Positions 1-64,000 of a stretch of 64,000 nucleotides of DNA are shown here, piece by piece (position 1 is the first letter of the stretch; each line of letters starts with the position of its first letter). The translations under genes were made by a program, and so were the position numbers. The notes beneath the pieces are model-generated. The model was not told where the DNA came from. It worked only from the letters and a program-made list of their open reading frames with translations, and made no database searches. The stretch is from Tolypothrix sp. PCC 7910 (GTDB lineage Bacteria > Cyanobacteriota > Cyanobacteriia > Cyanobacteriales > Nostocaceae). Location of the stretch: contig NZ_CP050440.1 in the NCBI RefSeq assembly GCF_011769525.1, positions 6,015,501-6,079,500 of the forward strand, written 5' to 3'.

Positions 1-1889
1 CAGATATAAATCACCCAGATGTACCAGCACTGGAAGTAATGGATTATATTTTGACCCAAGGACGGAGTTCTCGCCTTTATCAAGCATTAATAGAATCAGG
101 CCTAGCTAACGATATTACTGCTTATATTTCTAGCCTACGGGAATCTGGCTGGTATGAATTGTCGGTTACTGCTGCTCCTAAGCAAAATTTGGCAAAAATT
201 GACTCGGTATTGAATAAAGCGATCGCAAATCTGGTAAAAACTGGGGTGACAGCAGAGGAAGTCAACCGCGCTAAAAACCAAGTTGAAGCAAATGTCATTT
301 TAAGCAACCGCGATCTCACAAACCTAGCAATACAATTAGGTAATGATGAGACAACTACCGGCGATTATCGCTACACAGAAAGGTACTTGGGTGGTGTCCG
401 CAAAGTCAAACCAGCTGATGTTGTTGCTGTAGTTAATAAATATCTCACACCAGAATTACGTACAGTCGGCTGGTTTGAACCCAGCCAAAAGCAGACAAAA
501 GCACTTACTACTAAAATTCAGTACGCGCAAACTACAGAAAAATTTTCCCCTGGTTCTCCTGTAGCGCCACAAGAGGTAATGAAGTACTTACCGCCTGTGG
601 ATGAAGCCACATATCTTAGCACTCGCGAACTACCACAACAATTTACCCTAGCTAATGGTTTGCAGTTATTACTACTACCTGATAAAAGTACGCCCACAGT
701 TACCCTCAGCGGCTACATTAATGCAGGGATGGAATTTGATCCAGAAAATAAAGCTGGATTAGCTTCCCTGGTAGCAGATAATTTGATGAATGGGACGAAA
801 ACCCAGGACTTCTTAGCAATTGCCAAAGCTTTAGAAGAACGAGGCGCAGGTTTAGATTTTGAAGCCTATCGCGAAGGTGTGCGAATTGAGGGTGAAAGTT
901 TAGCTGGCGACTTGCCTGTACTTGTAAAAACTTTAGCAGATGTCGTCAGAAATAGTACATTTCCGTCAACAGAGCTAGAATTAGACCGCCAGCAAGCTTT
1001 GACTAATCTCAAACTAGATCTAGATGATCCTGATGAAGTAGCAATTAGAACCTTTGTTCAGTCTATTTATCCCAAAAACCATCCATTGCATACTTATCCA
1101 ACAGAAAAAAGCTTACAGCGGATTAAGCGTCAGGATGTGATTGCTTTTAAGACAAAATATTATCGTCCCGATACTACAGTGTTAGCACTGGTAGGAGATT
1201 TTGAACCAGCAAAAGTGCGATCGCTCATTGAAGCTGAGTTTGGTGGTTGGAAAGTCAGCGGTGAACCACCAAAATTAAAATATCCGCCAGTGCCAATGCC
1301 GGAAAAAATAGTGCGTGTCAACTCAGTCCTCCCCGGTAAGGCTCAGGCTATCACTTATATGGGTTACACAGGCATTAACCGTCAAGATCCTCGATTCTAT
1401 GCAGCCTCAGTATTGAATCAGATTTTGGGAGGCGACACCTTATCTAGTAGACTCGGAGCAGAAGTGCGCGATCGCCAAGGTTTAACCTATGGAATTTATA
1501 GCTATTTCAAGGTAGGCAAGAATGCCGGGACATTTTGGATTGAAATGCAAACCAGCCCAGAAGATACTAGTAAAGCGATCGCTAGTACTCACGAGCAATT
1601 AAAGCAAATCCATCAGGATGGTGTGAGTGCATCCGAAGTGGAAGCAGCAAAGCAGACTCTGATTAGCAACTACAATGTTTCACTGGCAAACCCAGAAGAA
1701 TTAGCAAAACAAATTCTCATGAATCAAGTCTATGGACTTGATGAAGTGGAACTGCGCTCTTTGACTAATAAAATTCAGCAAGTTAACCTATCTCAAGTTA
1801 ATCAGGCTGCTCGTGAACTACTCCACCCCGATAAAATTGTCGTGGTCACAGCCGGGCCTGCTGTTTTAGCAGATCATACTATTCAGTAA
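1..1889 (+). CDS. M16 (pitrilysin-like) zinc peptidase, 5' truncated by window edge
   Basis: The frame is open from base 3 without an initiation codon, so the N-terminal part lies outside the window. What remains, about 628 residues, covers the end of the first M16 repeat (GRSSRLYQALIESGLA) and a full second repeat. The second repeat has the Arg/Tyr region late in the domain (SSRLGAEVRDRQGLTYGIYS) but no HxxEH zinc motif: the equivalent place reads GLASLVADNLMNGT. In two-repeat M16 proteins only one half carries the zinc site, so the catalytic His and Glu residues are expected in the missing N-terminal half. The family cleaves peptides inside a clamshell chamber; cyanobacterial members are often exported, but that cannot be judged here. 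M16 membership is clear; substrate is unknown. Confidence 0.9.
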   Translation, partial: DINHPDVPALEVMDYILTQGRSSRLYQALIESGLANDITAYISSLRESGWYELSVTAAPKQNLAKIDSVLNKAIANLVKTGVTAEEVNRAKNQVEANVILSNRDLTNLAIQLGNDETTTGDYRYTERYLGGVRKVKPADVVAVVNKYLTPELRTVGWFEPSQKQTKALTTKIQYAQTTEKFSPGSPVAPQEVMKYLPPVDEATYLSTRELPQQFTLANGLQLLLLPDKSTPTVTLSGYINAGMEFDPENKAGLASLVADNLMNGTKTQDFLAIAKALEERGAGLDFEAYREGVRIEGESLAGDLPVLVKTLADVVRNSTFPSTELELDRQQALTNLKLDLDDPDEVAIRTFVQSIYPKNHPLHTYPTEKSLQRIKRQDVIAFKTKYYRPDTTVLALVGDFEPAKVRSLIEAEFGGWKVSGEPPKLKYPPVPMPEKIVRVNSVLPGKAQAITYMGYTGINRQDPRFYAASVLNQILGGDTLSSRLGAEVRDRQGLTYGIYSYFKVGKNAGTFWIEMQTSPEDTSKAIASTHEQLKQIHQDGVSASEVEAAKQTLISNYNVSLANPEELAKQILMNQVYGLDEVELRSLTNKIQQVNLSQVNQAARELLHPDKIVVVTAGPAVLADHTIQ

Positions 1890-2004
1890 GGAATGGTGAA
1901 ATGGGGAAGGGGTAAAGGCAACTTTTTGAAAGTTACAAAAATTATTCAAAATTTTCCGCAGATTGTGATTAAGATGCAGAATTAATATCAACAATTTGCC
2001 TGAG

Positions 2005-2463
2005 ATGCAAGTAATTAAGCGCATTTACTTCATATTAGTATTAATACTAAGCTTCTCTGTTGTAAATACAACTCCAGTCTTAGCAGCAAATATCTCTGGC
2101 GATGTATTAAAACAAGCTGCTATAGAAACTCCTGTGAGTTTAGGAAATGCAGCTAACGAACTCAAGTTTGAACCAAATACCTTAGAATTTACAGCCGGAA
2201 AACGCTACAATCTCCGGCTGACAAATCCTAGCCAACTAAAGCACTACTTTACTGCTAAAGACTTTGCAGATGGCATCTGGACGCAAAAAGTTGAAGCAGG
2301 CAAAGTAGAAATTAAAGGAGCTATCCACGAAGTAGAACTCAAACCTGGTGCAACAGCAGAATGGGTATTTGTGCCTCTCAAACCAGGAAAATATAGCCTG
2401 CGTTGCAGTGTTCCAGGACACGCAGAAGCGGGAATGACTGGTGAGATTACTGTTAGCAATTGA
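2005..2463 (+). CDS. Secreted plastocyanin-like cupredoxin
   Basis: A 152-residue protein with a signal peptide at about residues 1-28 (basic start, hydrophobic core, TPVLAA cleavage-like end) and one cupredoxin domain. The copper ligands can be placed: His80 in LKHYF, then Cys134, His139 and Met144 in RCSVPGHAEAGM, giving the type 1 spacing C-x4-H-x4-M. It should bind one copper ion in the periplasm or thylakoid lumen. It resembles the single-domain cupredoxins found beside oxidases or copper-handling genes more than true plastocyanin, because the ligand-bearing loop differs and there is an insertion after His80. The start is set at ATG 2005; a TTG three codons upstream (1996) is also possible, and neither has a clear ribosome binding site. 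Electron partner is unknown. Confidence 0.82.
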   Translation: MQVIKRIYFILVLILSFSVVNTTPVLAANISGDVLKQAAIETPVSLGNAANELKFEPNTLEFTAGKRYNLRLTNPSQLKHYFTAKDFADGIWTQKVEAGKVEIKGAIHEVELKPGATAEWVFVPLKPGKYSLRCSVPGHAEAGMTGEITVSN

Positions 2464-2508
2464 TACTTTTGCACCTAATATAATTTGAGTTACTTTATTA
2501 GGATTTAG

Positions 2509-2537
2509 ATCCCCGACTTTTTCAAAAAGTTGGGGAT
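2509..2537. repeat. Inverted repeat, dispersed Nostoc-type hairpin
   Basis: ATCCCCGACTTTTT is followed at once by a near-perfect reverse complement (AAAAAGTTGGGGAT), giving a 14-base stem with one G-T mismatch. It lies 46 bases after the cupredoxin stop and could end its transcript, though no clean T-run follows. Hairpins of this 'ccccgactttttgaaaaagtcgggg' type are common in Nostocales spacers, so it may simply be a dispersed repeat. Confidence 0.55.
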
Positions 2538-2752
2538 GTGGGCATTTGCTTTTGCCTCATCATGAGCGATCGCATCCACAACCACAAGATAAAAGTATTT
2601 TTTCCCTGATTCCCTAGTTTCAAGCTCACTTTTTCTAGGTATCAAATTCTGAAGAAAAAAATAAGTTAATTTAAATATAGATATTATTTCTCAACTAAGC
2701 TAGAACAAAATTCACCTTCAGCTACAGAGCATCAAACATTATTTAATCCCAC

Positions 2753-3577
2753 ATGAACATTCTCAGTAACTTACTTTCGCAAACAGTACAGCCAAACCCT
2801 CCCAAACAACGCCGAGGTATTGAAATTAAATCGCCGCGTGAAATAGATATTATGCGGCAATCAGCAAAAATAGTGGCAACTGTACTTAAAGAAATTTCTG
2901 AGCTAGTAGAGCCAGGAATGACTACAGCTGATTTGGATGCTCATGCGGAAAAACGTATACGTGAAATGGGTGCTACACCAAGCTTTAAAGGGTATCACGG
3001 GTTCCCGGCTTCTATTTGCTCCAGTATCAATAATGAAGTTGTACATGGAATTCCTAGCCCTAAGAAAGTCATTCGTACAGGCGATGTCTTAAAGGTAGAT
3101 ACGGGTGCTTATTACCAAGGTTTTCATGGTGACTCTTGCATTACAATTGCCGTTGGTGAAGTTACCCCAGAAGCAGCTAAATTGATTCGTGTAGCTGAAG
3201 AAGCTCTTTATAAAGGGATTGAACAAGTTAAAGCAAACGTTTACTTGATGGATATTGCTGGCGCAATTGAAGATCATGTCAAAATGAACGGCTTTACTGT
3301 AGTTGAAGAATTCACAGGGCACGGTGTAGGACGTAACCTACATGAAGAACCATCCGTGTTCAACTACCGTACCCGCGAAATGCCAAATGTAAAACTACGT
3401 GCTGGTATGACATTGGCAATTGAACCAATTTTAAATGCAGGTTCTAAACATACACGTACTTTAGCCGATCGCTGGACAGCCGTAACTGTGGATAATGCTT
3501 TGTCAGCTCAGTTTGAGCATACAGTATTAGTCACAGAAACAGGCTATGAAATTTTGACCGATCGCACAAATGTTTAA
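2753..3577 (+). CDS. map: Type I methionine aminopeptidase
   Basis: This 274-residue enzyme removes the initiator methionine from new proteins. All five metal ligands of the family can be seen in order: Asp in KVDTGAYY, Asp in FHGDSCIT, His in TGHGVGRN, Glu in AIEPILNAG and Glu in QFEHTVLV. The substrate-pocket segment [20 protein letters not shown] is intact. About 22 residues precede the usual start of the domain ([15 protein letters not shown]); this is a short linker without the zinc-finger extension of eukaryotic type I enzymes. Cyanobacteria usually carry more than one map paralogue, so this may not be the only copy. It stands alone on the plus strand, followed by a repeat-filled spacer and a convergent gene. 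Confidence 0.95.
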
Positions 3578-3687
3578 GTTTGGGGTTTGGTAATTGGTAA
3601 TGGGTAATCGGTAATTGGTAATTTTCCTTTCCCCAATCCCCAGTCCCCAATCCCCAGTCCCCAATCCCTAATCCCCAATCCCCAGTC
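3578..3687. repeat. Tandem heptamer repeats (STRR type)
   Basis: The whole spacer between map and the convergent debranching gene is built from degenerate seven-base units: GGTAATT/GGTAATG, then CCCCAAT and CCCCAGT units. These are the short tandemly repeated repetitive sequences known from Nostoc and Anabaena. No gene is seen here. Confidence 0.85.
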
Positions 3688-5931
3688 TCAATCCATTGAC
3701 TTAGGCAAATAGCGAATCACTTCTGCAACTGACCAAGCTTGAGCGATCGCTCCTTTGGGTATGTGGGGTTCATCGCCATCAAAAATTTCGGAAATTGAGC
3801 CTAGACAAGCATCAGATGAGAAGTGTTTCAGTAGGGGTTGCCAATCAAAAGGCGGTGCTGCTTCTGGGTAAAAGCGTTGCCAAGCACGGATAAACGGGCC
3901 AATGAGCCAACTCCAAACAGTACCTTGATGGTAAGCGCGATCACGTTGTTCTGGAGTTCCTTGATATTTACCAATATATTGCGGATCGCTGGGAGCAAGG
4001 CTCCGCAGTCCATAGGGAGTGAGCAAACTGGAAGCTGCTAGTGCCAATACCTCACGCCCTTGTTGTTGTGAAAACCCACAATGATGTAAAGACAATGCTA
4101 AAACGGCATTTGGTCTAATTTGAGAATTCCGCCCATCATCTAGCTCAATTGTGTCATACAAATAGCTGAGTTTGGGATTCCAAAACTTTTGTAGAGAATT
4201 TTTTACCTCTTGTGCTTGCTGGGCATAACGTTGCGCTTGCTTCGCCAAACGTTCGGAAGAATTTCCATTTTGAATTTGACTCAAGCGTTCTGCCCACTGA
4301 CTCAACCAACATAAAGCAGAGTACCACAGAGCATTAATTTCCACTGGCTTACCCAGTCGGGGAGTCACAGGTTCGCCGCCAACTACCGCATCCATCCAAG
4401 TCAAAGCGACACCACGTGCTTCCCAACCCACTAGCCCGTCAGTAGCATCAACATGGATATTGTAGCGAGTGCCACCGACAAATGCTTTGTGAATTTGCTG
4501 CACCACAGGAAATTGTTCTGCCAAAAACTGCCAATCTTGAGTAGCTTCTAAATATAAACCTAGAGTTTCAATCCACAACAACGCCGCATCAATACTGTTG
4601 TAAAAAGGCTCACCACCAACATCAGGAAAGGCATTAGGAATTAAACCTTGCCGACAGTAATGCCCAAAAGTCCGTAGTAGTCCCTTTGCTAGTTCAAAGC
4701 GTTTGGTAACTAGTGCCAATCCTGGTAAAGCCAGCAAAGTATCCCGCCCCCAGTCATTGAACCAGTGATAACCTGCAATTACGGTAGGGCCAGCTATTGA
4801 CGCGCGATAGACAATAAACTGATCGCTGGCTTTTAATAGTTGTTGCAAAATGGGGCATTGGGCATGGGGCATTGGGCATTGGGCATTGGTAATGGGTAAT
4901 TGGTAATTAGGGGTTTGGTGTTTGGTGTTTGGTGTTTGGGGTTTGCCATTAATTATTTCTCCCCTGCTCCCTACTCCCAGTCCCCTTGCCTCATCTCCTT
5001 CATCCCCAATCCCCTCCCGATCCCAGCCAAAAATCTGAGAAAGTCTTTCTTGTTCTGCTTCAATTGCTTCTATAAAAGTGTCGTCAGTCAGAGGAGCTAA
5101 TTTTAAGTCGGGGAAGCCTAATCTAACTTCTAGGGTGACAGAATCCCCTGGTTGAAGAGTCACTGTTAAGTAACCAGGGCTATACAGGTCTTCGCGATCG
5201 CCTAATCCTCGCTTGGTTTCTTCTAACAATCGGTAATTCCAGTACCACACTGCGTCAGCTTGATACTCTCCTTGTGTCCAACGCAAATGCCAAGGTGTAC
5301 CAAATTGTCCACCCACTATCGCTTGCAAGCAAACTTGTTGGGGTAACAAAATTTGTGAGAAGTGTAATTCTGGAGAAGCAGTTTGCTGGTGGTGAAAGTC
5401 GCGATCGCCAATTAGCAGTCGCAGCCTTAAAATACCTACTTCCCGACCTTCATAGCGATACTGGATTAACACGCGATGGCATAAGGTGGGGGATGTAGAC
5501 GCGATAGTGGCTTCCCGTAGGGTGGAACATGAGGAGGTTTGAAGAGAATTTTCCCCCCTGCTCCCTGCTCCCTGCTCCCCTGCTCCTTGTTCTAACCCAT
5601 AGGGCATAATTAATTGTCTACTGAGTTGCCAATTATCTTGGCCCCAAACCCATTTTGGTACTGGGTTCAGCTCAAAAGAACGCAGCAGTTGGTAGCCAGT
5701 CGGTTCAATTCGACCACTGTCCCAATAATTTGTCCCTAAGGGTACAACTTTCCCTGCGACTTCCAAGCTAGCTTCTAGGTGCGAAAGTAGCAGGGTGCGG
5801 CCAGATGGTGGGTTTGTAGCGGCAAACAACCAACCATGATAGGTACGTGTACGGATATCCGAAACCGTTCCACTGGCAAAACTACCCAAACCATTAGTCA
5901 GTAACCATTCTCTTGTATCTAAATTAGCCAT
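3688..5931 (-). CDS. Glycogen debranching enzyme (amylo-alpha-1,6-glucosidase), with two repeat-derived inserts
   Basis: A 747-residue cytoplasmic protein that should hydrolyse alpha-1,6 branch points of glycogen. The N-terminal debranching domain is at about residues 1-300 (EWLLTNGLGSFASGTVSDIR, RTYHGWL). The C-terminal (alpha/alpha)6 glucosidase domain is at about 370-745, with GYHWFNDWGRDTLLALPGL, PDVGGEPFYNSIDAALLW and YHQGTVWSWLIGPFIRAW. Between recognisable segments lie two low-complexity stretches, residues about 113-150 and 307-360, that are read-through of spacer heptamer repeats in frame; both fall where a surface loop or domain linker is expected. Together with glgC at 10.3-11.6 kb it marks a glycogen-related neighbourhood, though the genes are not in one operon. 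Activity is likely kept because all conserved domain segments are intact, but this is inference. Confidence 0.9.
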   Translation of the reverse strand: MANLDTREWLLTNGLGSFASGTVSDIRTRTYHGWLFAATNPPSGRTLLLSHLEASLEVAGKVVPLGTNYWDSGRIEPTGYQLLRSFELNPVPKWVWGQDNWQLSRQLIMPYGLEQGAGEQGAGSRGENSLQTSSCSTLREATIASTSPTLCHRVLIQYRYEGREVGILRLRLLIGDRDFHHQQTASPELHFSQILLPQQVCLQAIVGGQFGTPWHLRWTQGEYQADAVWYWNYRLLEETKRGLGDREDLYSPGYLTVTLQPGDSVTLEVRLGFPDLKLAPLTDDTFIEAIEAEQERLSQIFGWDREGIGDEGDEARGLGVGSRGEIINGKPQTPNTKHQTPNYQLPITNAQCPMPHAQCPILQQLLKASDQFIVYRASIAGPTVIAGYHWFNDWGRDTLLALPGLALVTKRFELAKGLLRTFGHYCRQGLIPNAFPDVGGEPFYNSIDAALLWIETLGLYLEATQDWQFLAEQFPVVQQIHKAFVGGTRYNIHVDATDGLVGWEARGVALTWMDAVVGGEPVTPRLGKPVEINALWYSALCWLSQWAERLSQIQNGNSSERLAKQAQRYAQQAQEVKNSLQKFWNPKLSYLYDTIELDDGRNSQIRPNAVLALSLHHCGFSQQQGREVLALAASSLLTPYGLRSLAPSDPQYIGKYQGTPEQRDRAYHQGTVWSWLIGPFIRAWQRFYPEAAPPFDWQPLLKHFSSDACLGSISEIFDGDEPHIPKGAIAQAWSVAEVIRYLPKSMD
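4852..5013. repeat. In-frame STRR insertion in the debranching gene
   Basis: About 160 bases of the heptamer families seen in spacers (GGGCATT/GGGCATG, GGTAATT/GGTAATG, GGTGTTT, then CCCCAGT-like units) lie inside the coding region. Read on the minus strand they give Gln/Pro/Thr/Asn-rich residues about 307-360 without a stop or frameshift, between the N- and C-terminal domains. Confidence 0.8.
5482..5595. repeat. Second in-frame repeat insertion in the debranching gene
   Basis: This segment contains CTCCCTG/CTCCCCTG heptamers and a GGCTTCCCGTAGGGTGG block of a kind found in other Nostocales repeats; a related block is at about 52,997-53,024. On the minus strand it is translated into residues about 113-150 (LEQGAGEQGAGSRGEN and following), again without breaking the frame. 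Confidence 0.65.
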
Positions 5932-6069
5932 TTGCTACTCAAAATCGTTATGACTATGATATAGTCGTAACAGATCGTAATTAAACTGTGAGAGCGTGGA
6001 TGGGTGAGTTTTACCTGACCCGAATTCCAACGCTAGTAAATAAATATAAGTTGAAGGAGAATTAGGTTC

Positions 6070-6681
6070 ATGTCCCTCACTTACGGAACAGAAGGATGGC
6101 TCCGCGTTGGTCAACAGGCTCCAGACTTTACAGCAACAGCTGTAGTGGATCAAGAATTTAAAACAATCAAACTTTCCGACTATCGCGGTAAGTATGTAGT
6201 TTTATTCTTTTATCCCTTAGACTTTACCTTTGTTTGCCCCACTGAAATCACAGCATTTAGCGATCGCTACGAAGAATTCAAGAAAATTAACACCGAAATC
6301 TTGGGTGTTTCCGTTGATAGCGAATTCTCTCACTTGGCTTGGATTCAGACTGACCGCAAATCTGGTGGTGTAGGCGACCTAAACTATCCTTTAGTTGCTG
6401 ACATCAAAAAAGAGGTAAGTGCTGCTTATAACGTACTTGATCCAGCAGCAGGTATTGCTTTACGCGGTTTATTCATCATTGATAAAGATGGTGTTATCCA
6501 GCACGCTACCATTAACAACCTAGCTTTTGGCCGTAGCGTTGATGAAACCTTGCGGACATTACAAGCAATTCAGTATGTCCAATCTCACCCCGATGAAGTT
6601 TGCCCCGCTGGTTGGCAACCTGGTGACAAAACCATGAATCCCGACCCAGTGAAATCTAAAGTTTACTTCTCCGCTGTTTAG
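6070..6681 (+). CDS. Typical 2-Cys peroxiredoxin (AhpC/TSA family)
   Basis: A 203-residue thiol peroxidase that reduces hydrogen peroxide and alkyl hydroperoxides in the cytoplasm, normally re-reduced by thioredoxin. The peroxidatic Cys56 is in [17 protein letters not shown] and the resolving Cys178 in DEVCPAGW. The GGVG stretch ([10 protein letters not shown]) and the C-terminal YF (VYFSAV) match the pattern tied to sensitivity to overoxidation in 2-Cys enzymes, usually written GGLG and YF. The start is well supported by AAGGAGA ten bases upstream (TTGAAGGAGAATTAGGTTC before ATG). It is divergent from the debranching gene with a 138-base shared promoter region. Confidence 0.95.
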
Positions 6682-6750
6682 ATTTCTCTTGCCAGTAAAC
6701 TGCAAAGCAGTATACTGGATTTAAGAGCAGTATCAATTATCACCACAGAT

Positions 6751-6814
6751 AACCACAGATAAACACAGATCCAGATTAATCGGTGTTAACTTCAGTGCCT
6801 GTCTGTGGTTTTTT
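6751..6814 (+). terminator. Possible terminator after the peroxiredoxin
   Basis: AACCACAGA at 6751 pairs with TCTGTGGTT at 6802 and is followed by a run of T. The loop is long (about 42 bases) and the left arm is one of three tandem CACAGAT units, so the structure is uncertain. Confidence 0.3.
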
Positions 6815-6830
6815 CATGTTTTAGGATGGA

Positions 6831-6945
6831 ATTAGGGCATGGGGCATGGGGGATTGGGCATAGAGCATTGAGTAATTGGTAATGGGTAATTGGTGTTTGG
6901 TGTTTGTCATTAATAATTATTTCTCCCCAGCTCCCTGCCCCCTTG
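6831..6945. repeat. Tandem heptamer repeats (STRR type)
   Basis: GGGCATG/GGGCATT, GGTAATT/GGTAATG and GGTGTTT units fill the middle of the spacer between the two redoxin genes. The same families are found at 3.6, 4.9, 15.2 and 33.8 kb. Confidence 0.8.
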
Positions 6946-7018
6946 ATTTTCCAAGCCTCACTCATCCCTTTTGACCTTTGAATTTTGACTTTTGACGTTA
7001 AATTATTAAAGATAAAAT

Positions 7019-7552
7019 ATGTTAACTTCAACAGATTTTAGCGGCTTATTCAATGAGCGCTTCTTCCGCAATTTTCTGCCAATTCCTGCTATTTATGAAC
7101 TAAGATTAGATGTAGGAACACCAGATTTTCAACTGCCAGATATTACTAATGGTACTTTGGTAAAACTTTCAAATTACAGAGGCAAACAACCAGTTTTACT
7201 GGCGTTCACCAGAATATTTACAGAAAAGCAATATTGCCCTTTTTGCTATCCCCATATCAAATCTTTGAATGAGAACTACGAAGAATTTCAAAAGCGTGGG
7301 ATAGAAGTTTTGATGATTACGAGTACGGATGAAAGGCAGAGTCAAATTGTTGTTAAAGATTTAGGCTTAAAAATGCCGTTATTGAGTGACCCTGCTTGTA
7401 AAGTATTTCGGAGATATAGAGTAGGACAAGCCTTAGGAGCGCCTTTACCAGCGCAGTTTGTATTAGATCAAGACGGAAAACTCCGTTATTATCATTTATT
7501 CTCTTTTTTGGATCATAATGCCAATATAGAGACACTACTAGCTAAGTTTTAG
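7019..7552 (+). CDS. Peroxiredoxin-like / redoxin-domain protein with CPFC motif
   Basis: A 177-residue protein of the AhpC/TSA thioredoxin fold, with no signal peptide. Its likely active site is Cys73-Pro-Phe-Cys76 in EKQYCPFCYPHI, a CxxC spacing more like thioredoxin and some atypical peroxiredoxins than the VCP motif of the gene before it. The redoxin fold is clear from PDFQLPDITNGTLVKLSNYRGK and PAQFVLDQDGKLRYYHLF. It follows the 2-Cys peroxiredoxin on the same strand but 337 repeat-rich bases away, so joint transcription is doubtful. Likely a cytoplasmic thiol peroxidase or disulfide reductase; the exact substrate cannot be told. Confidence 0.8.
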   Translation: MLTSTDFSGLFNERFFRNFLPIPAIYELRLDVGTPDFQLPDITNGTLVKLSNYRGKQPVLLAFTRIFTEKQYCPFCYPHIKSLNENYEEFQKRGIEVLMITSTDERQSQIVVKDLGLKMPLLSDPACKVFRRYRVGQALGAPLPAQFVLDQDGKLRYYHLFSFLDHNANIETLLAKF

Positions 7553-7593
7553 CTTTGTAGTAGTTTGATAAAATTTGCCAAAAACTCCCCAAA

Positions 7594-7619
7594 ATACAGT
7601 TTAGATAAACTGTATTTTT
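7594..7619 (+). terminator. Rho-independent-like terminator of the redoxin gene
   Basis: ATACAGTTTA and TAAACTGTAT form a perfect ten-base inverted repeat around GA, followed by TTTT, 42 bases after the stop codon. Confidence 0.7.
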
Positions 7620-7711
7620 CTGTATTACGAACTATAAATCACGAATTACAAATTGGTGTAAGGTAGAAAAGTGGCATTGGTTGCTTTACTCAAAAGTCAT
7701 GAGGTTTGCTT

Positions 7712-8377
7712 ATGTTAACGCTTTATCATGCGCCGATTTCTCCTAACTCTCGTAGAGTTTGGATTACACTCATAGAAAAAGGGCTAGAGTTTGAATTAGT
7801 AGAAATCAAACTCAATGGAGAACAATTCAAACCAGATTTTTTAGCAATTAATCCTTTCCACCATATTCCAGCTTTGGTAGATGGCGATTTTAAAGTAATC
7901 GAATCATTGGCGATTCTAGATTATTTAGAAGCAAAATACCCCAATCCAGTAATGCTACCTGAAGAGCCAAAAGATTTAGCGATCGCACGGATGGTACAAC
8001 TGGTAACTGTAAATGAACTTTTGCCAGCAATAAGCACGTTTTTCCCCCAGTTTCTAGGATTACCCCCAGGAGATCCAGAAAAAATCCAGCAATCCCAGGA
8101 GAAAATTTCTGTAGTGCTTAAGTTCTTTGAGAGTTTATTAGACGATCGCCCTTACTTTGGTAGTAATCACCTAACCTTAGCAGAGGTTGTTGCTGGAACT
8201 GTAGTATCTTTATTGCCTAGGGTGGGCATATCTTTAAGCTATTATCCCAAATTGAGTGCTTGGAGCGATCGCTTAACAGCACGTCCATCGTGGCAAGCTA
8301 CTCAAATTACTCCAGAGATGATCAAAGATTTTAGAGCTGTTGTAGAGGCAAGAATGGCAAAGCAAGCTACAAGCTAG
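7712..8377 (+). CDS. Glutathione S-transferase family protein
   Basis: A 221-residue cytoplasmic protein with the two-domain GST layout. The N-terminal thioredoxin-like domain starts MLTLYHAPISPNSRRVWITL, where a Ser is the candidate thiol-activating residue, and contains the glutathione-binding Pro and Glu-Ser pair (HHIPALVDGDFKVIESLAI). The all-helical C-terminal domain begins at about residue 90. It should conjugate glutathione to electrophiles or reduce peroxides, consistent with the redox genes just upstream. The start is placed at ATG 7712 rather than an in-frame TTG two codons earlier, because family members begin at MLTLYH. Confidence 0.88.
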   Translation: MLTLYHAPISPNSRRVWITLIEKGLEFELVEIKLNGEQFKPDFLAINPFHHIPALVDGDFKVIESLAILDYLEAKYPNPVMLPEEPKDLAIARMVQLVTVNELLPAISTFFPQFLGLPPGDPEKIQQSQEKISVVLKFFESLLDDRPYFGSNHLTLAEVVAGTVVSLLPRVGISLSYYPKLSAWSDRLTARPSWQATQITPEMIKDFRAVVEARMAKQATS

Positions 8378-8475
8378 CACCGCTAGGCGGAATTCAAAAT
8401 TCAAAATTCAAAATTAATTCCGGATAAAACTTTTATTAATTTTGAATGCTTTTTGTAGTGAAAACCTAATCATTT

Positions 8476-8504
8476 AAAGCCTGCATCAGCAGGCTTTATT
8501 TATT
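8476..8504. terminator. Terminator between convergent GST and J-protein genes
   Basis: AAAGCCTGC-ATCA-GCAGGCTTT is a perfect nine-base stem with a four-base loop, flanked by ATTTATTT. It sits between the two convergent stop codons and could serve both strands. Confidence 0.75.
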
Positions 8505-8520
8505 TACAACTGCAGCAAAG

Positions 8521-9516
8521 TTATAGCTTGATTTGCTGCAAATGACTGCGGGGGTTGTAGGTACGTATAGCTCGGATTTTTTCATAATACTCGCGCTCTT
8601 GTTGGCTCATATCTTTTGGTGGAACAATTGCCACCTTCACCAACTGATCGCCACGTCCACCCTTGGCTAGGGGCCAACCTTTACCACGCAAACGCAAGGA
8701 TTGGCCAGAACGTACTCCCGCAGGCAGTTTCACATTTACTGAACCATCGGGTGTAGGAACATCAATAGAAGCGCCTAAGGCAGCTTCATCGGGTGTAATG
8801 GGAACTTCACAGACAAGATTATCGCCTTCAAATTGGAAGAAGGAGTGCGGCTGAAGTTCAACTTTTAAGTACAAATCGCCCCGTTGTTGAGTCATGGGAT
8901 TAATTTGACCTTTACCGCGCACACGCAAACGCGTACCAGCTTTAGCACCTGCAGGTATGCGTACATCTATGGTTTCATTACCAAGACTAAAACGCTTTTG
9001 AATGCCTGCAAATGCTTCAGCAAAACTTAGTGTAATTGTGGCTTCACTATCTTGACTAGCTCCTGCACCAACATCTTGGAAACCAAAATCGTTAAAACCG
9101 CCAAAACCACCTGGTCTTCTGGAAGAAGCATTTGTGGAAGTACTATAAGAATAGTTTTGACGGCTACTGCGAGGGCCAGCGCCACCAAATAGCTCATTCA
9201 GGAAGTCATTAAAACTACCGTATTGGCTGAAGTCAAAACCACCCATATCCACACCTGCACCAGAGGGGAAGCCTTGACCAGCTTGTTTCCAGTATTGACC
9301 AAATTGATCGTACTTTTTGCGCTTGTCTGGGTCTGACAAAACCTCGTAGGCTTCGTTCACTTCTTTAAAACTCGCCTCTGCCTGTTTATTGCCTGGGTTG
9401 ACATCAGGGTGAAACTTGCGGGCTAATTTACGAAAAGCTTGTTTAATTTCCTCTGGACTGGCAGTCTTACTAACTCCCAAAATTGCGTAATAGTCTTTGA
9501 AGTCGGTTGCAGCCAT
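8521..9516 (-). CDS. DnaJ/CbpA-type J-domain co-chaperone without zinc finger
   Basis: A 331-residue partner of Hsp70 (DnaK). The J domain is residues 5-70 with the DnaK-stimulating HPD in [12 protein letters not shown] Gly/Phe-rich linker follows at about 75-155 ([23 protein letters not shown]). The two beta-sandwich substrate-binding domains are at about 165-310 ([39 protein letters not shown]). The CxxCxGxG zinc-finger repeats of canonical DnaJ are absent, so it is a class II J-protein like CbpA. The start is well supported: AGGAGG lies seven bases before the ATG. It should assist protein folding in the cytoplasm, possibly under stress. Confidence 0.92.
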
Positions 9517-9637
9517 CTACCAGCCTCCTCTAGAAATTTCTGTTATGTTCTTTTTCTAAGATGTTAGATATGTTATTTGCCAGGTATAATGCCCCGCAAA
9601 TAGATTCTGATTTTAAATTAACAAACATCATCAAAAA

Positions 9638-10147
9638 TCAAGTGGGGTTCTCGCTCGTAGCATGAGTGCAATTTCCGTACTCCCGCAATCCTGATAAACG
9701 AATTATGCTGTCGAGGCCTTCTTCTAAGGTTGGGGGTGCATCCCGTAGCTGACGATGCATTTTGAAGATGACTGCTTCAGGAACCTGGCGATCGCGTTTT
9801 CGATTTCGTGCTAAACACAGCCACACTGGAGTATCTGCCCATAGCGCGGTAATGTGGGTAAAACCGAACCCACGCGCTAGGAGAATAACTTTTCGGCGCT
9901 GGCGGCGCTGGGCATTGGTAGCATCGTAAATCACCGTTTTCCCTTGATTTTTAGCTTGGTGTAATTGCCGCCGAATTTCTCGCCAAATCAGCAGCCAATG
10001 CCCTTGAATCGCTTCATTGCCAAACAACTGCCCCCGAATACTATCTGTAGAAATCAGGTGTATCTGGGGGCATTCTGCAAGCAATTTTTTTACCCAAGTT
10101 GACTTACCGCTACCAGGAAGACCAATCAACAACAAGAGTTTTGTCAT
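9638..10147 (-). CDS. P-loop kinase of the AAA_33 / polynucleotide-kinase-like type
   Basis: A 169-residue protein with a Walker A motif at its very N-terminus (LLIGLPGSGKSTWVKK). DATNAQRRQRRKVILLA resembles the DAT[NF] segment of T4 polynucleotide-kinase-like and zeta-toxin-like kinases, and the lid region is basic (LARNRKRDRQVPEAVI). It probably phosphorylates a nucleic acid end, a nucleoside or another small substrate in the cytoplasm. The 121-base gap to the J-protein gene on the same strand and the 133-base gap to glgC leave it an independent unit. Family assignment is good, substrate unknown. No antitoxin-like partner gene is adjacent, which argues against a zeta-type toxin. Confidence 0.75.
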   Translation of the reverse strand: MTKLLLLIGLPGSGKSTWVKKLLAECPQIHLISTDSIRGQLFGNEAIQGHWLLIWREIRRQLHQAKNQGKTVIYDATNAQRRQRRKVILLARGFGFTHITALWADTPVWLCLARNRKRDRQVPEAVIFKMHRQLRDAPPTLEEGLDSIIRLSGLREYGNCTHATSENPT

Positions 10148-10217
10148 TAGTCATTTGTTGAAAACAAATAATTACCAACAACAGTACACCTGTGGGGAGG
10201 AAATTTCCTGCTAAAGT

Positions 10218-10277
10218 TTGCCTGTCATTAGTCCTTAATCAATAAATCTTGACTAATGACCAATGACCAATGACCAA
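10218..10277. repeat. Tandem AATGACC heptamers
   Basis: ACTAATG/ACCAATG units repeat across the end of the spacer between the P-loop kinase gene and glgC. The same family occurs at 61.6-61.7 kb. Confidence 0.75.
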
Positions 10278-10280
10278 TCA

Positions 10281-11573
10281 CTAAATGATTGTGCCATCAG
10301 GAATTACAGCATTTTTCAACACGACTACAATACCACTGCGGATATAGAAGCCTTGGCTTTCACGATCTGCTTCTTGGACGTTGTCTTTATTGATAATTTT
10401 CACATCACAACCGATGCGAGCGTTTTTATCGATAATCGCACGGCGGATGATGCTATCTGCACAAATACCTACAGAAATCTCATCTGGGACTGTATTGCAT
10501 TGGCGGCGTTCTATCGCAGATTGGTAATAATCGGCACCCATAATTAGGGATTCTTCGATGACAGTACCAGATTCGACGCGCGATCGCACTCCTAAAACTG
10601 AATGTTGAATGCGACAATTTTTCAGTATACAACCTTCACCAATCAAGGATTGGGTAATCTGGCAATCTAACAGCTTAGTGGGAGGCAAGTAACGAGCGCG
10701 GGTGTAAATTGGCGCTTCTTCGTCGTAGAAACTAAAGGGCGGTTGGGGTAATTGCGTCAGGGCTAGATTGGCATTATAAAAGGCTTCAATGGTTCCGATA
10801 TCTTCCCAATAATCATCAAATAAGTAAGCTTGAACGTTGTAATCTTTAGCGGCATCAGGAATAATTTCTTTACCGAAATCTGTACTTTCTAAAGATTCTT
10901 TCAGCAATTTGATCAAAACATCTTTTTTAAAGACATAAATTCCCATTGAGGCAATGTAGGGTTGGCGTTGGGCTTCTTCTGGGCTTAATCCCAGGATTGT
11001 AGTATCAACGCGCATTTGAGCTAAAGCTTCGCCCTTGGGTTTTTCGCTAAAGTCAATTACTCTACCGGATTGATCGATTTTCATCAAGCCGAAATCCGAA
11101 GCGCGGCGATCGTCGATAGGAATAACTGAGAGAGTAATATCGGCACCTGTTTCTCTATGACGTTCGACAAACTCGCGGTAATCCATGCGGTAGAGGTGAT
11201 CGCCAGACAGAATTAGATATTCCTCTGCATCCCATTCTTCCAACAACCAGATGTACTGACGCACAGCATCAGCCGTACCTTGGAACCAATTGGGGTTTTC
11301 TGGTGTTTGCTGTGCTGCTAATACTTCCACAAAGCCTTCACTGAAGCCACTAAAATTGTAGGCACGAGCAATATGGCGATTCAGAGATGCTGAGTTGAAT
11401 TGTGTCAGGACGTAGATTTTAAATATTTCGGAATTTATGCAGTTGCTGACAGGGATATCGATTAAGCGGTACTTTCCTGCCACTGGTACGGCTGGTTTAG
11501 CACGTAGTTTCGTTAACGGGTAAAGGCGAGTACCTGCACCACCACCGAGAATGATTGCTATAACTTTTTTCAC
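10281..11573 (-). CDS. glgC: Glucose-1-phosphate adenylyltransferase
   Basis: A 430-residue enzyme that makes ADP-glucose from glucose-1-phosphate and ATP, the first committed step of glycogen synthesis. The nucleotidyltransferase domain starts [20 protein letters not shown] and contains the substrate segments [12 protein letters not shown] and [11 protein letters not shown]. The C-terminal left-handed beta-helix with hexapeptide repeats runs from about 300 to the end ([25 protein letters not shown]). The start is GTG, with GGGAG seven bases upstream, and the protein then has the length usual in cyanobacteria. In this group the enzyme is activated by 3-phosphoglycerate and inhibited by phosphate. 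The long upstream region (to 12,011) probably holds its promoter. Confidence 0.97.
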
Positions 11574-12011
11574 AAAATGTCTCCCGACTGCCTTTCAACT
11601 CTCACCTTAAGTTTAGGACTGTCTGCCACCATAGGTAAGGGGGGATCAAAGATTATCGTTAGTGAATTTTACAGAATCCTGCCGGTGATATATGTCGCTG
11701 CCAATAAATAGCACATCAAAAGGTATGTATTGATTAACACCCAGGAAAAAGATGCGATCGCCAATCAAGTTTGACAACTCGGCAATCTCTCTATTTCACA
11801 ACTTAGCTTTTTTTAACAAAACCCAATTTCTCAGACAGTAAGCCTTACTATGCCCCAGGTTTTACAAAGAACAAAGTAGCTACTTATAGTTTTAAGAAAA
11901 ATTGTCAAATTCTGTTCACAATATTCTTGCTTAGCCTTTGCCAACTCTTAATATGCAGTGTTTAACTGTATAGAAACATAGCTAATAAGAGTGCGATCGC
12001 TAAATAGTAAA
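11574..12011. other. 438-base spacer, probable glgC promoter region
   Basis: No open frame of note and no hairpin with a T-run. Two HIP1 octamers (about 11,754 and 11,992) lie here. It should carry the promoter of glgC and the 3' end of the small minus-strand gene upstream; no specific motif could be named. Confidence 0.5.
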
Positions 12012-12311
12012 TTAAACACCCAATTTACGAAAATTTAACCTGGTGTTAACTAAATGTAATTTCTGGGATAACTTGAGATATTGTACCCAAGGTTGTTCGG
12101 ATAACTGGGCAATGGCATTAGCGGAAAGGGTTGCTGTAAAAGTATCTTTTCCCGGAATTACACCAGCTACATTAAGATTTTCTAAGACAGCAGTTGCGTC
12201 CGAATCTAAAATAGGTTTGGTGTGGATAAATACTGTCAAACTTGGTGTTTCTGGGTCTGATACATCATTAAGGGCTGTGGCTAGGGCAGCATCTAGCTTC
12301 TGATAATTCAT
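12012..12311 (-). CDS. Small protein resembling a subtilase prodomain (I9-like inhibitor candidate)
   Basis: A 99-residue cytoplasmic protein without a signal peptide. Its C-terminal half reads like a peptidase I9 propeptide: FTATLSANAIAQLSEQPWVQ is the strand-helix segment, followed by YLKLSQKLHL. Residues 70-87 align without gaps with residues 88-105 of the subtilase at 13.4-15.1 kb (LSExxxxQxxKxSxKLHL shared, 10 or 11 of 18 identical). The N-termini also align (KLxxxLxxAxxD in both). Prodomains of subtilases act as folding chaperones and tight inhibitors, so this may be a free-standing inhibitor of that protease. The start is ATG 12311, with AAGGA seven bases before it, rather than a TTG two codons upstream. 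That the gene is real is likely; its role is inference. Confidence 0.7.
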   Translation of the reverse strand: MNYQKLDAALATALNDVSDPETPSLTVFIHTKPILDSDATAVLENLNVAGVIPGKDTFTATLSANAIAQLSEQPWVQYLKLSQKLHLVNTRLNFRKLGV

Positions 12312-12759
12312 AAGCAAATCCTTGGTAATTAAGAAAGGCGATTTTGATTTTTACCTATCTTATTACCAACCTATCAAATTTATCGGTTTTAATTACCTAC
12401 CCTTATACAGACGTAATATACACTTGCCTACGTCTAATTACAGATTTTAATTGTGTCTTCTGTACAAAATAAAATGCAGACTTAAGCGCTTGATAACATC
12501 TACTGTGACTCAAGAGAGGAACAGGAAGGTTAGCATACTAGTCTTTTTTGCAACCCAGTTTCCTAAGTATATTGGTAGGCTATGAAAGCTGCTTATTCAC
12601 AATCTAGAAGTCATAGGTATTAACCCTGCATTTGAACAACTCTGTCAAAAGATTGATGGAGCATTCTTTACAGTTCGTAACATTTAATAAGAACCTGACA
12701 AATGAGTTCACAGCAGATTGAACTCCGCTAGATTTCTATTGAAATAGCAGGGAAATATT
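12312..12759. other. 448-base spacer between divergent small genes
   Basis: It holds the promoters of the small prodomain-like gene (minus) and of the DUF2267-type gene (plus). No convincing open frame, hairpin terminator or repeat family was seen. Confidence 0.45.
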
Positions 12760-13209
12760 ATGACAAGTCAATCACAAAAACAGCCATCATTCCTTGACAA
12801 AGTATTAGAACGGAGTAGTTTGCAATCGCTCAATGATGCTCAACGGGCAACTAATATAGTGTTCCGAATTTTGCGGGACATGATGTTAAATAAAACAAGT
12901 GATCAAATTGAAAAGGATCTCAAAGAAAGAACACCTGAATCTGAGCAGGAAGTGATAGACCTATGGCAAGATCCTAACGTTATGGTTGCTTTTTTCAGCC
13001 GAATTAGTCCTGTACAAAAGCTACATATTAAGCCAGGAACCTTTATGCTGCGCCTACAACAAGAAGGTGCTTTACCGGATGGGGTGCGTCCAGAGGAAGT
13101 TACCAAGGCAGTGTTCTCAGCTACTAGAGAAATTTTATCTCCAGAACGGAACAAAGAAATTGCTGCATTACTTCCAGGTGAAATTCAGCAAATTTGGGAG
13201 GGTGCTTGA
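12760..13209 (+). CDS. DUF2267-like conserved hypothetical protein
   Basis: A 149-residue helical, cytoplasmic protein with no cysteines, no signal peptide and no membrane segment. The segment RATNIVFRILRDMMLNKTSDQIEKDLKERTPE, and a second helical pair near the C-terminus (RPEEVTKAVFSATREILSPERNKEIAALLP), are reminiscent of DUF2267, which has two such helix pairs. The match is weaker than for the gene at 59.1 kb. AGGGA lies seven bases before the ATG. It lies between two minus-strand genes, the subtilase and its prodomain-like relative, on the opposite strand. Function unknown; in other bacteria DUF2267 genes often sit in stress-related clusters. Confidence 0.65.
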   Translation: MTSQSQKQPSFLDKVLERSSLQSLNDAQRATNIVFRILRDMMLNKTSDQIEKDLKERTPESEQEVIDLWQDPNVMVAFFSRISPVQKLHIKPGTFMLRLQQEGALPDGVRPEEVTKAVFSATREILSPERNKEIAALLPGEIQQIWEGA

Positions 13210-13303
13210 TTATTTTTAGGTAGCAGATTTAAGCTCAAGCAAGCTCGAAATTATCTATGTTTTTAAGGTAGGCGATCGCCCATCCTAAAACCTGTGATTT
13301 ACT

Positions 13304-13338
13304 TTTTGGATGTCATTGGCTCTCAATGACATCCAAAA
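13304..13338. terminator. Strong hairpin between convergent genes
   Basis: TTTTGGATGTCATT and AATGACATCCAAAA form a perfect 14-base stem with a seven-base loop, 95 bases after the DUF2267-like gene. It is the best terminator candidate for that gene even though no long T-run follows. Confidence 0.6.
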
Positions 13339-13357
13339 GGTATTTAGTGAAATAAAA

Positions 13358-13390
13358 AAATCGAGTTCTCAACTTGGATCAACTCGATTT
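13358..13390 (-). terminator. Terminator of the subtilase gene
   Basis: AAATCGAGTT and AACTCGATTT form a perfect ten-base stem. On the minus strand the stem runs into TTTTTTTATT, 19 bases after the subtilase stop codon. Confidence 0.8.
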
Positions 13391-13408
13391 AAGCAAATGA
13401 TTATTCAA

Positions 13409-15136
13409 CTACAAATTTGCGGCATCAATCACCCCAAAACCCCATTTACTATCAAAAGTTCCTGGGGGTTTACCAGGAATAGAACTGTTTTTACGTAGTA
13501 ATTCTTTTACTGTCTTTGGGTCAAGTTTAGGATCACGTTCTAAGAGTAATGCTACTAAACCAGTAACGAATGGTGTCGCCATACTAGTACCAGCCATCGC
13601 CACAAATTTAGAATTGAGCATCATGGAGCGATCAAGACTAGCATTAGCAGACAGAGCAGAAACAATCATCGCTCCTGGTGCGGCTACATCCGGCTTTTGG
13701 GCATCATTACGCAGTGGCCCTTCACTACTGAACTCAGACATGGTATCCACTTCTAAGCCCATATCTCGCACTTGATTATCAATATCTGTGTACTGTACTT
13801 TTGTGGTATAAGCTGCAACTGTAATTGCGCTACTAGCAGCGCCCGGAGAGCCAATTTTTACGGCATCCTTAACACTTTTACCTGTAAAGAAAACTGAGGA
13901 ATGATCGTCAAGCGCCCATACATCTAAGCGTGTGGCAGTTGCACTAGTATTCCGTACTCTTAACTGCCAAATACCTCCCATAACTGGCGAAGGGCCATTA
14001 CCTCGAATTTGCACAAAGAAATTGTGGTCACCGTTGCCTTTATCTGGCGCTGGTGTCACAATTTCTACCCGCGAATCGGGTAATTGATATTCCTGGGTGG
14101 GATTACCGTCAGTGATGATTTTTTGATAGGGGGTGACGAAACCATTAGGACTCCGCAGCGATATTTCTAATTCACTGTCGGCATCATACCAACCGTTTAA
14201 CCAAACTATGCCTACTTGATTTAAAGGCACATTAAAGCGCATACTGGCTGACTTTTTCGCAGCTATATTGGTTTGTCCGTGAATGTTGTCGTTCCCTTCG
14301 TTACCCGCAGCACAGCAAACAATTCTGCCAGGCCCTGTTTCCGCGTCAATAATTCGAGAAAGGGAGTCGCTTCCATCATGGGCATCAGCGTGTCCACCCA
14401 AGCTCATATTTAACACTACTGGCCGTCCCAAATCTGTTGCTACACGAAAAACATAGCGCACAGCATCGGCAATATGGGCATCCTGTAAGTCTGACTTAAC
14501 GATGACTAATTCTGCTTCTGGTGCAACACCTGCAAAAGTTCCATCTGCACCAGCCGCAATTCCGGCAACATGGGTACCATGACCGTCAGTATCTTGAGAG
14601 ACGGTCATTTGTTCGCCTGTAAATTCAGCCCCGTACTCACCTTCTTTGACTCCTGGCCCTGGAAGAGTTTGATCCCAAATGCGTAAAATCCGCCCAGCAA
14701 AGGCAGGATGTTTTGGATCAATGCCACTATCGACAATCCCAATGAGTACTCCCTTACCAGTCAATCCCGTTTTGTTTTTAAATTCTGGCAATTTCACCTT
14801 TCCAGGTGCCACATCCATCCGCAGATGTAGTTTGCGTGAAGGTTTGATGCGCTGAATCACATCTTCTTCTGATAAAGGATCTAAAGCCTGTAGCGGTAAA
14901 AACGCTGTCCGCACACTACCAGAAGCCTGATTAACACGAATGCCATATTGTTCTAAATGGCTTAAGTCTGCATCAGGTTCGCAGTAGAGAAAAACAATAC
15001 TCTTAGTAGGCTTGACAGGACTTTTATGGGCAATTATGCCAAGCGATCGCTTATGTGTGGTTAAAGCTTGCTCTCCTTCATTTTCATAATCTTGATAGGC
15101 CAACAGTAGCCCCGGAGAGAGTTTTTCGTGTCTCAT
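13409..15136 (-). CDS. Intracellular subtilisin-like serine protease (S8)
   Basis: A 575-residue protease with the full catalytic triad: Asp136 in GIVDSGIDPKHPAF, His186 in DGHGTHVAGIAAG and Ser518 in AGTSMATPFVTG; the oxyanion Asn is in CCAAGNEGND. There is no signal peptide, so it should act in the cytoplasm. Residues about 46-108 before the catalytic domain look like an I9-type prodomain, ending LSEEDVIQRIKPSRKLHL. An inserted beta-rich segment at about 310-400 separates the Asn and Ser blocks. The start is ATG 15136, with GGAG seven bases upstream, not the GTG four codons earlier. The 99-residue protein at 12.0-12.3 kb resembles its prodomain. Substrate unknown; calcium-dependent intracellular proteolysis is one possibility for this group. 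Confidence 0.92.
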   Translation of the reverse strand: MRHEKLSPGLLLAYQDYENEGEQALTTHKRSLGIIAHKSPVKPTKSIVFLYCEPDADLSHLEQYGIRVNQASGSVRTAFLPLQALDPLSEEDVIQRIKPSRKLHLRMDVAPGKVKLPEFKNKTGLTGKGVLIGIVDSGIDPKHPAFAGRILRIWDQTLPGPGVKEGEYGAEFTGEQMTVSQDTDGHGTHVAGIAAGADGTFAGVAPEAELVIVKSDLQDAHIADAVRYVFRVATDLGRPVVLNMSLGGHADAHDGSDSLSRIIDAETGPGRIVCCAAGNEGNDNIHGQTNIAAKKSASMRFNVPLNQVGIVWLNGWYDADSELEISLRSPNGFVTPYQKIITDGNPTQEYQLPDSRVEIVTPAPDKGNGDHNFFVQIRGNGPSPVMGGIWQLRVRNTSATATRLDVWALDDHSSVFFTGKSVKDAVKIGSPGAASSAITVAAYTTKVQYTDIDNQVRDMGLEVDTMSEFSSEGPLRNDAQKPDVAAPGAMIVSALSANASLDRSMMLNSKFVAMAGTSMATPFVTGLVALLLERDPKLDPKTVKELLRKNSSIPGKPPGTFDSKWGFGVIDAANL

Positions 15137-15207
15137 TTTTTTCTCCACGTCTATGTGTTTTCCCGATAATTAATGTATTGATTTTAGTAGTCTCAGTTGT
15201 TTTAGCA

Positions 15208-15363
15208 CATAAGGTTGGGACTGGGGACTGGGGATTGGGGATAAGGGAGCAGAGGAGGCAGAGGAAGCAGAGGAGAAATAATTAATGACAAACACCAAAC
15301 ACCAAAACCCCCAATTACCAATTACCAATTACCGATGCCCAATGCCCAATGCCCCATGCCCCA
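15208..15363. repeat. Tandem heptamer repeats (STRR type)
   Basis: GGGACTG/GGGATTG, GCAGAGGA, then CACCAAA, CCAATTA and GCCCAAT units run through the spacer between the DUF3288 gene and the subtilase gene. Confidence 0.8.
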
Positions 15364-15367
15364 TTAC

Positions 15368-15664
15368 CTAATTCCAATCTTGCTCTTCTTTCTTGCCGCG
15401 ACTTTTATAAATTCCACCGACATCATGAAGTTGACGAGTCTTAGCAAATAATTCAGCTTCGGTCAAACCCCAATGCTGTAAGACTTTATTTAAGTCTTGC
15501 TGAATATCTCTAGCACCGGGAAAGCCTTGATACCGTATCCACAACCGAGCCAGTTCTGCTAAATTATAATCTGTCGCCTCTTGAGCTAGTAAAATATCAA
15601 TAGTGGGGCGATCGCGGTTGTGCAGGGGATGCTGTTGATCTTTACCGCCAGATGCTTCAGTCAT
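15368..15664 (-). CDS. DUF3288 family protein
   Basis: A 98-residue cytoplasmic protein of a family known mainly from cyanobacteria. Recognisable family segments are KDQQHPLHNRDRPTIDILL, ATDYNLAELARLWIRYQGFP and LNKVLQHWGLTEAELFAKTR. The frame stays open further upstream, but ATG 15664 has AGGA seven bases before it and gives the normal family length; the upstream extension (42 residues) is not part of the family. Function unknown. It is divergent from clpC, sharing about 290 bases, and followed on its own strand by a repeat-filled spacer. Confidence 0.85.
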   Translation of the reverse strand: MTEASGGKDQQHPLHNRDRPTIDILLAQEATDYNLAELARLWIRYQGFPGARDIQQDLNKVLQHWGLTEAELFAKTRQLHDVGGIYKSRGKKEEQDWN

Positions 15665-15953
15665 AGTAAATCCTAGTTCTGATTCTTGAGTTTTAAGTCT
15701 ATCTGAGAGCAACGGTACAGAAAAGACCTCTAGAAAATCAGCAATCTCTGTCAAAATTGCTACTAATACCGGAAACCTGACGAAACTCACTATTCCTACT
15801 GACGGCTACCACACCTTAACTCTTACGGCTCTCACTACTGTCGTTCAACTTTAAATAAAGATACATTGTCATTAAGAAAATACATGAAACTTTAGATGAG
15901 GGTGATATATTATTTCACCCAAAGTCCAAGCAGCAAGGGAGCAATAACCCGCT

Positions 15954-18404
15954 ATGTTTGAACACTTCACTTCCGAAGCAATTAAAGTAATTATGCTAGC
16001 TCAGGAGGAGGCACGTCGCCTGGGACACAACTTTGTAGGAACAGAGCAAATTCTCCTCGGGCTGATGGGAGAAGGAACTGGGGTTGCTGCTAAAGTGCTG
16101 ACCGAATTGGGCGTTACTCTTAAAGAAGCACGTCGAGAGGTTGAAAAAATTATTGGTAGGGGTTCTGGGTTTGTACCACCAGAAATTCCTTTTACTCCTA
16201 AAGTAAAAAGCCTCTTTGAGCAATCATTTAAAGAAGCCCATAGTTTGGGGCACAATTACATTAATACAGAACACTTACTTTTAGGTTTAACCGAGGCTGG
16301 TGAAGGTGTCGCCGCCAAAGTACTGCAAAATCTGGGGGTTGACCTAAAAAGCGTCCGCACTGCTGTAGTTCGCCATTTAGGTGACAACACCACAGTTTTC
16401 GCCGCAGGTAATAGTGGTCAAAAGCACACCCAAACTCTCAGCCTGGAAGAATTTGGCAGAAATCTCACAAAACTAGCACAAGAAGGCAGACTTGATCCCA
16501 TTGTCGGCCGCGATAAAGAAATTGAACGTGCAATTCAAATTCTCGGACGTAGAACTAAAAGCAATCCTGTCTTGATTGGGGAACCCGGCGTTGGTAAAAC
16601 TGCGATCGCCGAAGGTCTAGCTCAACGCATTATCAATCAAGATGTGCCGGAAGTTCTGCAAGACAAGCAAGTTATCAGCCTTGATATGGGCTTGTTGGTT
16701 GCGGGAACTCGCTTCCGTGGGGACTTTGAAGAACGCATCAAGAAAATCGTTGATGAAATTCGCTCTGTCGGCAATATCATCCTGGTAATTGATGAAATTC
16801 ACACATTAGTTGGTGCTGGGGGTACAGAAGGCGGTTTAGATGCAGCCAATATCCTCAAACCTGCTTTAGCTAGAGGTGAATTGCAATGTGTGGGCGCAAC
16901 CACCTTGGATGAATATCGTCAGCACATCGAACGGGATGCAGCCCTAGAGCGGCGTTTCCAACCGATTATGGTTGGTGAACCGACTGTAGAAGAAACTATC
17001 GAAATTCTCTACGGCTTGCGGGGAGCTTACGAGCAACACCATAAAGTGACAATTTCCGACACAGCTGTAATAGCCGCAGCCGAATTGTCAGACCGCTATA
17101 TTAGCGATCGCTTCTTACCTGATAAAGCCATAGACTTGATCGATGAAGCAGGTTCTCGCGTCCGCTTGAGGAACTCGCAGTTATCTTCTAACAAAGAACT
17201 CAAGCGCGAACTCGCTGGCGTGACCAAAGCTAAAGAAGAAGCTGTCAGAGTCCAAGATTTTGACAAAGCAGGTAACCTACGCGATCAAGAGTTGGAACTG
17301 CAAAACAAACTCTACGCTGAGTCAGAAGCGGGAACAGCTAAAACTCCCGTTGTCGATGAAGAAGACATTGCCCAAATTGTCGCTTCCTGGACTGGTGTAC
17401 CAGTCAACAAGCTCACAGAATCAGAATCTGAGCTACTGTTGCACTTGGAAGATACACTGCATCAACGCCTCATCGGTCAAGAACAAGCAGTTACCGCCGT
17501 ATCTCGAGCCATCCGTCGCGCCAGAGTTGGGTTAAAGAACCCCAATCGCCCCATCGCCAGCTTTATCTTCTCCGGCCCCACAGGTGTTGGTAAGACAGAA
17601 TTGGCTAAAGCCTTAGCAGCTTACTTCTTTGGCTCCGAAGAAGCCATGATTCGCCTGGATATGTCCGAATACATGGAAAGCCATACAGTATCTAAGCTGA
17701 TTGGTTCACCTCCAGGTTATGTAGGCTACGACGAAGGCGGACAACTAACAGAAGCAGTGCGGCGCAAACCATACACAGTGCTGCTATTTGATGAAATCGA
17801 AAAAGCGCACCCCGATGTATTCAATATGCTGCTGCAACTCTTGGATGACGGACACCTTACCGATGCGAAAGGTCGGAAAGTGGACTTCAAGAACACCTTA
17901 ATTATCTTGACCTCTAATATCGGTTCCAAGGTAATTGAAAAAGGTGGCGGTGGATTAGGCTTCGACTTCGACAATGCAGCCGATGCTAGTTACAACCGCA
18001 TCCGTAGCTTGGTTAACGAAGAACTCAAAGCTTACTTCCGTCCAGAGTTCCTCAACCGTCTTGATGAGATTATCGTCTTCACCCAGCTTTCTAAGGGTGA
18101 AGTTACACAAATTGCCGATATCTTATTACGCGAAGTTGCAGGTCGCTTGACAGAAAAAGGCATTACTTTAGAAGTGAGCGATCGCTTCAAAGAACTGGTA
18201 GTACAAGAAGGCTACAACCCCAGTTACGGTGCAAGACCGTTACGTCGAGCAATTATGCGCCTGTTGGAAGATTCTCTTGCGGAAGCGCTACTGTCTGGTC
18301 AAATCACCAATGGCGACACTGCAATTGTGGATGTTGACGACGACGGTCAAGTGCAAGTCCGTAAATCTGAACAACGCGAATTACTCTTGGCAAATGTTGG
18401 CTAA
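15954..18404 (+). CDS. clpC: ClpC, Hsp100 unfoldase of the Clp protease
   Basis: An 816-residue AAA+ ATPase that unfolds substrates and feeds them to the ClpP proteolytic core in the cytoplasm or stroma-like space. Two N-terminal Clp repeats cover residues about 1-145 ([39 protein letters not shown]). AAA1 has Walker [10 protein letters not shown] and Walker [14 protein letters not shown]-like middle segment ([19 protein letters not shown]) marks ClpC rather than ClpB. AAA2 has GPTGVGKTE and [15 protein letters not shown]. The C-terminal part carries the LGF loop (GGGLGFDF) used by ClpC/ClpA for ClpP docking. Sequence and length match the essential cyanobacterial enzyme. The gene is monocistronic, with a terminator 122 bases downstream. 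Confidence 0.98.
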
Positions 18405-18525
18405 TATTTATACCATGTCACTTTTGCGGTAAGATAGGAGAACTATTGCAATCCTGCCTGCCGCAGAGAAAGCAAGAGAGGAGTATTCTTGACAAAAATG
18501 TAGTGAAATGGTAATAGCTCTTTAA

Positions 18526-18555
18526 AACTCTGGTAGTAATACCAGGGTTTTTTTT
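18526..18555 (+). terminator. Rho-independent terminator downstream of clpC
   Basis: AACTCTGGTA-GTAA-TACCAGGGTT forms a ten-base stem with one G-T pair, followed by a run of eight T beyond the arm. It lies 122 bases after the clpC stop; the 120 bases between could be a long 3' untranslated region or a small RNA. Confidence 0.85.
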
Positions 18556-18646
18556 ACGGGCTTATTTAATTAGATGACTAACGCCAATAGATTTAGGGTA
18601 GAGCGTGGAATAATATAAACGTGAATGGGCAGATTGGACTCACACT

Positions 18647-19222
18647 ATGACCCAAGCCAAACAGCAGTTTCAAAGCTTTGAAGAGTACCTGACCTACGAT
18701 GATGGAACGGAGAAGCTGTATGAGCTATTTAACGGAGAGTTGATCGAAGTGCCGCCAGAATCAGGAAAAAATATTGCGATCGCGGTTTTCTTGCTGCTAA
18801 AATTTGCTGCCATCGTCGGTCATCTGAGAGTAAGACCCCACGGGCTAGAATTAGAAGTACGCGGAGAACCGCGAAATCGTTACCCTGATTTAACTATTAT
18901 CCGCACTGAACATATTCAGCAGTTAGAGCAACGTAATACTCTTAGACTGTCAATGGCTCCCCCTTTGCTTGTGATTGAAATCGTCAGTCCTGGTGAGTTA
19001 CAGCGTGACCGAGACTACATAGCCAAACGCATACAATATCAGGATCGAGAAATTCCTGAATACTGGATAGTAGATCCCCAACTGGAAACAGTTTTAATCT
19101 TAGAACTTACTGGTAATGTTTACACAGAATTCAATACTTTTAAAGGTGAAAATCGCATCTGTTCGCCCTTATTTGGGGAACTTGAACTGACAACAAATCA
19201 AATATTTACAGCCAGCAATTAA
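18647..19222 (+). CDS. Uma2 family (DUF820) putative endonuclease
   Basis: A 191-residue member of the Uma2 branch of the PD-(D/E)xK fold. The expected landmarks are there: the N-terminal FEEYLTYDDGTEKLYELFNG, the Asp in NRYPDLTII, the Glu/Val segment LLVIEIVSPGE and the EYWIVDPQLETV strand near the C-terminus. The family is greatly expanded in Nostocales and its biological role is unsettled; some members sit near mobile elements. No signal peptide. It is followed by a second Uma2 gene on the same strand after 68 bases, so the two may be co-transcribed. Confidence 0.88.
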   Translation: MTQAKQQFQSFEEYLTYDDGTEKLYELFNGELIEVPPESGKNIAIAVFLLLKFAAIVGHLRVRPHGLELEVRGEPRNRYPDLTIIRTEHIQQLEQRNTLRLSMAPPLLVIEIVSPGELQRDRDYIAKRIQYQDREIPEYWIVDPQLETVLILELTGNVYTEFNTFKGENRICSPLFGELELTTNQIFTASN

Positions 19223-19290
19223 AGTGATATCAATTAATTGCGTTAAACTGAAATTTATCTGTTATTGATAGTTGTAACTCCTAATTGATT

Positions 19291-20022
19291 ATGTCTTCTG
19301 CTCAAGATTTCGCCATAATTTCAGAAGACGCACCAGAAGATGTTATATTTCCTCCTGGTGACTTATACAGTGATGAACCGCCTTTGGAAACAGAACTACA
19401 TCTGCGGCAAATACTGCTATTAATTGAGTGTTTGGAATGGTGCTGGAAAGAGCGTCAAGATTTCTACGCTTGTGGAAATATGACAGTTTATTACAGTCCC
19501 CGTCAGCGCAAGTCTGAGCAATTTCGCGGCCCTGATTTTTTCGTGGTTTTAAATACCGAGCGTAAAACACGCAAAAGCTGGGTAGTTTGGGAAGAAGATG
19601 GTAAATATCCCAATGTGATTGTCGAGATTCTTTCTGACAAAACAGCCGCGACTGATAGAGGATTGAAAAAAGAAATTTATCAAGATATTTGGCGGACTCC
19701 CGACTATTTTTGGTTTGACCCTGAAAGTTTAGAATTTCAAGGTTTTCATTTATTAGATGGACGTTATCAACCACTCCAAGCAAATGAAGCTGGTTTGTTA
19801 TGGAGTCAGCAATTAGGGTTATATTTGGGAATTCATGAATCAAAGTTGCGCTTTTTCTCTACTGATGGAAAACTCATACCCACGCCAGCAGAAGCAGCAC
19901 AGCAAGAGCAAGTACAACGCCAAAAAGCTGAACAAGAAAGGGAACAAGCGCAACAGCAACTTGCAGAAATGGAGGCTATGCTGGCTCGTTATCGAGAAAG
20001 GTTTGGTGAGTTACCTGAATAA
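19291..20022 (+). CDS. Uma2 family putative endonuclease with C-terminal coiled coil
   Basis: A 243-residue Uma2 protein of the long subtype. The nuclease core is at about residues 10-190, with GPDFFVVLNT, YPNVIVEILSDKTAATDRGLK and the DYFWFDPESLEFQGF strand. Residues about 200-240 are a Gln/Glu-rich coiled coil (EQVQRQKAEQEREQAQQQL). This subtype is common in Nostoc and is distinct from the shorter gene just upstream. The start is ATG 19291 rather than a TTG two codons earlier. Function unknown beyond the fold. Confidence 0.88.
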   Translation: MSSAQDFAIISEDAPEDVIFPPGDLYSDEPPLETELHLRQILLLIECLEWCWKERQDFYACGNMTVYYSPRQRKSEQFRGPDFFVVLNTERKTRKSWVVWEEDGKYPNVIVEILSDKTAATDRGLKKEIYQDIWRTPDYFWFDPESLEFQGFHLLDGRYQPLQANEAGLLWSQQLGLYLGIHESKLRFFSTDGKLIPTPAEAAQQEQVQRQKAEQEREQAQQQLAEMEAMLARYRERFGELPE

Positions 20023-20391
20023 TTTGGTTCTGCTGAATCCTAATTTAAAAGTTGGAGCGATCGCACTCATATTGACCAAGAGCAATAATTTATAGGCACG
20101 AAAAAAAGCGATCGCTCGTTAAGCTATTCCCCTCATCCCAACGCCTCACACGGGGAACTAATTGATACTCACATTAGTCTTGCTTGTAAGGTTTTATTAA
20201 GCATTTGGCGAAAACAACTCCCAGAGCTTGAAGTTATGATTATGTTAAGCTGAACGTAAATCAGTAGATACACATCAGTAATAAAAAATACTCGTATCTG
20301 ATGATTCTTAGGTAAAGAAATTTGCCATAAGAGAAAGGTTTATTTTGGTTGCCAACTAAAACATTAAATTAAGTAGGATGGGTTCCATCAG
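20023..20391. other. 369-base spacer before the kinase gene
   Basis: Two HIP1 octamers (about 20,057 and 20,109) and otherwise nothing recognised. The kinase promoter is presumably here. Confidence 0.4.
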
Positions 20392-22209
20392 ATGACATCC
20401 CTACCATCATCAAACTCCTGGCATGGGCGCTTTATAGGTGATAACCAGCGATACCGTTTAGACAAACGGTTAGCTGGTGGTGGCATGGGAGAAGTATTCC
20501 TAGCAACAGATACGCGTGTAGGTCAGCAGGTAGCATTGAAGTTACTCAAAGATACGCTAGTAGCTTCAGCCGAGATGAGAAAGCGCTTTGAGCGAGAAAT
20601 ATCCGTGTGTGCAGCGCTGCAAAGTGACCACATCGTTAAAATCAGTGATTGTGGAGTCACAGAAGAAGGCTATCCATTCTATGTGATGGAGTATCTGCGT
20701 GGGCAAACCTTGCGCCATGTGTTACTCAAAGAAAAGCGGTTATCTGTTGAGCGAACTGTGAGTATTATGGCTCAAGTTTGTAAGGGACTACAGCTAGCTC
20801 ATGCGGGAGTGACTTTACAACGGGAAGGTGGCAAAAACGCCGAGCATATTCAAGTTATCCATCGGGATTTAAAACCCGATAATATCTTTCTTGTACCCAC
20901 AGATTTGGGAGAGTGGGTAAAGATTCTAGATTTTGGGGTGGCGAAAATTCGTCATGAATCTTCAGAACAAACCAATATCACAAATACATTTATTGGTACA
21001 TTCCGCTACGCTGCGCCAGAACAGATCCAAAGTGATGAAAACCTAGATGCGCGGGCAGATATTTACAGCTTGGGACTGATCCTCTATGAAATGTTGAGTG
21101 GTGCAGATCCCTTTGGTTTAAGCGAAAATGCGAATAATATTAGCGAAGCTTCCTGGGTATTAGCTCATGCTTATGAGCCACCAAAACCATTGCGATCGCA
21201 ACCTGGTTGTGAGTATTTTTCTATACAGCTAGAAGCTGTCATTCTCAAGTGTTTGCACAAAAATCCTGATAATCGCTTTAGTACTGTTGAAGAACTCAGT
21301 CAGGCTTTACAAATGGTTGCTAAATCAGTAGGGGGCCATGTGAGTGCCGAGTATCAAGAAGAGATTGGGCTACATCCCACTGTACCGAAATCAGTCGTCA
21401 AGTCCAAAACAATTGAGCGATCGCCACAGCCTGTTGTAGAACAAACTCGACTAGAGGATACTCTACCTCCGACTGTGCCTTTGTATCAGCAAGACCAAGA
21501 AGAAACGATTCTGCGCTTTCAACCTGTGCAACATCCCGGTGTAGAGGAACCAACTATTCTGCGTCCTTTGCAACCTACAGAACCAATCTCGGGACAAGAA
21601 GAAACGATTCTGCGATCGCAACCTGTGCAACATCCGGGTACAGAAGAACCGACAATTCTGCGTCCTTTGCAACCCACAGAACCAAACTGGGGACAAGAAG
21701 AAACAATTCTGCGATCGCAACCTGTACAGCATCCCGGTGCAGATCAACCAACAATTCTGCGTCCCATACAGCCAACAGAACCAAGCTGGGGACAAGAAGA
21801 AACGATTTTGCGCCCGCAACCTGTGCAGCATCCAGGTGAAGCAGAGGAAAACGTTCCTTTGCCACAAACAGCGATCGCGCCAAATCAACAAGAAGGAACA
21901 ATTTTTCAAATACGGCCTGTAACCCCGCCTACGCCAGAGCGGACAATGTTTCAACGCCGTCCTGTACCCCAGCCTGAACCAGAAGCGACAATTCAATCCC
22001 GTCCTGTATCTGCCCCTAATGGCGAACCAGTGCTACATGGCAGTACAATTTTTCAACGCCGCACCACTAATTCAGCCACACAGAAACCTGCTCGCAATTT
22101 TTGGTTAATTTTAGGAGTGGCTTTTGCTGTTGGGTTTGCTTTGGTGGCTGCTATTTATATATACCCGCAATTGAAATCTACTCAAACCAACGAGCAGAAG
22201 GCTAATTAG
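20392..22209 (+). CDS. Membrane-anchored Ser/Thr protein kinase with Thr-rich repeats
   Basis: A 605-residue Hanks-type kinase. The catalytic domain (about 20-310) is complete: glycine loop LAGGGMGEVFLATD, Lys50 in VALKLL, catalytic loop HRDLKPDN with Asp159, DFG at 180-182 and GTFRYAAPEQ. A short insert (QREGGKNAEH) lies just before the catalytic loop. Residues about 365-500 are a low-complexity region with a 33-residue repeat of form EETILRxQPVQHPGxEEPTILRPLQPTEP, followed by further xTI/TMFQRRPV units. A single membrane span at about 570-592 leaves a short lysine-containing tail. The kinase domain should face the cytoplasm. The Thr residues in EETI and PTIL settings could be autophosphorylation or FHA docking sites (inference). 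No cognate phosphatase or FHA gene is adjacent. Confidence 0.93.
   Translation: MTSLPSSNSWHGRFIGDNQRYRLDKRLAGGGMGEVFLATDTRVGQQVALKLLKDTLVASAEMRKRFEREISVCAALQSDHIVKISDCGVTEEGYPFYVMEYLRGQTLRHVLLKEKRLSVERTVSIMAQVCKGLQLAHAGVTLQREGGKNAEHIQVIHRDLKPDNIFLVPTDLGEWVKILDFGVAKIRHESSEQTNITNTFIGTFRYAAPEQIQSDENLDARADIYSLGLILYEMLSGADPFGLSENANNISEASWVLAHAYEPPKPLRSQPGCEYFSIQLEAVILKCLHKNPDNRFSTVEELSQALQMVAKSVGGHVSAEYQEEIGLHPTVPKSVVKSKTIERSPQPVVEQTRLEDTLPPTVPLYQQDQEETILRFQPVQHPGVEEPTILRPLQPTEPISGQEETILRSQPVQHPGTEEPTILRPLQPTEPNWGQEETILRSQPVQHPGADQPTILRPIQPTEPSWGQEETILRPQPVQHPGEAEENVPLPQTAIAPNQQEGTIFQIRPVTPPTPERTMFQRRPVPQPEPEATIQSRPVSAPNGEPVLHGSTIFQRRTTNSATQKPARNFWLILGVAFAVGFALVAAIYIYPQLKSTQTNEQKAN
21499..21894 (+). 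repeat. 99-base tandem coding repeat in the kinase gene
   Basis: Units begin at 21,499, 21,598, 21,697 and 21,796, exactly 99 bases apart, each opening with codons for EETIL. The fourth unit decays after about half its length. HIP1 octamers occur inside two units. Confidence 0.9.
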
Positions 22210-22261
22210 TAAGGACATAGGGCTTAGGGCATTGCGATCCCTTGCTGCTTTTTCTTGTAAA

Positions 22262-25200
22262 TTATTCGGCATCTTCTTCAATTACAGAACTGCGATCTAG
22301 TAAAAGTAAATTGCGAAGTTGGTCTGTATCTAATTCAGTTAGCCAATCTTCTCCAGCACCTACAACTTGTTCTGCAAGTTGTTTTTTACTTTCAATCATG
22401 TCGTGAATTTTTTCTTCTAATGTGCCAGTACAAACAAATTTATGTACTTGAACATTGCGAGTTTGACCAATCCGAAATACTCGGTCTGTGGCTTGATTTT
22501 CAACTGCTGGGTTCCACCATCTATCAAAGTGAAAGACATGATTTGCCCTGGTTAAATTTAAACCTACACCCCCAGCTTTTAAGGAGAGAATCATAATTGG
22601 TGGCCCTTGGGGGTCGTGTTGGAAACGGTCAATCATTTCCTCACGTTGTTTTTTACTAGTGCTACCGTACAAGAAAAATATTTCGCGTCCTAGCTGTTTT
22701 TCTAAATGGGGTTTGAGTAATTTGCCCCATTCGGCAAATTGGGTAAAAATTAAAGCGCGATCGCCTTCTGCTAAAGCTTCTTCTAACATTTCATCCAAGC
22801 GCTGAAGTTTGCCAGAATGATATTTGTCTAAGCTGGCTTCTTTTAAATATTGGGCTGGATGATTGCAGACTTGTTTGAGCTTAATTAATAAAGCTAAAAT
22901 CATTCCTCGGCGTTGCAATCCTGTGGCGGTATCAATTTCCGCTAAAGATTCTTCTACCACTTTTTGATAAAGCGTTGCTTGTTCGGGAGTTAGCCCGCAA
23001 AATACCGTCATTTCTTGCTTTTCGGGCAAGTCTTGAATGATATCACGATCTGTTTTCAGTCGCCGCAGAATAAACGGTTGTACTAAGGAACGTAATTGAT
23101 TTAATGAAGCAGAATCGCCATACTTTTCAATTGGCATAGCAAACCTGCGTTGAAAGAACTGTTTATTCCCCAAATAACCAGGATTAAGAAAGTCTAAAAT
23201 AGACCAAAGTTCTTGCAATCTATTTTCTACTGGTGTACCAGTCAAAGCAATGCGAAATGCCGCTTCTAATTGTCTAACTGCTTGGGATTGCTTGGCATCA
23301 GCATTTTTCACATTCTGAGCTTCATCTAATACTATGGCTTGCCACTCAACACTCTGCAATGATTTCAAATCTCGGTGAATTAGTGAGTAACTAGTGACGA
23401 CTAAATTGTACTTTTTCACTGCATCTATAAACGCCTTACCTTTGGGGCGTTTATCACCGTGATATTGTAAAATTTTGAGTGTGGGAGCAAATTTTTTAAC
23501 TTCTCGTTCCCAGTTACCTAATACAGAAGTTGGACAAACTAAGAGAGTGGGTTTTTCTAATGCATCTTGTTCTTTGAGGTGTAATAGAAAAGCAATGAAC
23601 TGCACGGTTTTTCCTAAACCCATGTCGTCCGCGAGACAAGCACCTAAACCCCAGCGTTCGAGGAAGGCTAGCCAAGCAGCACCTCGTTGTTGATAAGGTC
23701 GCAACTCTCCTTTAAAGTTAGCAGGTGTGGGTAAAGGTGCGATCGCCTGATTGTTTGTCAGCGCCCCAATTAATTCTTGCAATGCGCCAGATGCTTCAAA
23801 ACTAACTACTGGTAATTTTTCAATCGCTTGGGTATCCCCTGTACTCAACCGCAAAGCATCTTCTAAGGACAGGGACATTTTTTCTTTTCGGGAAGCAAAA
23901 AATGCTTGAGCTGTCTTAATATCTTGGGGACGTAACTCCACCCACTCACCGTTAATTTCTACAAGTGGGCTATTTAATGCTACTAACCTATCAAATTGTG
24001 CTTTAGAAATCGTTTGTCCGCCAATCGCTAATTTCCATTGAAAATTCAGTAAACTCTGCAATCCTAAGCGTCCTTGCTTTTGATTGGGTGTTTCAGCCGT
24101 AATTTTTAAACCCAAACGGTTCGCCCATCCTTCGCGGTTCGCCAAGCTAGGCGGTAAAACTACTCCTAACCCGCTATCTTCCAATCTCCAAGCTACAGAC
24201 TTAATAAATTCATAAGCCTGAATAGGGTTAAGGCTAAATGAATCCGGATATTCACTTTCCAAACTAGGTGCGATCGCGGGATATAATCGCGAAGCTAACC
24301 CTAAACCCCGCAGAAAAGTTTCTTGGGGTTGTTCAATGGTGCGATTTTGATAGACTAATTGCTCAACTGGATGCTGCCAAATCGTTGCTGCATCTACTAA
24401 AAATTCTGGATCATCGGCAGCTTGTAGATAATATACCAATTTCCATTCTGACTCTCCATCCTCTGGCGATCGCAGTTCAAAGCAGGCGCGAAACAAACTT
24501 TTATAAGTTAATTGGTATTGTAGCGGCATCGTCCAAGCATTCATTGCTGCTTGTAGCCTATCCACACCAATTGCATCTGCACTAACTGTTGACGATTCAC
24601 TCGTTAAGCTTTGCAACCACTGGCGCACTCCCGCAGGTAAAGATGCCATCACCCTATTTTCCACTAAGGGTTGAGAACTAATCATTTCTCGCACTTGGGC
24701 ATCAATCGTACTATTGAGAAATCCTAATAGTAATTCTTGCGGCTGTAATGGTAAATCTATATATATTTGAGATTGATTTATTTCCCCATTTCCTATTTGA
24801 TATGTCCGACAAGCTAAGGGCATTAACTGCGAAAATTTCTCTAACCTTGTGCCATCTACAGCACTATCTAAAAGTACTTGCCAGCTAGCCACAAAACTAT
24901 CAGTTTCTTTAGAAAGATTAGGGAGAAATTTACATCTAGAAATTAAATCTAAACTCCATCTGGCTACTTGCGACCAAAAGCGTAAATCTCCACCTAAAAA
25001 GGCATCATTGCCGCTAATACTATTTAAGGGGAGAGAAGCCAGAAATTTCATAGCTGCGCTAGGGTTTAGACAAAAACCCTCAACTCGCCAAGGGTGAAGA
25101 TATTGCTGTGAGTCTTTTGCCGATGAAGATATTACTGGGGTTTCCAAAACCCCAGAATGTAGAGGAAAAACGCTGTTTCTACCAATTTGAGTTGGTAAAG

Positions 25201-25513
25201 CAATGATTTGGGATTCGCTGGGTAATTTTACTTCCGTAAAAGTTGCGCTTTGACGTTTTTTCCCAGCACTAACAGCCACCTGGGTTTCTGGAATGATATG
25301 GGGAATTGTCAGATTCTGTGAATCGCCAAAGGCGACGCTACGCGAACGCAACCACTCACTTAACTCCTGTGGTGCCATTGCCAGGGGATTTGATGGAATC
25401 TCAAAACCAACATTACCATCAGAATTATCCTGTACAGAACGCCAAGTTTCTCCCCAAATAAATAAACAACTATTTTGCTTTCTGTTTAACCAGACACCGT
25501 GTAAAATCGCCAT
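22262..25513 (-). CDS. SNF2-family DEAD/DEAH-box helicase
   Basis: A 1083-residue Swi2/Snf2-type ATPase that should translocate on double-stranded DNA. The motor is C-terminal (about 590-1060): motif I DDMGLGKTVQFIAFL, motif II LDEAQNVKN, motif III ALTGTPVENR, and in the second RecA lobe SLKAGGVGLNLTRANHVFHFDRWWNPAVENQATDRVFRIGQ. The N-terminal half (about 1-560) is the bacterial SNF2-associated region without a known catalytic motif. This architecture matches the RapA-unlike 'HepA/SNF2' proteins widespread in cyanobacteria; roles in repair or transcription recycling are proposed for relatives. The gene converges on the kinase with a 52-base gap. Confidence 0.94.
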   Translation of the reverse strand: MAILHGVWLNRKQNSCLFIWGETWRSVQDNSDGNVGFEIPSNPLAMAPQELSEWLRSRSVAFGDSQNLTIPHIIPETQVAVSAGKKRQSATFTEVKLPSESQIIALPTQIGRNSVFPLHSGVLETPVISSSAKDSQQYLHPWRVEGFCLNPSAAMKFLASLPLNSISGNDAFLGGDLRFWSQVARWSLDLISRCKFLPNLSKETDSFVASWQVLLDSAVDGTRLEKFSQLMPLACRTYQIGNGEINQSQIYIDLPLQPQELLLGFLNSTIDAQVREMISSQPLVENRVMASLPAGVRQWLQSLTSESSTVSADAIGVDRLQAAMNAWTMPLQYQLTYKSLFRACFELRSPEDGESEWKLVYYLQAADDPEFLVDAATIWQHPVEQLVYQNRTIEQPQETFLRGLGLASRLYPAIAPSLESEYPDSFSLNPIQAYEFIKSVAWRLEDSGLGVVLPPSLANREGWANRLGLKITAETPNQKQGRLGLQSLLNFQWKLAIGGQTISKAQFDRLVALNSPLVEINGEWVELRPQDIKTAQAFFASRKEKMSLSLEDALRLSTGDTQAIEKLPVVSFEASGALQELIGALTNNQAIAPLPTPANFKGELRPYQQRGAAWLAFLERWGLGACLADDMGLGKTVQFIAFLLHLKEQDALEKPTLLVCPTSVLGNWEREVKKFAPTLKILQYHGDKRPKGKAFIDAVKKYNLVVTSYSLIHRDLKSLQSVEWQAIVLDEAQNVKNADAKQSQAVRQLEAAFRIALTGTPVENRLQELWSILDFLNPGYLGNKQFFQRRFAMPIEKYGDSASLNQLRSLVQPFILRRLKTDRDIIQDLPEKQEMTVFCGLTPEQATLYQKVVEESLAEIDTATGLQRRGMILALLIKLKQVCNHPAQYLKEASLDKYHSGKLQRLDEMLEEALAEGDRALIFTQFAEWGKLLKPHLEKQLGREIFFLYGSTSKKQREEMIDRFQHDPQGPPIMILSLKAGGVGLNLTRANHVFHFDRWWNPAVENQATDRVFRIGQTRNVQVHKFVCTGTLEEKIHDMIESKKQLAEQVVGAGEDWLTELDTDQLRNLLLLDRSSVIEEDAE

Positions 25514-25876
25514 TTTAAACTACCGATCCACTACTTATATGTATTACTAAATCAAGGATTAATTCTTAAATTAGAGTTACATTAATAATTTGATGATTTT
25601 CTGTTTTGCTGTATTAGGGGTTGATTTTTTTGATAGCCTAGCTAATTTGACTATATTTATATTTAACAGAATATGCTTGATTTATCTATGTAGGGTAATA
25701 CCCTATATATAAGCTTTATCACCTATTTAGGTTTTTAAAATCAAAATTAATCTTAATAACATAGTCAGCATAATTAATTTCTAAATTAGCTAGATTCATA
25801 TTTAAATACATTTAACTAAACCTTTATTTAATATAATAAATATTGAAAACATCAAGATAAATACAGATTTATAATA
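25514..25876. other. 363-base AT-rich divergent promoter region
   Basis: The spacer separates the start codons of the SNF2 helicase (minus) and the GNAT gene (plus). It is markedly AT-rich and contains no HIP1 site or open frame. No defined motif was found. Confidence 0.45.
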
Positions 25877-26422
25877 ATGCAATTTCCCCTGAAGCAAGTT
25901 ATAAAAACTGGCATTAAGGTAGAACTAGATTATATGCATCCGCAAGAACAGGAAGAAGTAAGAGCATTATTAAATCTAGTAATTACTGAAGGTAAAACCT
26001 ATCCTCAAAAACAACCCCTTTCTCCAGCAGAATTTGCGGCTTATTGGTTGAGTCAGGATGCCTTTGTTGTGAGGGCAACTGAGCAGAGTAGTACACAAAA
26101 ACCCAAAGATATATTAGGGGCTTTTTATCTAAAACCAAACTTTCCCGGCCGATGTAGCCATATTTGCAACGCTGGTTTTATTGTACAACCACAATTGCGG
26201 GGTCAGGGCATAGGGCGGTTTATGGGAGAGGCGATGCTAGCGATCGCAACTAGCCTGGGCTACGAGGCAGTGATGTTTAATTTGGTCTTTGAAACTAATA
26301 TACCGTCAATTACCCTGTGGCAGACATTGGGATTTGAGATTATTGGGCGTATTCCCCAAGCAGCTAAGTTAGCTGATGGACAAGTAGTAGACGCACTGAT
26401 GATGTATCGTGCTTTATGTTGA
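25877..26422 (+). CDS. GNAT family N-acetyltransferase
   Basis: A 181-residue acetyl-CoA-dependent acyltransferase. The acetyl-CoA pyrophosphate loop is QLRGQGIGRFMGEAML, preceded by the beta-4 strand ICNAGFIVQP and followed by the beta-5 region AVMFNLVFETNIPSITLWQTLGFEIIGRIPQ typical of the fold. The N-terminal 20 residues have the MQFPLKQVIKTGIKVELDYM form seen in cyanobacterial and fungal relatives. Substrate unknown. It lies 102 bases before pnp on the same strand. Confidence 0.9.
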   Translation: MQFPLKQVIKTGIKVELDYMHPQEQEEVRALLNLVITEGKTYPQKQPLSPAEFAAYWLSQDAFVVRATEQSSTQKPKDILGAFYLKPNFPGRCSHICNAGFIVQPQLRGQGIGRFMGEAMLAIATSLGYEAVMFNLVFETNIPSITLWQTLGFEIIGRIPQAAKLADGQVVDALMMYRALC

Positions 26423-26524
26423 CAAAGTTGTTTATCTTTGTATGTACCTGAAGCCAGCTAGAGGGCAGAAATGTTAGGATTGCCACAGAGAGAGAATAGC
26501 GTGCATAGAAGGAAAAAAAACTGA

Positions 26525-28681
26525 ATGACAGAAGTTGATAAGTCAATATCCTTTGACGGACGGGATATTCGACTGAAGGTTGGCCTACTAGCTCCCCAGG
26601 CTGGTGGGTCGGTTTTGATACAATCAGGGGATACAGCTGTTTTGGTAACAGCTACGCGATCACAAGCCAGAGAAGGCATTGATTTTCTTCCCCTCACAGT
26701 AGATTACGAAGAAAGACTATATGCTGCGGGTAGGATTCCCGGCGGGATCATGCGGCGTGAAGGTCGTCCTCCAGAAAAAACAATTCTTACTAGCCGTCTG
26801 ATAGACCGTCCCCTGCGTCCGCTGTTCCCTTCATGGTTGCGCGATGACTTGCAAATTGTCGCGTTGACATTGTCAATGGATGAGCAAGTACCACCCGATG
26901 TGTTAGCTGTTACAGGTGCTTCTATTGCTACCCTCATTGCCCAAATTCCATTTAATGGGCCAATGGCAGCAGTTAGGGTGGGTTTAGTAGGTGATGATTT
27001 TGTCATTAACCCAACCTACGCAGAAATTGAAGCTGGAGACTTGGATCTGATAGTAGCAGGTTCACCAGATGGGGTAATCATGGTAGAGGCGGGAGCCAAC
27101 CAGTTACCAGAGCGAGATATCATTGAAGCGATTGATTTTGGCTACGAAGCTGTGCGGGATTTAATCAAAGCGCAACAAGATTTAGTTGCAGAACTAGGTC
27201 TACAAATTGTGCAAGCAAGTCCCCCAGAAGTAGACCAAACTTTAGACAAATTCATTAGCGATCGCGCCAGTGAAGAGATTAAGAAAATTCTCGCGCAATT
27301 TGAACTGACTAAGCCAGAGCGCGATGCAGCTTTGGATGTAGTTAAAGAAAATATTGCCAATGCGATCGCAGAATTGTCTGAAGAAGACCCAGTTCGCCTT
27401 GCTACAGCCGCCAATAGCAAAGCCCTAGGTAACACCTTCAAGGAAATTACCAAACACTTCATGCGCCGTCAAATCATCGAAGACAACGTCCGCGTTGATG
27501 GTCGGAAACTCGATGAAGTGCGTCCTGTTTCTTGTTTAGTTGATGTTTTACCGAAGCGCGTTCACGGTAGCGGTTTGTTTAATCGCGGACTCACCCAAGT
27601 CTTATCCGCCTGTACCCTCGGTACTCCCGGAGATGCCCAAAACCTCAACGATGACCTGCAAACAGACCAATCTAAACGCTACCTACACCATTACAACTTC
27701 CCACCCTTCTCTGTTGGAGAAACTAAGCCGATGCGCGCCCCAGGACGGCGGGAAATCGGTCACGGGGCACTAGCAGAGCGAGCGATGTTACCAGTGCTAC
27801 CACCAAAAGAACAATTCCCTTACGTGATTCGCGTGGTATCGGAAGTACTTTCTTCCAACGGTTCCACCTCGATGGGTTCAGTTTGTGGTTCCACCCTAGC
27901 GTTAATGGATGCTGGTGTGCCAATTATCAAGCCTGTCAGCGGTGCAGCGATGGGTCTAATCAAAGAAGGTGATGAAGTCCGCGTTCTCACTGATATCCAG
28001 GGCATTGAAGACTTTTTAGGCGATATGGACTTTAAAGTCGCTGGTACGGATACGGGAATTACTGCCTTACAAATGGACATGAAAATTTCCGGTCTGTCAT
28101 TGGAAATTATTGCCCAAGCAGTCCACCAAGCGAAGTCAGCCCGCTTGCACATTTTAGACAAAATGCTGCAAACCATCGACAAACCACGCATAGAAACCTC
28201 ACCTTATGCGCCACGTCTGTTGACCATCAAGATTGATCCCGACATGATTGGTCTGGTGATTGGGCCTGGAGGCAAGACCATTAAAGGTATCACAGAGGAA
28301 ACAGGTGCAAAAGTTGATATCGAAGATGATGGCACCGTGACGATTTCTGCTGTGGATGAAAGTAAGGCGAAGAAAGCTAGAAACATCATCCAAGGCATGA
28401 CCCGTAAATTGCACGAAGGTGATGTTTATGTGGGACGAGTCACGCGCATTATACCTATTGGTGCTTTTGTGGAATTTCTGCCTGGAAAAGAAGGCATGAT
28501 CCACATTTCCCAACTAGCTGACTACCGCGTTGGCAAAGTTGAAGATGAAGTGGCTGTAGGCGATGAAGTGATTGTCAAAGTGCGCGAAATTGACAACAAA
28601 GGTCGGATCAACCTTACACGTTTAGGTATCCATCCTGACCAAGCAGCTGCAGCGCGGGAAGCAGCAGCAGTAAATCGGTAA
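26525..28681 (+). CDS. pnp: Polyribonucleotide nucleotidyltransferase (PNPase)
   Basis: A 718-residue 3'-5' phosphorolytic exoribonuclease acting in RNA turnover in the cytoplasm. Domains in order: RNase PH-like 1 (about 5-140, [21 protein letters not shown]), helical linker, RNase PH-like 2 (about 315-540) with the catalytic-site strand [20 protein letters not shown], a KH domain (about 560-620, [15 protein letters not shown]) and a C-terminal S1 domain (about 625-695, [20 protein letters not shown]). An AAGGA precedes the ATG by 11 bases. Cyanobacterial PNPase can also add heteropolymeric tails. A pair of adjacent hairpins follows the stop. Confidence 0.98.
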
Positions 28682-28689
28682 TCGATTTA

Positions 28690-28739
28690 GGATTTTAGAT
28701 TGAATCTAAAATCCGCGATGCCTTAGGGCAAGGCATCGC
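28690..28739 (+). terminator. Two adjacent perfect hairpins after pnp
   Basis: GGATTTTAGATT/AATCTAAAATCC (12-base stem, one-base spacer) is followed directly by GCGATGCCTT/AAGGCATCGC (ten-base stem, five-base loop). They start eight bases after the pnp stop and probably protect or end its transcript. A third small stem AGCCTGT/ACAGGCT is at 28,810-28,827. Confidence 0.65.
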
Positions 28740-28872
28740 TGTATGCTTCTCTTATTCAACTTTTAAAATTATTAGAGCCGCAGGACTGATGTCGCGGCTA
28801 ACAAAACTCAGCCTGTCTACACAGGCTTAATGTAATTCAGAACTGACAAAAATTAAAAAAATACCCAAATTT

Positions 28873-28933
28873 TAGGGGCATGGCGTAGATAAGATATTTG
28901 ATTTTCTCCAAGTCTTGAGATGCCATGCCCCTA
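28873..28933. repeat. 61-base element with 12-base terminal inverted repeats
   Basis: TAGGGGCATGGC at 28,873 and GCCATGCCCCTA at 28,922 are perfect reverse complements enclosing 37 AT-rich bases. The size and ends are compatible with a miniature inverted-repeat element, but only one copy is in view. It lies just upstream of a Uma2 gene remnant. Confidence 0.5.
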
Positions 28934-28971
28934 TGTGTTGTTGATTTATTTTTTGGAGTTCATGTAAATAA

Positions 28972-29199
28972 CCTGAATATTGGATTGTAGATTATCTTGC
29001 ACTTGGCGCTCGTAAATTTCTCGGCAATCCTAAACAACCTAGGATTTCTATTTACTGTTTAGTTGAGTATGAATATCAAGTTACTCAATTTAGAGCTACA
29101 GACCATATTCAATCACCAACTTTCCCGAATCTTAATGTAACCGCCCAACAGATATTCCAAGCTGGAATTAATCGTGCTGACTCATCTAATCGTCAGTAG
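28972..29199 (+). pseudogene. Remnant of a Uma2 (DUF820) gene, 3' end only
   Basis: A 75-codon open stretch with no start codon reads PEYWIVDYLALGARKFLGNP and continues to QIFQAGINRA before a TAG. This is the conserved last third of Uma2 proteins: the EYWIVD strand, the GNPKQP loop and the C-terminal TAQQIFQAG helix. A stop codon directly precedes it in frame, and the N-terminal two thirds, including the catalytic Asp and Glu positions, are absent. It is therefore a decayed copy, unrelated in frame to the two intact Uma2 genes at 18.6-20.0 kb. Confidence 0.85.
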
Positions 29200-29469
29200 A
29201 TTTCACTCCCAGAATATCAGAAATATAAGGATTGCTGTTGGATTCCACGATGTTTGGGCAGCACTCTAAGTATTGTTTGAGAATCTGGAAACAGCTTTAT
29301 ATTCAAGGTTTTCAATCTAATATCCCAAATCTAATATCCCAAATAGGTATCAGTCGTTAGGCTCAATATACAATACTCACTTTGTCAGTTTCTGAATTTA
29401 CGCTATGTTTGGTATTGAAAGAATTAGCCTACATGGTTAACTTTAACTCTTAACTTGATATACAGCATT

Positions 29470-29733
29470 GTGAGTGCTAAACGTCTGCCAGAAACCATCG
29501 CCCATGTCAAAATAACCCGCCAATCTTGGCAACACGGCTTCCTTGAGGGCGAAGTAAGTGCGGGTGAGTATGAATGGCAGTTCCAATGGCATTTTCGCCG
29601 GGGAGAACTGTCTGTAAAGCCTTCTCAAGGTCGGGCCTTAATTAAAGAACCTTTAGGCCGTTTCTTAGAAAAACAAGATTATCAGTTAGAGCCTGGAGGA
29701 GACTATGCTTTTACTATTCGAGCTGAACTGTAA
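29470..29733 (+). CDS. DUF3146 family protein
   Basis: An 87-residue cytoplasmic protein of a cyanobacteria-specific family. Diagnostic segments are ITRQSWQHGFLEGEVSAGEY, EWQFQWHFRRGELSVKPSQG and DYQLEPGGDYAFTIRAEL. A GTG at 29,470 gives the usual family start (SAKRLPET); a TTG five codons upstream keeps the frame open, and neither has a clear ribosome binding site. It converges with the nuclease-like gene (23-base gap). Function unknown. Confidence 0.85.
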   Translation: MSAKRLPETIAHVKITRQSWQHGFLEGEVSAGEYEWQFQWHFRRGELSVKPSQGRALIKEPLGRFLEKQDYQLEPGGDYAFTIRAEL

Positions 29734-29756
29734 GCTTTAACTATTCCTAACTACTG

Positions 29757-30203
29757 TTAGCTGCTAACTGATTCTGCTAGGCGATTTAAGTATCTTTCAA
29801 TTAAAAGAATGGCAACAATATCATCTATGGGGCGTGGTGGTTGTCGCATACCTTGCGGTAACAGCTTAGTCAGCCCTTTAGGTGGGTACATTTGCCAATA
29901 GCGATCGCGTGCTTCTAAAGTGGTATAGCGTTCATCTACCAAAATAATATTCAACTGTTCTACTAATTCTTTTTGCAGCCGCTGTTTCCACTGCTTGGCT
30001 GTAGTTTGGTCACCCATTACTATCAAGGAAATAGGGTACTTTTGACGTAGGGTTTCAATGGTCGCGATTGCTGCATTTGCGGGTACAACTTGGTGATAAT
30101 GTAGTTGCCGATCTAGTCCGATCACTGCTAATCCACACTTATCTCGACCGGGATCAAAGCCTAAAATGACTGGTTGTGTCGGTGAGAATTCACGGAGATT
30201 CAT
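29757..30203 (-). CDS. YqgF/RuvX-like RNase H-fold protein
   Basis: A 148-residue protein of the YqgF/RuvC fold. The conserved acidic positions can be matched: Asp in ILGFDPGRDKCGLAV, Glu in LVDERYTTLEARDRYW and Asp-Asp in RPIDDIVAILLIERYL. These are the metal-binding residues used by RuvC-type resolvases and by YqgF in 16S rRNA maturation. The sequence differs from the short canonical YqgF (which starts with G-x-D-[FY]-G-x-x-R), so this looks like a second, cyanobacterial paralogue. The start is set at ATG 30203; an upstream GTG (30,239) would add 12 residues. It lies between DUF3146 and DUF3084 genes. Confidence 0.75.
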   Translation of the reverse strand: MNLREFSPTQPVILGFDPGRDKCGLAVIGLDRQLHYHQVVPANAAIATIETLRQKYPISLIVMGDQTTAKQWKQRLQKELVEQLNIILVDERYTTLEARDRYWQMYPPKGLTKLLPQGMRQPPRPIDDIVAILLIERYLNRLAESVSS

Positions 30204-30340
30204 AAGCAAATTAAAATTTAAAAGTTCAACTGTAACCACACTCTCATTTAGACTGCTGGCTATTTTTGAACTACAAGTTCAATATATATCAGCCGCTTAA
30301 ATCAGCTTAAATCCTAATTAATATCCAGTTAGTTAATTTC

Positions 30341-31834
30341 TTAGGTGCTAAAAATAACCTGGCCGTTAATCACTGCCACTAGTTTGACTCTCAGCGGCCC
30401 AGCGGTGAAAGTGTCCTCAGCCGCGATCGCTTTAATCTCTAATGGTTGGTCGGATTGCCTAAGTAGGGAAACAAAGCGTAGAAAAGTACCATCGATTTGA
30501 ACATTTTCAATGATGCCAGCATTTCGGGCGCGAAATTGTGAAGCAGAAATCAGGAGATCCAACCTTTGCCTGAGTTGATAGGATGTCATCGTCTTGGGAT
30601 CGGCAGTAGTACTGGCTAGTATCTGCCCTCCAGAAAAGACAAGCTGGTTTCGTGCTGAATCAGCAAAGAATTCTATCTGCTTTTCTCCCCTGACGTAATT
30701 ACCAGCAGAGAAAATCCGAATGACATATTCTCGACCATCATTTATCTGCTTGATCAATTGCTCGATGCGATCCGGGGTAACATGCAGGATTTCTACATTA
30801 TTTAAGGTATTTGTCCCAGGTTCAGCTAATTCGAGGATAGCATTCTGATTGGCTTCCTGGAGCAGTTGAGTGATTGCTTGACGCGCTGCCGTCGGTTGAG
30901 TGACTTGAACTACAGCCGCCGCCAAAACTTGACCCCGTACTAAAGCTAGCTTTCCTAAACGCAGGTCACGATATGACTGATAATATTTTTCCAGCCTGGC
31001 TACTTCTTGTTCTAGATAGTTCTGTTGCTTTTCTAAGTCTTTTAGGAGAGATTCCCGTTTAGCAATCACTTCCTCGCGGGCTGCAACTTCTTGATTGCGT
31101 TGTTGAATGAGTTTATCCAATCGGGCAATTTTTTGATCCCGTTGTTCAATCGCCTCTTGTCTGTTGGCTAATTCGCGATCGCGTTTGACAATTGCTGTTT
31201 TCGCTTCATCAATGGCTTTCTTGGCTTCAGCATACAGTCTTTGGCGTTCTATTTTGCGTTGCTCAATTTCCGCTAATAGACTCTTTTTCTCATCCTCAAC
31301 GCTTTGCAGTTCTGAGATTGCTTTTTGATATTGTGCTACGACTTGGCCTAATTGGCTTTGAGTGCGTTGCAACTGATTTTGGGTTTGTGCTTGTTGCTTT
31401 TGAGTGCGGTTAAGTTGAGCTTGGGTTACCTGTTGTTTGGCATTCGCTGCCTGCAAGGACTGATTAATTACCTGTAAGTCTTGCCTAGCTTGGGCCTGTT
31501 CTTTCCTTGCTTGGTTTAGTTCCCCTTCTACTTGACTTTTCTGGGTTTCCGCAGTTTTAAGTTGTTCGCGCTTTTGTCTGAGGTCTTTTTGAATATCCTC
31601 TAACTCAAACACCCCTTTGCGTAATCCTTCATCAGCAGCAAATAAAATTGCGAGAGTGGATGCTGAAATTAAAGTGCCAGTAAAAATAGTTACTAATACT
31701 GCCGTATTTTTCGGACGTAACTTAAACAGAGAAAGACGCGCCTTGCCAACTCGTGTGCCGATGCGATCGCCCACGGTGGCAAGTACGCCCCCTAGAATTA
31801 AAATTGCTGCAATGAGGATGTACCCAGTGGTCAT
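30341..31834 (-). CDS. DUF3084 membrane-anchored coiled-coil protein
   Basis: A 497-residue protein with two N-terminal membrane spans (about 3-22 and 45-67), a long coiled coil at about 75-290 rich in Gln, Glu and Lys (TQAQLNRTQKQQAQTQNQLQ, YAEAKKAIDEAKTAI), and a globular C-terminal domain at about 300-497 typical of DUF3084. Such proteins are widespread in cyanobacteria and have no established role; the architecture suggests a membrane-tethered scaffold projecting into the cytoplasm. It is on the same strand as, and 137 bases upstream of, the YqgF-like gene, so the two may be transcribed together. Confidence 0.88.
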   Translation of the reverse strand: MTTGYILIAAILILGGVLATVGDRIGTRVGKARLSLFKLRPKNTAVLVTIFTGTLISASTLAILFAADEGLRKGVFELEDIQKDLRQKREQLKTAETQKSQVEGELNQARKEQAQARQDLQVINQSLQAANAKQQVTQAQLNRTQKQQAQTQNQLQRTQSQLGQVVAQYQKAISELQSVEDEKKSLLAEIEQRKIERQRLYAEAKKAIDEAKTAIVKRDRELANRQEAIEQRDQKIARLDKLIQQRNQEVAAREEVIAKRESLLKDLEKQQNYLEQEVARLEKYYQSYRDLRLGKLALVRGQVLAAAVVQVTQPTAARQAITQLLQEANQNAILELAEPGTNTLNNVEILHVTPDRIEQLIKQINDGREYVIRIFSAGNYVRGEKQIEFFADSARNQLVFSGGQILASTTADPKTMTSYQLRQRLDLLISASQFRARNAGIIENVQIDGTFLRFVSLLRQSDQPLEIKAIAAEDTFTAGPLRVKLVAVINGQVIFST

Positions 31835-32001
31835 CTTCAGCTACCGAAATGCTTCCAGATACAGCCTACTACTTTCAAACATCTTCTGTGGGAAATCAGA
31901 GATTGGCAATTGCTGAACTTAATCAATTTTTAGATTTACCTCCATAGTGGTGTGATTTCTAAAAACACAACATTTGCCTCCTCTGCTTTCCCTAATTGCT
32001 T

Positions 32002-32673
32002 TTAAGTAAATTGCCTACTTAAAGTCACAGGTTTATGCACAGTAATCTTCTTTTTGTGGATAGAAATCATCTTTTTTTCACGTAAATCGCCAAGTAACCT
32101 GGTGACGGTAACACGAGTAGAACCGATTGCTTCTGCGATCGCTTGATGAGATAGCTTCAGATCAATTGTGATCCCATCTGCACAAGGAACACCAAAATCT
32201 CGACAGAGAATTAATAAAAAACTCACTAACCTTGAACCCATATCTCGGTGCGCGAGGGTTTCAATCATCATCTCTGTTTGTAAAATTCGCGAAGAAAGAC
32301 CTCGCAGCATTAACATTGATAATTCTGGATTTTCCTTGAGTGCCTGCTCCACTTGTTCAATAGGAGCTGACAATAATTCTACAGGGGTAAATGCAACGGC
32401 ATGGTAAAACCTATCCGATTTGTTTCCTGTCAGCAATGACAACACACCAAAAACGCTATTTTCCCGTAGCAACGCTACCGTTATTTCTTCTCCTGCCTCA
32501 TACACCCTGGAAAGCTTTACAGCGCCTTTCAAAAGAAAATAAACTCGTTCAGCAGGATCGCCAGGAAAAAAGATCGTTTTATTGCGTTCAAACGTTTCTA
32601 CAACTGGAGGAAACGCTCCCGTTGCCATCTGACGAAAAACATTTGCTAGGGCTTTATCTTGTGTCACGATCAT
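32002..32673 (-). CDS. ntcA: NtcA, global nitrogen-control regulator (CRP/FNR family)
   Basis: A 223-residue dimeric transcription factor that senses 2-oxoglutarate and controls nitrogen assimilation and heterocyst development. The effector-binding beta-barrel is at about 10-110 ([20 protein letters not shown]), the long dimer helix around 115-140, and the helix-turn-helix at about 172-195 ([20 protein letters not shown]). As far as memory allows, the sequence is nearly identical to Anabaena NtcA. The start is ATG 32673, giving the classical length, with GGGGAAGGGAG immediately upstream; the frame is open six codons further. A GTA-N8-TAC palindrome 89 bases upstream fits the known autoregulation of ntcA. 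It is divergent from fabI. Confidence 0.98.
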
Positions 32674-32761
32674 CTCCCTTCCCCTACCCAATGCCGGAAA
32701 AACAAAAACTGATTACCTAAGAATACACCTGAAAAATCAATAAAGCACCGTCAACCTTTCT

Positions 32762-32775
32762 GTACTTTCCTATAC
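32762..32775. promoter_or_regulatory. NtcA-binding site, GTA-N8-TAC
   Basis: GTACTTTCCTATAC matches the NtcA consensus exactly at its fixed bases. It lies between ntcA (start 32,673, minus) and fabI (start 33,053, plus). On the minus strand an AT-rich possible -10 region follows about 20 bases later (TTTATTGAT), the spacing of NtcA-activated promoters, so control of ntcA itself is most likely. Confidence 0.75.
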
Positions 32776-33052
32776 TCAAAATTATTGTTTCCTAATTATT
32801 TGTTTATTATGATACATAATTTTTGATATTTTTAGCTAGTACTTCTTGAATAGCTAGTTACATTAGCTGTATTAGCAATGTTTTTTTAAAGGCAAAATCA
32901 AGAGTTCTTGAGAATTTCTTAAGGAATAAACTGTAATTTTATTCTTGTAAAAACCCTTACCAATAACATTTTTACAAATCCTTTGTAAAACAAGACAAAC
33001 TAGCCTCAGATTCTAGTATGCTCCTAATGATTGTTTACACTAACCATTTCTC

Positions 33053-33829
33053 ATGCTGAATCTGACTGGAAAAAACGCCCTTGTTACAGGTATTGCAAAT
33101 AACCGCTCAATTGCCTGGGGAATTGCCCAACAACTACACCAAGCTGGAGCTAACTTAGGTATTACCTACTTACCTGATGAAAAAGGCAAAATGGAGAAAA
33201 AAGTTGCGGAATTGGTAGAACCTCTCAATCCCAGCTTATTTCTTCCTTGCGATGTCCAAAACGATGAACAGATTCAGTCTACCTTTGACACCATTCGGGA
33301 TAAATGGGGAAAGCTAGACATCCTAGTTCATTGCTTGGCCTTTGCTAATAAAGACGATTTGAGTGGAGATTTTAGCCAAACAACACGCGCTGGCTTCAAC
33401 ACAGCACTTCAAATTAGTACTTATTCCCTCGTGCAGTTGAGCGGTGCAGCTAAACCTTTAATGACCGAAGGCGGAAGTATCGTCACCCTCACATATTTAG
33501 GTAGCATTAGGGCGATTCCTAACTATAACATTATGGGAGTTGCTAAGGCAGGGTTGGAAGCTAGTGTACGTTACCTAGCAGCGGAAATGGGGCCACAAAA
33601 TATCCGCGTGAATGCTATCTCCGCAGGGCCGATTCGCACCTTGGCATCTAGCGCCGTCGGCGGCATTTTAGATATGATTCACCATGTAGAAGAAGTTGCT
33701 CCCCTGCGACGCACTGTCACCCAGCTAGAAGTAGGTAATACAGCGGCTTTCTTGTGTAGTGATTTGTCCACAGGTATTACAGGACAAGTAATATATGTGG
33801 ATGCAGGATATGAAATTATGGGGATGTAG
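33053..33829 (+). CDS. fabI: Enoyl-[acyl-carrier-protein] reductase (NADH)
   Basis: A 258-residue short-chain dehydrogenase-type enzyme that performs the last reduction in each round of fatty acid elongation in the cytoplasm. The cofactor loop is VTGIANNRSIAWGIA, the divergent glycine motif of FabI. The catalytic Tyr-x6-Lys pair is in YNIMGVAKAGLEASVRYLA, preceded by TLTYLGSIRAIPN. The C-terminal GQVIYVDAGYEIMG is typical. It is followed by hisB after a repeat-rich 103-base spacer. It is divergent from ntcA across about 380 bases, which include the NtcA site. Confidence 0.97.
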   Translation: MLNLTGKNALVTGIANNRSIAWGIAQQLHQAGANLGITYLPDEKGKMEKKVAELVEPLNPSLFLPCDVQNDEQIQSTFDTIRDKWGKLDILVHCLAFANKDDLSGDFSQTTRAGFNTALQISTYSLVQLSGAAKPLMTEGGSIVTLTYLGSIRAIPNYNIMGVAKAGLEASVRYLAAEMGPQNIRVNAISAGPIRTLASSAVGGILDMIHHVEEVAPLRRTVTQLEVGNTAAFLCSDLSTGITGQVIYVDAGYEIMGM

Positions 33830-33834
33830 TAGAT

Positions 33835-33930
33835 ATTGGGCATGGGGCATGGGACATGGGGCATAGTTCATTAGATTCTTAGCAACTCCCATTACCCATT
33901 CCCCATTACCCATTCCCCTATCCCCACTAA
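33835..33930. repeat. Tandem heptamer repeats between fabI and hisB
   Basis: GGGCATG/GGGCATT and CCATTAC/CCATTCC units, the same families as at 3.6 and 6.9 kb. They end three bases before the hisB start, so no normal ribosome binding site for hisB is visible apart from this sequence. Confidence 0.8.
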
Positions 33931-33932
33931 CT

Positions 33933-34574
33933 ATGCAAATCAGCGATCGCGAAATTAATTTTTCTCACGAACCATCTCATCCCAGTCCTCGGATTGCTTC
34001 TGTTCATCGTACAACTGGTGAAACTGATGTTACAGTTACTGTCAACCTTGATGGGACAGGGATTTGTAAGGCAGCAACAGGGATTCCATTTTTGGATCAT
34101 ATGCTGCATCAAATTGCCTCCCACGGGTTAATTGACTTGGATGTCCAAGCTAAAGGAGACTGGGAAATTGATGACCACCACACTAACGAAGATGTGGGTA
34201 TTACCCTAGGACAAGCTTTCAGCAAAGCGCTAGGTGATAGAAAAGGTATTATCCGCTTTGGCAACTTCCTCGCGCCACTTGATGAAGCATTGGTGCAAGT
34301 AGCATTAGACTTTTCTGGCCGTCCCCACCTCAGCTATGGTTTAGAAATCCCTACTCAGCGGGTAGGAACCTATGACACTCAACTAGTTAGGGAATTTTTC
34401 GTGGCGGTGGTCAACCATAGCCAATTAACATTACACATTCGTCAGTTAGATGGCATTAATTCCCACCATATTATTGAAGCAACCTTTAAGGCATTTGCTA
34501 GAGCAATGCGAATCGCGGTGGAAATCGACCCCAGGCGTGCTGGGATGATTCCCAGTTCCAAAGGGGTTTTGTAA
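33933..34574 (+). CDS. hisB: Imidazoleglycerol-phosphate dehydratase
   Basis: A 213-residue monofunctional HisB, catalysing the dehydration of imidazoleglycerol phosphate in histidine synthesis. Metal-binding motifs include [26 protein letters not shown] and the C-terminal [15 protein letters not shown]. There is no fused phosphatase domain. The N-terminus has about 15 extra residues before the core ([12 protein letters not shown]). fabI-hisB adjacency is, to my knowledge, common in Nostocales, though the pathways are unrelated. Confidence 0.96.
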
Positions 34575-34624
34575 AGTAATAACCATTACTTACCAACTTT
34601 CACAACATCAATATGCTAAAGCTC

Positions 34625-34654
34625 ATCCCACTTCCTTTTCGGGGGTGGGATTTT
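34625..34654 (+). terminator. Terminator after hisB
   Basis: ATCCCAC and GTGGGAT flank a 13-base loop, followed by TTT, 51 bases after the hisB stop. Confidence 0.6.
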
Positions 34655-34889
34655 GCGTGTATAGGCAATGACAATAACAATGCCCTATCTCTATACTCCA
34701 AAGGACGACAGTTCATCCCACCCTAAAAATCAGAGAAGCTTCCCGCCAACTTTCTGTTCAGTACTGATTTAGCAACAATTTTCACAATCATGTTAGTTAT
34801 TGCTAACCAATGGGTACCCTTGATAGTGAACAAAGTTATAGCCCTACAGCATAACTTTGGCAAATTTGGTAATTGTTTATGGAACTGCG

Positions 34890-35876
34890 ATGAAGTCTGT
34901 TGTAGACGCTCCTAACTTTCAGCTAAATACCCCTGATGCACCACCCGTAGTCTTTACTTCTGAGTTGCGGAAAGTCTACCGTACTGGGTTTTGGATGCAT
35001 CAAAAAGTTACATCCCTCAAAAATTGTTCTTTAACTGTTCACCAAGGGGAAACTTTTGGGTTACTAGGGCCTAATGGTGCGGGAAAAACCACTCTGTTAA
35101 AACTTTTACTAGGGATTATCCGCCCTACTTCTGGGAGGGGATTATTGCTAGGTAAACCATTAGGCGATCGCAGTGTTAAGCAATATATTGGCTACCTGCC
35201 AGAAAATCCCTATTTGTATGACTATCTCACTGGTTGGGAATTTTTGCAGCTAGCGGCGGGAATATTTCAAATTCCCCAACATATTCAACGCCAACGCATT
35301 CCCGAACTATTAGAATTAGTCGGTTTATCTCAGGCCGATGCGCGCAAAAAACAGATGCGTCGCTATTCCAAGGGTATGTTACAGCGCGTTGGTATGGCTC
35401 AGGCACTAATCAACGATCCAAATGTTGTATTTTTAGACGAGCCGATGTCTGGTCTCGATCCTGTAGGCCGCTACCAAATGCGGGAAATTATTTTAAAACT
35501 CAAAGCTGCAGGTAAGACAATTTTCTTCAACAGCCATATCCTGAGCGAAGTTGAAATATTATGCGATCGCGTTGCCATTCTCGCTCAAGGTGAATTAATC
35601 TGTACTGGTTCTTTCCATGAACTATTAGGCGACTCCAGCATATATCAAGTCAACGGTATAGGTGGTAACGGTGACATCCTCGAGAAATGGTTACCGAATG
35701 TCGTATTTAAAGTTGATGGCTCTTGGCAAGGGACACTACAACAAGAGAATTACTATGATTTTCTAGCTAGTCTCCGTCTTATGGGAGGACAAATTATGGC
35801 GATGAATTTGTCTCGCCTTTCTCTTGAAGAATTTTTTATGCAACAGATCCAACACAAAAATAATTTGTCTCAGTAA
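34890..35876 (+). CDS. ABC transporter ATP-binding protein (ABC-2 exporter type)
   Basis: A 328-residue ATPase subunit. Walker A is GLLGPNGAGKTTLLKLL, the signature YSKGMLQRVGMAQAL (Ser-Lys-Gly in place of LSGGQ, as in many ABC-2 systems), Walker B NVVFLDEPMSGLD and the switch His in FFNSHILSE. A C-terminal regulatory region follows at about 235-328. The start is ATG 34890, with GGA about seven bases upstream; a TTG 11 codons earlier keeps the frame open. No permease gene is next to it: downstream come 386 AT-rich bases and then a polysaccharide export gene on the same strand, so its membrane partner is encoded elsewhere or is unrecognised. Substrate unknown. Confidence 0.9.
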   Translation: MKSVVDAPNFQLNTPDAPPVVFTSELRKVYRTGFWMHQKVTSLKNCSLTVHQGETFGLLGPNGAGKTTLLKLLLGIIRPTSGRGLLLGKPLGDRSVKQYIGYLPENPYLYDYLTGWEFLQLAAGIFQIPQHIQRQRIPELLELVGLSQADARKKQMRRYSKGMLQRVGMAQALINDPNVVFLDEPMSGLDPVGRYQMREIILKLKAAGKTIFFNSHILSEVEILCDRVAILAQGELICTGSFHELLGDSSIYQVNGIGGNGDILEKWLPNVVFKVDGSWQGTLQQENYYDFLASLRLMGGQIMAMNLSRLSLEEFFMQQIQHKNNLSQ

Positions 35877-36262
35877 TTCAATTAAGTGTAGGATTACTAT
35901 TTGCAATAACCGCTAAGTATATTGAAAATTAAGTTAGGTAATAACTAAGTTAAAGTACTGACAAATTACAAATAACACAGCATAATTAAGTAAATAAAAA
36001 TGCTGAGTTAATATGAGCCTGCACTTTTATAATAAAAATTCAGTAAAATCACGACAAGATTGATCATCAATTAAGATTTAAATCCCTCAAACTTTAAATT
36101 AGCTTTACTGAAAGTTCAAATTTCCGCAATAAATACTTCTCCGGAAGGTCAAGTTTTTATAAGAAAATAAGAATGTGACGGAACTTGAGTAATTCCATAT
36201 AGTCAAGATTAAAATGTTTAGACAGTATTTTAGCAATTGTAGTTTCAGAGTCTTGGGTAAAT
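35877..36262. other. 386-base AT-rich spacer
   Basis: It precedes the polysaccharide export gene and probably holds its promoter. No open frame, HIP1 site or convincing hairpin was seen. Confidence 0.4.
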
Positions 36263-37768
36263 ATGCTTAATACAGGTTTGCTGAAAATCCTCACTCAATC
36301 AATTATGGGTGTGGTTGTGTTAACGGCTGTTAATGTTGCTGCACCATCTGCCAGTCAAGCTCAGAGACAACCGATATCACAGAATAGAAGACCAGTATTA
36401 CCTAATGCTCAGTTAACAACACCTACTACACCACCTGTTGCGCCACCTGTATCATCTACTATAGATACTAATTATTTATTAGGCGGCGGCGACCTGATAC
36501 GGGTAAACGTATTTGAAGTGCCAGAATATACTGGTGAATACCAAGTTCCCCCAGGTGGCTCGATTAACTTACCCTTAATTGGCAGTATCTCAGTTCTTGG
36601 GCTAACTACCGAACAGGCCGCTGATTTAATTAGCGAACAATACAAACGCTATCTGAAACGTCCTCTAATTTCCGTTAACCTGCTATCACCACGCCCCATC
36701 AATATTTTTGTAGCAGGAGAAGTTACACGCCCAGGAGCTTATACTCTCAACTTACAGGGAGGCGCAGGAAATAATCCTGGTGTACAATACCCAACTGTAT
36801 TAGCTGCCCTAACAACAGCCGAAGGCGTAACACTCGCAGCCGATGTGACTAAAGTGCAATTACGTCGCAAGTTGGGAAGGACTGGCGAGCAAACAGTAAC
36901 ACTGAATTTAAAACAATTTATTCAAACAGGTACAATTGGGCAGGATATTACCTTAAGAGATGGTGACACCATCGTTGTACCCACTGCCACTACTTTTAAC
37001 GTAGCAGAAGCACGCAATTTGTTTGCAGCTAACTTTGCTGCCGACCCCACTAGACCACGCACCGTAGCCGTAATTGGCGAAGTTAACCGTCCTGGTTCTT
37101 ATCTTGTTACTCAAGGTAGTACAGAAGGACAGGCAGGGGGAACCATTGGTACTGGTTACCCAACTCTCACACGGTCAATTCAACTAGCTGGGGGAATTAC
37201 ACCACAAGCCGATATTCGCAATCTGAAAATCCGCCGCCCCACCAGAACTGGGACAGAACAAACTATAGATATAAATCTTTGGCAACTATTGCAGAGTGGT
37301 GATGTCAATCAAGATGTGATCGTGCAAGACGGAGATACAATTGTTATCCCAACAGCAACTGAGATTAACCCCGCAGAAGCTACTCAATTAGCGACTACTA
37401 CTTTATCTCCCACGGTTATTCAAGTTGGTGTCGTAGGCGAAGTTAAAAGACCTGGCTCTGTAGATCTAAAGCCGAATAGTTCGTTAAACCAAGCATTATT
37501 AGCTGCTGGTGGATTTAACGATGCTAGAGCTAAAAGCGGTGCTGTAGATTTGATTCGCTTGAATCCCAATGGAACTGTAACTAAACGTGTAGTACAAGTA
37601 GATTTCTCCAAAGGAATCAACGAGCAAACTAATCCCATCCTCCGAAATAACGATGTGGTCGTAGTCAGCCGTAATGGTGTAGCTCGTACTGGAGATACCC
37701 TGGGTGCTATCTTTAGTCCTGTAGGTGCAGTCTTCGGGATTCTTAGAACTATCTTCTCTGGATTTTAA
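36263..37768 (+). CDS. Polysaccharide biosynthesis/export protein with SLBB domains
   Basis: A 501-residue exported protein of the Wza/outer-membrane auxiliary type. A signal peptide covers about residues 1-32, followed by a Pro/Thr-rich linker. The Poly_export domain (about 65-140) has YLLGGGDLIRVNVFEVPEY and GLTTEQAADLISEQY. Three SLBB-like domains follow, each opening with a GEVxRPG motif (VAGEVTRPGAYTL, IGEVNRPGSYLV, VGEVKRPGSVDL). A hydrophobic C-terminus (GAIFSPVGAVFGILRTIF) may contact the membrane. It should form part of a channel for capsule or exopolysaccharide release. No glycosyltransferase or tyrosine kinase gene lies beside it. The N-terminal Cys of a lipoprotein is not evident. 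Confidence 0.9.
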   Translation: MLNTGLLKILTQSIMGVVVLTAVNVAAPSASQAQRQPISQNRRPVLPNAQLTTPTTPPVAPPVSSTIDTNYLLGGGDLIRVNVFEVPEYTGEYQVPPGGSINLPLIGSISVLGLTTEQAADLISEQYKRYLKRPLISVNLLSPRPINIFVAGEVTRPGAYTLNLQGGAGNNPGVQYPTVLAALTTAEGVTLAADVTKVQLRRKLGRTGEQTVTLNLKQFIQTGTIGQDITLRDGDTIVVPTATTFNVAEARNLFAANFAADPTRPRTVAVIGEVNRPGSYLVTQGSTEGQAGGTIGTGYPTLTRSIQLAGGITPQADIRNLKIRRPTRTGTEQTIDINLWQLLQSGDVNQDVIVQDGDTIVIPTATEINPAEATQLATTTLSPTVIQVGVVGEVKRPGSVDLKPNSSLNQALLAAGGFNDARAKSGAVDLIRLNPNGTVTKRVVQVDFSKGINEQTNPILRNNDVVVVSRNGVARTGDTLGAIFSPVGAVFGILRTIFSGF

Positions 37769-37890
37769 ATTTGTCTAGGTGCTGGGGACACTGGTTAAGG
37801 ATTTATGTCCCCAGACTGCAACAAAAGTGTATATTGGCCAGTCACAGTTATGCGTTATGTGCGTTATGAATTTTTTGTAACTAATAATTA

Positions 37891-39564
37891 ATGGCTAATA
37901 TGCATTTTTGGCGTAGCAAACAGCAACGTACAATATCCTGGGTGCAAGGGTTAATATGTAGCATCACCATTGCACTCAGTTGGGGTGTGGGAATGACCTC
38001 AACTTTAGCAGCCCAAAAGGTCACTATCCGCTTAGGGCCATTTCAGCAAGCGATCGCGATCGCCGACATCGAAGCATTTGCCAAAACTGGAAAACTCCCA
38101 GAAAACCTGCAACTTTTTCGCGCTTTCTTAACCCCGCAAATTCAAGAATTACTAAATCGGCGGGTACAAGTAGATCCAGGATTAGCTGATAAATTTTTTG
38201 ATGAACTAGTGCGATCGCCACAAGGTCAACAATTAATTTCATCATTGGGAGTTGCGATCCCAGGTAGTACAGTAGAAGGTCTCCAAGCCGCACTCAACCT
38301 CTCTCTGCGTCAAGTGAATGGTTTGAGTGTTTTAGGATTTTTACGAGCCTACCCAGAAGAAAATATTACCGTTGACGCAACCAAAGCCATTCAAATCGCA
38401 GTAGAATTCAACGGCAATTACCTCCAAAGCCAAGCTTTAGGCACGTTGCTAGAAAGAGATTTATTAGTAAAAAATACTACAACTTTTCAACCTAGCTTTG
38501 ATCCCGCTGCTATTGGTAAAGAAGCAGTACAGCAACAAACACTAACTTTACAAGACCAGCAGCGTAAAAGAAGCATCCCTGTAGATATTTATTGGAGTAA
38601 AGGTAGTACGCAAACAGAAGCACCATTGGTTGTACTTTCTCCCGGATTGGGTGCAAACCGCAAATTTTTAAGCTATTTAGCGCGTCATTTAGCTTCCTAT
38701 GGAGTCACTGTAGCTGCGATTGAACATCCAGACAGCAAGATTAATAACTCTATTTATCAAGCTTCAGCAGCCACTAATTTAGCCCAACTCCTACCAGCTA
38801 CAGAATTTATTGAACGCCCCAAAGATATCAGTTTCTTACTGGATGAACTAGCGAAACTCAACAATCAACCCGGAACACTGCAAGGAAAATTTAACACTGA
38901 CAAAGTAACAGTCATGGGTCATTCTTTGGGAGGTTATACTGCTTTAGCCTTGTTAGGCTCAGAAGTAGACTTGGAAGCAGTCAGACAATTCTGCCAAAAT
39001 TCTCTTTCTTTCAACGAATCTCCTGGGGATTGGTTGCAGTGTGCGGCTGCGCCTCTAAAAGAAAGGAAATTACAATTAAAAGACCAAAGAGTCAAAAGTG
39101 CGATCGCTTTTAACCCTGTAGTTGGTAATCTGTTTGGTAAAACAGGGCTAAATAAAATTAATAATCCAGTATTAATTTTAACTAGTACTGAAGATTCTTT
39201 AACCCCTGCTTTAAAACATCAAATCGCACCTTTTAATCAGCTGCAAAGCAACAAATATTTATTAACGGCTATTGGTGGAACTCACTTAAGTATTAGCGAT
39301 CCCAGCTATAGCGCTAGTACAGCCACTACCATTTTTCAAGAAAAGCGTGGATCGGAAACTAATTCTCTGCGTCAGCTAGTTCGTGGTGTCACCTTAGCGT
39401 TTGTCAAACAGTCAACCCCAGAAGCGAAAATTTATCAACCATTTTTGACACCTGCTTACGCTCAATCTCTTTCTACACCAGAATTACCCCTGCGTTTGAA
39501 TTCTGATTTACCTAGAAATATCAAACCCTGGTTAGGTTTTGTAGTTGATAAGCTGACCAAATAA
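37891..39564 (+). CDS. Exported alpha/beta hydrolase with N-terminal DUF1400
   Basis: A 557-residue protein. The signal peptide (about 1-41) ends STLAAQ. The DUF1400 domain (about 42-170, VTIRLGPFQQAIAIADIEAF and following) is a cyanobacterial module found before lipase-like domains. The alpha/beta hydrolase core begins LVVLSPGLGANRKFLSYLA; the nucleophile Ser is in VMGHSLGGYTALALLG and the His in GGTHLSISDP; an acidic residue is probably in LTSTEDSLTP. It should be an esterase or lipase acting outside the cytoplasm; substrate unknown. It follows the export protein by 122 bases, so co-transcription is possible but unsupported by any functional tie. Confidence 0.88.
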   Translation: MANMHFWRSKQQRTISWVQGLICSITIALSWGVGMTSTLAAQKVTIRLGPFQQAIAIADIEAFAKTGKLPENLQLFRAFLTPQIQELLNRRVQVDPGLADKFFDELVRSPQGQQLISSLGVAIPGSTVEGLQAALNLSLRQVNGLSVLGFLRAYPEENITVDATKAIQIAVEFNGNYLQSQALGTLLERDLLVKNTTTFQPSFDPAAIGKEAVQQQTLTLQDQQRKRSIPVDIYWSKGSTQTEAPLVVLSPGLGANRKFLSYLARHLASYGVTVAAIEHPDSKINNSIYQASAATNLAQLLPATEFIERPKDISFLLDELAKLNNQPGTLQGKFNTDKVTVMGHSLGGYTALALLGSEVDLEAVRQFCQNSLSFNESPGDWLQCAAAPLKERKLQLKDQRVKSAIAFNPVVGNLFGKTGLNKINNPVLILTSTEDSLTPALKHQIAPFNQLQSNKYLLTAIGGTHLSISDPSYSASTATTIFQEKRGSETNSLRQLVRGVTLAFVKQSTPEAKIYQPFLTPAYAQSLSTPELPLRLNSDLPRNIKPWLGFVVDKLTK

Positions 39565-39624
39565 TTGCTAATTCGTAATTCATAATTCGTAATTAAATGG
39601 AAGCTAACACAAGCATAAGCATTT

Positions 39625-39650
39625 AAACCCACTTATGTGGGTTTTGTTTG
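39625..39650 (+). terminator. Rho-independent terminator after the DUF1400 hydrolase
   Basis: AAACCCAC-TTAT-GTGGGTTT is a perfect eight-base stem with a four-base loop, followed by TGTTTGTTT, 61 bases after the stop. Confidence 0.8.
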
Positions 39651-39827
39651 TTTAATCTAAAATCGACAATCTAAAATTCGCTGTTCCATCCAGGAGGAAC
39701 AGGGTATGAGCCAAAAAAATCTCAAATCGAAAATCTAAAATTGGCTTGGTCAAGATGCGATCGCAACCACACTCAGCAAAAAATACAATGGTGGAGTTGA
39801 AAACCTTTGTTATGAGGAGCCTAGACC

Positions 39828-40025
39828 TTGCCAGTATGTAATCAAGGTGCTTTAATAGCGATTGCATTGAGGCAAAATGTCCTATCTGCACAAGACGAGT
39901 TGAGACTTGCGATCGCATGTTGCGGCTCGTGTTCGGAAAATTACAAACTTAAAACATTAGACTTAGATTTAGGACAAGATAGTACCATGTCCTTTAAACT
40001 AAAATTTCTCCAAAAGCTAAATTAG
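39828..40025 (+). CDS. Possible small hypothetical protein upstream of the stomatin-like gene
   Basis: A 65-residue frame starting at TTG, with GAGGAG nine bases upstream and ending eight bases before the next gene's ATG, which suits translation as a leader gene in the same operon. It contains a Cys-rich patch (AIACCGSCSENYKL) and no signal peptide or membrane span. I do not recognise a family. The strong ribosome binding site is the main support; the TTG start and small size keep confidence low. Confidence 0.4.
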   Translation: MPVCNQGALIAIALRQNVLSAQDELRLAIACCGSCSENYKLKTLDLDLGQDSTMSFKLKFLQKLN

Positions 40026-40033
40026 GAGCAGAT

Positions 40034-40864
40034 ATGGAGCCAATTATTGCTATTGTCTTAGCGCTTATAGGTTATGCCTTAGGATCTGCGAAACTGATTA
40101 ATCAGGGAAATGTCGCTTTAGTAGAGCGATTGGGGCGATATCATCGTAAATTAAGTCCAGGGCTGAACTTTATTGTTCCCTTGGTGGATCAGATCGTCAT
40201 GGAAGATACTACACGTGAGCAGTTTATAGACATCAAGCCCCAGAATGTCATCACCAGAGATAATATTTACCTGGAAGTTGATGCTATTCTTTACTGGCGC
40301 ATCAAAGATATAGAAAAGAGCTTTTACGCTATTGATGATCTCCAAGGGGCACTTGTACAGCTAGCTCACACTACACTCCGGGAAATTATTGCTCAGAATA
40401 CCGTAGAAGAAACCAATGTCTCTCGCTCAGAGATGGACAGAGCCATTTTAGACCAGTTGAATGATACAACAGCTGGTTGGGGCGTTGAGATTATCCGCTT
40501 AGATATTCAGCGCATTACCCCACCTGAGAGCGTGCGGAAGTCAATGGAAGAGGAAAGAGCCGCTGAAATCAAAAAACGAGCTCTGATTTCCGAAGCTGAA
40601 GGAGAACGCCAAGCAGCAATTAAGAAAGCAGAAGGAACTATGACTTCTATGCAAATAATTGCTGAGGCTTTACGGACAAATCCTGAAAGTAAGGAAATTT
40701 TGCGTTACCTGGTTGCTCAAGACTACATCAATGCTAGTTACAGGCTAGGTGAAAGCCAAAACGCTAAAGTTGTCTTTGTAGATCCTGGCAAATCAGGTGA
40801 GCTGATGAAAGAGGTGATTGCTGAAACCACAAATACGGAAGGTAACGGCAAAAACAATAGTTAA
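40034..40864 (+). CDS. SPFH/Band 7 stomatin-like membrane protein
   Basis: A 276-residue protein with a short N-terminal membrane anchor (about 2-20), then the SPFH domain: NQGNVALVERLGRYHRKLSP, GLNFIVPLVDQIVMEDTTRE and AILYWRIKDIEKSFYAI. A charged coiled-coil segment follows (EEERAAEIKKRALISEAEGE RQAA), then the C-terminal oligomerisation region. Stomatin/paraslipin-type proteins form ring-like assemblies on the cytoplasmic face of membranes and often act with an NfeD protein or membrane protease; no NfeD gene is adjacent here. GGAG lies seven bases before the ATG. Confidence 0.92.
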   Translation: MEPIIAIVLALIGYALGSAKLINQGNVALVERLGRYHRKLSPGLNFIVPLVDQIVMEDTTREQFIDIKPQNVITRDNIYLEVDAILYWRIKDIEKSFYAIDDLQGALVQLAHTTLREIIAQNTVEETNVSRSEMDRAILDQLNDTTAGWGVEIIRLDIQRITPPESVRKSMEEERAAEIKKRALISEAEGERQAAIKKAEGTMTSMQIIAEALRTNPESKEILRYLVAQDYINASYRLGESQNAKVVFVDPGKSGELMKEVIAETTNTEGNGKNNS

Positions 40865-40913
40865 TGCTGCTATCTATTGCTGTTGACGGTATATTTATTT
40901 ACAGATGTATATA

Positions 40914-41768
40914 TTAACCTTGTGCTTCTTGTCGGTACAGCGCATCGGCTACAAGTGAAACATCCCGCATTTCTTTCACATCGTGAACTCGGAGGATATC
41001 AGCACCATTGAAGATAGCCGCACAACACGCCGCAGCTGTTCCCCAAACTCGTGCTTTGGGATCTGGTTGATTGAGAATCCGACCGATGAAACTTTTACGA
41101 GAAGGCCCTACTAAAATAGGGCAATTAAGAGATCTCAATGACCCCAAGCGGCGAAAAATTTCTAAATTTTGTTCGTAGTTTTTAGCAAAGCCAATACCAG
41201 GATCAATAATTATTTTCTGCTGGTCAATGCCTACTGTAATTGCAGCAGCTATTTGTTTTGCCAGAAAATTATAAATTTCTGCTATTAAATCTTGATAATC
41301 AGTTTGTTGTTGCATTGTTTGCGGGTTTCCCCGGATGTGCATCAACACAATAGGCACGCCCAAACTAGCTACAGTTGGCAACATTTCTGAGTCAAACGTG
41401 CCGCCAGAAATGTCATTTATCATATCAGCACCAGCAGCTACAGATGCTCTGGCTACATCTGCCCTAGTTGTATCTACAGAAATCGGTATATTAATTCCGG
41501 AGCGTAGCGCCATAACAACTGGTAAGACTCGCTCTAGTTCTTCCGCAACAGTTATTTGCTCTGCTCCTGGTTTGGTAGACTGACCACCGACATCAATAAT
41601 ATTAGCGCCAGCAGCTACCAATGCTTGGGCTTGTGCTATGGCCGCAGCCGTAGAGTTAAACTCACCACCATCACTAAAGCTATCGGGTGTTACATTTAAT
41701 ACACCCATGAGATAAGTCTGCTGTCCCCATTGGAAACAACGTCCCCGAATCATTAAGTTAGTTGGCAT
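40914..41768 (-). CDS. folP: Dihydropteroate synthase
   Basis: A 284-residue folate-pathway enzyme joining p-aminobenzoate to the pterin pyrophosphate. Both family signatures are present: GVLNVTPDSFSDGGEF and the later AAGANIIDVGGQSTKPGA. Other active-site strands are MINDISGG, IVLMHIRGNPQTMQ and IIIDPGIGFAKNYEQN, with the Lys-containing LVGPSRKSFIG loop near the C-terminus. It is the target enzyme of sulfonamides. It converges with the stomatin-like gene (49-base gap) and shares its strand with tpiA, 259 bases upstream. Confidence 0.97.
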   Translation of the reverse strand: MPTNLMIRGRCFQWGQQTYLMGVLNVTPDSFSDGGEFNSTAAAIAQAQALVAAGANIIDVGGQSTKPGAEQITVAEELERVLPVVMALRSGINIPISVDTTRADVARASVAAGADMINDISGGTFDSEMLPTVASLGVPIVLMHIRGNPQTMQQQTDYQDLIAEIYNFLAKQIAAAITVGIDQQKIIIDPGIGFAKNYEQNLEIFRRLGSLRSLNCPILVGPSRKSFIGRILNQPDPKARVWGTAAACCAAIFNGADILRVHDVKEMRDVSLVADALYRQEAQG

Positions 41769-41970
41769 ATGTAAAATAGGTGCTAGAGGCTAGGGACTGG
41801 GGAACTCGGGAGCCCCATTAGGGGTAATGGGGACTAGGGAGACAAGGAAGATAAGAAGACAGTCCCGATGAAACAAGTTTCACAGCTAAATCTGAAAGTG
41901 GGACTGGGATTTTTACTCAGCACTTTTTCAAGCTAGAGGATAAATAAGCAATCAGTCTTGACTCTTGTAC

Positions 41971-41990
41971 AGACGCGATTAATCGCGTCT
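41971..41990. repeat. 20-base perfect palindrome AGACGCGATTAATCGCGTCT
   Basis: A perfect palindrome between tpiA and folP. The same core, extended to 24 bases, occurs at 63,622-63,645, and half copies follow it there. A dispersed Nostocales repeat is likely; in RNA it would form a hairpin after tpiA. Confidence 0.8.
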
Positions 41991-42027
41991 CTCCAACTCT
42001 TGACTTTTAACAAACGCCAAATAAAGG

Positions 42028-42756
42028 CTACTTCTTATAATTGACAATTCTGGCAAAACTTTCAGCTTCTAGGCTTGCGCCTCCTACCAGAACACCATCG
42101 ATTTCAGGTTGAGCCATAATCTCATCAATATTATTGGGCTTAACTGAGCCACCGTATTGAATCGAAACATTAGCATTAGTCAACTGACTACGAATTAAGC
42201 CAATTACCCGATTTGCTTCTGTGACTTCACAAGTGTCGCCTGTACCAATTGCCCAAATCGGTTCATAGGCGATCACCAAATTATCCTGATCGACATTTAC
42301 CAGGTCTTTCTCTAGCTGACTAATAATCAACGATTCTGTTTGATTAGCATCTCGTTGTTCTTTAGTTTCGCCTACACAAAGAATGGGGGTAAGACCATGC
42401 TTTTGCGCGGCTTTCAGCCGCAAGTTAACAGTTGCGTCTGTTTCGCCAAAGTATTGTCTTCTTTCGCTATGACCAACAATTACAAAGCGCACACCAATTT
42501 CTGTCAGCATAGGGCCAGAAATTTCGCCAGTATAGGCTCCATTTTCTTCCCAGTGGACATTTTGTGCGCCTAATTGGATACGGCTACCATGCAAATACTT
42601 AGACAAAATACTTAAGTCAGTGAAAGGAGGACATAGTAGTACTTCACGTTCTTCAGGTGTGTCCTCTAAGTGAGGCAGAAATCCGCGTAAAAACTCTTCG
42701 GACTCTGCCTGAGTTTTGAACATTTTCCAGTTACCAGCAATTACGATTTTCCGCAC
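42028..42756 (-). CDS. tpiA: Triosephosphate isomerase
   Basis: A 242-residue (beta/alpha)8 enzyme interconverting dihydroxyacetone phosphate and glyceraldehyde-3-phosphate in glycolysis and the Calvin cycle. Catalytic residues are visible: Lys in [10 protein letters not shown], His in [14 protein letters not shown] and Glu in [14 protein letters not shown]. The phosphate loop is [12 protein letters not shown] and GVLVGGASL. The start is set at GTG 42756, which gives the usual N-terminus ([11 protein letters not shown]); a TTG at 42,801 would add 15 residues not found in relatives, and no ribosome binding site decides between them. Confidence 0.96.
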
Positions 42757-43150
42757 AGGTGATTTAGTCAAGTTCCTAACGCTACTAGATGCATTTTTCA
42801 ATGTACTACTTTTTCGGACACTCCTCTCTTGACGAGTTGTGTATTACGCACAATAAGAGCAAATCCAGGGTATTCATCACAAAAATTTTATTTTTAACTG
42901 CCCAGCCCTCATCGCCTAAGAATGAAGATAAACTCAGGCTATGCAGCAAAGTGAGAAAATGAGTATTTATACTATAAAGTCAATTTACCATTGAAAAAGT
43001 GAAAATCTTGTTTCACTTGATGATTTAACAGATTATCTTCTACCACCGATTGAAACTATTTTGAGTTTTCTCGTGTGGATGGTGAAAGCCGGTTAAAAAT
43101 AACTAGGATCAGATCTGAGGTAAATCCCAAATCTCACATCTAAAATTCAC
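42757..43150. other. About 390-base divergent spacer
   Basis: Separates tpiA (minus) from the GTPase gene (plus). AT-rich, without a recognised motif or gene. AATCCCAAATCTCACATCTA-like repeats lie just before 43,151. Confidence 0.4.
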
Positions 43151-44605
43151 ATGACTTCGATATTGCCCGAACCTCATCACAGCGACTCACCCAACTGGGA
43201 GGAAGAACTAGATAGTGCCATTTTTAGTTTTGAAGATATTCAAACGGAACTCAACTATAAAAGGGCACAAACGGCGTTACAAAATTTGGTAGCTAATCTT
43301 GACCTCTCTCCCCAAGAAAAACAGGGCTTAGAGGCGGAAATTAATGATTTAGATACCATGCTGGGGAAGTTAGAACGCATGGTGGTGCAGATTGCTGCTT
43401 TTGGCATGGTGGGGCGTGGTAAATCTTCTTTACTCAATGCTTTAGTTGGGCAAAGTGTATTTGAAACAGGGCCCCTACATGGCGTGACTCGTGATGCACA
43501 GCGTGTGACTTGGAGTATTAACGAGGAAGCGATTGGAGAAACTGAACGTGCTTTAAGAGTCACTTTACCAGCCGTGGGCAAATCTCAGGTGGAATTAATT
43601 GATACGCCTGGATTAGATGAAATTGATGGTGAAACCCGCGCTGTATTAGCTGAACAGATAGCAAAACAAGCAGATTTAATTTTATTTGTCATTGCTAGTG
43701 ACATGACAAAGTTAGAACACCAGGCCCTTTCGCAGTTACGAGAAGCTGGTAAACCGATAATTTTGGTATTTAACAAAGTAGACCAGTATCCGGAGGCAGA
43801 CCGGATGGCAATTTATCATAAAATTCGCGATGAGCGAGTCAAAGAGTTACTCTCGCCTCTAGAAATTGTTATGGCTGCAGCATCACCATTAGTCAAGACA
43901 GCAGTTCGTCGTCCTGATGGTAGCAGAGGCGTGCAGTTGCGTACAGGTAATGCTCAAGTTGACGAATTGAAGTTAAAAATTTTAGAGATTTTGCAGCGTG
44001 AAGGTAAAGCTTTAGTGGCTTTAAATACGATGCTGTATGCAGATGTTGTTAACGAACAACTAGTACAGCGTAAATTGATGATTCGGGAACAGAACGCCAG
44101 TGCGTTGATTTGGAAAGCTGTAATGACCAAAGCATTAGCGATCGCACTCAATCCGGTGACTATAGTAGATATACTCAGCAGTATTGTCATTGATATTTCG
44201 CTAATTGTGGGTTTATCTAAACTCTACGGCATTCCGATGACGGAAGCTGGTGCTGTGCAATTACTGCAAAAAATTGCTCTGAGTATGGGTGGTATTGGTG
44301 CTAGCGAATTACTAGCAAATTTGGGATTGAGTGGATTAAAAACTTTACTGGGTATCTCTGCGTCAGCTACTGCTGGTGCTGCTATTGGCCCTTATCTTTC
44401 AGTAGCAGTAACTCAAGCTGGGGTAGCTGGTGTTTCTTCTTACGGTATTGGTCAAGTTACTAAAGCTTATTTAGCTAATGGCGCGACTTGGGGGCCCGAT
44501 GGGCCAAAGGCAGTCATTAGTAAAATTTTGGCAACTTTGGATGAAGCTTCTATTCTCAACCGGATTAAAGAAGAATTGCTCACAAAAGTCAAGTTGAGAA
44601 ATTAG
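43151..44605 (+). CDS. Membrane-associated GTPase with DUF697-like C-terminus
   Basis: A 484-residue protein of the Era/dynamin-like GTPase group. G1 is FGMVGRGKSSLLNALVG, a threonine in the TRDA switch region serves as G2, G3 is LIDTPGLDEIDG and G4 VFNKVDQYPE. The C-terminal third (about 325-450) is hydrophobic with amphipathic segments (IVDILSSIVIDISLIVGLSK, LLGISASATAGAAIGPYLSV), matching DUF697-type membrane insertion regions. Such proteins, often several per cyanobacterial genome, have no settled role; membrane remodelling or stress protection is suggested by relatives. It stands alone between a divergent tpiA and a 369-base spacer. Confidence 0.88.
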   Translation: MTSILPEPHHSDSPNWEEELDSAIFSFEDIQTELNYKRAQTALQNLVANLDLSPQEKQGLEAEINDLDTMLGKLERMVVQIAAFGMVGRGKSSLLNALVGQSVFETGPLHGVTRDAQRVTWSINEEAIGETERALRVTLPAVGKSQVELIDTPGLDEIDGETRAVLAEQIAKQADLILFVIASDMTKLEHQALSQLREAGKPIILVFNKVDQYPEADRMAIYHKIRDERVKELLSPLEIVMAAASPLVKTAVRRPDGSRGVQLRTGNAQVDELKLKILEILQREGKALVALNTMLYADVVNEQLVQRKLMIREQNASALIWKAVMTKALAIALNPVTIVDILSSIVIDISLIVGLSKLYGIPMTEAGAVQLLQKIALSMGGIGASELLANLGLSGLKTLLGISASATAGAAIGPYLSVAVTQAGVAGVSSYGIGQVTKAYLANGATWGPDGPKAVISKILATLDEASILNRIKEELLTKVKLRN

Positions 44606-44974
44606 ACTTATGAATTAGGAATTAATAATTGTCGCTTCTTTTATTCCAGGTAATGATCAATTAATCATAGGTACAAAAGTACTAAAATATTGAGTTTATC
44701 TCTATGAATCTGGTTTTAAATCTGGAACAGTGATTGCTTCATAAAATAAAAGCATTATTGTCAGGTGGGTACTACTATCTTTTTTGTTCAAACCCTGATG
44801 AAAACTAGTTTTTACCCTACATACAACGGCTAAAACATACCCATAGCTTGCTTCTTTGACGAGACGGATTACTATAGCAAAATTGAAAATACATATTAAG
44901 TAACATAGCAACTGTGACTACTTCCATGAAATCCTAGAATCTAGGAAATTATGACAGAGTAATTCGCGATAGCT
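44606..44974. other. 369-base spacer
   Basis: A minus-strand frame at 44,702-44,911 is open but has no family resemblance or ribosome binding site and was not called. No repeat or terminator is evident. Confidence 0.4.
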
Positions 44975-45445
44975 ATGACTCAAGGCGCACGGGCAAATAA
45001 ATCTGGCAATATTCTCGAAGGAAATGTAGAAGCAATCTTAAACGGACATAATTATTTCCAAGTAGGGAATCATGTTTCAAGAGAGTTTATTTTATCAGCA
45101 AATTTATTACCCAAACGTTATGCTAAACAAGTTTATATCGGCGCTGGAATTTATCAAACTTCTTTAAAAGTAGATTTTTTTGTTGTAGGTGTATCCACTA
45201 GTGCTTCAGGATTAATTATCGAATGTAAATGGCAAGAAAGTGGTGGTTCAGTTGATGAAAAGTTTCCTTACCTAAATTTAAATATTAAAGAATTTTATCC
45301 TGCACCAACTATTGTAGTTATTGGCGGTGAAGGCATGAGAGAAGGAGCAATTAATTGGCGCAAAAGTCAGGTTGCATCTAATCGGAATTTATTAGCAGTT
45401 TATAGCTTAGATAGGTTTATAGCCTGGGCAAATAAATACTGCTAA
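44975..45445 (+). CDS. PD-(D/E)xK nuclease family protein, restriction-enzyme candidate
   Basis: A 156-residue protein with the catalytic core of the PD-(D/E)xK fold: Glu15 or Glu19 in the first helix (GNILEGNVEAIL), Asp67 in SLKVDFFVVG and Glu83-Cys-Lys85 in GLIIECKWQESGGSVDEKFP. The Gln/Glu-Ser-Gly-Gly-Ser-Val-Asp-Glu-Lys-Phe loop after the ExK motif is characteristic of a restriction-endonuclease-like group. The next gene, convergent after 72 bases, is a Dam-type adenine methyltransferase, so together they could be a small type II restriction-modification pair. An alternative is a solitary repair or housekeeping nuclease. Recognition site cannot be read from sequence. Confidence 0.7.
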   Translation: MTQGARANKSGNILEGNVEAILNGHNYFQVGNHVSREFILSANLLPKRYAKQVYIGAGIYQTSLKVDFFVVGVSTSASGLIIECKWQESGGSVDEKFPYLNLNIKEFYPAPTIVVIGGEGMREGAINWRKSQVASNRNLLAVYSLDRFIAWANKYC

Positions 45446-45517
45446 TTAGCTCCTGAGTTTATTTATTAATAAGCCATAGTTTAGTTATTTATGAAAATTA
45501 CGCTATAATTTGATGAA

Positions 45518-46351
45518 TTAATATGATGTAATTAATAACTCGTAAATCATGCCTCTTTTTTTTGTATTAGAATTAATAGACCTTGCTGCTTCTATGGTGT
45601 AAATCTTAAAATTAATTTCCTGATAAAGTTTTCTGATGAAATCGCAATCAGAATTGCATACCATAACTTTAACACCACGTTCTGCTAATTTTGCACAAGT
45701 ATCTCTTAATCGTTCTTGGTCTGTTTCATCAAAAGAATATTTGCTGTAACCTGTAAAATAGCTAGTACTACTTATCGGATAATAAGGCGGATCGCAGAAT
45801 ACAAAATCATCGCTACTGGTCTGATAATTTAAAATTTCTACAAAGTCTGCCTGTTTAATTTCGGTGTGTGCCAAAGCTGCTGAGGCTGCTCTGAGTAAGG
45901 GTTCATCGCAAATATTAGGATTATCGTATCTACCTATAGGTACATTGAACTGACCTTTAGAGTTGACTCGATACAGCCCATTAAAACATGTCTTATTAAG
46001 ATAGATTAAACGAGCAGCTTTTTCTAAATCTGTACCTTGAGAGTTACTTCTTACACTATAATAATAGTCTCTATTATGTTGATGTTTGTGCTCTTTTAAC
46101 AGACATATCAATTCCTCAACTCTATCGCGAACACAACGATAAGTGGTAATTAATTCTGCGTTGATATCCGTTAAAATTGCTGCTTGGGGTTTTAGATAGA
46201 AAAAAACTGCACCACCCCCAATAAATGGTTCATAATAAGTCTTATATTTTTTGGGTAAATAAGGAATATATTGCTGAATTAACCGACTTTTTCCACCTGC
46301 CCACTTCAAAAATGGACGAGGGCAAATTTCTTGAGGAATTTGACTTACCAT
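45518..46351 (-). CDS. Dam-type DNA adenine N6-methyltransferase
   Basis: A 277-residue class alpha (D12) methyltransferase. The S-adenosylmethionine motif is YEPFIGGGAVFFYL (preceded by PFLKWAGGKSRL), the catalytic motif DPPY is at 187-190 in FVFCDPPYYP, and the target-recognition region lies between (YLNKTCFNGLYRVNSKGQFN). The TCFNGLYR segment is shared with Dam/DpnM enzymes that methylate GATC. GATC is the core of the HIP1 octamer so abundant here. It may be the partner of the convergent nuclease gene or a solitary methylase. Confidence 0.93.
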   Translation of the reverse strand: MVSQIPQEICPRPFLKWAGGKSRLIQQYIPYLPKKYKTYYEPFIGGGAVFFYLKPQAAILTDINAELITTYRCVRDRVEELICLLKEHKHQHNRDYYYSVRSNSQGTDLEKAARLIYLNKTCFNGLYRVNSKGQFNVPIGRYDNPNICDEPLLRAASAALAHTEIKQADFVEILNYQTSSDDFVFCDPPYYPISSTSYFTGYSKYSFDETDQERLRDTCAKLAERGVKVMVCNSDCDFIRKLYQEINFKIYTIEAARSINSNTKKRGMIYELLITSY

Positions 46352-46501
46352 TTCATTAGAATTTAATTACGAAATCTAACTAATATAACTAAGAATCATA
46401 TTTTATCGGAATTTATTAATTTTCAGGCGGTATCGATTACAATTAAGTTAAACAAGCAGATGAAAACAAACTTATAGTCTATAACAAGGCAGTCTAAATA
46501 A

Positions 46502-46708
46502 ATGTTTGACGGATTTTGGGATAACGTCTCACGCTACCCCCGCTACTTAATTTCGCTCATCTTAGGTATTTTTTTGAACACACTTGAACCCTTGTTTCCA
46601 TTGTTAAAACGTCCAGTTACTTTGATTGCTCTTGTAGGTTTATTTATTGGCAGCCTAGCCTTTATTACTTTCACCCTACGTGCAATGCTGGGCTTAAGTA
46701 CAATTTAG
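46502..46708 (+). CDS. DUF751 family small membrane protein
   Basis: A 68-residue protein with two hydrophobic segments (about 15-32 and 42-60) and the family start MFDGFWDNVSRYPRYLISLI. DUF751 is found in cyanobacteria and some plastids, without known function. Its place 130 bases upstream of rbfA on the same strand is, as far as I recall, conserved in cyanobacteria and supports a shared transcript. Confidence 0.85.
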   Translation: MFDGFWDNVSRYPRYLISLILGIFLNTLEPLFPLLKRPVTLIALVGLFIGSLAFITFTLRAMLGLSTI

Positions 46709-46838
46709 ACAAGGGTTTTAGGGAGGTTACCCTAAAGACAATTGCTTATAGCATTGTCAATGTCAAGCACTATCCTCCCAAAATTGCATTTATATTCTTA
46801 TTGATGTTGTTCAACCTCTGTGAGGAGGCGTAATTTTT

Positions 46839-47261
46839 ATGGCTACAAATCGCCGCATTTCCCGCGTTGCTGAATTGATCAAACGGGAAGTTAGCCAAAT
46901 GCTACTTAACGGGATTAAGGATGACCGTGTGGGTACAGGAATGGTAAGTGTTACCGATGTTGATGTCTCTGGTGATTTACAACACGCCAAAATTTACGTC
47001 AGTATCTATGGCACAGAAGAAGCTAAGGCAGAAACAATGGCTGGCTTAAAGTCAGCAACAGGTTACGTCCGCAGCGAACTGGGAGCTAGGGTAAGGCTGC
47101 GTCGTACACCAGAAGTTATATTCATTGAAGACCGTTCTTTAGAACGCGGTACAAGAGTACTGACGCTATTGAACCAACTCAAGTCCGATCGCCCATCCGC
47201 AAATTTGTCAGGAGACGATGACAACAATTCGGACGAATATGATGATGATTTTGCGGAATAA
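46839..47261 (+). CDS. rbfA: Ribosome-binding factor A
   Basis: A 140-residue protein that helps mature the 30S subunit by binding near helix 1 of 16S rRNA. The KH-like core is intact: [40 protein letters not shown], and the [19 protein letters not shown] strand-loop near its end. The last about 25 residues are an acidic tail ([13 protein letters not shown]). The start is clear: GAGGAGG sits ten bases before the ATG. Confidence 0.97.
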
Positions 47262-47999
47262 GTAATCTAAACAACAATGTAACTTCGGAAACAATCTCAT
47301 TCCAGGAAATTCGCCAAACTGTTTACAGACGTGAACAAATAGCGTCTGTTTCAATGTGACTATAGCTGGGGATAGGTAATGGGTAATGGGGGATGAGGAA
47401 GCAGGAAAAAATAACAAACATTAAACACCAAAGGTTAAATGAAAAACTGGGTTGCTATATTTTGTGTCCGAGTTAACACAGTAAGTGGGAAACTCTTTAA
47501 GAAATCATTAACAGATGATATGCCGCAAGCTTTTCTGGTGTAGGGTAGACGCTTATATTAGGCAATAGTTTATACCTTAATCACTGCTGCTAGAGACTCC
47601 TAGCTATAATTTATATATAAATAAATAGCCAAATAGCCGCAAAGCTAGACAAGGTTTTACGGTGTAGAAGTATTTCCTCTGTACTATTCCTAATTACCCA
47701 ATTAAGCTTTAGGGCTTTGAGAGTCAGCCTTTAAACCCTCTTGAATAACAAACTAAATATTTCCTAAGCAGGTTATGTTGACTACCCTGATATCCTTATA
47801 TGAAGCCCATTGAACATAAATGTCAGAAAATGTTGACTTTGTTTACATTTCTTTAGATAATTTGAGGGTATGTAGCGTCAAAATGGAATTAGTTCCGTAT
47901 AGCAAACTACAAAACCTTAGCCACAAGCCTAATCCTTGTAATGTTTGTTCCAAGTAAATATCGGGAACACTATCTACGTGTAATTTGTGAGTAAAAATC
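47262..47999. other. 738-base spacer without a recognised gene
   Basis: It begins with an imperfect repeat (GACGTGAACAAATAGCGTCTG) and a short STRR block (GGTAATGGGTAATGGGGGATG at about 47,379), then about 500 AT-rich bases. No coding frame fits a known family. The length suggests a long leader or a non-coding RNA upstream of the DUF4327 gene, but no specific structure could be defined by eye. Confidence 0.4.
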
Positions 48000-48236
48000 A
48001 TGAGTGTGAATACGGTGCCCTCTATCAGTTACTACTCTTTAGATGTAATTCAAGATGAAGCACGCCGACTGGTGCAAAAGGGAATGGTAAGCCGACAACA
48101 GCCAATATATACACTCTGTCAATACATCCCTGCGAGAGAGTGGGTTTGCGTTGAATGTGAATTAGAAAAATGTGACTTTTTGTTACGCGATCGCATTGGC
48201 GATTTGATTGGTCGTGAAGAATGGGACAACGACTAA
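48000..48236 (+). CDS. DUF4327 family protein
   Basis: A 78-residue cytoplasmic protein of a cyanobacteria-specific family, recognisable from YSLDVIQDEARRLVQKGMVS, RQQPIYTLCQYIPAREWVCV and DFLLRDRIGDLIGREEW. It contains three Cys (CQY, CVEC-type) that might bind a metal or form disulfides, but this is a guess. Function unknown. It is preceded by an unusually long spacer. Confidence 0.88.
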   Translation: MSVNTVPSISYYSLDVIQDEARRLVQKGMVSRQQPIYTLCQYIPAREWVCVECELEKCDFLLRDRIGDLIGREEWDND

Positions 48237-48490
48237 TTAAAGTTCAATTCCAGATTTTGGATAGGGACTTGGTGTTGCGTATCCAGCCTTGACAACAAAT
48301 AATTCAAGTGCCAATTTTCCGGGATAATCTCTGTTTTTAATTAATATTTCCCGATCCAGGATCTTTAATTTCCCATTAAGACAGAAGCATTAGAGTCTGA
48401 TTTATACAACTTCACCAGTAGCGATCGCATCGGGAATCCGTTCTTGTTTACACCCGATATCGCCCCTGAATATAGTATGTACATTCCCTA

Positions 48491-48530
48491 ACCGGGGCAG
48501 TTCTCCCATGAAACTGCTCCGGTAATTTTT
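48491..48530 (+). terminator. Strong hairpin with T-run, 250 bases from the nearest plus-strand gene
   Basis: ACCGGGGCAGTT and AACTGCTCCGGT pair over 12 bases with one G-T, loop CTCCCATGA, followed by AATTTTT. It could end a long DUF4327 transcript or a separate small RNA; TATAGTATG about 20 bases upstream of the hairpin is a possible -10-like sequence. Confidence 0.65.
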
Positions 48531-48571
48531 CAGGGAAGATAGGCATTAATAAAAATTAGTTAACAAACTTT

Positions 48572-48925
48572 TTACGCAAATTGCTCTAAATAGTTATTAA
48601 CGTCTTCAATCACGCGAGTCAGTTCCGCTTCTGTTGTTAGACGAATAGTGACATCGCGGACAGTGAGTAAGACTTTTGCCGCGAAGGGAGTAGGCCAAAT
48701 ATTAGGATTACAAAAAATTTCTAAAAATACCTCACCAGTGTAGCGATACTCGACAGGAGGCTGGGGAGCGACTTTACCACCCCCTGGAGTGGCTTTAGCA
48801 GCAACAGCTTTAAGACGAGCCATTAATTCATCCAACGCGGCTTTTAATTCCCGTGCAGCTTGGACAGAAAAGCTGAAAGAAACAGAACCTTCAACCAAGT
48901 TTAATGTTAGCGGAGCCGAAGACAT
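48572..48925 (-). CDS. Conserved hypothetical protein, 117 aa
   Basis: A cytoplasmic protein with an N-terminal beta segment (APLTLNLVEGSVSFSFSVQ), an amphipathic helix (ARELKAALDELMARLKAV), a Gly/Pro linker and a C-terminal region of strands plus a final helix (LTRVIEDVNNYLEQFA). No Cys-based or catalytic motif. I do not recognise a named family, though it has the feel of a protein conserved among cyanobacteria. The repeat-containing spacer upstream and the hairpin downstream isolate it. Confidence 0.7.
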   Translation of the reverse strand: MSSAPLTLNLVEGSVSFSFSVQAARELKAALDELMARLKAVAAKATPGGGKVAPQPPVEYRYTGEVFLEIFCNPNIWPTPFAAKVLLTVRDVTIRLTTEAELTRVIEDVNNYLEQFA

Positions 48926-48971
48926 AAGCTGTTTATTAAAAGTTATTGATATTTACTCATGGTACAGGAAG

Positions 48972-49060
48972 AGGGATTGGGGACTGGTGATTGGGGATGA
49001 GGGAGATGAGGGGAAATTACCAACACCAAACACCAATTACCTATTACCTATTACCAAATT
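48972..49060. repeat. Tandem heptamer repeats (STRR type)
   Basis: GGGATTG/GGGACTG, GATGAGG, CACCAAA and ATTACCT units fill part of the 331-base spacer between the 117-residue hypothetical gene and the next plus-strand gene. The rest of the spacer shows nothing recognisable. Confidence 0.75.
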
Positions 49061-49256
49061 GGGTGAATCATTTAGATACACTCAAAAATGAATTCTACTG
49101 GGACAGTATGAGATGAAACCTGTAGTGGCTATGACTTCAATCTATAGGGGGTAAGAAAAAAAGTGTAAAAATTATCAGTTTTTATACGGATTGGTTATGT
49201 TTTGGCACGTATATCTGGGATGGAAGGACTGAAATCTAACTCCCGGAGGTTGCATT

Positions 49257-49517
49257 ATGAAATATGTATCTTGGAATACTCTAACTAGAACAGCTGTGAA
49301 TGGCTTTTCTGCACATGGTAGAGGTGCTGTGTATTTCTCAAAGGATGGGAATGTGCATTATTGCTGGGAAGGTCAGATATCCTTAGCTGTATTATTTTAT
49401 GACCCAGAGACTGAGTTTGTACTGATAAAAGAATGGTATAACCCAGAGACACAAAGAACTCATTTTGCTACCGCTATTATGCCTTTAGGGTCAAGTGTTG
49501 TTTTATCCGAATTATGA
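49257..49517 (+). CDS. Hypothetical protein, 86 aa
   Basis: A small cytoplasmic protein starting MKYVSWNTLTRTAVNGFSAH, with alternating short strands (AVYFSKDGNVHYCWEGQISL, FVLIKEWYNPETQRTHF). GGAGG lies six bases before the ATG, a strong ribosome binding site, which supports a real gene. No known family is recognised and no signal or membrane segment is present. It lies between a repeat-bearing spacer and the minus-strand BchE-like gene, with which it converges. Confidence 0.6.
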   Translation: MKYVSWNTLTRTAVNGFSAHGRGAVYFSKDGNVHYCWEGQISLAVLFYDPETEFVLIKEWYNPETQRTHFATAIMPLGSSVVLSEL

Positions 49518-49657
49518 ATTATCAATTAAAGCGTGCCATTTTTACCGTAAAGGCAGGGTTATGCTACGCTGCACAAATATTATGTATGGGCAATAAAGTA
49601 GGCGATCGCTCTTGTTGTGAGTAGCTAGGTAAGCTGTTGAGCGATCGCCTGAAGGTT

Positions 49658-51304
49658 TTAAATTTTCATGCTGGGTACATCCTGTTCTTCACCTTGATAT
49701 TCCGGAAGATCGTTGGGTGCGCCACAAGCGGAAACCTCAATGTCGTTAGGTGCGCCACAAGCGGAAATATTGCCTGTAAAATCAACATCTGCTTTTAATT
49801 CGGGATGTTGTTGCTTACGTTCAGCAATTTGTTCGGGAGTGAGAATCTTGGACTCATCAAAACCTAATTCGATTTCTGTATGCAGTCCTTTATATTTCAC
49901 CCGCTTCAGGTTGTAGAAGCGTTTGTTAAGAGTAGTTTGAGCAAAAGCCTTTAAGCAGCCTAAAAGATATTTCCGCTTAAAGGGATCTTTAACAAACCAA
50001 TACTCTATCGTTTTACGCATATAGAACCGAGCATAGTTCCGCAACACGCCTTTGAGAACCTCTTCCCGTTCCATTGCGTTTGGCTTCATGATCGGCGTAA
50101 CAAAGTTGTATTGCGAATAATCTCGCACTTCGACGCGATCGCCTAATTCTTGGAATAATTCGGAAAATGGCCATGGGGTAAACATATTCCAGTTCACCAT
50201 GTCTGGTTTCCAATCCAGTGCCATGTGATAGGTTTGTTCGATTGTCTCTGGGGTTTCGTTCTCTAAACCCATAATGAATTGTGCTTCGGCAACCATACCA
50301 TTTTGTTTTAACAGTTGGATTGCCCGCTTATTTTGTTCAATTGTCGTTTCTTTGCGGAACAAATTCAACTTTAATTGAGCGGCTGCTTCTGTTCCTAAAG
50401 AAACGTGAACTAGTCCAGCTTTGCGATATAAAGGTAATTCATTTTCATCGCGCAAAATATCTGTGACTCGGGTATTAATTCCCCAATACACGCCCAAATT
50501 ACGCTCGATTAATTCGTTACATAGCGCAATAAATTTGGGTTTGTTGATTGTCGGTTCTTCGTCCGCCAAAATGAAAAAGCCTACTTTGTGCTTTTTCACC
50601 AAGATTTCAATTTCATCAACAAAGCGCTTAGGAGAACCGGAACGGTATTTGCGCCAGAATTTCCACTGGGAGCAAAAACGGCAAGTAAATGGACATCCTC
50701 TTGCATAGTTGGGTACAGCTACCCGCACGTTGAGAGGAGTGTAAATATATTTCTCCCAATCTAAAAGATCCCAATCTGGGGTGAGGGTATCTAAATCCGC
50801 AATTGGCGGATGAGCTGGTGTAGCGATTACTTGACCATCTTCTAAAAAGGCAATACCTAAAATATTACGGCGATCGCTCACATCTGTACCATTGGCGATC
50901 GCGCGCAGTAAATTAACTGTAATCTCTTCACCTTCACCACGGATAATGTAATCTACCCAAGGTGCTTCGGTAAGAACTTCAGTATACATATAGGTAGGGT
51001 GAACCCCGCCCATAATTGTTTTTGCGTTAGGGCAAACTTCTTTAACAATTTTTAGAGTGATTTGCGATTGGTAAATCATCGGTGTGATTGCCGTTGCTAA
51101 TACCACATCCGGCTGATATTTAGCGATAATTTCTGCTAAAACATCATCCGGAATATAGTCTGTCATCGCATCAACAAAGCGGATATCGGTAAAGCCGGCT
51201 TGCTTTAATGCTCCACCAACATAAGGAACCCAACTCGGTGGCCAATTACCAGCAATCTCAGCACCACCAGAATGATAGTTGGGCTGAATCATCATGATAC
51301 GCAT
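49658..51304 (-). CDS. B12-binding radical SAM protein, BchE-like anaerobic Mg-protoporphyrin ester cyclase
   Basis: A 548-residue protein. The cobalamin-binding-like N-terminal domain (about 1-135) starts MRIMMIQPNYHSGGAEIAGN, which matches BchE closely. The radical SAM core (about 190-400) has Cys204, Cys208 and Cys211 in RGCPFTCRFCSQW. The C-terminal region is the BchE-type extension. BchE forms ring E of chlorophyll without oxygen. Its position next to hemN and heme oxygenase supports a low-oxygen tetrapyrrole role; cyanobacteria usually use the oxygen-dependent AcsF/ChlA cyclases, and the enzymatic role of BchE homologues in them is debated. The C-terminus carries a duplicated SACGAPND segment. 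Confidence 0.88.
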   Translation of the reverse strand: MRIMMIQPNYHSGGAEIAGNWPPSWVPYVGGALKQAGFTDIRFVDAMTDYIPDDVLAEIIAKYQPDVVLATAITPMIYQSQITLKIVKEVCPNAKTIMGGVHPTYMYTEVLTEAPWVDYIIRGEGEEITVNLLRAIANGTDVSDRRNILGIAFLEDGQVIATPAHPPIADLDTLTPDWDLLDWEKYIYTPLNVRVAVPNYARGCPFTCRFCSQWKFWRKYRSGSPKRFVDEIEILVKKHKVGFFILADEEPTINKPKFIALCNELIERNLGVYWGINTRVTDILRDENELPLYRKAGLVHVSLGTEAAAQLKLNLFRKETTIEQNKRAIQLLKQNGMVAEAQFIMGLENETPETIEQTYHMALDWKPDMVNWNMFTPWPFSELFQELGDRVEVRDYSQYNFVTPIMKPNAMEREEVLKGVLRNYARFYMRKTIEYWFVKDPFKRKYLLGCLKAFAQTTLNKRFYNLKRVKYKGLHTEIELGFDESKILTPEQIAERKQQHPELKADVDFTGNISACGAPNDIEVSACGAPNDLPEYQGEEQDVPSMKI

Positions 51305-51355
51305 AGTTTTCTTCCTGCTGCTTGAAGAGGGTGAGAAAGGATGAAGTGAAAAGTA

Positions 51356-51386
51356 TGAAGGATGAATTTATTTACTTCATCCTTCA
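51356..51386. repeat. Inverted repeat between hemN and bchE-like genes
   Basis: TGAAGGATGAA and TTCATCCTTCA form a perfect 11-base stem with a nine-base loop; a further direct copy, ACTTCATCCTTCAAATT, follows. On the minus strand it lies 24 bases after the hemN stop and could attenuate or process the transcript before the BchE-like gene. Confidence 0.65.
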
Positions 51387-51409
51387 GAATTCATACTTCA
51401 TCCTTCAAA

Positions 51410-52807
51410 TTAAATTGCTTTAGAAAAAGCTGCATTTTTTCGCTTTCTGGTATGAGCATCGAAGACTGAGGCAATGTTGCGGATGAGTAATCTACCGCTC
51501 GGTGTTACCTCAATACCATTAGGTATCATCCGAATCAGTCCATCAGCTTCTAGCAATCGCAACTCAGATAATTCTCTAGCAAAATATTCATTAAAATCCG
51601 TATCAAAAGCTATATGATATTTTTCTTCAACGTCATTAATTGACAATTGGAACTGACACATAAGTTCCATGATGACAGTTCGGCGGAGAATATCATCTCG
51701 GTTGAGACTTACTCCTTTTTCAATTGGCATTAAGCCTGTATCAATTGCTTGATAGTAACTCTTTAGCTGCTTAATATTTTGCACATAAACATCATGCAGC
51801 ATACTAATTGAAGTAATACCAAAGCCAAATAAATCTGATTCGGGTTTTGTAGTGTAGCCTTGGAAGTTTCTATGAAGTTGACCTTCTTTTTGAGCAATGG
51901 TTAATTCATCATTGGGTTTGGCAAAGTGATCCATACCAATAAACCAATAACCATTCGCAGTTAATTCTTCAATAGTCATCTTCAGAATTTCTAATTTTTC
52001 TGAAGCCTGAGGTAATTCCGATTGCGGAATCTTTCTTTGTATAGGCTTCATCCAAGGTACATAAGCAAAGTTAAAAACTGCAATTCTATCTGGATCGAGT
52101 TTGATGGATTTTTGAATGGTGTTTTTAAAGGTAGCAAGGCTTTGGTAAGGTAAGCCATAAATTAAATCAACGTTAACGCTCTCAAATCCAGCATCCCGAA
52201 TCCATTCCATGACATCAAACAGCATCTTTTCTGGTTGGACACGGTTAATAGCTTCTTGGACTTGCAAATTAAAGTCTTGAATACCAAAGCTAATGCGATT
52301 AAAGCCTAAATTTTTTAAGAAAAATATATAGTTTTTATCTACATATCTAGGATTAATTTCTATAGAAACTTCTGCTTGTTCATCCAAGTTGAATTTGCGA
52401 TTGATTTTGTTCCATAAAAAATCCATCTGCTGCATCGTTAAATAATTAGGTGTTCCTCCTCCAAAATGTAATTGATGCACTTTACGTTTTGGAGAAATTA
52501 CGCCAGAAAACTGTTCGAGGTTACGCACCACATGGTTTAAATATGGCTCTACAATTTCTTTCTTTTGAGTAATGATTGTGTTACAACCGCAAAAATAGCA
52601 AGCAGTTTCACAAAAAGGAATATGGAAATAGAGAGACAGGGGAGTATTTTTATAATTGCCAACCGCAATACCCGATCGCAAATCCAACTCGCCAAAATTT
52701 TCTTGTAACTCCGTTGCTGGCGGATAACTGGTATATCGAGGCAAAGCTTGGTCGTACTTTCTGAGTAACTCCGAGTTGAATTGGACTGTTTGCGTTGCAA
52801 GTTTCAT
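51410..52807 (-). CDS. hemN: Oxygen-independent coproporphyrinogen III oxidase
   Basis: A 465-residue radical SAM enzyme that decarboxylates coproporphyrinogen III to protoporphyrinogen IX without oxygen. The cluster ligands Cys66, Cys70 and Cys73 are in SLYFHIPFCETACYFCGCNT; the extra Cys75 gives the CxxxCxxCxC pattern of genuine HemN as opposed to HemW. The glycine loop LHFGGGTPNYL and the C-terminal HemN domain (about 370-450) are present, as is the N-terminal trip-wire segment YDQALPRYTSYPPATEL. In Synechocystis hemN is co-regulated with ho2 and chlAII under low oxygen. Confidence 0.97.
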   Translation of the reverse strand: MKLATQTVQFNSELLRKYDQALPRYTSYPPATELQENFGELDLRSGIAVGNYKNTPLSLYFHIPFCETACYFCGCNTIITQKKEIVEPYLNHVVRNLEQFSGVISPKRKVHQLHFGGGTPNYLTMQQMDFLWNKINRKFNLDEQAEVSIEINPRYVDKNYIFFLKNLGFNRISFGIQDFNLQVQEAINRVQPEKMLFDVMEWIRDAGFESVNVDLIYGLPYQSLATFKNTIQKSIKLDPDRIAVFNFAYVPWMKPIQRKIPQSELPQASEKLEILKMTIEELTANGYWFIGMDHFAKPNDELTIAQKEGQLHRNFQGYTTKPESDLFGFGITSISMLHDVYVQNIKQLKSYYQAIDTGLMPIEKGVSLNRDDILRRTVIMELMCQFQLSINDVEEKYHIAFDTDFNEYFARELSELRLLEADGLIRMIPNGIEVTPSGRLLIRNIASVFDAHTRKRKNAAFSKAI

Positions 52808-52980
52808 GATACTAATAACCTTGAATGTTTTAATCCTGTGTTAGCGGCTAAATAGGAATCTAATAATTACCCCTGCTGAGTAATACCAATCCTCTAAAAT
52901 CAGCAAAAGACTCAAACCCTAGAAACTAGTAGCGCAAATTGACACTGTGATTTTTACTAGACTATTTCGGGATTCAGTAA

Positions 52981-53040
52981 TTACGAATTACGTAGCGCTT
53001 TGCGCTTCCCGTAGGGTATTACGAATTACGAATTGGTATT
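52981..53040. repeat. Dispersed repeat block in the 348-base hemN-ho spacer
   Basis: ATTACGAATTACG units flank a TAGCGCTTTGCGCTTCCCGT block. A related block occurs inside the debranching gene near 5,510. The rest of the spacer (52,808-53,155) shows only the hairpin at 53,063. Confidence 0.6.
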
Positions 53041-53062
53041 AATTCCTCTTAATCTTTTCTCA

Positions 53063-53100
53063 GTGCAGGTATCTAGTTTGGAGAGCAAAGATACCTACAC
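53063..53100. terminator. Hairpin after the heme oxygenase gene
   Basis: GTGCAGGTATCT and AGATACCTACAC pair over 12 bases with one mismatch, 56 bases past the heme oxygenase stop on the minus strand. T-runs are weak on that strand. Confidence 0.45.
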
Positions 53101-53155
53101 TTTAAAAATGCCAAAATCAAGAGTTTCCCTAAATTTCACTGTTGATGTGTGATGC

Positions 53156-53908
53156 TTAGTCAGCAGCGACAAGTTCTACTGAATTATTACCAGGCGAACG
53201 TTCTGTGCTACCGGGTTTATCCTGGCGTGTAATCAAGTCAAAAACATGATCGCCAATTGCAATTCTCACATCATCTTCTAACTCATGGACAACATCGCGA
53301 TTGAGTGCAAAAGCATAATTTGCTTCTGCGACAATTTTCTCGGCTAAAGCATCATCTACTGGTAATGCATTTAAAGCATCACGATATTGACCTTTAAATG
53401 CTCTCATGGCTTCAACCGATGGTAATTGTTCAAATTCATGCAATCCAGTACCTTGATCTGGTGGTAAGTCTAGCGCTGAACGGATAATTTTCTTTAAACT
53501 TTGACCCCCAGACAAGTCTCCCATATAGCGCACATAGGCATGAGCTACTAGTAATGCAGGTTCAGTTTCAGCAACTTCATTGATGCGCGCTACATAAGTT
53601 TTACTGGCTTCCAGCGCTACGATTTGCTCTCGCCAGTTCTCACCGTAGTAAAAAGCCAAATCCTTTTCCAAATTAGCTTTACGGTTCAATATGGGAAAAT
53701 AAATCAGACTCACTACAGGATGAGTACTATAACGCTGAAGTTGTTCTTCTAAAGCGCTATAAACTAAATACAAGTTAGCTATTAGTTTGCGGAAAGGCTC
53801 TATTTCGACAATCCCTTTGAGAAAACACTTCATGAAGGCTGTATTTTCCGCCATTGTATGGGATTGTTTTGTTCCTTCCCGCAACTTGCTTGCTAGATCG
53901 CTACTCAT
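53156..53908 (-). CDS. Heme oxygenase (biliverdin-forming)
   Basis: A 250-residue heme oxygenase that opens heme to biliverdin IXalpha, iron and CO, feeding phycobilin synthesis. The proximal heme ligand is His17 in REGTKQSHTMAENTAFM; the distal helix has YVRYMGDLSGGQSLKKI with its Gly-rich kink. The start is ATG 53908, with AAGGA seven bases upstream; an open extension of 25 residues further upstream is not conserved. A longer-than-usual C-terminal tail (about 220-250) follows the core. Its link with hemN and a BchE-like gene suggests the ho2-type, low-oxygen isoform. Confidence 0.95.
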   Translation of the reverse strand: MSSDLASKLREGTKQSHTMAENTAFMKCFLKGIVEIEPFRKLIANLYLVYSALEEQLQRYSTHPVVSLIYFPILNRKANLEKDLAFYYGENWREQIVALEASKTYVARINEVAETEPALLVAHAYVRYMGDLSGGQSLKKIIRSALDLPPDQGTGLHEFEQLPSVEAMRAFKGQYRDALNALPVDDALAEKIVAEANYAFALNRDVVHELEDDVRIAIGDHVFDLITRQDKPGSTERSPGNNSVELVAAD

Positions 53909-54641
53909 ACTCGATTCCTTCAGATTTGGATTCTTATATAACTTTATGGCTATATAGATACCTAGATAAACTAAACTTTTCAAAAATTAACTTGAGGTTA
54001 GTGAAACTAAAGGATTACGCGAATAATTGGGATTGGGGACTGGTGATTGGGAACTCAACACTCAAAAAGTTAGCTTTGAGGGGGAATGCTAACTGAGAAC
54101 TGTTGTATATAAACCAAAATCTTTAAGAGCGCTAACACAATTATTTTGCGAGATTCCCGTACTCAAAATTGCTCTGTAGAGTTTGGCTGAATTAAGTCTG
54201 ACTTGACGAATAAAAGTTAGACTGAGTCTAGCATAGCTCAAATCTGTACCACCTAAAAAGGGTTTTCCCAGATCTGTTTGCTAATTAACGTTAATTCCAC
54301 AGGCTCGAAGAAATACTCTCCAAACCTTTCCTAAAAACGAGGCTAAGATGGTATAGTGCCGCTTCTCTGATACAAAATTGGGTATTTGTCTGAGGTGTTC
54401 TCGTACCTTTATAGGAAAATAATACCAATTAGCAAGTCGCAATTAAGAAACTTAATATATTGCAGCAAGGCTTTTCTGATTTACATCTGTTGCTTATTTT
54501 TGGAGAATTGGTATAAGACGCGGTAGTGTTGTTTAGCAAAGAGTAGCATTTCTTACAAAAGCTTTTCCTGCCTTGCAGGGCATTGTGTTACGGTTATGCA
54601 AGAAATTGGCAGTTTCAAAAAGCAATATTGAATATTAAATA
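53909..54641. other. About 730-base spacer upstream of the heme oxygenase gene
   Basis: It should contain the promoter of the low-oxygen gene set. A short GGGATTGGGGACTGG repeat is at about 54,031. No coding frame with support, no tRNA and no recognisable riboswitch was found; direct copies of AATTGGTAT/AATACCAATT-type sequence occur at about 54,421 and 54,507. Confidence 0.4.
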
Positions 54642-54670
54642 TTAACGCACCAGATTTATCGGTGCGTTAA
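54642..54670 (-). terminator. Terminator of the exosortase gene set
   Basis: TTAACGCACC and GGTGCGTTAA form a perfect ten-base stem with a nine-base loop, 31 bases after the HpsJ-like stop on the minus strand; a U-rich stretch (TATTTAAT) follows on that strand. Confidence 0.75.
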
Positions 54671-54701
54671 AGGTTGCTATAAGTTCAAGTTTACTTGATA
54701 T

Positions 54702-55436
54702 CTACGAAGAGCTATTACCATTTCTTGCCCAGAGAGTTCTTTTCCAAATAGCAATGAATAAAAATCCAGATATCAATGCTCCTATATTCCATTTCACAGA
54801 ATTTTTGAACAGCCGCAAATTTTCAGAATATTTTTTATCTTCTGCTTTTGTTTTTAGTTCTTCCCTGGAGTGTTTAATCTGTAGCAGGAGTTGATTTTTG
54901 ACTTCTTGAGGATTGTTACCATCTAAGGAATGGCCTTGGCGCTGAAGAATAGTATCTAATTCTGAGGGGGTAGCTTTGGTTAGTTGTTCTTCCAACTGAT
55001 TAACTTGAGACAATTGTTGCTTGTACTCTTGATTAAATTGGTCAACATTGTTGCTATACAACCTTACAGTGTTACTTACTCCAACTGGAATAAGTAATAT
55101 ATATAGTAAACCAACTAACAAAGTTAACCTGGAAATAAATCTTAAAATATGTAATTCCAAAAATGAGCGATTTTCCAGCTTACCAAACAATACTAGTAAT
55201 AATGAAACCAAAGGTATAGCTACCCGGTCTACTAGTGCACCCATGGTTTGAAATTCCCAAACTGGGTTCATTATTTGGACGGGAAAGATAACGTCAATAA
55301 TATCAATAAATGCCATTATGAGCATACTATAGCCGACCCAACGGCAAATATTAATTATCCCTTCTAGGGAATTCACTGTTTTATTCAGTTTTGATACTTC
55401 TGTATCAATTAATTTATATACGCTTGATTCATGCAT
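54702..55436 (-). CDS. HpsJ-like protein associated with cyanoexosortase A
   Basis: A 244-residue membrane protein with about four hydrophobic segments: about 29-50, 70-84, 95-117 and 217-232. A periplasm-facing or cytoplasmic coiled-coil region lies between the third and fourth (about 125-205, NVDQFNQEYKQQLSQVNQLE). HpsJ-like proteins occur beside cyanoexosortase A and in gene sets for hormogonium polysaccharide. It ends a three-gene minus-strand run with the associated protein (37-base gap) and exosortase. The function is not established; family assignment rests on the architecture and neighbours. Confidence 0.75.
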   Translation of the reverse strand: MHESSVYKLIDTEVSKLNKTVNSLEGIINICRWVGYSMLIMAFIDIIDVIFPVQIMNPVWEFQTMGALVDRVAIPLVSLLLVLFGKLENRSFLELHILRFISRLTLLVGLLYILLIPVGVSNTVRLYSNNVDQFNQEYKQQLSQVNQLEEQLTKATPSELDTILQRQGHSLDGNNPQEVKNQLLLQIKHSREELKTKAEDKKYSENLRLFKNSVKWNIGALISGFLFIAIWKRTLWARNGNSSS

Positions 55437-55473
55437 AAATGAAAAATTATTACCAGATGTGTGTAAATTTAGA

Positions 55474-56151
55474 TTAGACTTTAGGAAATCTTGGCTGCCA
55501 CCATTTATACCATGAAGCCCAAATATTTTCTAGAATTTTATAGCTAGCGTCAGGTGAAGAATGCTGTACAGGAATTGATATATATACCCAGAGACAACGC
55601 TTGTCTAAAAGTGGCTCTTCGCCTTTTAATAAAGGTAATAAACGCTCAAAGCTTATGTCTTTAAAATAGCGATTGTTTCTGTACTGTGCATGAGTAAAAG
55701 TACTACCACCTCGGGGATTAATGCAAGCACTGAGATAAGCTTTTTGCTGCTCTATTCCTAAACCGTAATAGCCAATTCCTTCTTTTTGATGGACAGTGGC
55801 AGAAGATGTGCTAAAAGTATAGTTTTGGATCAGGAAATTAACATCTGCATTGTATAAATTTTTTAGATATCGCATTTCGATATCTACTGGTAAGTTATTT
55901 TTTATATATTGATATTGGCTTTGGGCAAAAAGTTCTGGATGTTTTTGTTTTTTACTCGATGTTTCTATGGGCGCAATTAAACTAGCTTGTCCTTGTGGCA
56001 GAGATACTTTTTCAGGGAAAGTAAAGGTGTGAATTTTGGATTTATCTAGATTCGATCTAAGGATGACTTTAGCTGTAACTAATGCTCCTATGATAAAGGT
56101 AAATGCTAAAAATGGAATGCGGGTTTGTTTCCAGAATATCACCGTTAGCAC
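55474..56151 (-). CDS. Cyanoexosortase A system-associated protein
   Basis: A 225-residue protein with one N-terminal membrane span (about 13-31), then an extracytoplasmic domain resembling EpsI/exosortase-associated proteins (SLPQGQASLIAPIETSSKKQ; QSQYQYIKNNLPVDIEMRYL). The C-terminal half includes VYISIPVQHSSPDASYKIL. The GTG start lies inside the end of the exosortase gene, overlapping by seven bases, so translation is coupled. Such proteins are found only with exosortases; they may assist sorting or processing (inference). Confidence 0.8.
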   Translation of the reverse strand: MLTVIFWKQTRIPFLAFTFIIGALVTAKVILRSNLDKSKIHTFTFPEKVSLPQGQASLIAPIETSSKKQKHPELFAQSQYQYIKNNLPVDIEMRYLKNLYNADVNFLIQNYTFSTSSATVHQKEGIGYYGLGIEQQKAYLSACINPRGGSTFTHAQYRNNRYFKDISFERLLPLLKGEEPLLDKRCLWVYISIPVQHSSPDASYKILENIWASWYKWWQPRFPKV

Positions 56152-57008
56152 TCCATAGTGTTTTGATTTTTTCGTTGATTTTTACTGAGTAAAACCCAGC
56201 AGAAACAGCCAAAAATTAGGGCACTAATCATTGCAAAAACAAAAGAACCATTCCCCTCATGCCAGTATTCAAATGCTTGCTTATTGCCTTGTGCAAATAG
56301 GATAGCCATAAGTGCAACTCGTACCCCATTACCAACAAATCCAATGATTGCAGCTACCATTGGTACAAGAATTTTTTGCTTCCAGTTGAGATTAAAAACT
56401 AAGGTAAAAAGTAAGCCTAAACTCCACAAATTAACAATAACGTTCATGCCAGCACAAGGAGGATATACTGTTATATTCCCAGTTGGCAATATAATTTGCA
56501 ATCCAGAACGAGCAACTTTAAAGCCTGTATACCAAAGAACAGAGTTGGCAAATTTAGCAGTAAGTAGTGCTATATTGCCACCAAATCCAAAGATAGATAG
56601 TAATGTGTGTGAGGTAAGACCAAACAGTGCTAGCAATTCTGTTTGATATTGTTTCAAACCTTTAAAGTCAGAGGCTAATAGTACTAGCCCAAAGCCAGAA
56701 ATTAAAGGATAGAACGGCACTAAACCACCATAATTTAGCTGAATTATATGAATCAAAAAGACTAAAGTAACCAATAAAAAACCTAAACAACTAGAAATAG
56801 CACCACTTTCTAGATTTAAGTTATAGTATTTTTCTTTGATTGAAGAACATACAAAAATTAAAAATATTATATGTATCAAGAAAGATTCACTACTGCTATT
56901 TTTTGAAATCCAACTTAAATGAATAGTTACTAAACAGGTTCCTATTCCTAAAAGCCATAGTTGAGGATTTTGGAGGATAAATTTTGTCTGATATTGGGCG
57001 TATCTCAT
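56145..57008 (-). CDS. Cyanoexosortase (exosortase A type), PEP-CTERM protein-sorting transpeptidase
   Basis: A 287-residue integral membrane protein with about eight hydrophobic segments. The three proposed catalytic residues of exosortases are present in order: Cys185 in VYPPCAGMNVIVNLW, Arg230 in FVGNGVRVALMAIL and His250 in FEYWHEGNGSFVF. Exosortases recognise C-terminal PEP-CTERM signals and are thought to cleave and transfer the protein at the membrane. The gene heads a minus-strand set with an overlapping associated gene and an HpsJ-like gene. The gene just upstream on the same strand encodes a candidate substrate. Typing as cyanoexosortase A rather than B is by neighbours. Confidence 0.92.
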   Translation of the reverse strand: MRYAQYQTKFILQNPQLWLLGIGTCLVTIHLSWISKNSSSESFLIHIIFLIFVCSSIKEKYYNLNLESGAISSCLGFLLVTLVFLIHIIQLNYGGLVPFYPLISGFGLVLLASDFKGLKQYQTELLALFGLTSHTLLSIFGFGGNIALLTAKFANSVLWYTGFKVARSGLQIILPTGNITVYPPCAGMNVIVNLWSLGLLFTLVFNLNWKQKILVPMVAAIIGFVGNGVRVALMAILFAQGNKQAFEYWHEGNGSFVFAMISALIFGCFCWVLLSKNQRKNQNTMEC

Positions 57009-57232
57009 CTCAATAAAATGTCAGCTATTTAATTAAGCACCTGATCAATGGCTATCCTGTACTTAATAATTCTATAACTAAGTTATAAATACTCAATTTT
57101 TAGGTTTGTTAATTATAAGGAAACCTACCTAAAATTGGGTTTCATTGATCAACCCAGGCTAGGAGGTATCGTTAATTAAATTTTGGGAATAGAGGAGTAT
57201 TTGGTTAGAAAAACTCTGTTACACAAAATTAC

Positions 57233-57772
57233 TTAAGAAACGAGGGTTTTCGCTTTTGTTTCAGCAATGAATGTGGTTGACTTTTGCGAGCTTTTAAACT
57301 TACGTACCATTAACCCACCTATACCTAATAATATGGCTAAACCTCCAATATCGGATGGTTCAGGAGCGCCTGCACTAGCAGTAAAGTCGCTTACAATTTT
57401 GCTAGTAAAACTAGGATCAAATTCAAGCCCAGCTCTTATATTCACGCTTCCACTAGCAACTGTATAAGAAAAGCCTTCACCCGTGAAATACGGCGCAGTT
57501 GGGTTAAACAAGTTATTATTGTTTGTATAACCATTTGTACTAACTACTCCGGTTATGGCTTCTGTATTTCTAAACCCAGTTATGCCCTGAATTATGTAAT
57601 AACCAGAGCCATCAGGGGTGTCGTTAGTAGTCAAAGTTCCACTAGCCGTGTTACTACCAGCAGTATACGAAAAATCAAACACTAAAGCTTGTGCGGCAGA
57701 AGGCAAACCCACACCAGCCAACCCGATAGCAAGACCAAAAGTAGCAATCCCAAGCTTCTTAGCCCATCTCAT
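57233..57772 (-). CDS. PEP-CTERM-like exported protein, candidate exosortase substrate
   Basis: A 179-residue protein with a signal peptide (about 1-29, ending SAAQA) and a beta-rich body. Its C-terminal sorting-like region consists of SAGAPEPSDIGG, a hydrophobic stretch (LAILLGIGGLMV) and a basic cluster (RKFKSSQK). The PEPSD motif is at residues 137-141. Unlike most PEP-CTERM proteins the chain continues about 20 residues beyond the basic cluster. The start is ATG 57772, with GGAG ten bases upstream; the frame stays open for 32 further codons that look non-conserved. The gene lies 224 bases upstream of the exosortase on the same strand, so they could be co-expressed. Confidence 0.82.
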   Translation of the reverse strand: MRWAKKLGIATFGLAIGLAGVGLPSAAQALVFDFSYTAGSNTASGTLTTNDTPDGSGYYIIQGITGFRNTEAITGVVSTNGYTNNNNLFNPTAPYFTGEGFSYTVASGSVNIRAGLEFDPSFTSKIVSDFTASAGAPEPSDIGGLAILLGIGGLMVRKFKSSQKSTTFIAETKAKTLVS

Positions 57773-58261
57773 TGAGAAAAGTCTCCAAAATAAAAATTTT
57801 GTAGTTGCAGTACAAATGCATAAACACATCATAAAGATGTATAATTTGCTATTTAAATTTGAAAACATTCAAATGTCTATAAGTGTTTTTACGTAAATAA
57901 ATAACTATCTGAGAAGGATTTTAGAGAAAATAAAAACTGAAATAAATGTAATTTTTTTAATAGTAAATGCCATTAAATAGTATAATTATATTTTATGTAT
58001 TTATAACAGCATTAAAGCTTTTCGGTTCTTTATGACTAAAGCTAATAACGCCCACTAGTAAGGCCGTGAAGTCAAAAGTCGAAATAAAGACAGCGTAATA
58101 GTTTCGCTGATTGGGAATGGGTTGTTGATTTCTGCCACCCTGTATTAGCAGCCTGAAAAATGCTTTGTATGGCTTTATCAAACAAAAACCTGTATTCCAT
58201 AGAATTAAAATCGAATATATCAACAAATCTTATGCTAAACATAGAATTACTCTATGCAAAA
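57773..58261. other. 489-base AT-rich spacer
   Basis: Upstream of the PEP-CTERM-like gene, extremely AT-rich at 57,890-58,000. A minus-strand frame at 57,993-58,226 is open but has no start signal or family resemblance. The stretch at 58,020-58,150 has the look of a decayed repeat, but no source could be named. Confidence 0.4.
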
Positions 58262-58301
58262 ATACCCCACCATCATTACAACTAAGTATGGTGTGGGGTA
58301 T
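58262..58301 (-). terminator. Rho-independent terminator of the DUF6335 gene
   Basis: ATACCCCAC and GTGGGGTAT form a perfect nine-base stem; on the minus strand TTTTT follows directly. It lies 46 bases after the DUF6335 stop. Confidence 0.8.
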
Positions 58302-58346
58302 TAAAATGTTTTTTGTATTTTAAGTTACTCAGTAAGCTTTGATCAT

Positions 58347-58772
58347 TTATTTCCGTTGTTGATAATCTTCTGAGGACATCGGATCTAGTTCCCAACGGCG
58401 ATCGTCGCGCTCTTCTAAGATATCGTTAGTGCGGAGAAAAGAGCGGTCGTCCATTTCTAGCCCTACTGCTGCTTCTAAATCTTCAGTGACGTTTTGATCA
58501 GGAGTGGGAGCAGTACCACCAACTGCTTCATCTCCCACAGCATCCGCATCTTCCCAATAAGCATCCACATCACCACCAGTCAGTTTGGGACTAGTTTCTG
58601 TATACTCACGCCGTTCTGCTTGTATGGAACGCCCACCGATATTGTACCCTGGCAAGTCTTTCACCCCAGTACCGTAGGATTCGGTGATTGCCTGAGGCAA
58701 ATCATCAGAGTTGATTTCTTGGTTATGATTTTCTTCTGCCATAATGCTAGCGATTTGGTGCATCTTCACCAT
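58347..58772 (-). CDS. DUF6335 family protein
   Basis: A 141-residue acidic, probably disordered protein of a cyanobacterial family. Landmarks are DLPQAITESYGTGVKDLPGY, the GGRSIQAERREYTETSPKLT repeat-like middle, DVDAYWEDADAVGDEAVGG and the C-terminal PDQNVTEDLEAAVGLEM. No signal peptide, Cys or membrane segment. ATG 58772 is used; ATGs at 58,763 and 58,742 are also in frame and the conserved part begins only at the last of these (MAEENHNQEI). Function unknown; such proteins often appear with stress genes. It begins the putative stress island and is divergent from the DUF2267 gene. Confidence 0.82.
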   Translation of the reverse strand: MVKMHQIASIMAEENHNQEINSDDLPQAITESYGTGVKDLPGYNIGGRSIQAERREYTETSPKLTGGDVDAYWEDADAVGDEAVGGTAPTPDQNVTEDLEAAVGLEMDDRSFLRTNDILEERDDRRWELDPMSSEDYQQRK

Positions 58773-58921
58773 AACCTTTTACTAACAGAAGCTGTGTCTA
58801 ACTTGGGATGTATAACTTTAGAAATAAAAGAATCTATCCCCTGGGAACGAAGATAATTCCAGATTTGAACAATAACCTTGTAAATATGAATTCATGGTCA
58901 AACCCCGTGTAGTTGAAGTTA

Positions 58922-58984
58922 TTAGTTATGAGTAATAAGTTAATAAAGGAAAAATTTGCTTAGTGGCTTATTACTTATAACTAA
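58922..58984. repeat. 18-base inverted repeat with 27-base loop
   Basis: TTAGTTATGAGTAATAAG and CTTATTACTTATAACTAA are reverse complements with one mismatch, followed on the plus strand by TTTTTATT. It lies in the 326-base divergent spacer where no plus-strand gene precedes it, so it is more likely a dispersed element than a terminator. Confidence 0.65.
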
Positions 58985-59098
58985 TTTTTATTCAAAAAAT
59001 TAACGATATATTCAATTAATCTTTTTTGAATTTTCTTGTTGCTCTCAACTACCTGAATGCTAACTCACAGCATGAATGGGGAAAAACGGAGGTAGAAA

Positions 59099-59500
59099 GT
59101 GCAATACGAAGAGTTTATTACCCACGTCCAAAGTTTGGCTCTATCAGATTCTCGTGTAGAGGCAGAACGTGCTACCCGTGCGACATTAGAAACAATTCAG
59201 GAAAGAATTCCTGCAGATGAAGTACAAGCATTAGCAGAACAGTTACCAATAGAACTCAAGAACTATTTAGAAACAAGTCAAGGACAACCTGGACAAATTT
59301 TTAATCTCCAAGAATTTATTAACCGTACTAGTCAAAAAGAAAATATTGAACCTACAACTGCCGCTATTCATGTTAGAGCAGTTTTTGCTGTGCTACAGAA
59401 TGCAGTTGTTCCAGAAAAGTTTGCTAGTTTTCATGCCTATTTTTCTCACGATTACGAAGAACTCTTTACTAGCGCCTCAAGTAGTGAAATTACTACATAG
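59099..59500 (+). CDS. DUF2267 family protein
   Basis: A 133-residue helical protein clearly of DUF2267: MQYEEFITHVQSLALSDSRV, AERATRATLETIQERIPADE and VQALAEQLPIELKNYLETSQ, then a second repeat of the helix pair with VRAVFAVLQNAVVPEKFASF. The start is GTG 59099, with GGAGG five or six bases upstream; no ATG is available. It lies 87 bases before the DJ-1-fusion gene on the same strand and may be co-transcribed with it. The family is linked to stress-related operons in many bacteria; biochemical role unknown. Confidence 0.9.
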   Translation: MQYEEFITHVQSLALSDSRVEAERATRATLETIQERIPADEVQALAEQLPIELKNYLETSQGQPGQIFNLQEFINRTSQKENIEPTTAAIHVRAVFAVLQNAVVPEKFASFHAYFSHDYEELFTSASSSEITT

Positions 59501-59587
59501 AAAATCTCCCCTATAGAGGATAAAACAAATTAACAAAATGGTTGACTATTTTACTAGTTGAATTTACAAATACATAGGAAGAATTAG

Positions 59588-60685
59588 ATGGCACACACTA
59601 ACAATCATTCTGCTAAGAAAAAAGTGGCAATTCTCATAGAAAATGGGGTTGAGGATGCAGAATTTACCGTTCCTTACAATGGCTTAAAGCAAGCAGGGAT
59701 GGAGGTAGTAGTCCTCGGCGGACGCATGAATGAGAAGTATAAGGGAAAACAAGGCAAAGTCAGCATTCAAGCAGATGCTACCACCACAGAAGCGATCGCA
59801 TCGGAATTTGATGCTGTGGTAATTCCCGGTGGTATGGCTCCCGATAAAATGCGGCGTAACCCCAATACAGTACGCTTTGTACAAGAAGCTGTACAGCAAG
59901 GAAAATTGGTGGCTGCGGTATGTCACGGGCCACAACTTTTAATTGAAGGCGATTTACTCAAAGGTAAACGTATCACGGGTTTTAGAGCAATTCGCAAAGA
60001 CATTATCAACGCTGGTGCAAATTATTTAGATGAAGCATTGGTAGTGGATGGTAATTTAATTACTTCTCGTGAACCTGGAGATTTAGCGATTTTCACCACA
60101 GCGATTCTCAGCCGTTTGGGTTACGGTGGTAAAGATGCGGCATTACCTAGCGAGAAGGATACAACCGCAGAATGGTGGAAGCTGGCTGATGCTTGGGGTG
60201 GCTCAACCAAAGGCGATATCGTTAAAAATTTAAATACGGCTTTGGCTGGTGAGCGCTATTCTTTAGAAGCATTAGAGAAGTATCTCGAGAAAGAATCTAA
60301 TACAGAAGCGCGATCGCTTTTTCAAGAACTCATCGGTACTAAACAGCGCCATATCCAAATCATCGAAACCTATCTCGATAGGCTTGGCGAAAAACCATCC
60401 TTAGCTGCAAATGTCGCTGAACAATACGCCAAGGTAAAAACTGCTCTAACTGGAAGTGATGATATATATCAAATCCGTTCAGCTTTGGGCGACATCCAAA
60501 CAGGTATTGGCGATATTGGCAATTTGTGGGCGAAGCTGACAGATCCCGTAGCCACCGCTATTTTCAAAGAAATTTACCAGAATTTGTTGCAATACGAACA
60601 AAGATTAGTCGGGTTGTATCGCCAGCTTCTAGGTAGTGAAGTTAAGGCTCCTAAGCCTACTACAGGCGCAGCAACAGCTATGTAA
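59588..60685 (+). CDS. DJ-1/PfpI-family protein fused to a helical ferritin-like domain
   Basis: A 365-residue, two-part cytoplasmic protein. Residues about 11-180 are a DJ-1/PfpI domain with the nucleophile elbow AAVCHGPQLLIEG (Cys112, His113) and a conserved acidic residue in ENGVEDAEFTVPY; such domains act as glyoxalase/deglycase-like enzymes or chaperones. Residues about 195-350 form a four-helix ferritin-like region (LNTALAGERYSLEALEKYLE, ARSLFQELIGTKQRHIQIIE) of a DUF2383-like kind; its Glu/His residues could bind metal but the classical ExxH set is not certain. AGGAAG lies seven bases before ATG. Fusion suggests damage protection under stress (inference). Confidence 0.85.
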   Translation: MAHTNNHSAKKKVAILIENGVEDAEFTVPYNGLKQAGMEVVVLGGRMNEKYKGKQGKVSIQADATTTEAIASEFDAVVIPGGMAPDKMRRNPNTVRFVQEAVQQGKLVAAVCHGPQLLIEGDLLKGKRITGFRAIRKDIINAGANYLDEALVVDGNLITSREPGDLAIFTTAILSRLGYGGKDAALPSEKDTTAEWWKLADAWGGSTKGDIVKNLNTALAGERYSLEALEKYLEKESNTEARSLFQELIGTKQRHIQIIETYLDRLGEKPSLAANVAEQYAKVKTALTGSDDIYQIRSALGDIQTGIGDIGNLWAKLTDPVATAIFKEIYQNLLQYEQRLVGLYRQLLGSEVKAPKPTTGAATAM

Positions 60686-60706
60686 TTTTGTTTCAACCAC
60701 AGGAGA

Positions 60707-60827
60707 GGACACTTTTCAGAAGGGATAACCCACAGTGGAAAGTGTCCATTACGCAAAGAACTAGAGAGAGAAGAAAGTCTTTGCGTCTTCAGTGGTCATT
60801 TTACAGTAATCAGAAGAAAAATGACCA
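60707..60827 (+). terminator. Two hairpins after the DJ-1 fusion gene
   Basis: GGACACTTT/AAAGTGTCC (60,707-60,747, 23-base loop) and TGGTCATTTT/AAAATGACCA (60,793-60,827, 15-base loop) are both perfect. Neither has a long T-run; together they probably mark the end of the DUF2267-DJ-1 transcript. Confidence 0.5.
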
Positions 60828-60905
60828 ATAGTTAGTTGATGGTACAAGCCCCTAGACTTATCTATCGTGTCAATCCAAAATCCCAAATCTAAAATCTAAA
60901 ATTGT

Positions 60906-61607
60906 ATGACTGCGACTCCAGGAGATCGGATAAATACCAATCAGGGTGAAGCCAGTGAAGCTGAACGTTGGGCTTCTTTAATTGGTGGCGGCGCTATGGT
61001 TTTAATGGGTTTAAGACAAGGCTCTTTGCGAGGTGCGCTAACGGCTTTAGCTGGTGGCGGTTTGATATATCAAGGTGTAACCAAACAAAGCACGATCCAG
61101 CAAGCACAGGAAATTGTGGGCATGAATAAACCAATCAAAGTGGAAAAGACAGTCACAATCAATAAACCAGCAGAGGAACTGTACCGCTACTGGCACGATT
61201 TTGAAAAGCTGCCCACATTTATGAAGCATCTCAAATCTGTGAAGGTGGACAACGAAAAACGTTCTCATTGGATTGCCAATGCACCTTTAGGTAATAGTGT
61301 GGAATGGGATGCAGACATTTTAGAAGATAGGGAAAATCAGTTTATTTCTTGGGCTTCCGTAGAAGGCGCAGACGTAGATAATTCCGGTTTCGTGCGCTTT
61401 CAAAAAGCACCAGGCGATCGCGGTACGGAAGTCAAAGTAGTTCTAGAATATAACCCCCCTGGTGGAGCCTTAGCAGCTGTATTCGCCAAACTCTTTGGTG
61501 AAGAGCCAGAACAACAAATAGGCGATGATTTACGCCGCTTCAAGATGCTGATGGAAGCTGGAGAAATCGCTACAACAGAAGGTCAACCCTCTGGACGTAG
61601 TCATTAA
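60906..61607 (+). CDS. Membrane-anchored SRPBCC (START-like) protein
   Basis: A 233-residue protein. Two N-terminal hydrophobic segments (about 22-40, ASLIGGGAMVLMGLRQGSLR, and 43-57) match a DUF2892-like inner-membrane hairpin. Residues about 78-215 are an SRPBCC/polyketide-cyclase-like fold (VEKTVTINKPAEELYRYWHD, FEKLPTFMKHLKSVKV, and the strand region SHWIANAPLGNSVEWDADIL). The hydrophobic cavity of this fold binds lipids or other apolar ligands. This pairing is common in bacteria in stress clusters with alcohol dehydrogenases. It lies 116 repeat-rich bases before the dehydrogenase gene. Confidence 0.85.
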   Translation: MTATPGDRINTNQGEASEAERWASLIGGGAMVLMGLRQGSLRGALTALAGGGLIYQGVTKQSTIQQAQEIVGMNKPIKVEKTVTINKPAEELYRYWHDFEKLPTFMKHLKSVKVDNEKRSHWIANAPLGNSVEWDADILEDRENQFISWASVEGADVDNSGFVRFQKAPGDRGTEVKVVLEYNPPGGALAAVFAKLFGEEPEQQIGDDLRRFKMLMEAGEIATTEGQPSGRSH

Positions 61608-61609
61608 TG

Positions 61610-61710
61610 TTTGTCATTTGTCATTTGTCCTTTGTCATTTGCAATCTATATCAATGACTAATGACCACTGACTACTGACTACCAACTAATGACCAATGAC
61701 TAATGACTAT
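61610..61710. repeat. Tandem heptamers TTTGTCA and AATGACT/AATGACC
   Basis: TTTGTCA units are followed by their near reverse complement ACTAATGACCAATGACT units, so the spacer is a tandem repeat and also a loose inverted repeat. The same family is at 10.2 kb. Confidence 0.75.
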
Positions 61711-61723
61711 GGACTAAATCAAT

Positions 61724-62893
61724 ATGAAAGCTGTCTGTTGGCAAAGTGCTAATGAAGTCCGGGTAGAGACGGTACCAGACCCCACAATTCTCAACCCGCG
61801 TGACGCAATTATCAAAATTACATCCACAGCGATATGTGGCTCTGATTTACATATCTACGGTGGCTATATTCCCACAGTCCAAAAAGGTGACATTATCGGT
61901 CACGAATTTATGGGGGAAGTAGTAGAAGTAGGTAGCGGAGTCAACAATTTAAAAATAGGCGATCGCGTCGTTGTTCCCTCGACAATTGGCTGTGGTCACT
62001 GCAACTATTGCCAGCGTGATATGTGGTCGCTGTGCGATAATTCCAATCCTAAAGGTTGGATGGAAGAAAAGTTATACGGCAACATTACCTCAGCAATTTA
62101 CGGCTACTCTCATCTGTTAGGTGGTTATGCAGGCGCACAAGCCGAATATATACGCGTACCTTTTGCTGATGTGGGTGTAGTGAAAGTTCCTCCCGATTTA
62201 CCGGACGAGATGTTGTTATTCATCTCAGACGCGATTCCCACCGGTTATATGGGAGCAGAATTATGTGATATTCAACCCGGTGATACCGTAGCCGTCTGGG
62301 GTTGCGGTGCTGTCGGACAGTTTGCCATGATTAGCGCCTACATGATGGGTGCAGAGAGAGTGATTGCGATTGATCGCTTTCCTGAACGTCTAGAAATGGC
62401 GAGAAAGTTTGCCAAAGCAGAAACGATTAACTACGAAGACGTTGATGCTGGCGAAGCGTTGAAAGAGATGACTGGTGGCCGTGGCCCCGATGCTTGCATT
62501 GATGCAGTGGGTTTAGAAGCACATGGTGTAGGTCTAGAAGACTTCTACGATCAGACAAAACAAAAGCTGCGATTAGAAACCGACCGTCCCCATGTACTAC
62601 GGCAAATGATGGTGGCTGCACGTAAAGGTGGCACTCTTTCCATTATGGGTGTTTACGGTGGATTCGTAGACAAAATGCCCTTTGGTGCAGCGATTAACAA
62701 AGGTCTAACCTTCAGAATGGGACAAATGCACGGACAGAAATATATGCATCTGTTGCTGAATCTCATTTTGGATGGAAAACTCGATCCATCTTTTGTTGTT
62801 ACCCATCAATTACCGCTAGAGCAAGCATCCTACGGTTACGAGATTTTTCAACAGAAAAAAGACAACTGTATCAAAGTTGTTCTTAAACCTTGA
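61724..62893 (+). CDS. Zinc-dependent alcohol dehydrogenase (formaldehyde-dehydrogenase-like)
   Basis: A 389-residue medium-chain dehydrogenase. Catalytic zinc ligands are Cys38 in [15 protein letters not shown] and His60-Glu61 in [14 protein letters not shown]. The structural zinc site is a four-Cys run in [19 protein letters not shown]. The Rossmann loop is [14 protein letters not shown], with Asp in [14 protein letters not shown] suggesting NAD over NADP. The length and loop at about 260-290 fit the glutathione-independent formaldehyde dehydrogenase-like group. A paralogue starts at 63,766. Physiological substrate unknown; aldehyde or alcohol detoxification under stress is plausible. Confidence 0.92.
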
Positions 62894-62946
62894 AATAGCT
62901 TTTAGCTATTAAAAACCTACAAATTGTAATACAACAGAGGATGTCT

Positions 62947-63507
62947 ATGACACGTGTATTTGCTTGGGTACAAAATGTACTAGTCCGCCGGATTGCGATG
63001 GTTTTGCTATTAGGTTTGGCGTTTTTGGGAATGCAGTTTTCTGGCTACAGTAGTGGAATGCAAGCACAGGCTGATACTGTCAAAACTCCAGAGGGAATCT
63101 ATTATAAAGGTACACCTGATAACATTGGTAGCGGCAGCAGTGGCGGTAACTTGATAGAAAAAGCTGTAGATAGCCTCAAATCAAATTCTGGCGATAATAT
63201 CAGACGGAACTTCAATGACGATCGCAGTTCTTATGATAGCCGAGGATACTATGGCAATACTTCCAGCAGCAATAGTTCCCATCGGGGCAGCATTGGCGAG
63301 ACAGTAAAAACACCAGAAGGTATCTACTACAAAGGTACTCCTGACAGTAGCCAGATTGAAAATAGCCAAAATAAACTAGGTAAAGCTGCTAATACTATCC
63401 GCGAAAAGCTCAACCTAGATGAAGATACTCCTCAAGCTACAAAAGACTTTGTTGGTTCCGTAAAACACAAAGTTGGAGAAGTAATCAATTCTGGTTCTAG
63501 AGACTAA
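62947..63507 (+). CDS. Small exported protein with duplicated TVKTPEGIYYKGTPD motif
   Basis: A 186-residue protein with a signal peptide (about 1-43, AMVLLLGLAFLGMQF core, ending MQAQA). The mature part begins with DTVKTPEGIYYKGTPD; the motif recurs at about residue 120 (ETVKTPEGIYYKGTPDSSQ), separated by a Ser/Gly/Asn-rich linker. The C-terminal helix (KDFVGSVKHKVGEVINSGSR) resembles those of low-temperature-induced or LEA-like cyanobacterial proteins. Start choice is ATG 62947, six bases after GAGG; an ATG at 62,941 abuts GAGG too closely. It lies between two paralogous dehydrogenase genes on the same strand. Family not firmly recognised. Confidence 0.72.
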   Translation: MTRVFAWVQNVLVRRIAMVLLLGLAFLGMQFSGYSSGMQAQADTVKTPEGIYYKGTPDNIGSGSSGGNLIEKAVDSLKSNSGDNIRRNFNDDRSSYDSRGYYGNTSSSNSSHRGSIGETVKTPEGIYYKGTPDSSQIENSQNKLGKAANTIREKLNLDEDTPQATKDFVGSVKHKVGEVINSGSRD

Positions 63508-63621
63508 ATTATCTCTCTTAAATTTTAGGTATTGCCCACCATAACACTCAGCCATATAGCATTTAGATTGTATTGTTAGGTCAGGCAACTACCCACACCA
63601 AAAGAGATTATCAGCAATTGT

Positions 63622-63716
63622 AGAGACGCGATTAATCGCGTCTCTAAGATGAATTGCATCTCCAAGATTAATCGCGTCTCCAAGATTAATCGCGTTTCAA
63701 AATTAAATTAATCGCT
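63622..63716. repeat. 24-base palindrome followed by half-copies, GATTAATCGCGTCTC family
   Basis: Positions 63,622-63,645 are a perfect 24-base palindrome around GCGATTAATCGC. Right-half copies (GATTAATCGCGTCTCCAA) follow twice more to about 63,700, with a last degenerate one (AAATTAATCGCTTC). The core is the same as at 41,971. No unique spacers of constant size separate the units, so it is not a CRISPR array. Confidence 0.85.
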
Positions 63717-63765
63717 TCACTAATTCTGACAAAGCACAAAGTTTAAAAGCTAAGGATTAATAATT

Positions 63766-64000
63766 ATGAAAGCAGTTTGCTGGCATGGAGCAAACGATGT
63801 GCGGGTGGATACAGTTCCCGATCCCATACTGATTAACCCCCGTGATGCCATTATCAAAATTACCTCCACGGCAATCTGTGGGTCGGATTTGCATCTTTAC
63901 GACGGCTATATCCCCACGATGCAAAAAGGCGACATCATGGGCCATGAATTTATGGGGGAAGTCGTGGAACTGGGGAGTCGCGTTACTCATGTGAAAGTAG
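63766..64000 (+). CDS. Second zinc alcohol dehydrogenase paralogue, 3' truncated by window edge
   Basis: The first 78 codons of a gene closely related to the dehydrogenase at 61.7-62.9 kb: [20 protein letters not shown], then [20 protein letters not shown] (catalytic Cys38) and [20 protein letters not shown] (His60, Glu61). It differs from its neighbour at about one residue in four in this part. The frame runs open to the window end. GGA lies about a dozen bases before the ATG. The two genes and the small protein between them share strand and may be a duplicated unit. Confidence 0.9.

What the first reader, a model, noticed from the sequence alone, without database searches (positions are those of the whole stretch)
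12012..15136. Free-standing protein resembling the prodomain of the neighbouring intracellular subtilase
Seen directly: residues 70-87 of the 99-residue protein and residues 88-105 of the S8 protease share LSExxxxQxxKxSxKLHL without gaps, and both N-termini share a KLxxxLxxAxxD pattern. Known: S8 prodomains (peptidase inhibitor I9 family) act as chaperones and inhibitors, and free I9-like inhibitors exist (for example in fungi). Inferred: the small gene is a detached prodomain that inhibits or helps fold this cytoplasmic protease, forming an uncharacterised protease-inhibitor pair split by a DUF2267-like gene on the opposite strand.
Basis: partly seen in the sequence, partly recalled or inferred. 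Interest (0 to 1): 0.72.

Follow-up and report, generated by a model that had tools for sequence, protein, structure and literature searches.

The report
Detached prodomain paired with cyanobacterial protease
In many filamentous cyanobacteria a small gene encodes a free copy of the built-in "safety cap" of a neighbouring protease, and genomes that have one of the two genes nearly always have the other, which suggests that the small protein holds the protease in check.

Summary
The 99-aa protein (12012-12311, minus) is homologous over its whole length to the prodomain of the S8 protease (13409-15136, minus): hhalign of 50 homologues against 36 proteases gives 96.9%, E 1.9e-10, small 1-88 on protease 1-106; shuffled controls stay far below. 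AlphaFold2 predicts an I9-like order of elements at medium confidence, and the first 14 Foldseek hits are S8 prodomains or pro-enzymes, none below E 0.02. In 192 genomes of the family both genes occur in 130, neither in 57, one alone in 5. In 44 of 72 related loci the small gene lies within 700 bp downstream of the protease (median 123.5 bp); the DUF2267 gene between them was seen only in the window and one relative. The pair persists when unlinked. Best explanation: a stand-alone, propeptide-type inhibitor acting in trans on a subtilase that keeps its own prodomain. Inhibition itself is inferred; a folding helper is the main rival. Stand-alone inhibitors of this kind that I found described are eukaryotic: a new variant of a known kind.

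The parts
12012..12311 (-). Small gene, 99 aa: free-standing I9-like domain homologous to the prodomain of the neighbouring subtilase
   Evidence: dN/dS against six relatives 0.09-0.20
12048..12104 (-). Codons of residues 70-88 of the small protein (LSEQPWVQYLKLSQKLHL and V88): counterpart of the C-terminal end of the prodomain; predicted product-like end for the protease's active-site cleft (inferred)
   Evidence: the AF2 model has pLDDT under 50 from residue 86 on
12012..12047 (-). C-terminal tail after the shared block (residues 89-99 and stop), variable and of low confidence in the model; the 84 frames compared end 3 to 26 residues after the S-Q-K-L motif
13409..15136 (-). S8 subtilase, 575 aa, no obvious signal peptide (read from the sequence, no predictor run); D136, H186, N279 and S518 invariant in 36 aligned orthologues (their roles as triad and oxyanion residues recalled)
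14819..15136 (-). Prodomain of the subtilase (residues 1-106), homologue of the small protein
12760..13209 (+). DUF2267 gene (149 aa) on the opposite strand between the two; probably a late insertion, not part of the pair
   Evidence: a homologue (bit score 50 or more) found in 1 (L031) of 73 related loci scanned
10281..11573 (-). glgC (glucose-1-phosphate adenylyltransferase), conserved downstream neighbour of the small gene; context only
   Evidence: NCBIfam NF002772 and TIGR02091 above cut-off; homologue downstream on the same strand in 58 of 72 loci, at 105 to 5711 bases

Best explanation
The small gene is an old duplicate of the prodomain of the neighbouring subtilase, now a gene of its own (shown: homology, one clean split between small proteins and prodomains on the tree, purifying selection, co-inheritance). 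Its product most likely binds the mature protease in trans as a product-like inhibitor: the predicted sheet packs on the catalytic domain and the K-L-x-L end lies in the substrate cleft, as a cleaved prodomain does. The protease keeps its own prodomain for folding, so the extra copy would set the level of active protease in the cell and mop up stray activity. The binding mode, the cytoplasmic site and the regulatory role are inferred from the fold, the lack of an obvious signal peptide and known propeptide-like inhibitors.
For: Full-length profile match to the prodomain and to no other part of the protease; against the prodomain alone the score is 67.4, while 7 catalytic-domain windows, the reversed and 200 column-shuffled prodomains score 17.0 or less. 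I9-like predicted fold; the first 14 PDB hits are S8 prodomains or pro-enzymes. In a scan of the nine S8 frames of the genome (two of them cut by the locus ends) only the neighbour matches (E 1e-7 for that small set; next 0.15); in G223, which lacks the small gene, the profile's only hit in the genome is this prodomain (E 2.7e-4). Protease upstream on the same strand in 52 of 52 loci with a complete protease in the locus. The pair is kept when not adjacent: 13 of the 14 searched genomes without the protease in the locus carry an orthologue elsewhere. dN/dS 0.09-0.31 for the small gene. Precedent: SUB1-ProM of Plasmodium, a stand-alone propeptide-like protein encoded next to subtilase genes, is a potent inhibitor (PMC6993865; abstract, introduction and discussion read).
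Against: No inhibition data. The AF2 model is of medium confidence (mean pLDDT 70.8, pTM 0.53), no Foldseek hit is below E 0.02 (TM-scores by query length 0.39-0.58 in the first 14), and no complex could be modelled. Matches to PF05922 are not significant. Two genomes (G223, G514) keep the protease without the small gene, so it is not indispensable; three have the small gene with no orthologue of the protease found. The tails vary together at the P1-like columns in raw counts (7 both, 4, 4, 60; p 4e-5) but not once relatedness is allowed for (5 independent pairs, median p 0.625), and another column pair away from the tail scores better in the raw count. The small gene is also a steady neighbour of glgC (58 of 72 loci).
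Confidence: 0.66

Rival explanations
1. Trans-acting chaperone: the free prodomain copy helps the catalytic domain to fold or refold, with inhibition only a side effect.
For: Prodomains do both (PMC6993865, introduction); an external chaperone serves the propeptide-deficient Aeromonas sobria protease (Kobayashi 2015, seen only as cited). The usual gene order protease then small gene at a median of 123.5 bases would suit co-production.
Against: The protease keeps its own prodomain: the matches of all 132 genomes begin at query residue 1 or 2 (the 36 were picked as complete, so prove less). Two genomes lack the small gene and keep the protease.
Confidence: 0.2
2. The small protein has moved to another partner: it regulates the neighbouring glgC product or another protein, and the protease link is history.
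For: glgC lies downstream on the same strand in 58 of 72 loci, also in genomes where the protease is far away (G281, G217).
Against: Presence follows the protease (130/3/2/57), and glgC stands beside the protease in G223 and G514 without the small gene. In G004 the small gene is beside neither and the protease is still in the genome.
Confidence: 0.09
3. Decaying by-product of a duplication without function.
For: Short, no significant Pfam family, absent in two genomes that have the protease.
Against: dN/dS 0.09-0.31, present in 133 of 192 genomes, 9 columns invariant in 50 homologues.
Confidence: 0.03
4. Chance similarity of two unrelated proteins.
For: Single-sequence similarity is weak (E 0.53 in a genome-wide tblastn) and PF05922 is not reached significantly.
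Against: Profile score 67.4 against at most 17.0 in 200 shuffles; like order of predicted elements.
Confidence: 0.01

Closest known systems
SUB1-ProM of Plasmodium (stand-alone subtilisin propeptide-like inhibitor)
   Same: Small gene of its own with a propeptide-type fold, next to subtilase genes and in their orientation; proposed endogenous inhibitor of one subtilase (PMC6993865: abstract, introduction, discussion read).
   Different: Eukaryote, acts in the parasitophorous vacuole; its sequence similarity to the SUB1 propeptide is called low there. Here: bacterium, no obvious signal peptide, full-length profile homology to the neighbour's prodomain, and inhibition not shown.
MEROPS I9 stand-alone inhibitors: POIA1 (Pleurotus), peptidase B inhibitor (yeast), SPI-1 (Arabidopsis); also TgMIC5 (Toxoplasma)
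   Same: Free I9-type domains not cut from an enzyme precursor (as described in the introduction of PMC6993865).
   Different: All from eukaryotes; that introduction says the first three lack significant sequence similarity, and does not say that they are encoded beside their target.
Aeromonas sobria protease ASP and its external chaperone ORF2
   Same: Bacterial subtilase with a separate partner protein; a passage of PMC8902146 describes one deleted fragment running from ASP into ORF2, so the genes are neighbours. Kobayashi 2015 itself is not held; only its citation was seen.
   Different: ASP lacks a propeptide (passages of PMC9549277); the protease here keeps its own. Similarity of ORF2 to this protein was not tested.
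PopC/PopD of Myxococcus xanthus
   Same: Subtilisin-like protease without a signal peptide, in complex with a second protein that inhibits its secretion (passages of PMC6434023).
   Different: The words propeptide and prodomain do not occur in that paper's main text; the PopD sequence was not compared here.
Csp proteases of Clostridia (CspA, CspB, CspC)
   Same: Best structural matches of the protease model: four CspA or CspC-CspA chains and one CspB chain in the first five.
   Different: 21-23% identity, model of mean pLDDT 61.8. I recall no free prodomain copy for them; not searched.

Membership tests
Stand-alone I9 / propeptide-like subtilase inhibitors | I9 fold (two helices packed on an antiparallel sheet; description recalled) | tested here: met
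   AF2 elements E25-31 H37-45 E57-62 H64-71 E76-81, medium confidence (one I9 strand not assigned); first 14 Foldseek hits are S8 prodomains or pro-enzymes, prob up to 0.99, best E 0.026
Stand-alone I9 / propeptide-like subtilase inhibitors | Significant match to Pfam PF05922 | tested here: not met
   14 of 50 homologues listed, best E 0.015; the window protein itself not listed
Stand-alone I9 / propeptide-like subtilase inhibitors | Small protein of its own, not joined to a protease domain | tested here: met
   Frames of 85-111 aa in the 72 loci L029-L100
Stand-alone I9 / propeptide-like subtilase inhibitors | Homology to the prodomain of a subtilase in the same genome | tested here: met
Stand-alone I9 / propeptide-like subtilase inhibitors | C-terminal residues coevolve with the prodomain's cleavage-site residues | tested here: inconclusive
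   Raw association p 4e-5 in 75 pairs, 5 independent pairs median p 0.625
Stand-alone I9 / propeptide-like subtilase inhibitors | Tight inhibition of a subtilase | not testable with these tools
   Needs purified proteins
Peptidase family S8 (the partner) | Asp-His-Ser triad and oxyanion Asn (assignment by recalled motifs) | tested here: met
   PF00082 E 3.8e-49; D136, H186, N279, S518 invariant in 36 of 36
Csp-type subtilases (the partner) | Inserted jelly-roll domain in the catalytic domain (recalled) | tested here: inconclusive
   Strands at about 285-407 in a model of mean pLDDT 61.8; best Foldseek hits CspA, CspB
PopC/PopD pair | Sequence relation of the small protein to PopD | not tested
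   No PopD sequence was at hand

The most novel reading that the evidence does not exclude
A bacterial regulatory pair in which a cytoplasmic subtilase is controlled in trans by a gene-encoded duplicate of its own prodomain, widespread in Nostocales-type filamentous cyanobacteria and kept even when the genes part; a bacterial counterpart, arisen separately, of the eukaryotic stand-alone propeptide inhibitors, perhaps gating proteolysis during stress or cell differentiation.
Probability: 0.5. Interest if true: 0.7.

Novelty: new variant of a known kind. Interest (0 to 1): 0.58.

Why it matters
The stand-alone propeptide inhibitors listed in the introduction of PMC6993865 are eukaryotic and said to lack significant sequence similarity, so whether they descend from prodomains or converged on the fold is open (convergence is suggested there). 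Here descent from a protease prodomain is visible in the sequence, in bacteria, with a clean co-occurrence record over many genomes. That makes the question testable, offers a small protease-inhibitor pair for biochemistry, and points to a regulated protease of filamentous cyanobacteria. I found no description of this pair in the listings of searches, in a library that lacks most subscription papers.

Tried and rejected
PF12195 and other weak Pfam hits of the small protein: not significant, scattered, rejected. PDB sequence searches with the small protein and its profile: chance hits only. G278 hit in the phylum search (E 4.9e-5): a frame antisense to deoC, dropped as spurious. G037/G060 hits (E 0.003) lie in long frames (689 codons open) and reach only E 0.13 with the profile in a small set; dropped. 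L101 (Limisphaerales contig): a broken relative starting MNYQKLDAALAAEL, no protease match in its genome at E 1e-20; left out of alignments and of the count of 72 loci. Coevolution of C-terminal residues: suggestive, not significant after allowing for relatedness; one row there (L022) counts a gap as a change. Mirror correlation of distances (0.78 small against catalytic part, 0.72 against prodomain) not used, because vertical descent alone would give it. VIA-align library absent. Rfam in 10000-16500: nothing at gathering scores. PADLOC: a general subtilase model and weak IetS matches for the protease, none for the small protein. The predicted cleavage after L105 rests on my own alignment with subtilisin numbering from recall, not on a call. 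The genomes sampled are related; no species tree was built.
Full report
What is there. On the minus strand, 12012-12311 encodes a 99-residue protein and 13409-15136 a 575-residue S8 protease; a DUF2267 gene lies between on the plus strand. The protease has PF00082 (E 3.8e-49), no signal peptide that I can see in the sequence (no prediction program was run), and D136, H186, N279 and S518 invariant in 36 aligned orthologues. Of 78 complete orthologues collected two lack the exact string GHGTHVAG (L126, L135); both are among the 36, in which H186 is invariant.

Is the similarity real? The gapless block LSExxxxQxxKxSxKLHL has 10 identities in 18; 0 of 2000 shuffles reach it, and 0 of 5000 reach the Smith-Waterman score (71; largest shuffle 64). 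The single pair gives E 8e-5; genome-wide tblastn gives E 0.53, with no other hit up to E 10 besides the gene itself. With 50 small proteins and 36 proteases, hhalign gives probability 96.9 and E 1.9e-10, and aligns small 1-88 with protease 1-106, the prodomain. Against the prodomain alone the score is 67.4; 200 column-shuffled prodomains give a mean of 2.9 and at most 17.0, the reversed one 8.3, seven windows of the catalytic part at most 7.7. Small 1-68, without the block, still scores 39.6 (E 2e-7).

Fold. AlphaFold2 with 50 sequences gives mean pLDDT 70.8 and pTM 0.53, with helix 8-16, strand 25-31, helix 37-45, strand 57-62, helix 64-71, strand 76-81, and pLDDT under 50 from residue 86. 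Foldseek against the PDB has no hit below 0.001 (best 0.026), but the first 14 are S8 prodomains or pro-enzymes (subtilisin BPN' and E, Tk-subtilisin, ProN-Tk-SP, PCSK9, and the PAM and ProteinT protease entries, which I judge by chain length), probability 0.60 to 0.99; rank 15 is an unrelated protein. The prodomain in the weaker protease model (mean pLDDT 61.8; the prodomain itself largely under 70) shows helix 8-24, strand 46-51, helix 59-64, strand 75-80, helix 82-89, the same order. The protease model is nearest to CspA and CspB of Clostridia. Pfam's I9 model is only touched: 14 of 50 small proteins, best E 0.015; no I9 match was listed for the 36 proteases.

Which protease? The genome holds ten matches to PF00082 in nine reading frames. 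In a scan of these frames (two cut by the locus ends) the small-protein profile hits only the neighbour (E 1e-7 for that small set); the next is 0.15. In G223, a genome that lacks the small gene, the profile's only hit up to E 10 is again this prodomain (E 2.7e-4), and in G514 there is none.

Co-occurrence. A second look found only distant S8 relatives in G428 and G480 and none in G511. By matching coordinates G480 is the genome of locus L087, whose contig ends 386 bases upstream of the small gene. In an order-wide sample of 148 genomes the strong hits of both are in the same 7; in a phylum-wide sample of 292 the small gene is in 10 (after dropping G278) and the protease in those 10 and G223. 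The samples overlap. Within genera g2 and g178 some genomes have both and others (G035; G417) neither.

Neighbourhood. Of 72 cyanobacterial loci from GTDB genomes (L029-L100; found by one N-terminal peptide pattern, so not a full census), 44 have the complete protease within 700 bases upstream on the same strand (median gap 123.5), 8 between 1.3 and 3.3 kb, 5 have a partial or split protease, 15 none in the locus, some of these at contig ends. Of the 15, 14 genomes could be searched and 13 carry an orthologue (65-93% identity) elsewhere, in two of them 7 and 16 kb upstream on the same contig; the other (L087) shows only a 31% relative. A DUF2267 homologue was found in 1 of 73 loci (L031) besides the window. 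glgC (named by NCBIfam) lies downstream on the same strand in 58 of 72. In G223 and G514 the protease is followed by glgC and the small gene is gone (the 429-codon frame of G514 taken as glgC by size and place).

Origin and constraint. A quick tree of 50 small proteins and 36 prodomains puts all small ones on one side of one branch (SH-aLRT 100; 86 columns, so inner forks are weak). This fits one early duplication; it does not root it. dN/dS of the small gene is 0.09-0.20 against six relatives and 0.09-0.31 in twelve other pairs; the protease is 0.05-0.15 in the 14 comparisons made.

Mechanism. Shown: homology to the prodomain, co-inheritance, constraint. Inferred: the small protein occupies the prodomain's place on the mature enzyme and leaves its K-L-x-L end in the cleft. 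By my alignment with subtilisin numbering (recalled, not from a call) the prodomain would be cut after L105, the last residue of the shared block. Some small proteins end 3 residues after the S-Q-K-L motif (5 of 84 frames), which suits a product-like end; 73 of 84 run 6 to 17 residues further. Raw covariation at columns 87/105 and 88/106 ranks second and third of 21 testable column pairs, but is not significant once relatedness is allowed for (tested for 87/105).

Comparison with the literature. SUB1-ProM of Plasmodium (PMC6993865; abstract, introduction and discussion read) is the closest known thing in anatomy and proposed action. Its introduction names three characterised stand-alone I9 proteins and TgMIC5, all from eukaryotes. 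PopC/PopD (PMC6434023, passages) and ASP with its external chaperone (cited in PMC9549277 and PMC8902146, passages; the original not held) are bacterial subtilases with a separate partner protein, but no propeptide homology of the partner was seen in what I read. PMC2605481 (passages) and the listings gave no description of this pair.

Verdict. Observation confirmed; interpretation supported as homology and partnership, open as to inhibitor or chaperone, with inhibitor favoured because the protease retains its own prodomain.

Noticed in passing
window 10281-11573 and loci L029-L100: The small gene is a steady upstream neighbour of glgC (58 of 72 loci), also in genomes where the protease is far away (G281, G217).
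   Followed up: partly
L024 5988-6204 (same record as L094, Oscillatoria princeps MAG): The protease is split into two frames by an insert of about 107 bases that holds a hairpin ending in GATTGAAAC, like a single CRISPR-type repeat (likeness recalled); no second copy in the 11.5-kb locus.
   Followed up: partly
L101 4052-4323: A Limisphaerales contig carries a broken relative of the small gene without a protease match in its genome at E 1e-20: transfer, contamination or a wider family.
   Followed up: partly
L026 4020-4684: In G004 the small gene starts 68 bases behind a STAS anti-sigma factor antagonist gene (TIGR00377), while the protease is on another contig.
   Followed up: partly
L056, L057, L061, L066, between protease and small gene: Two plus-strand genes (239-270 and 634-672 aa) stand between the pair; in L056 they match a Cro/C1-type HTH and pentapeptide repeats.
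   Followed up: partly
G559:C1:6750409-6752132: The protease frame is broken (stops and overlapping pieces) in a genome that keeps the small gene.
   Followed up: no
window 13409-15136: 10 of 36 protease orthologues weakly match the proprotein convertase P-domain (best E 0.0043), perhaps the inserted beta domain.
   Followed up: no
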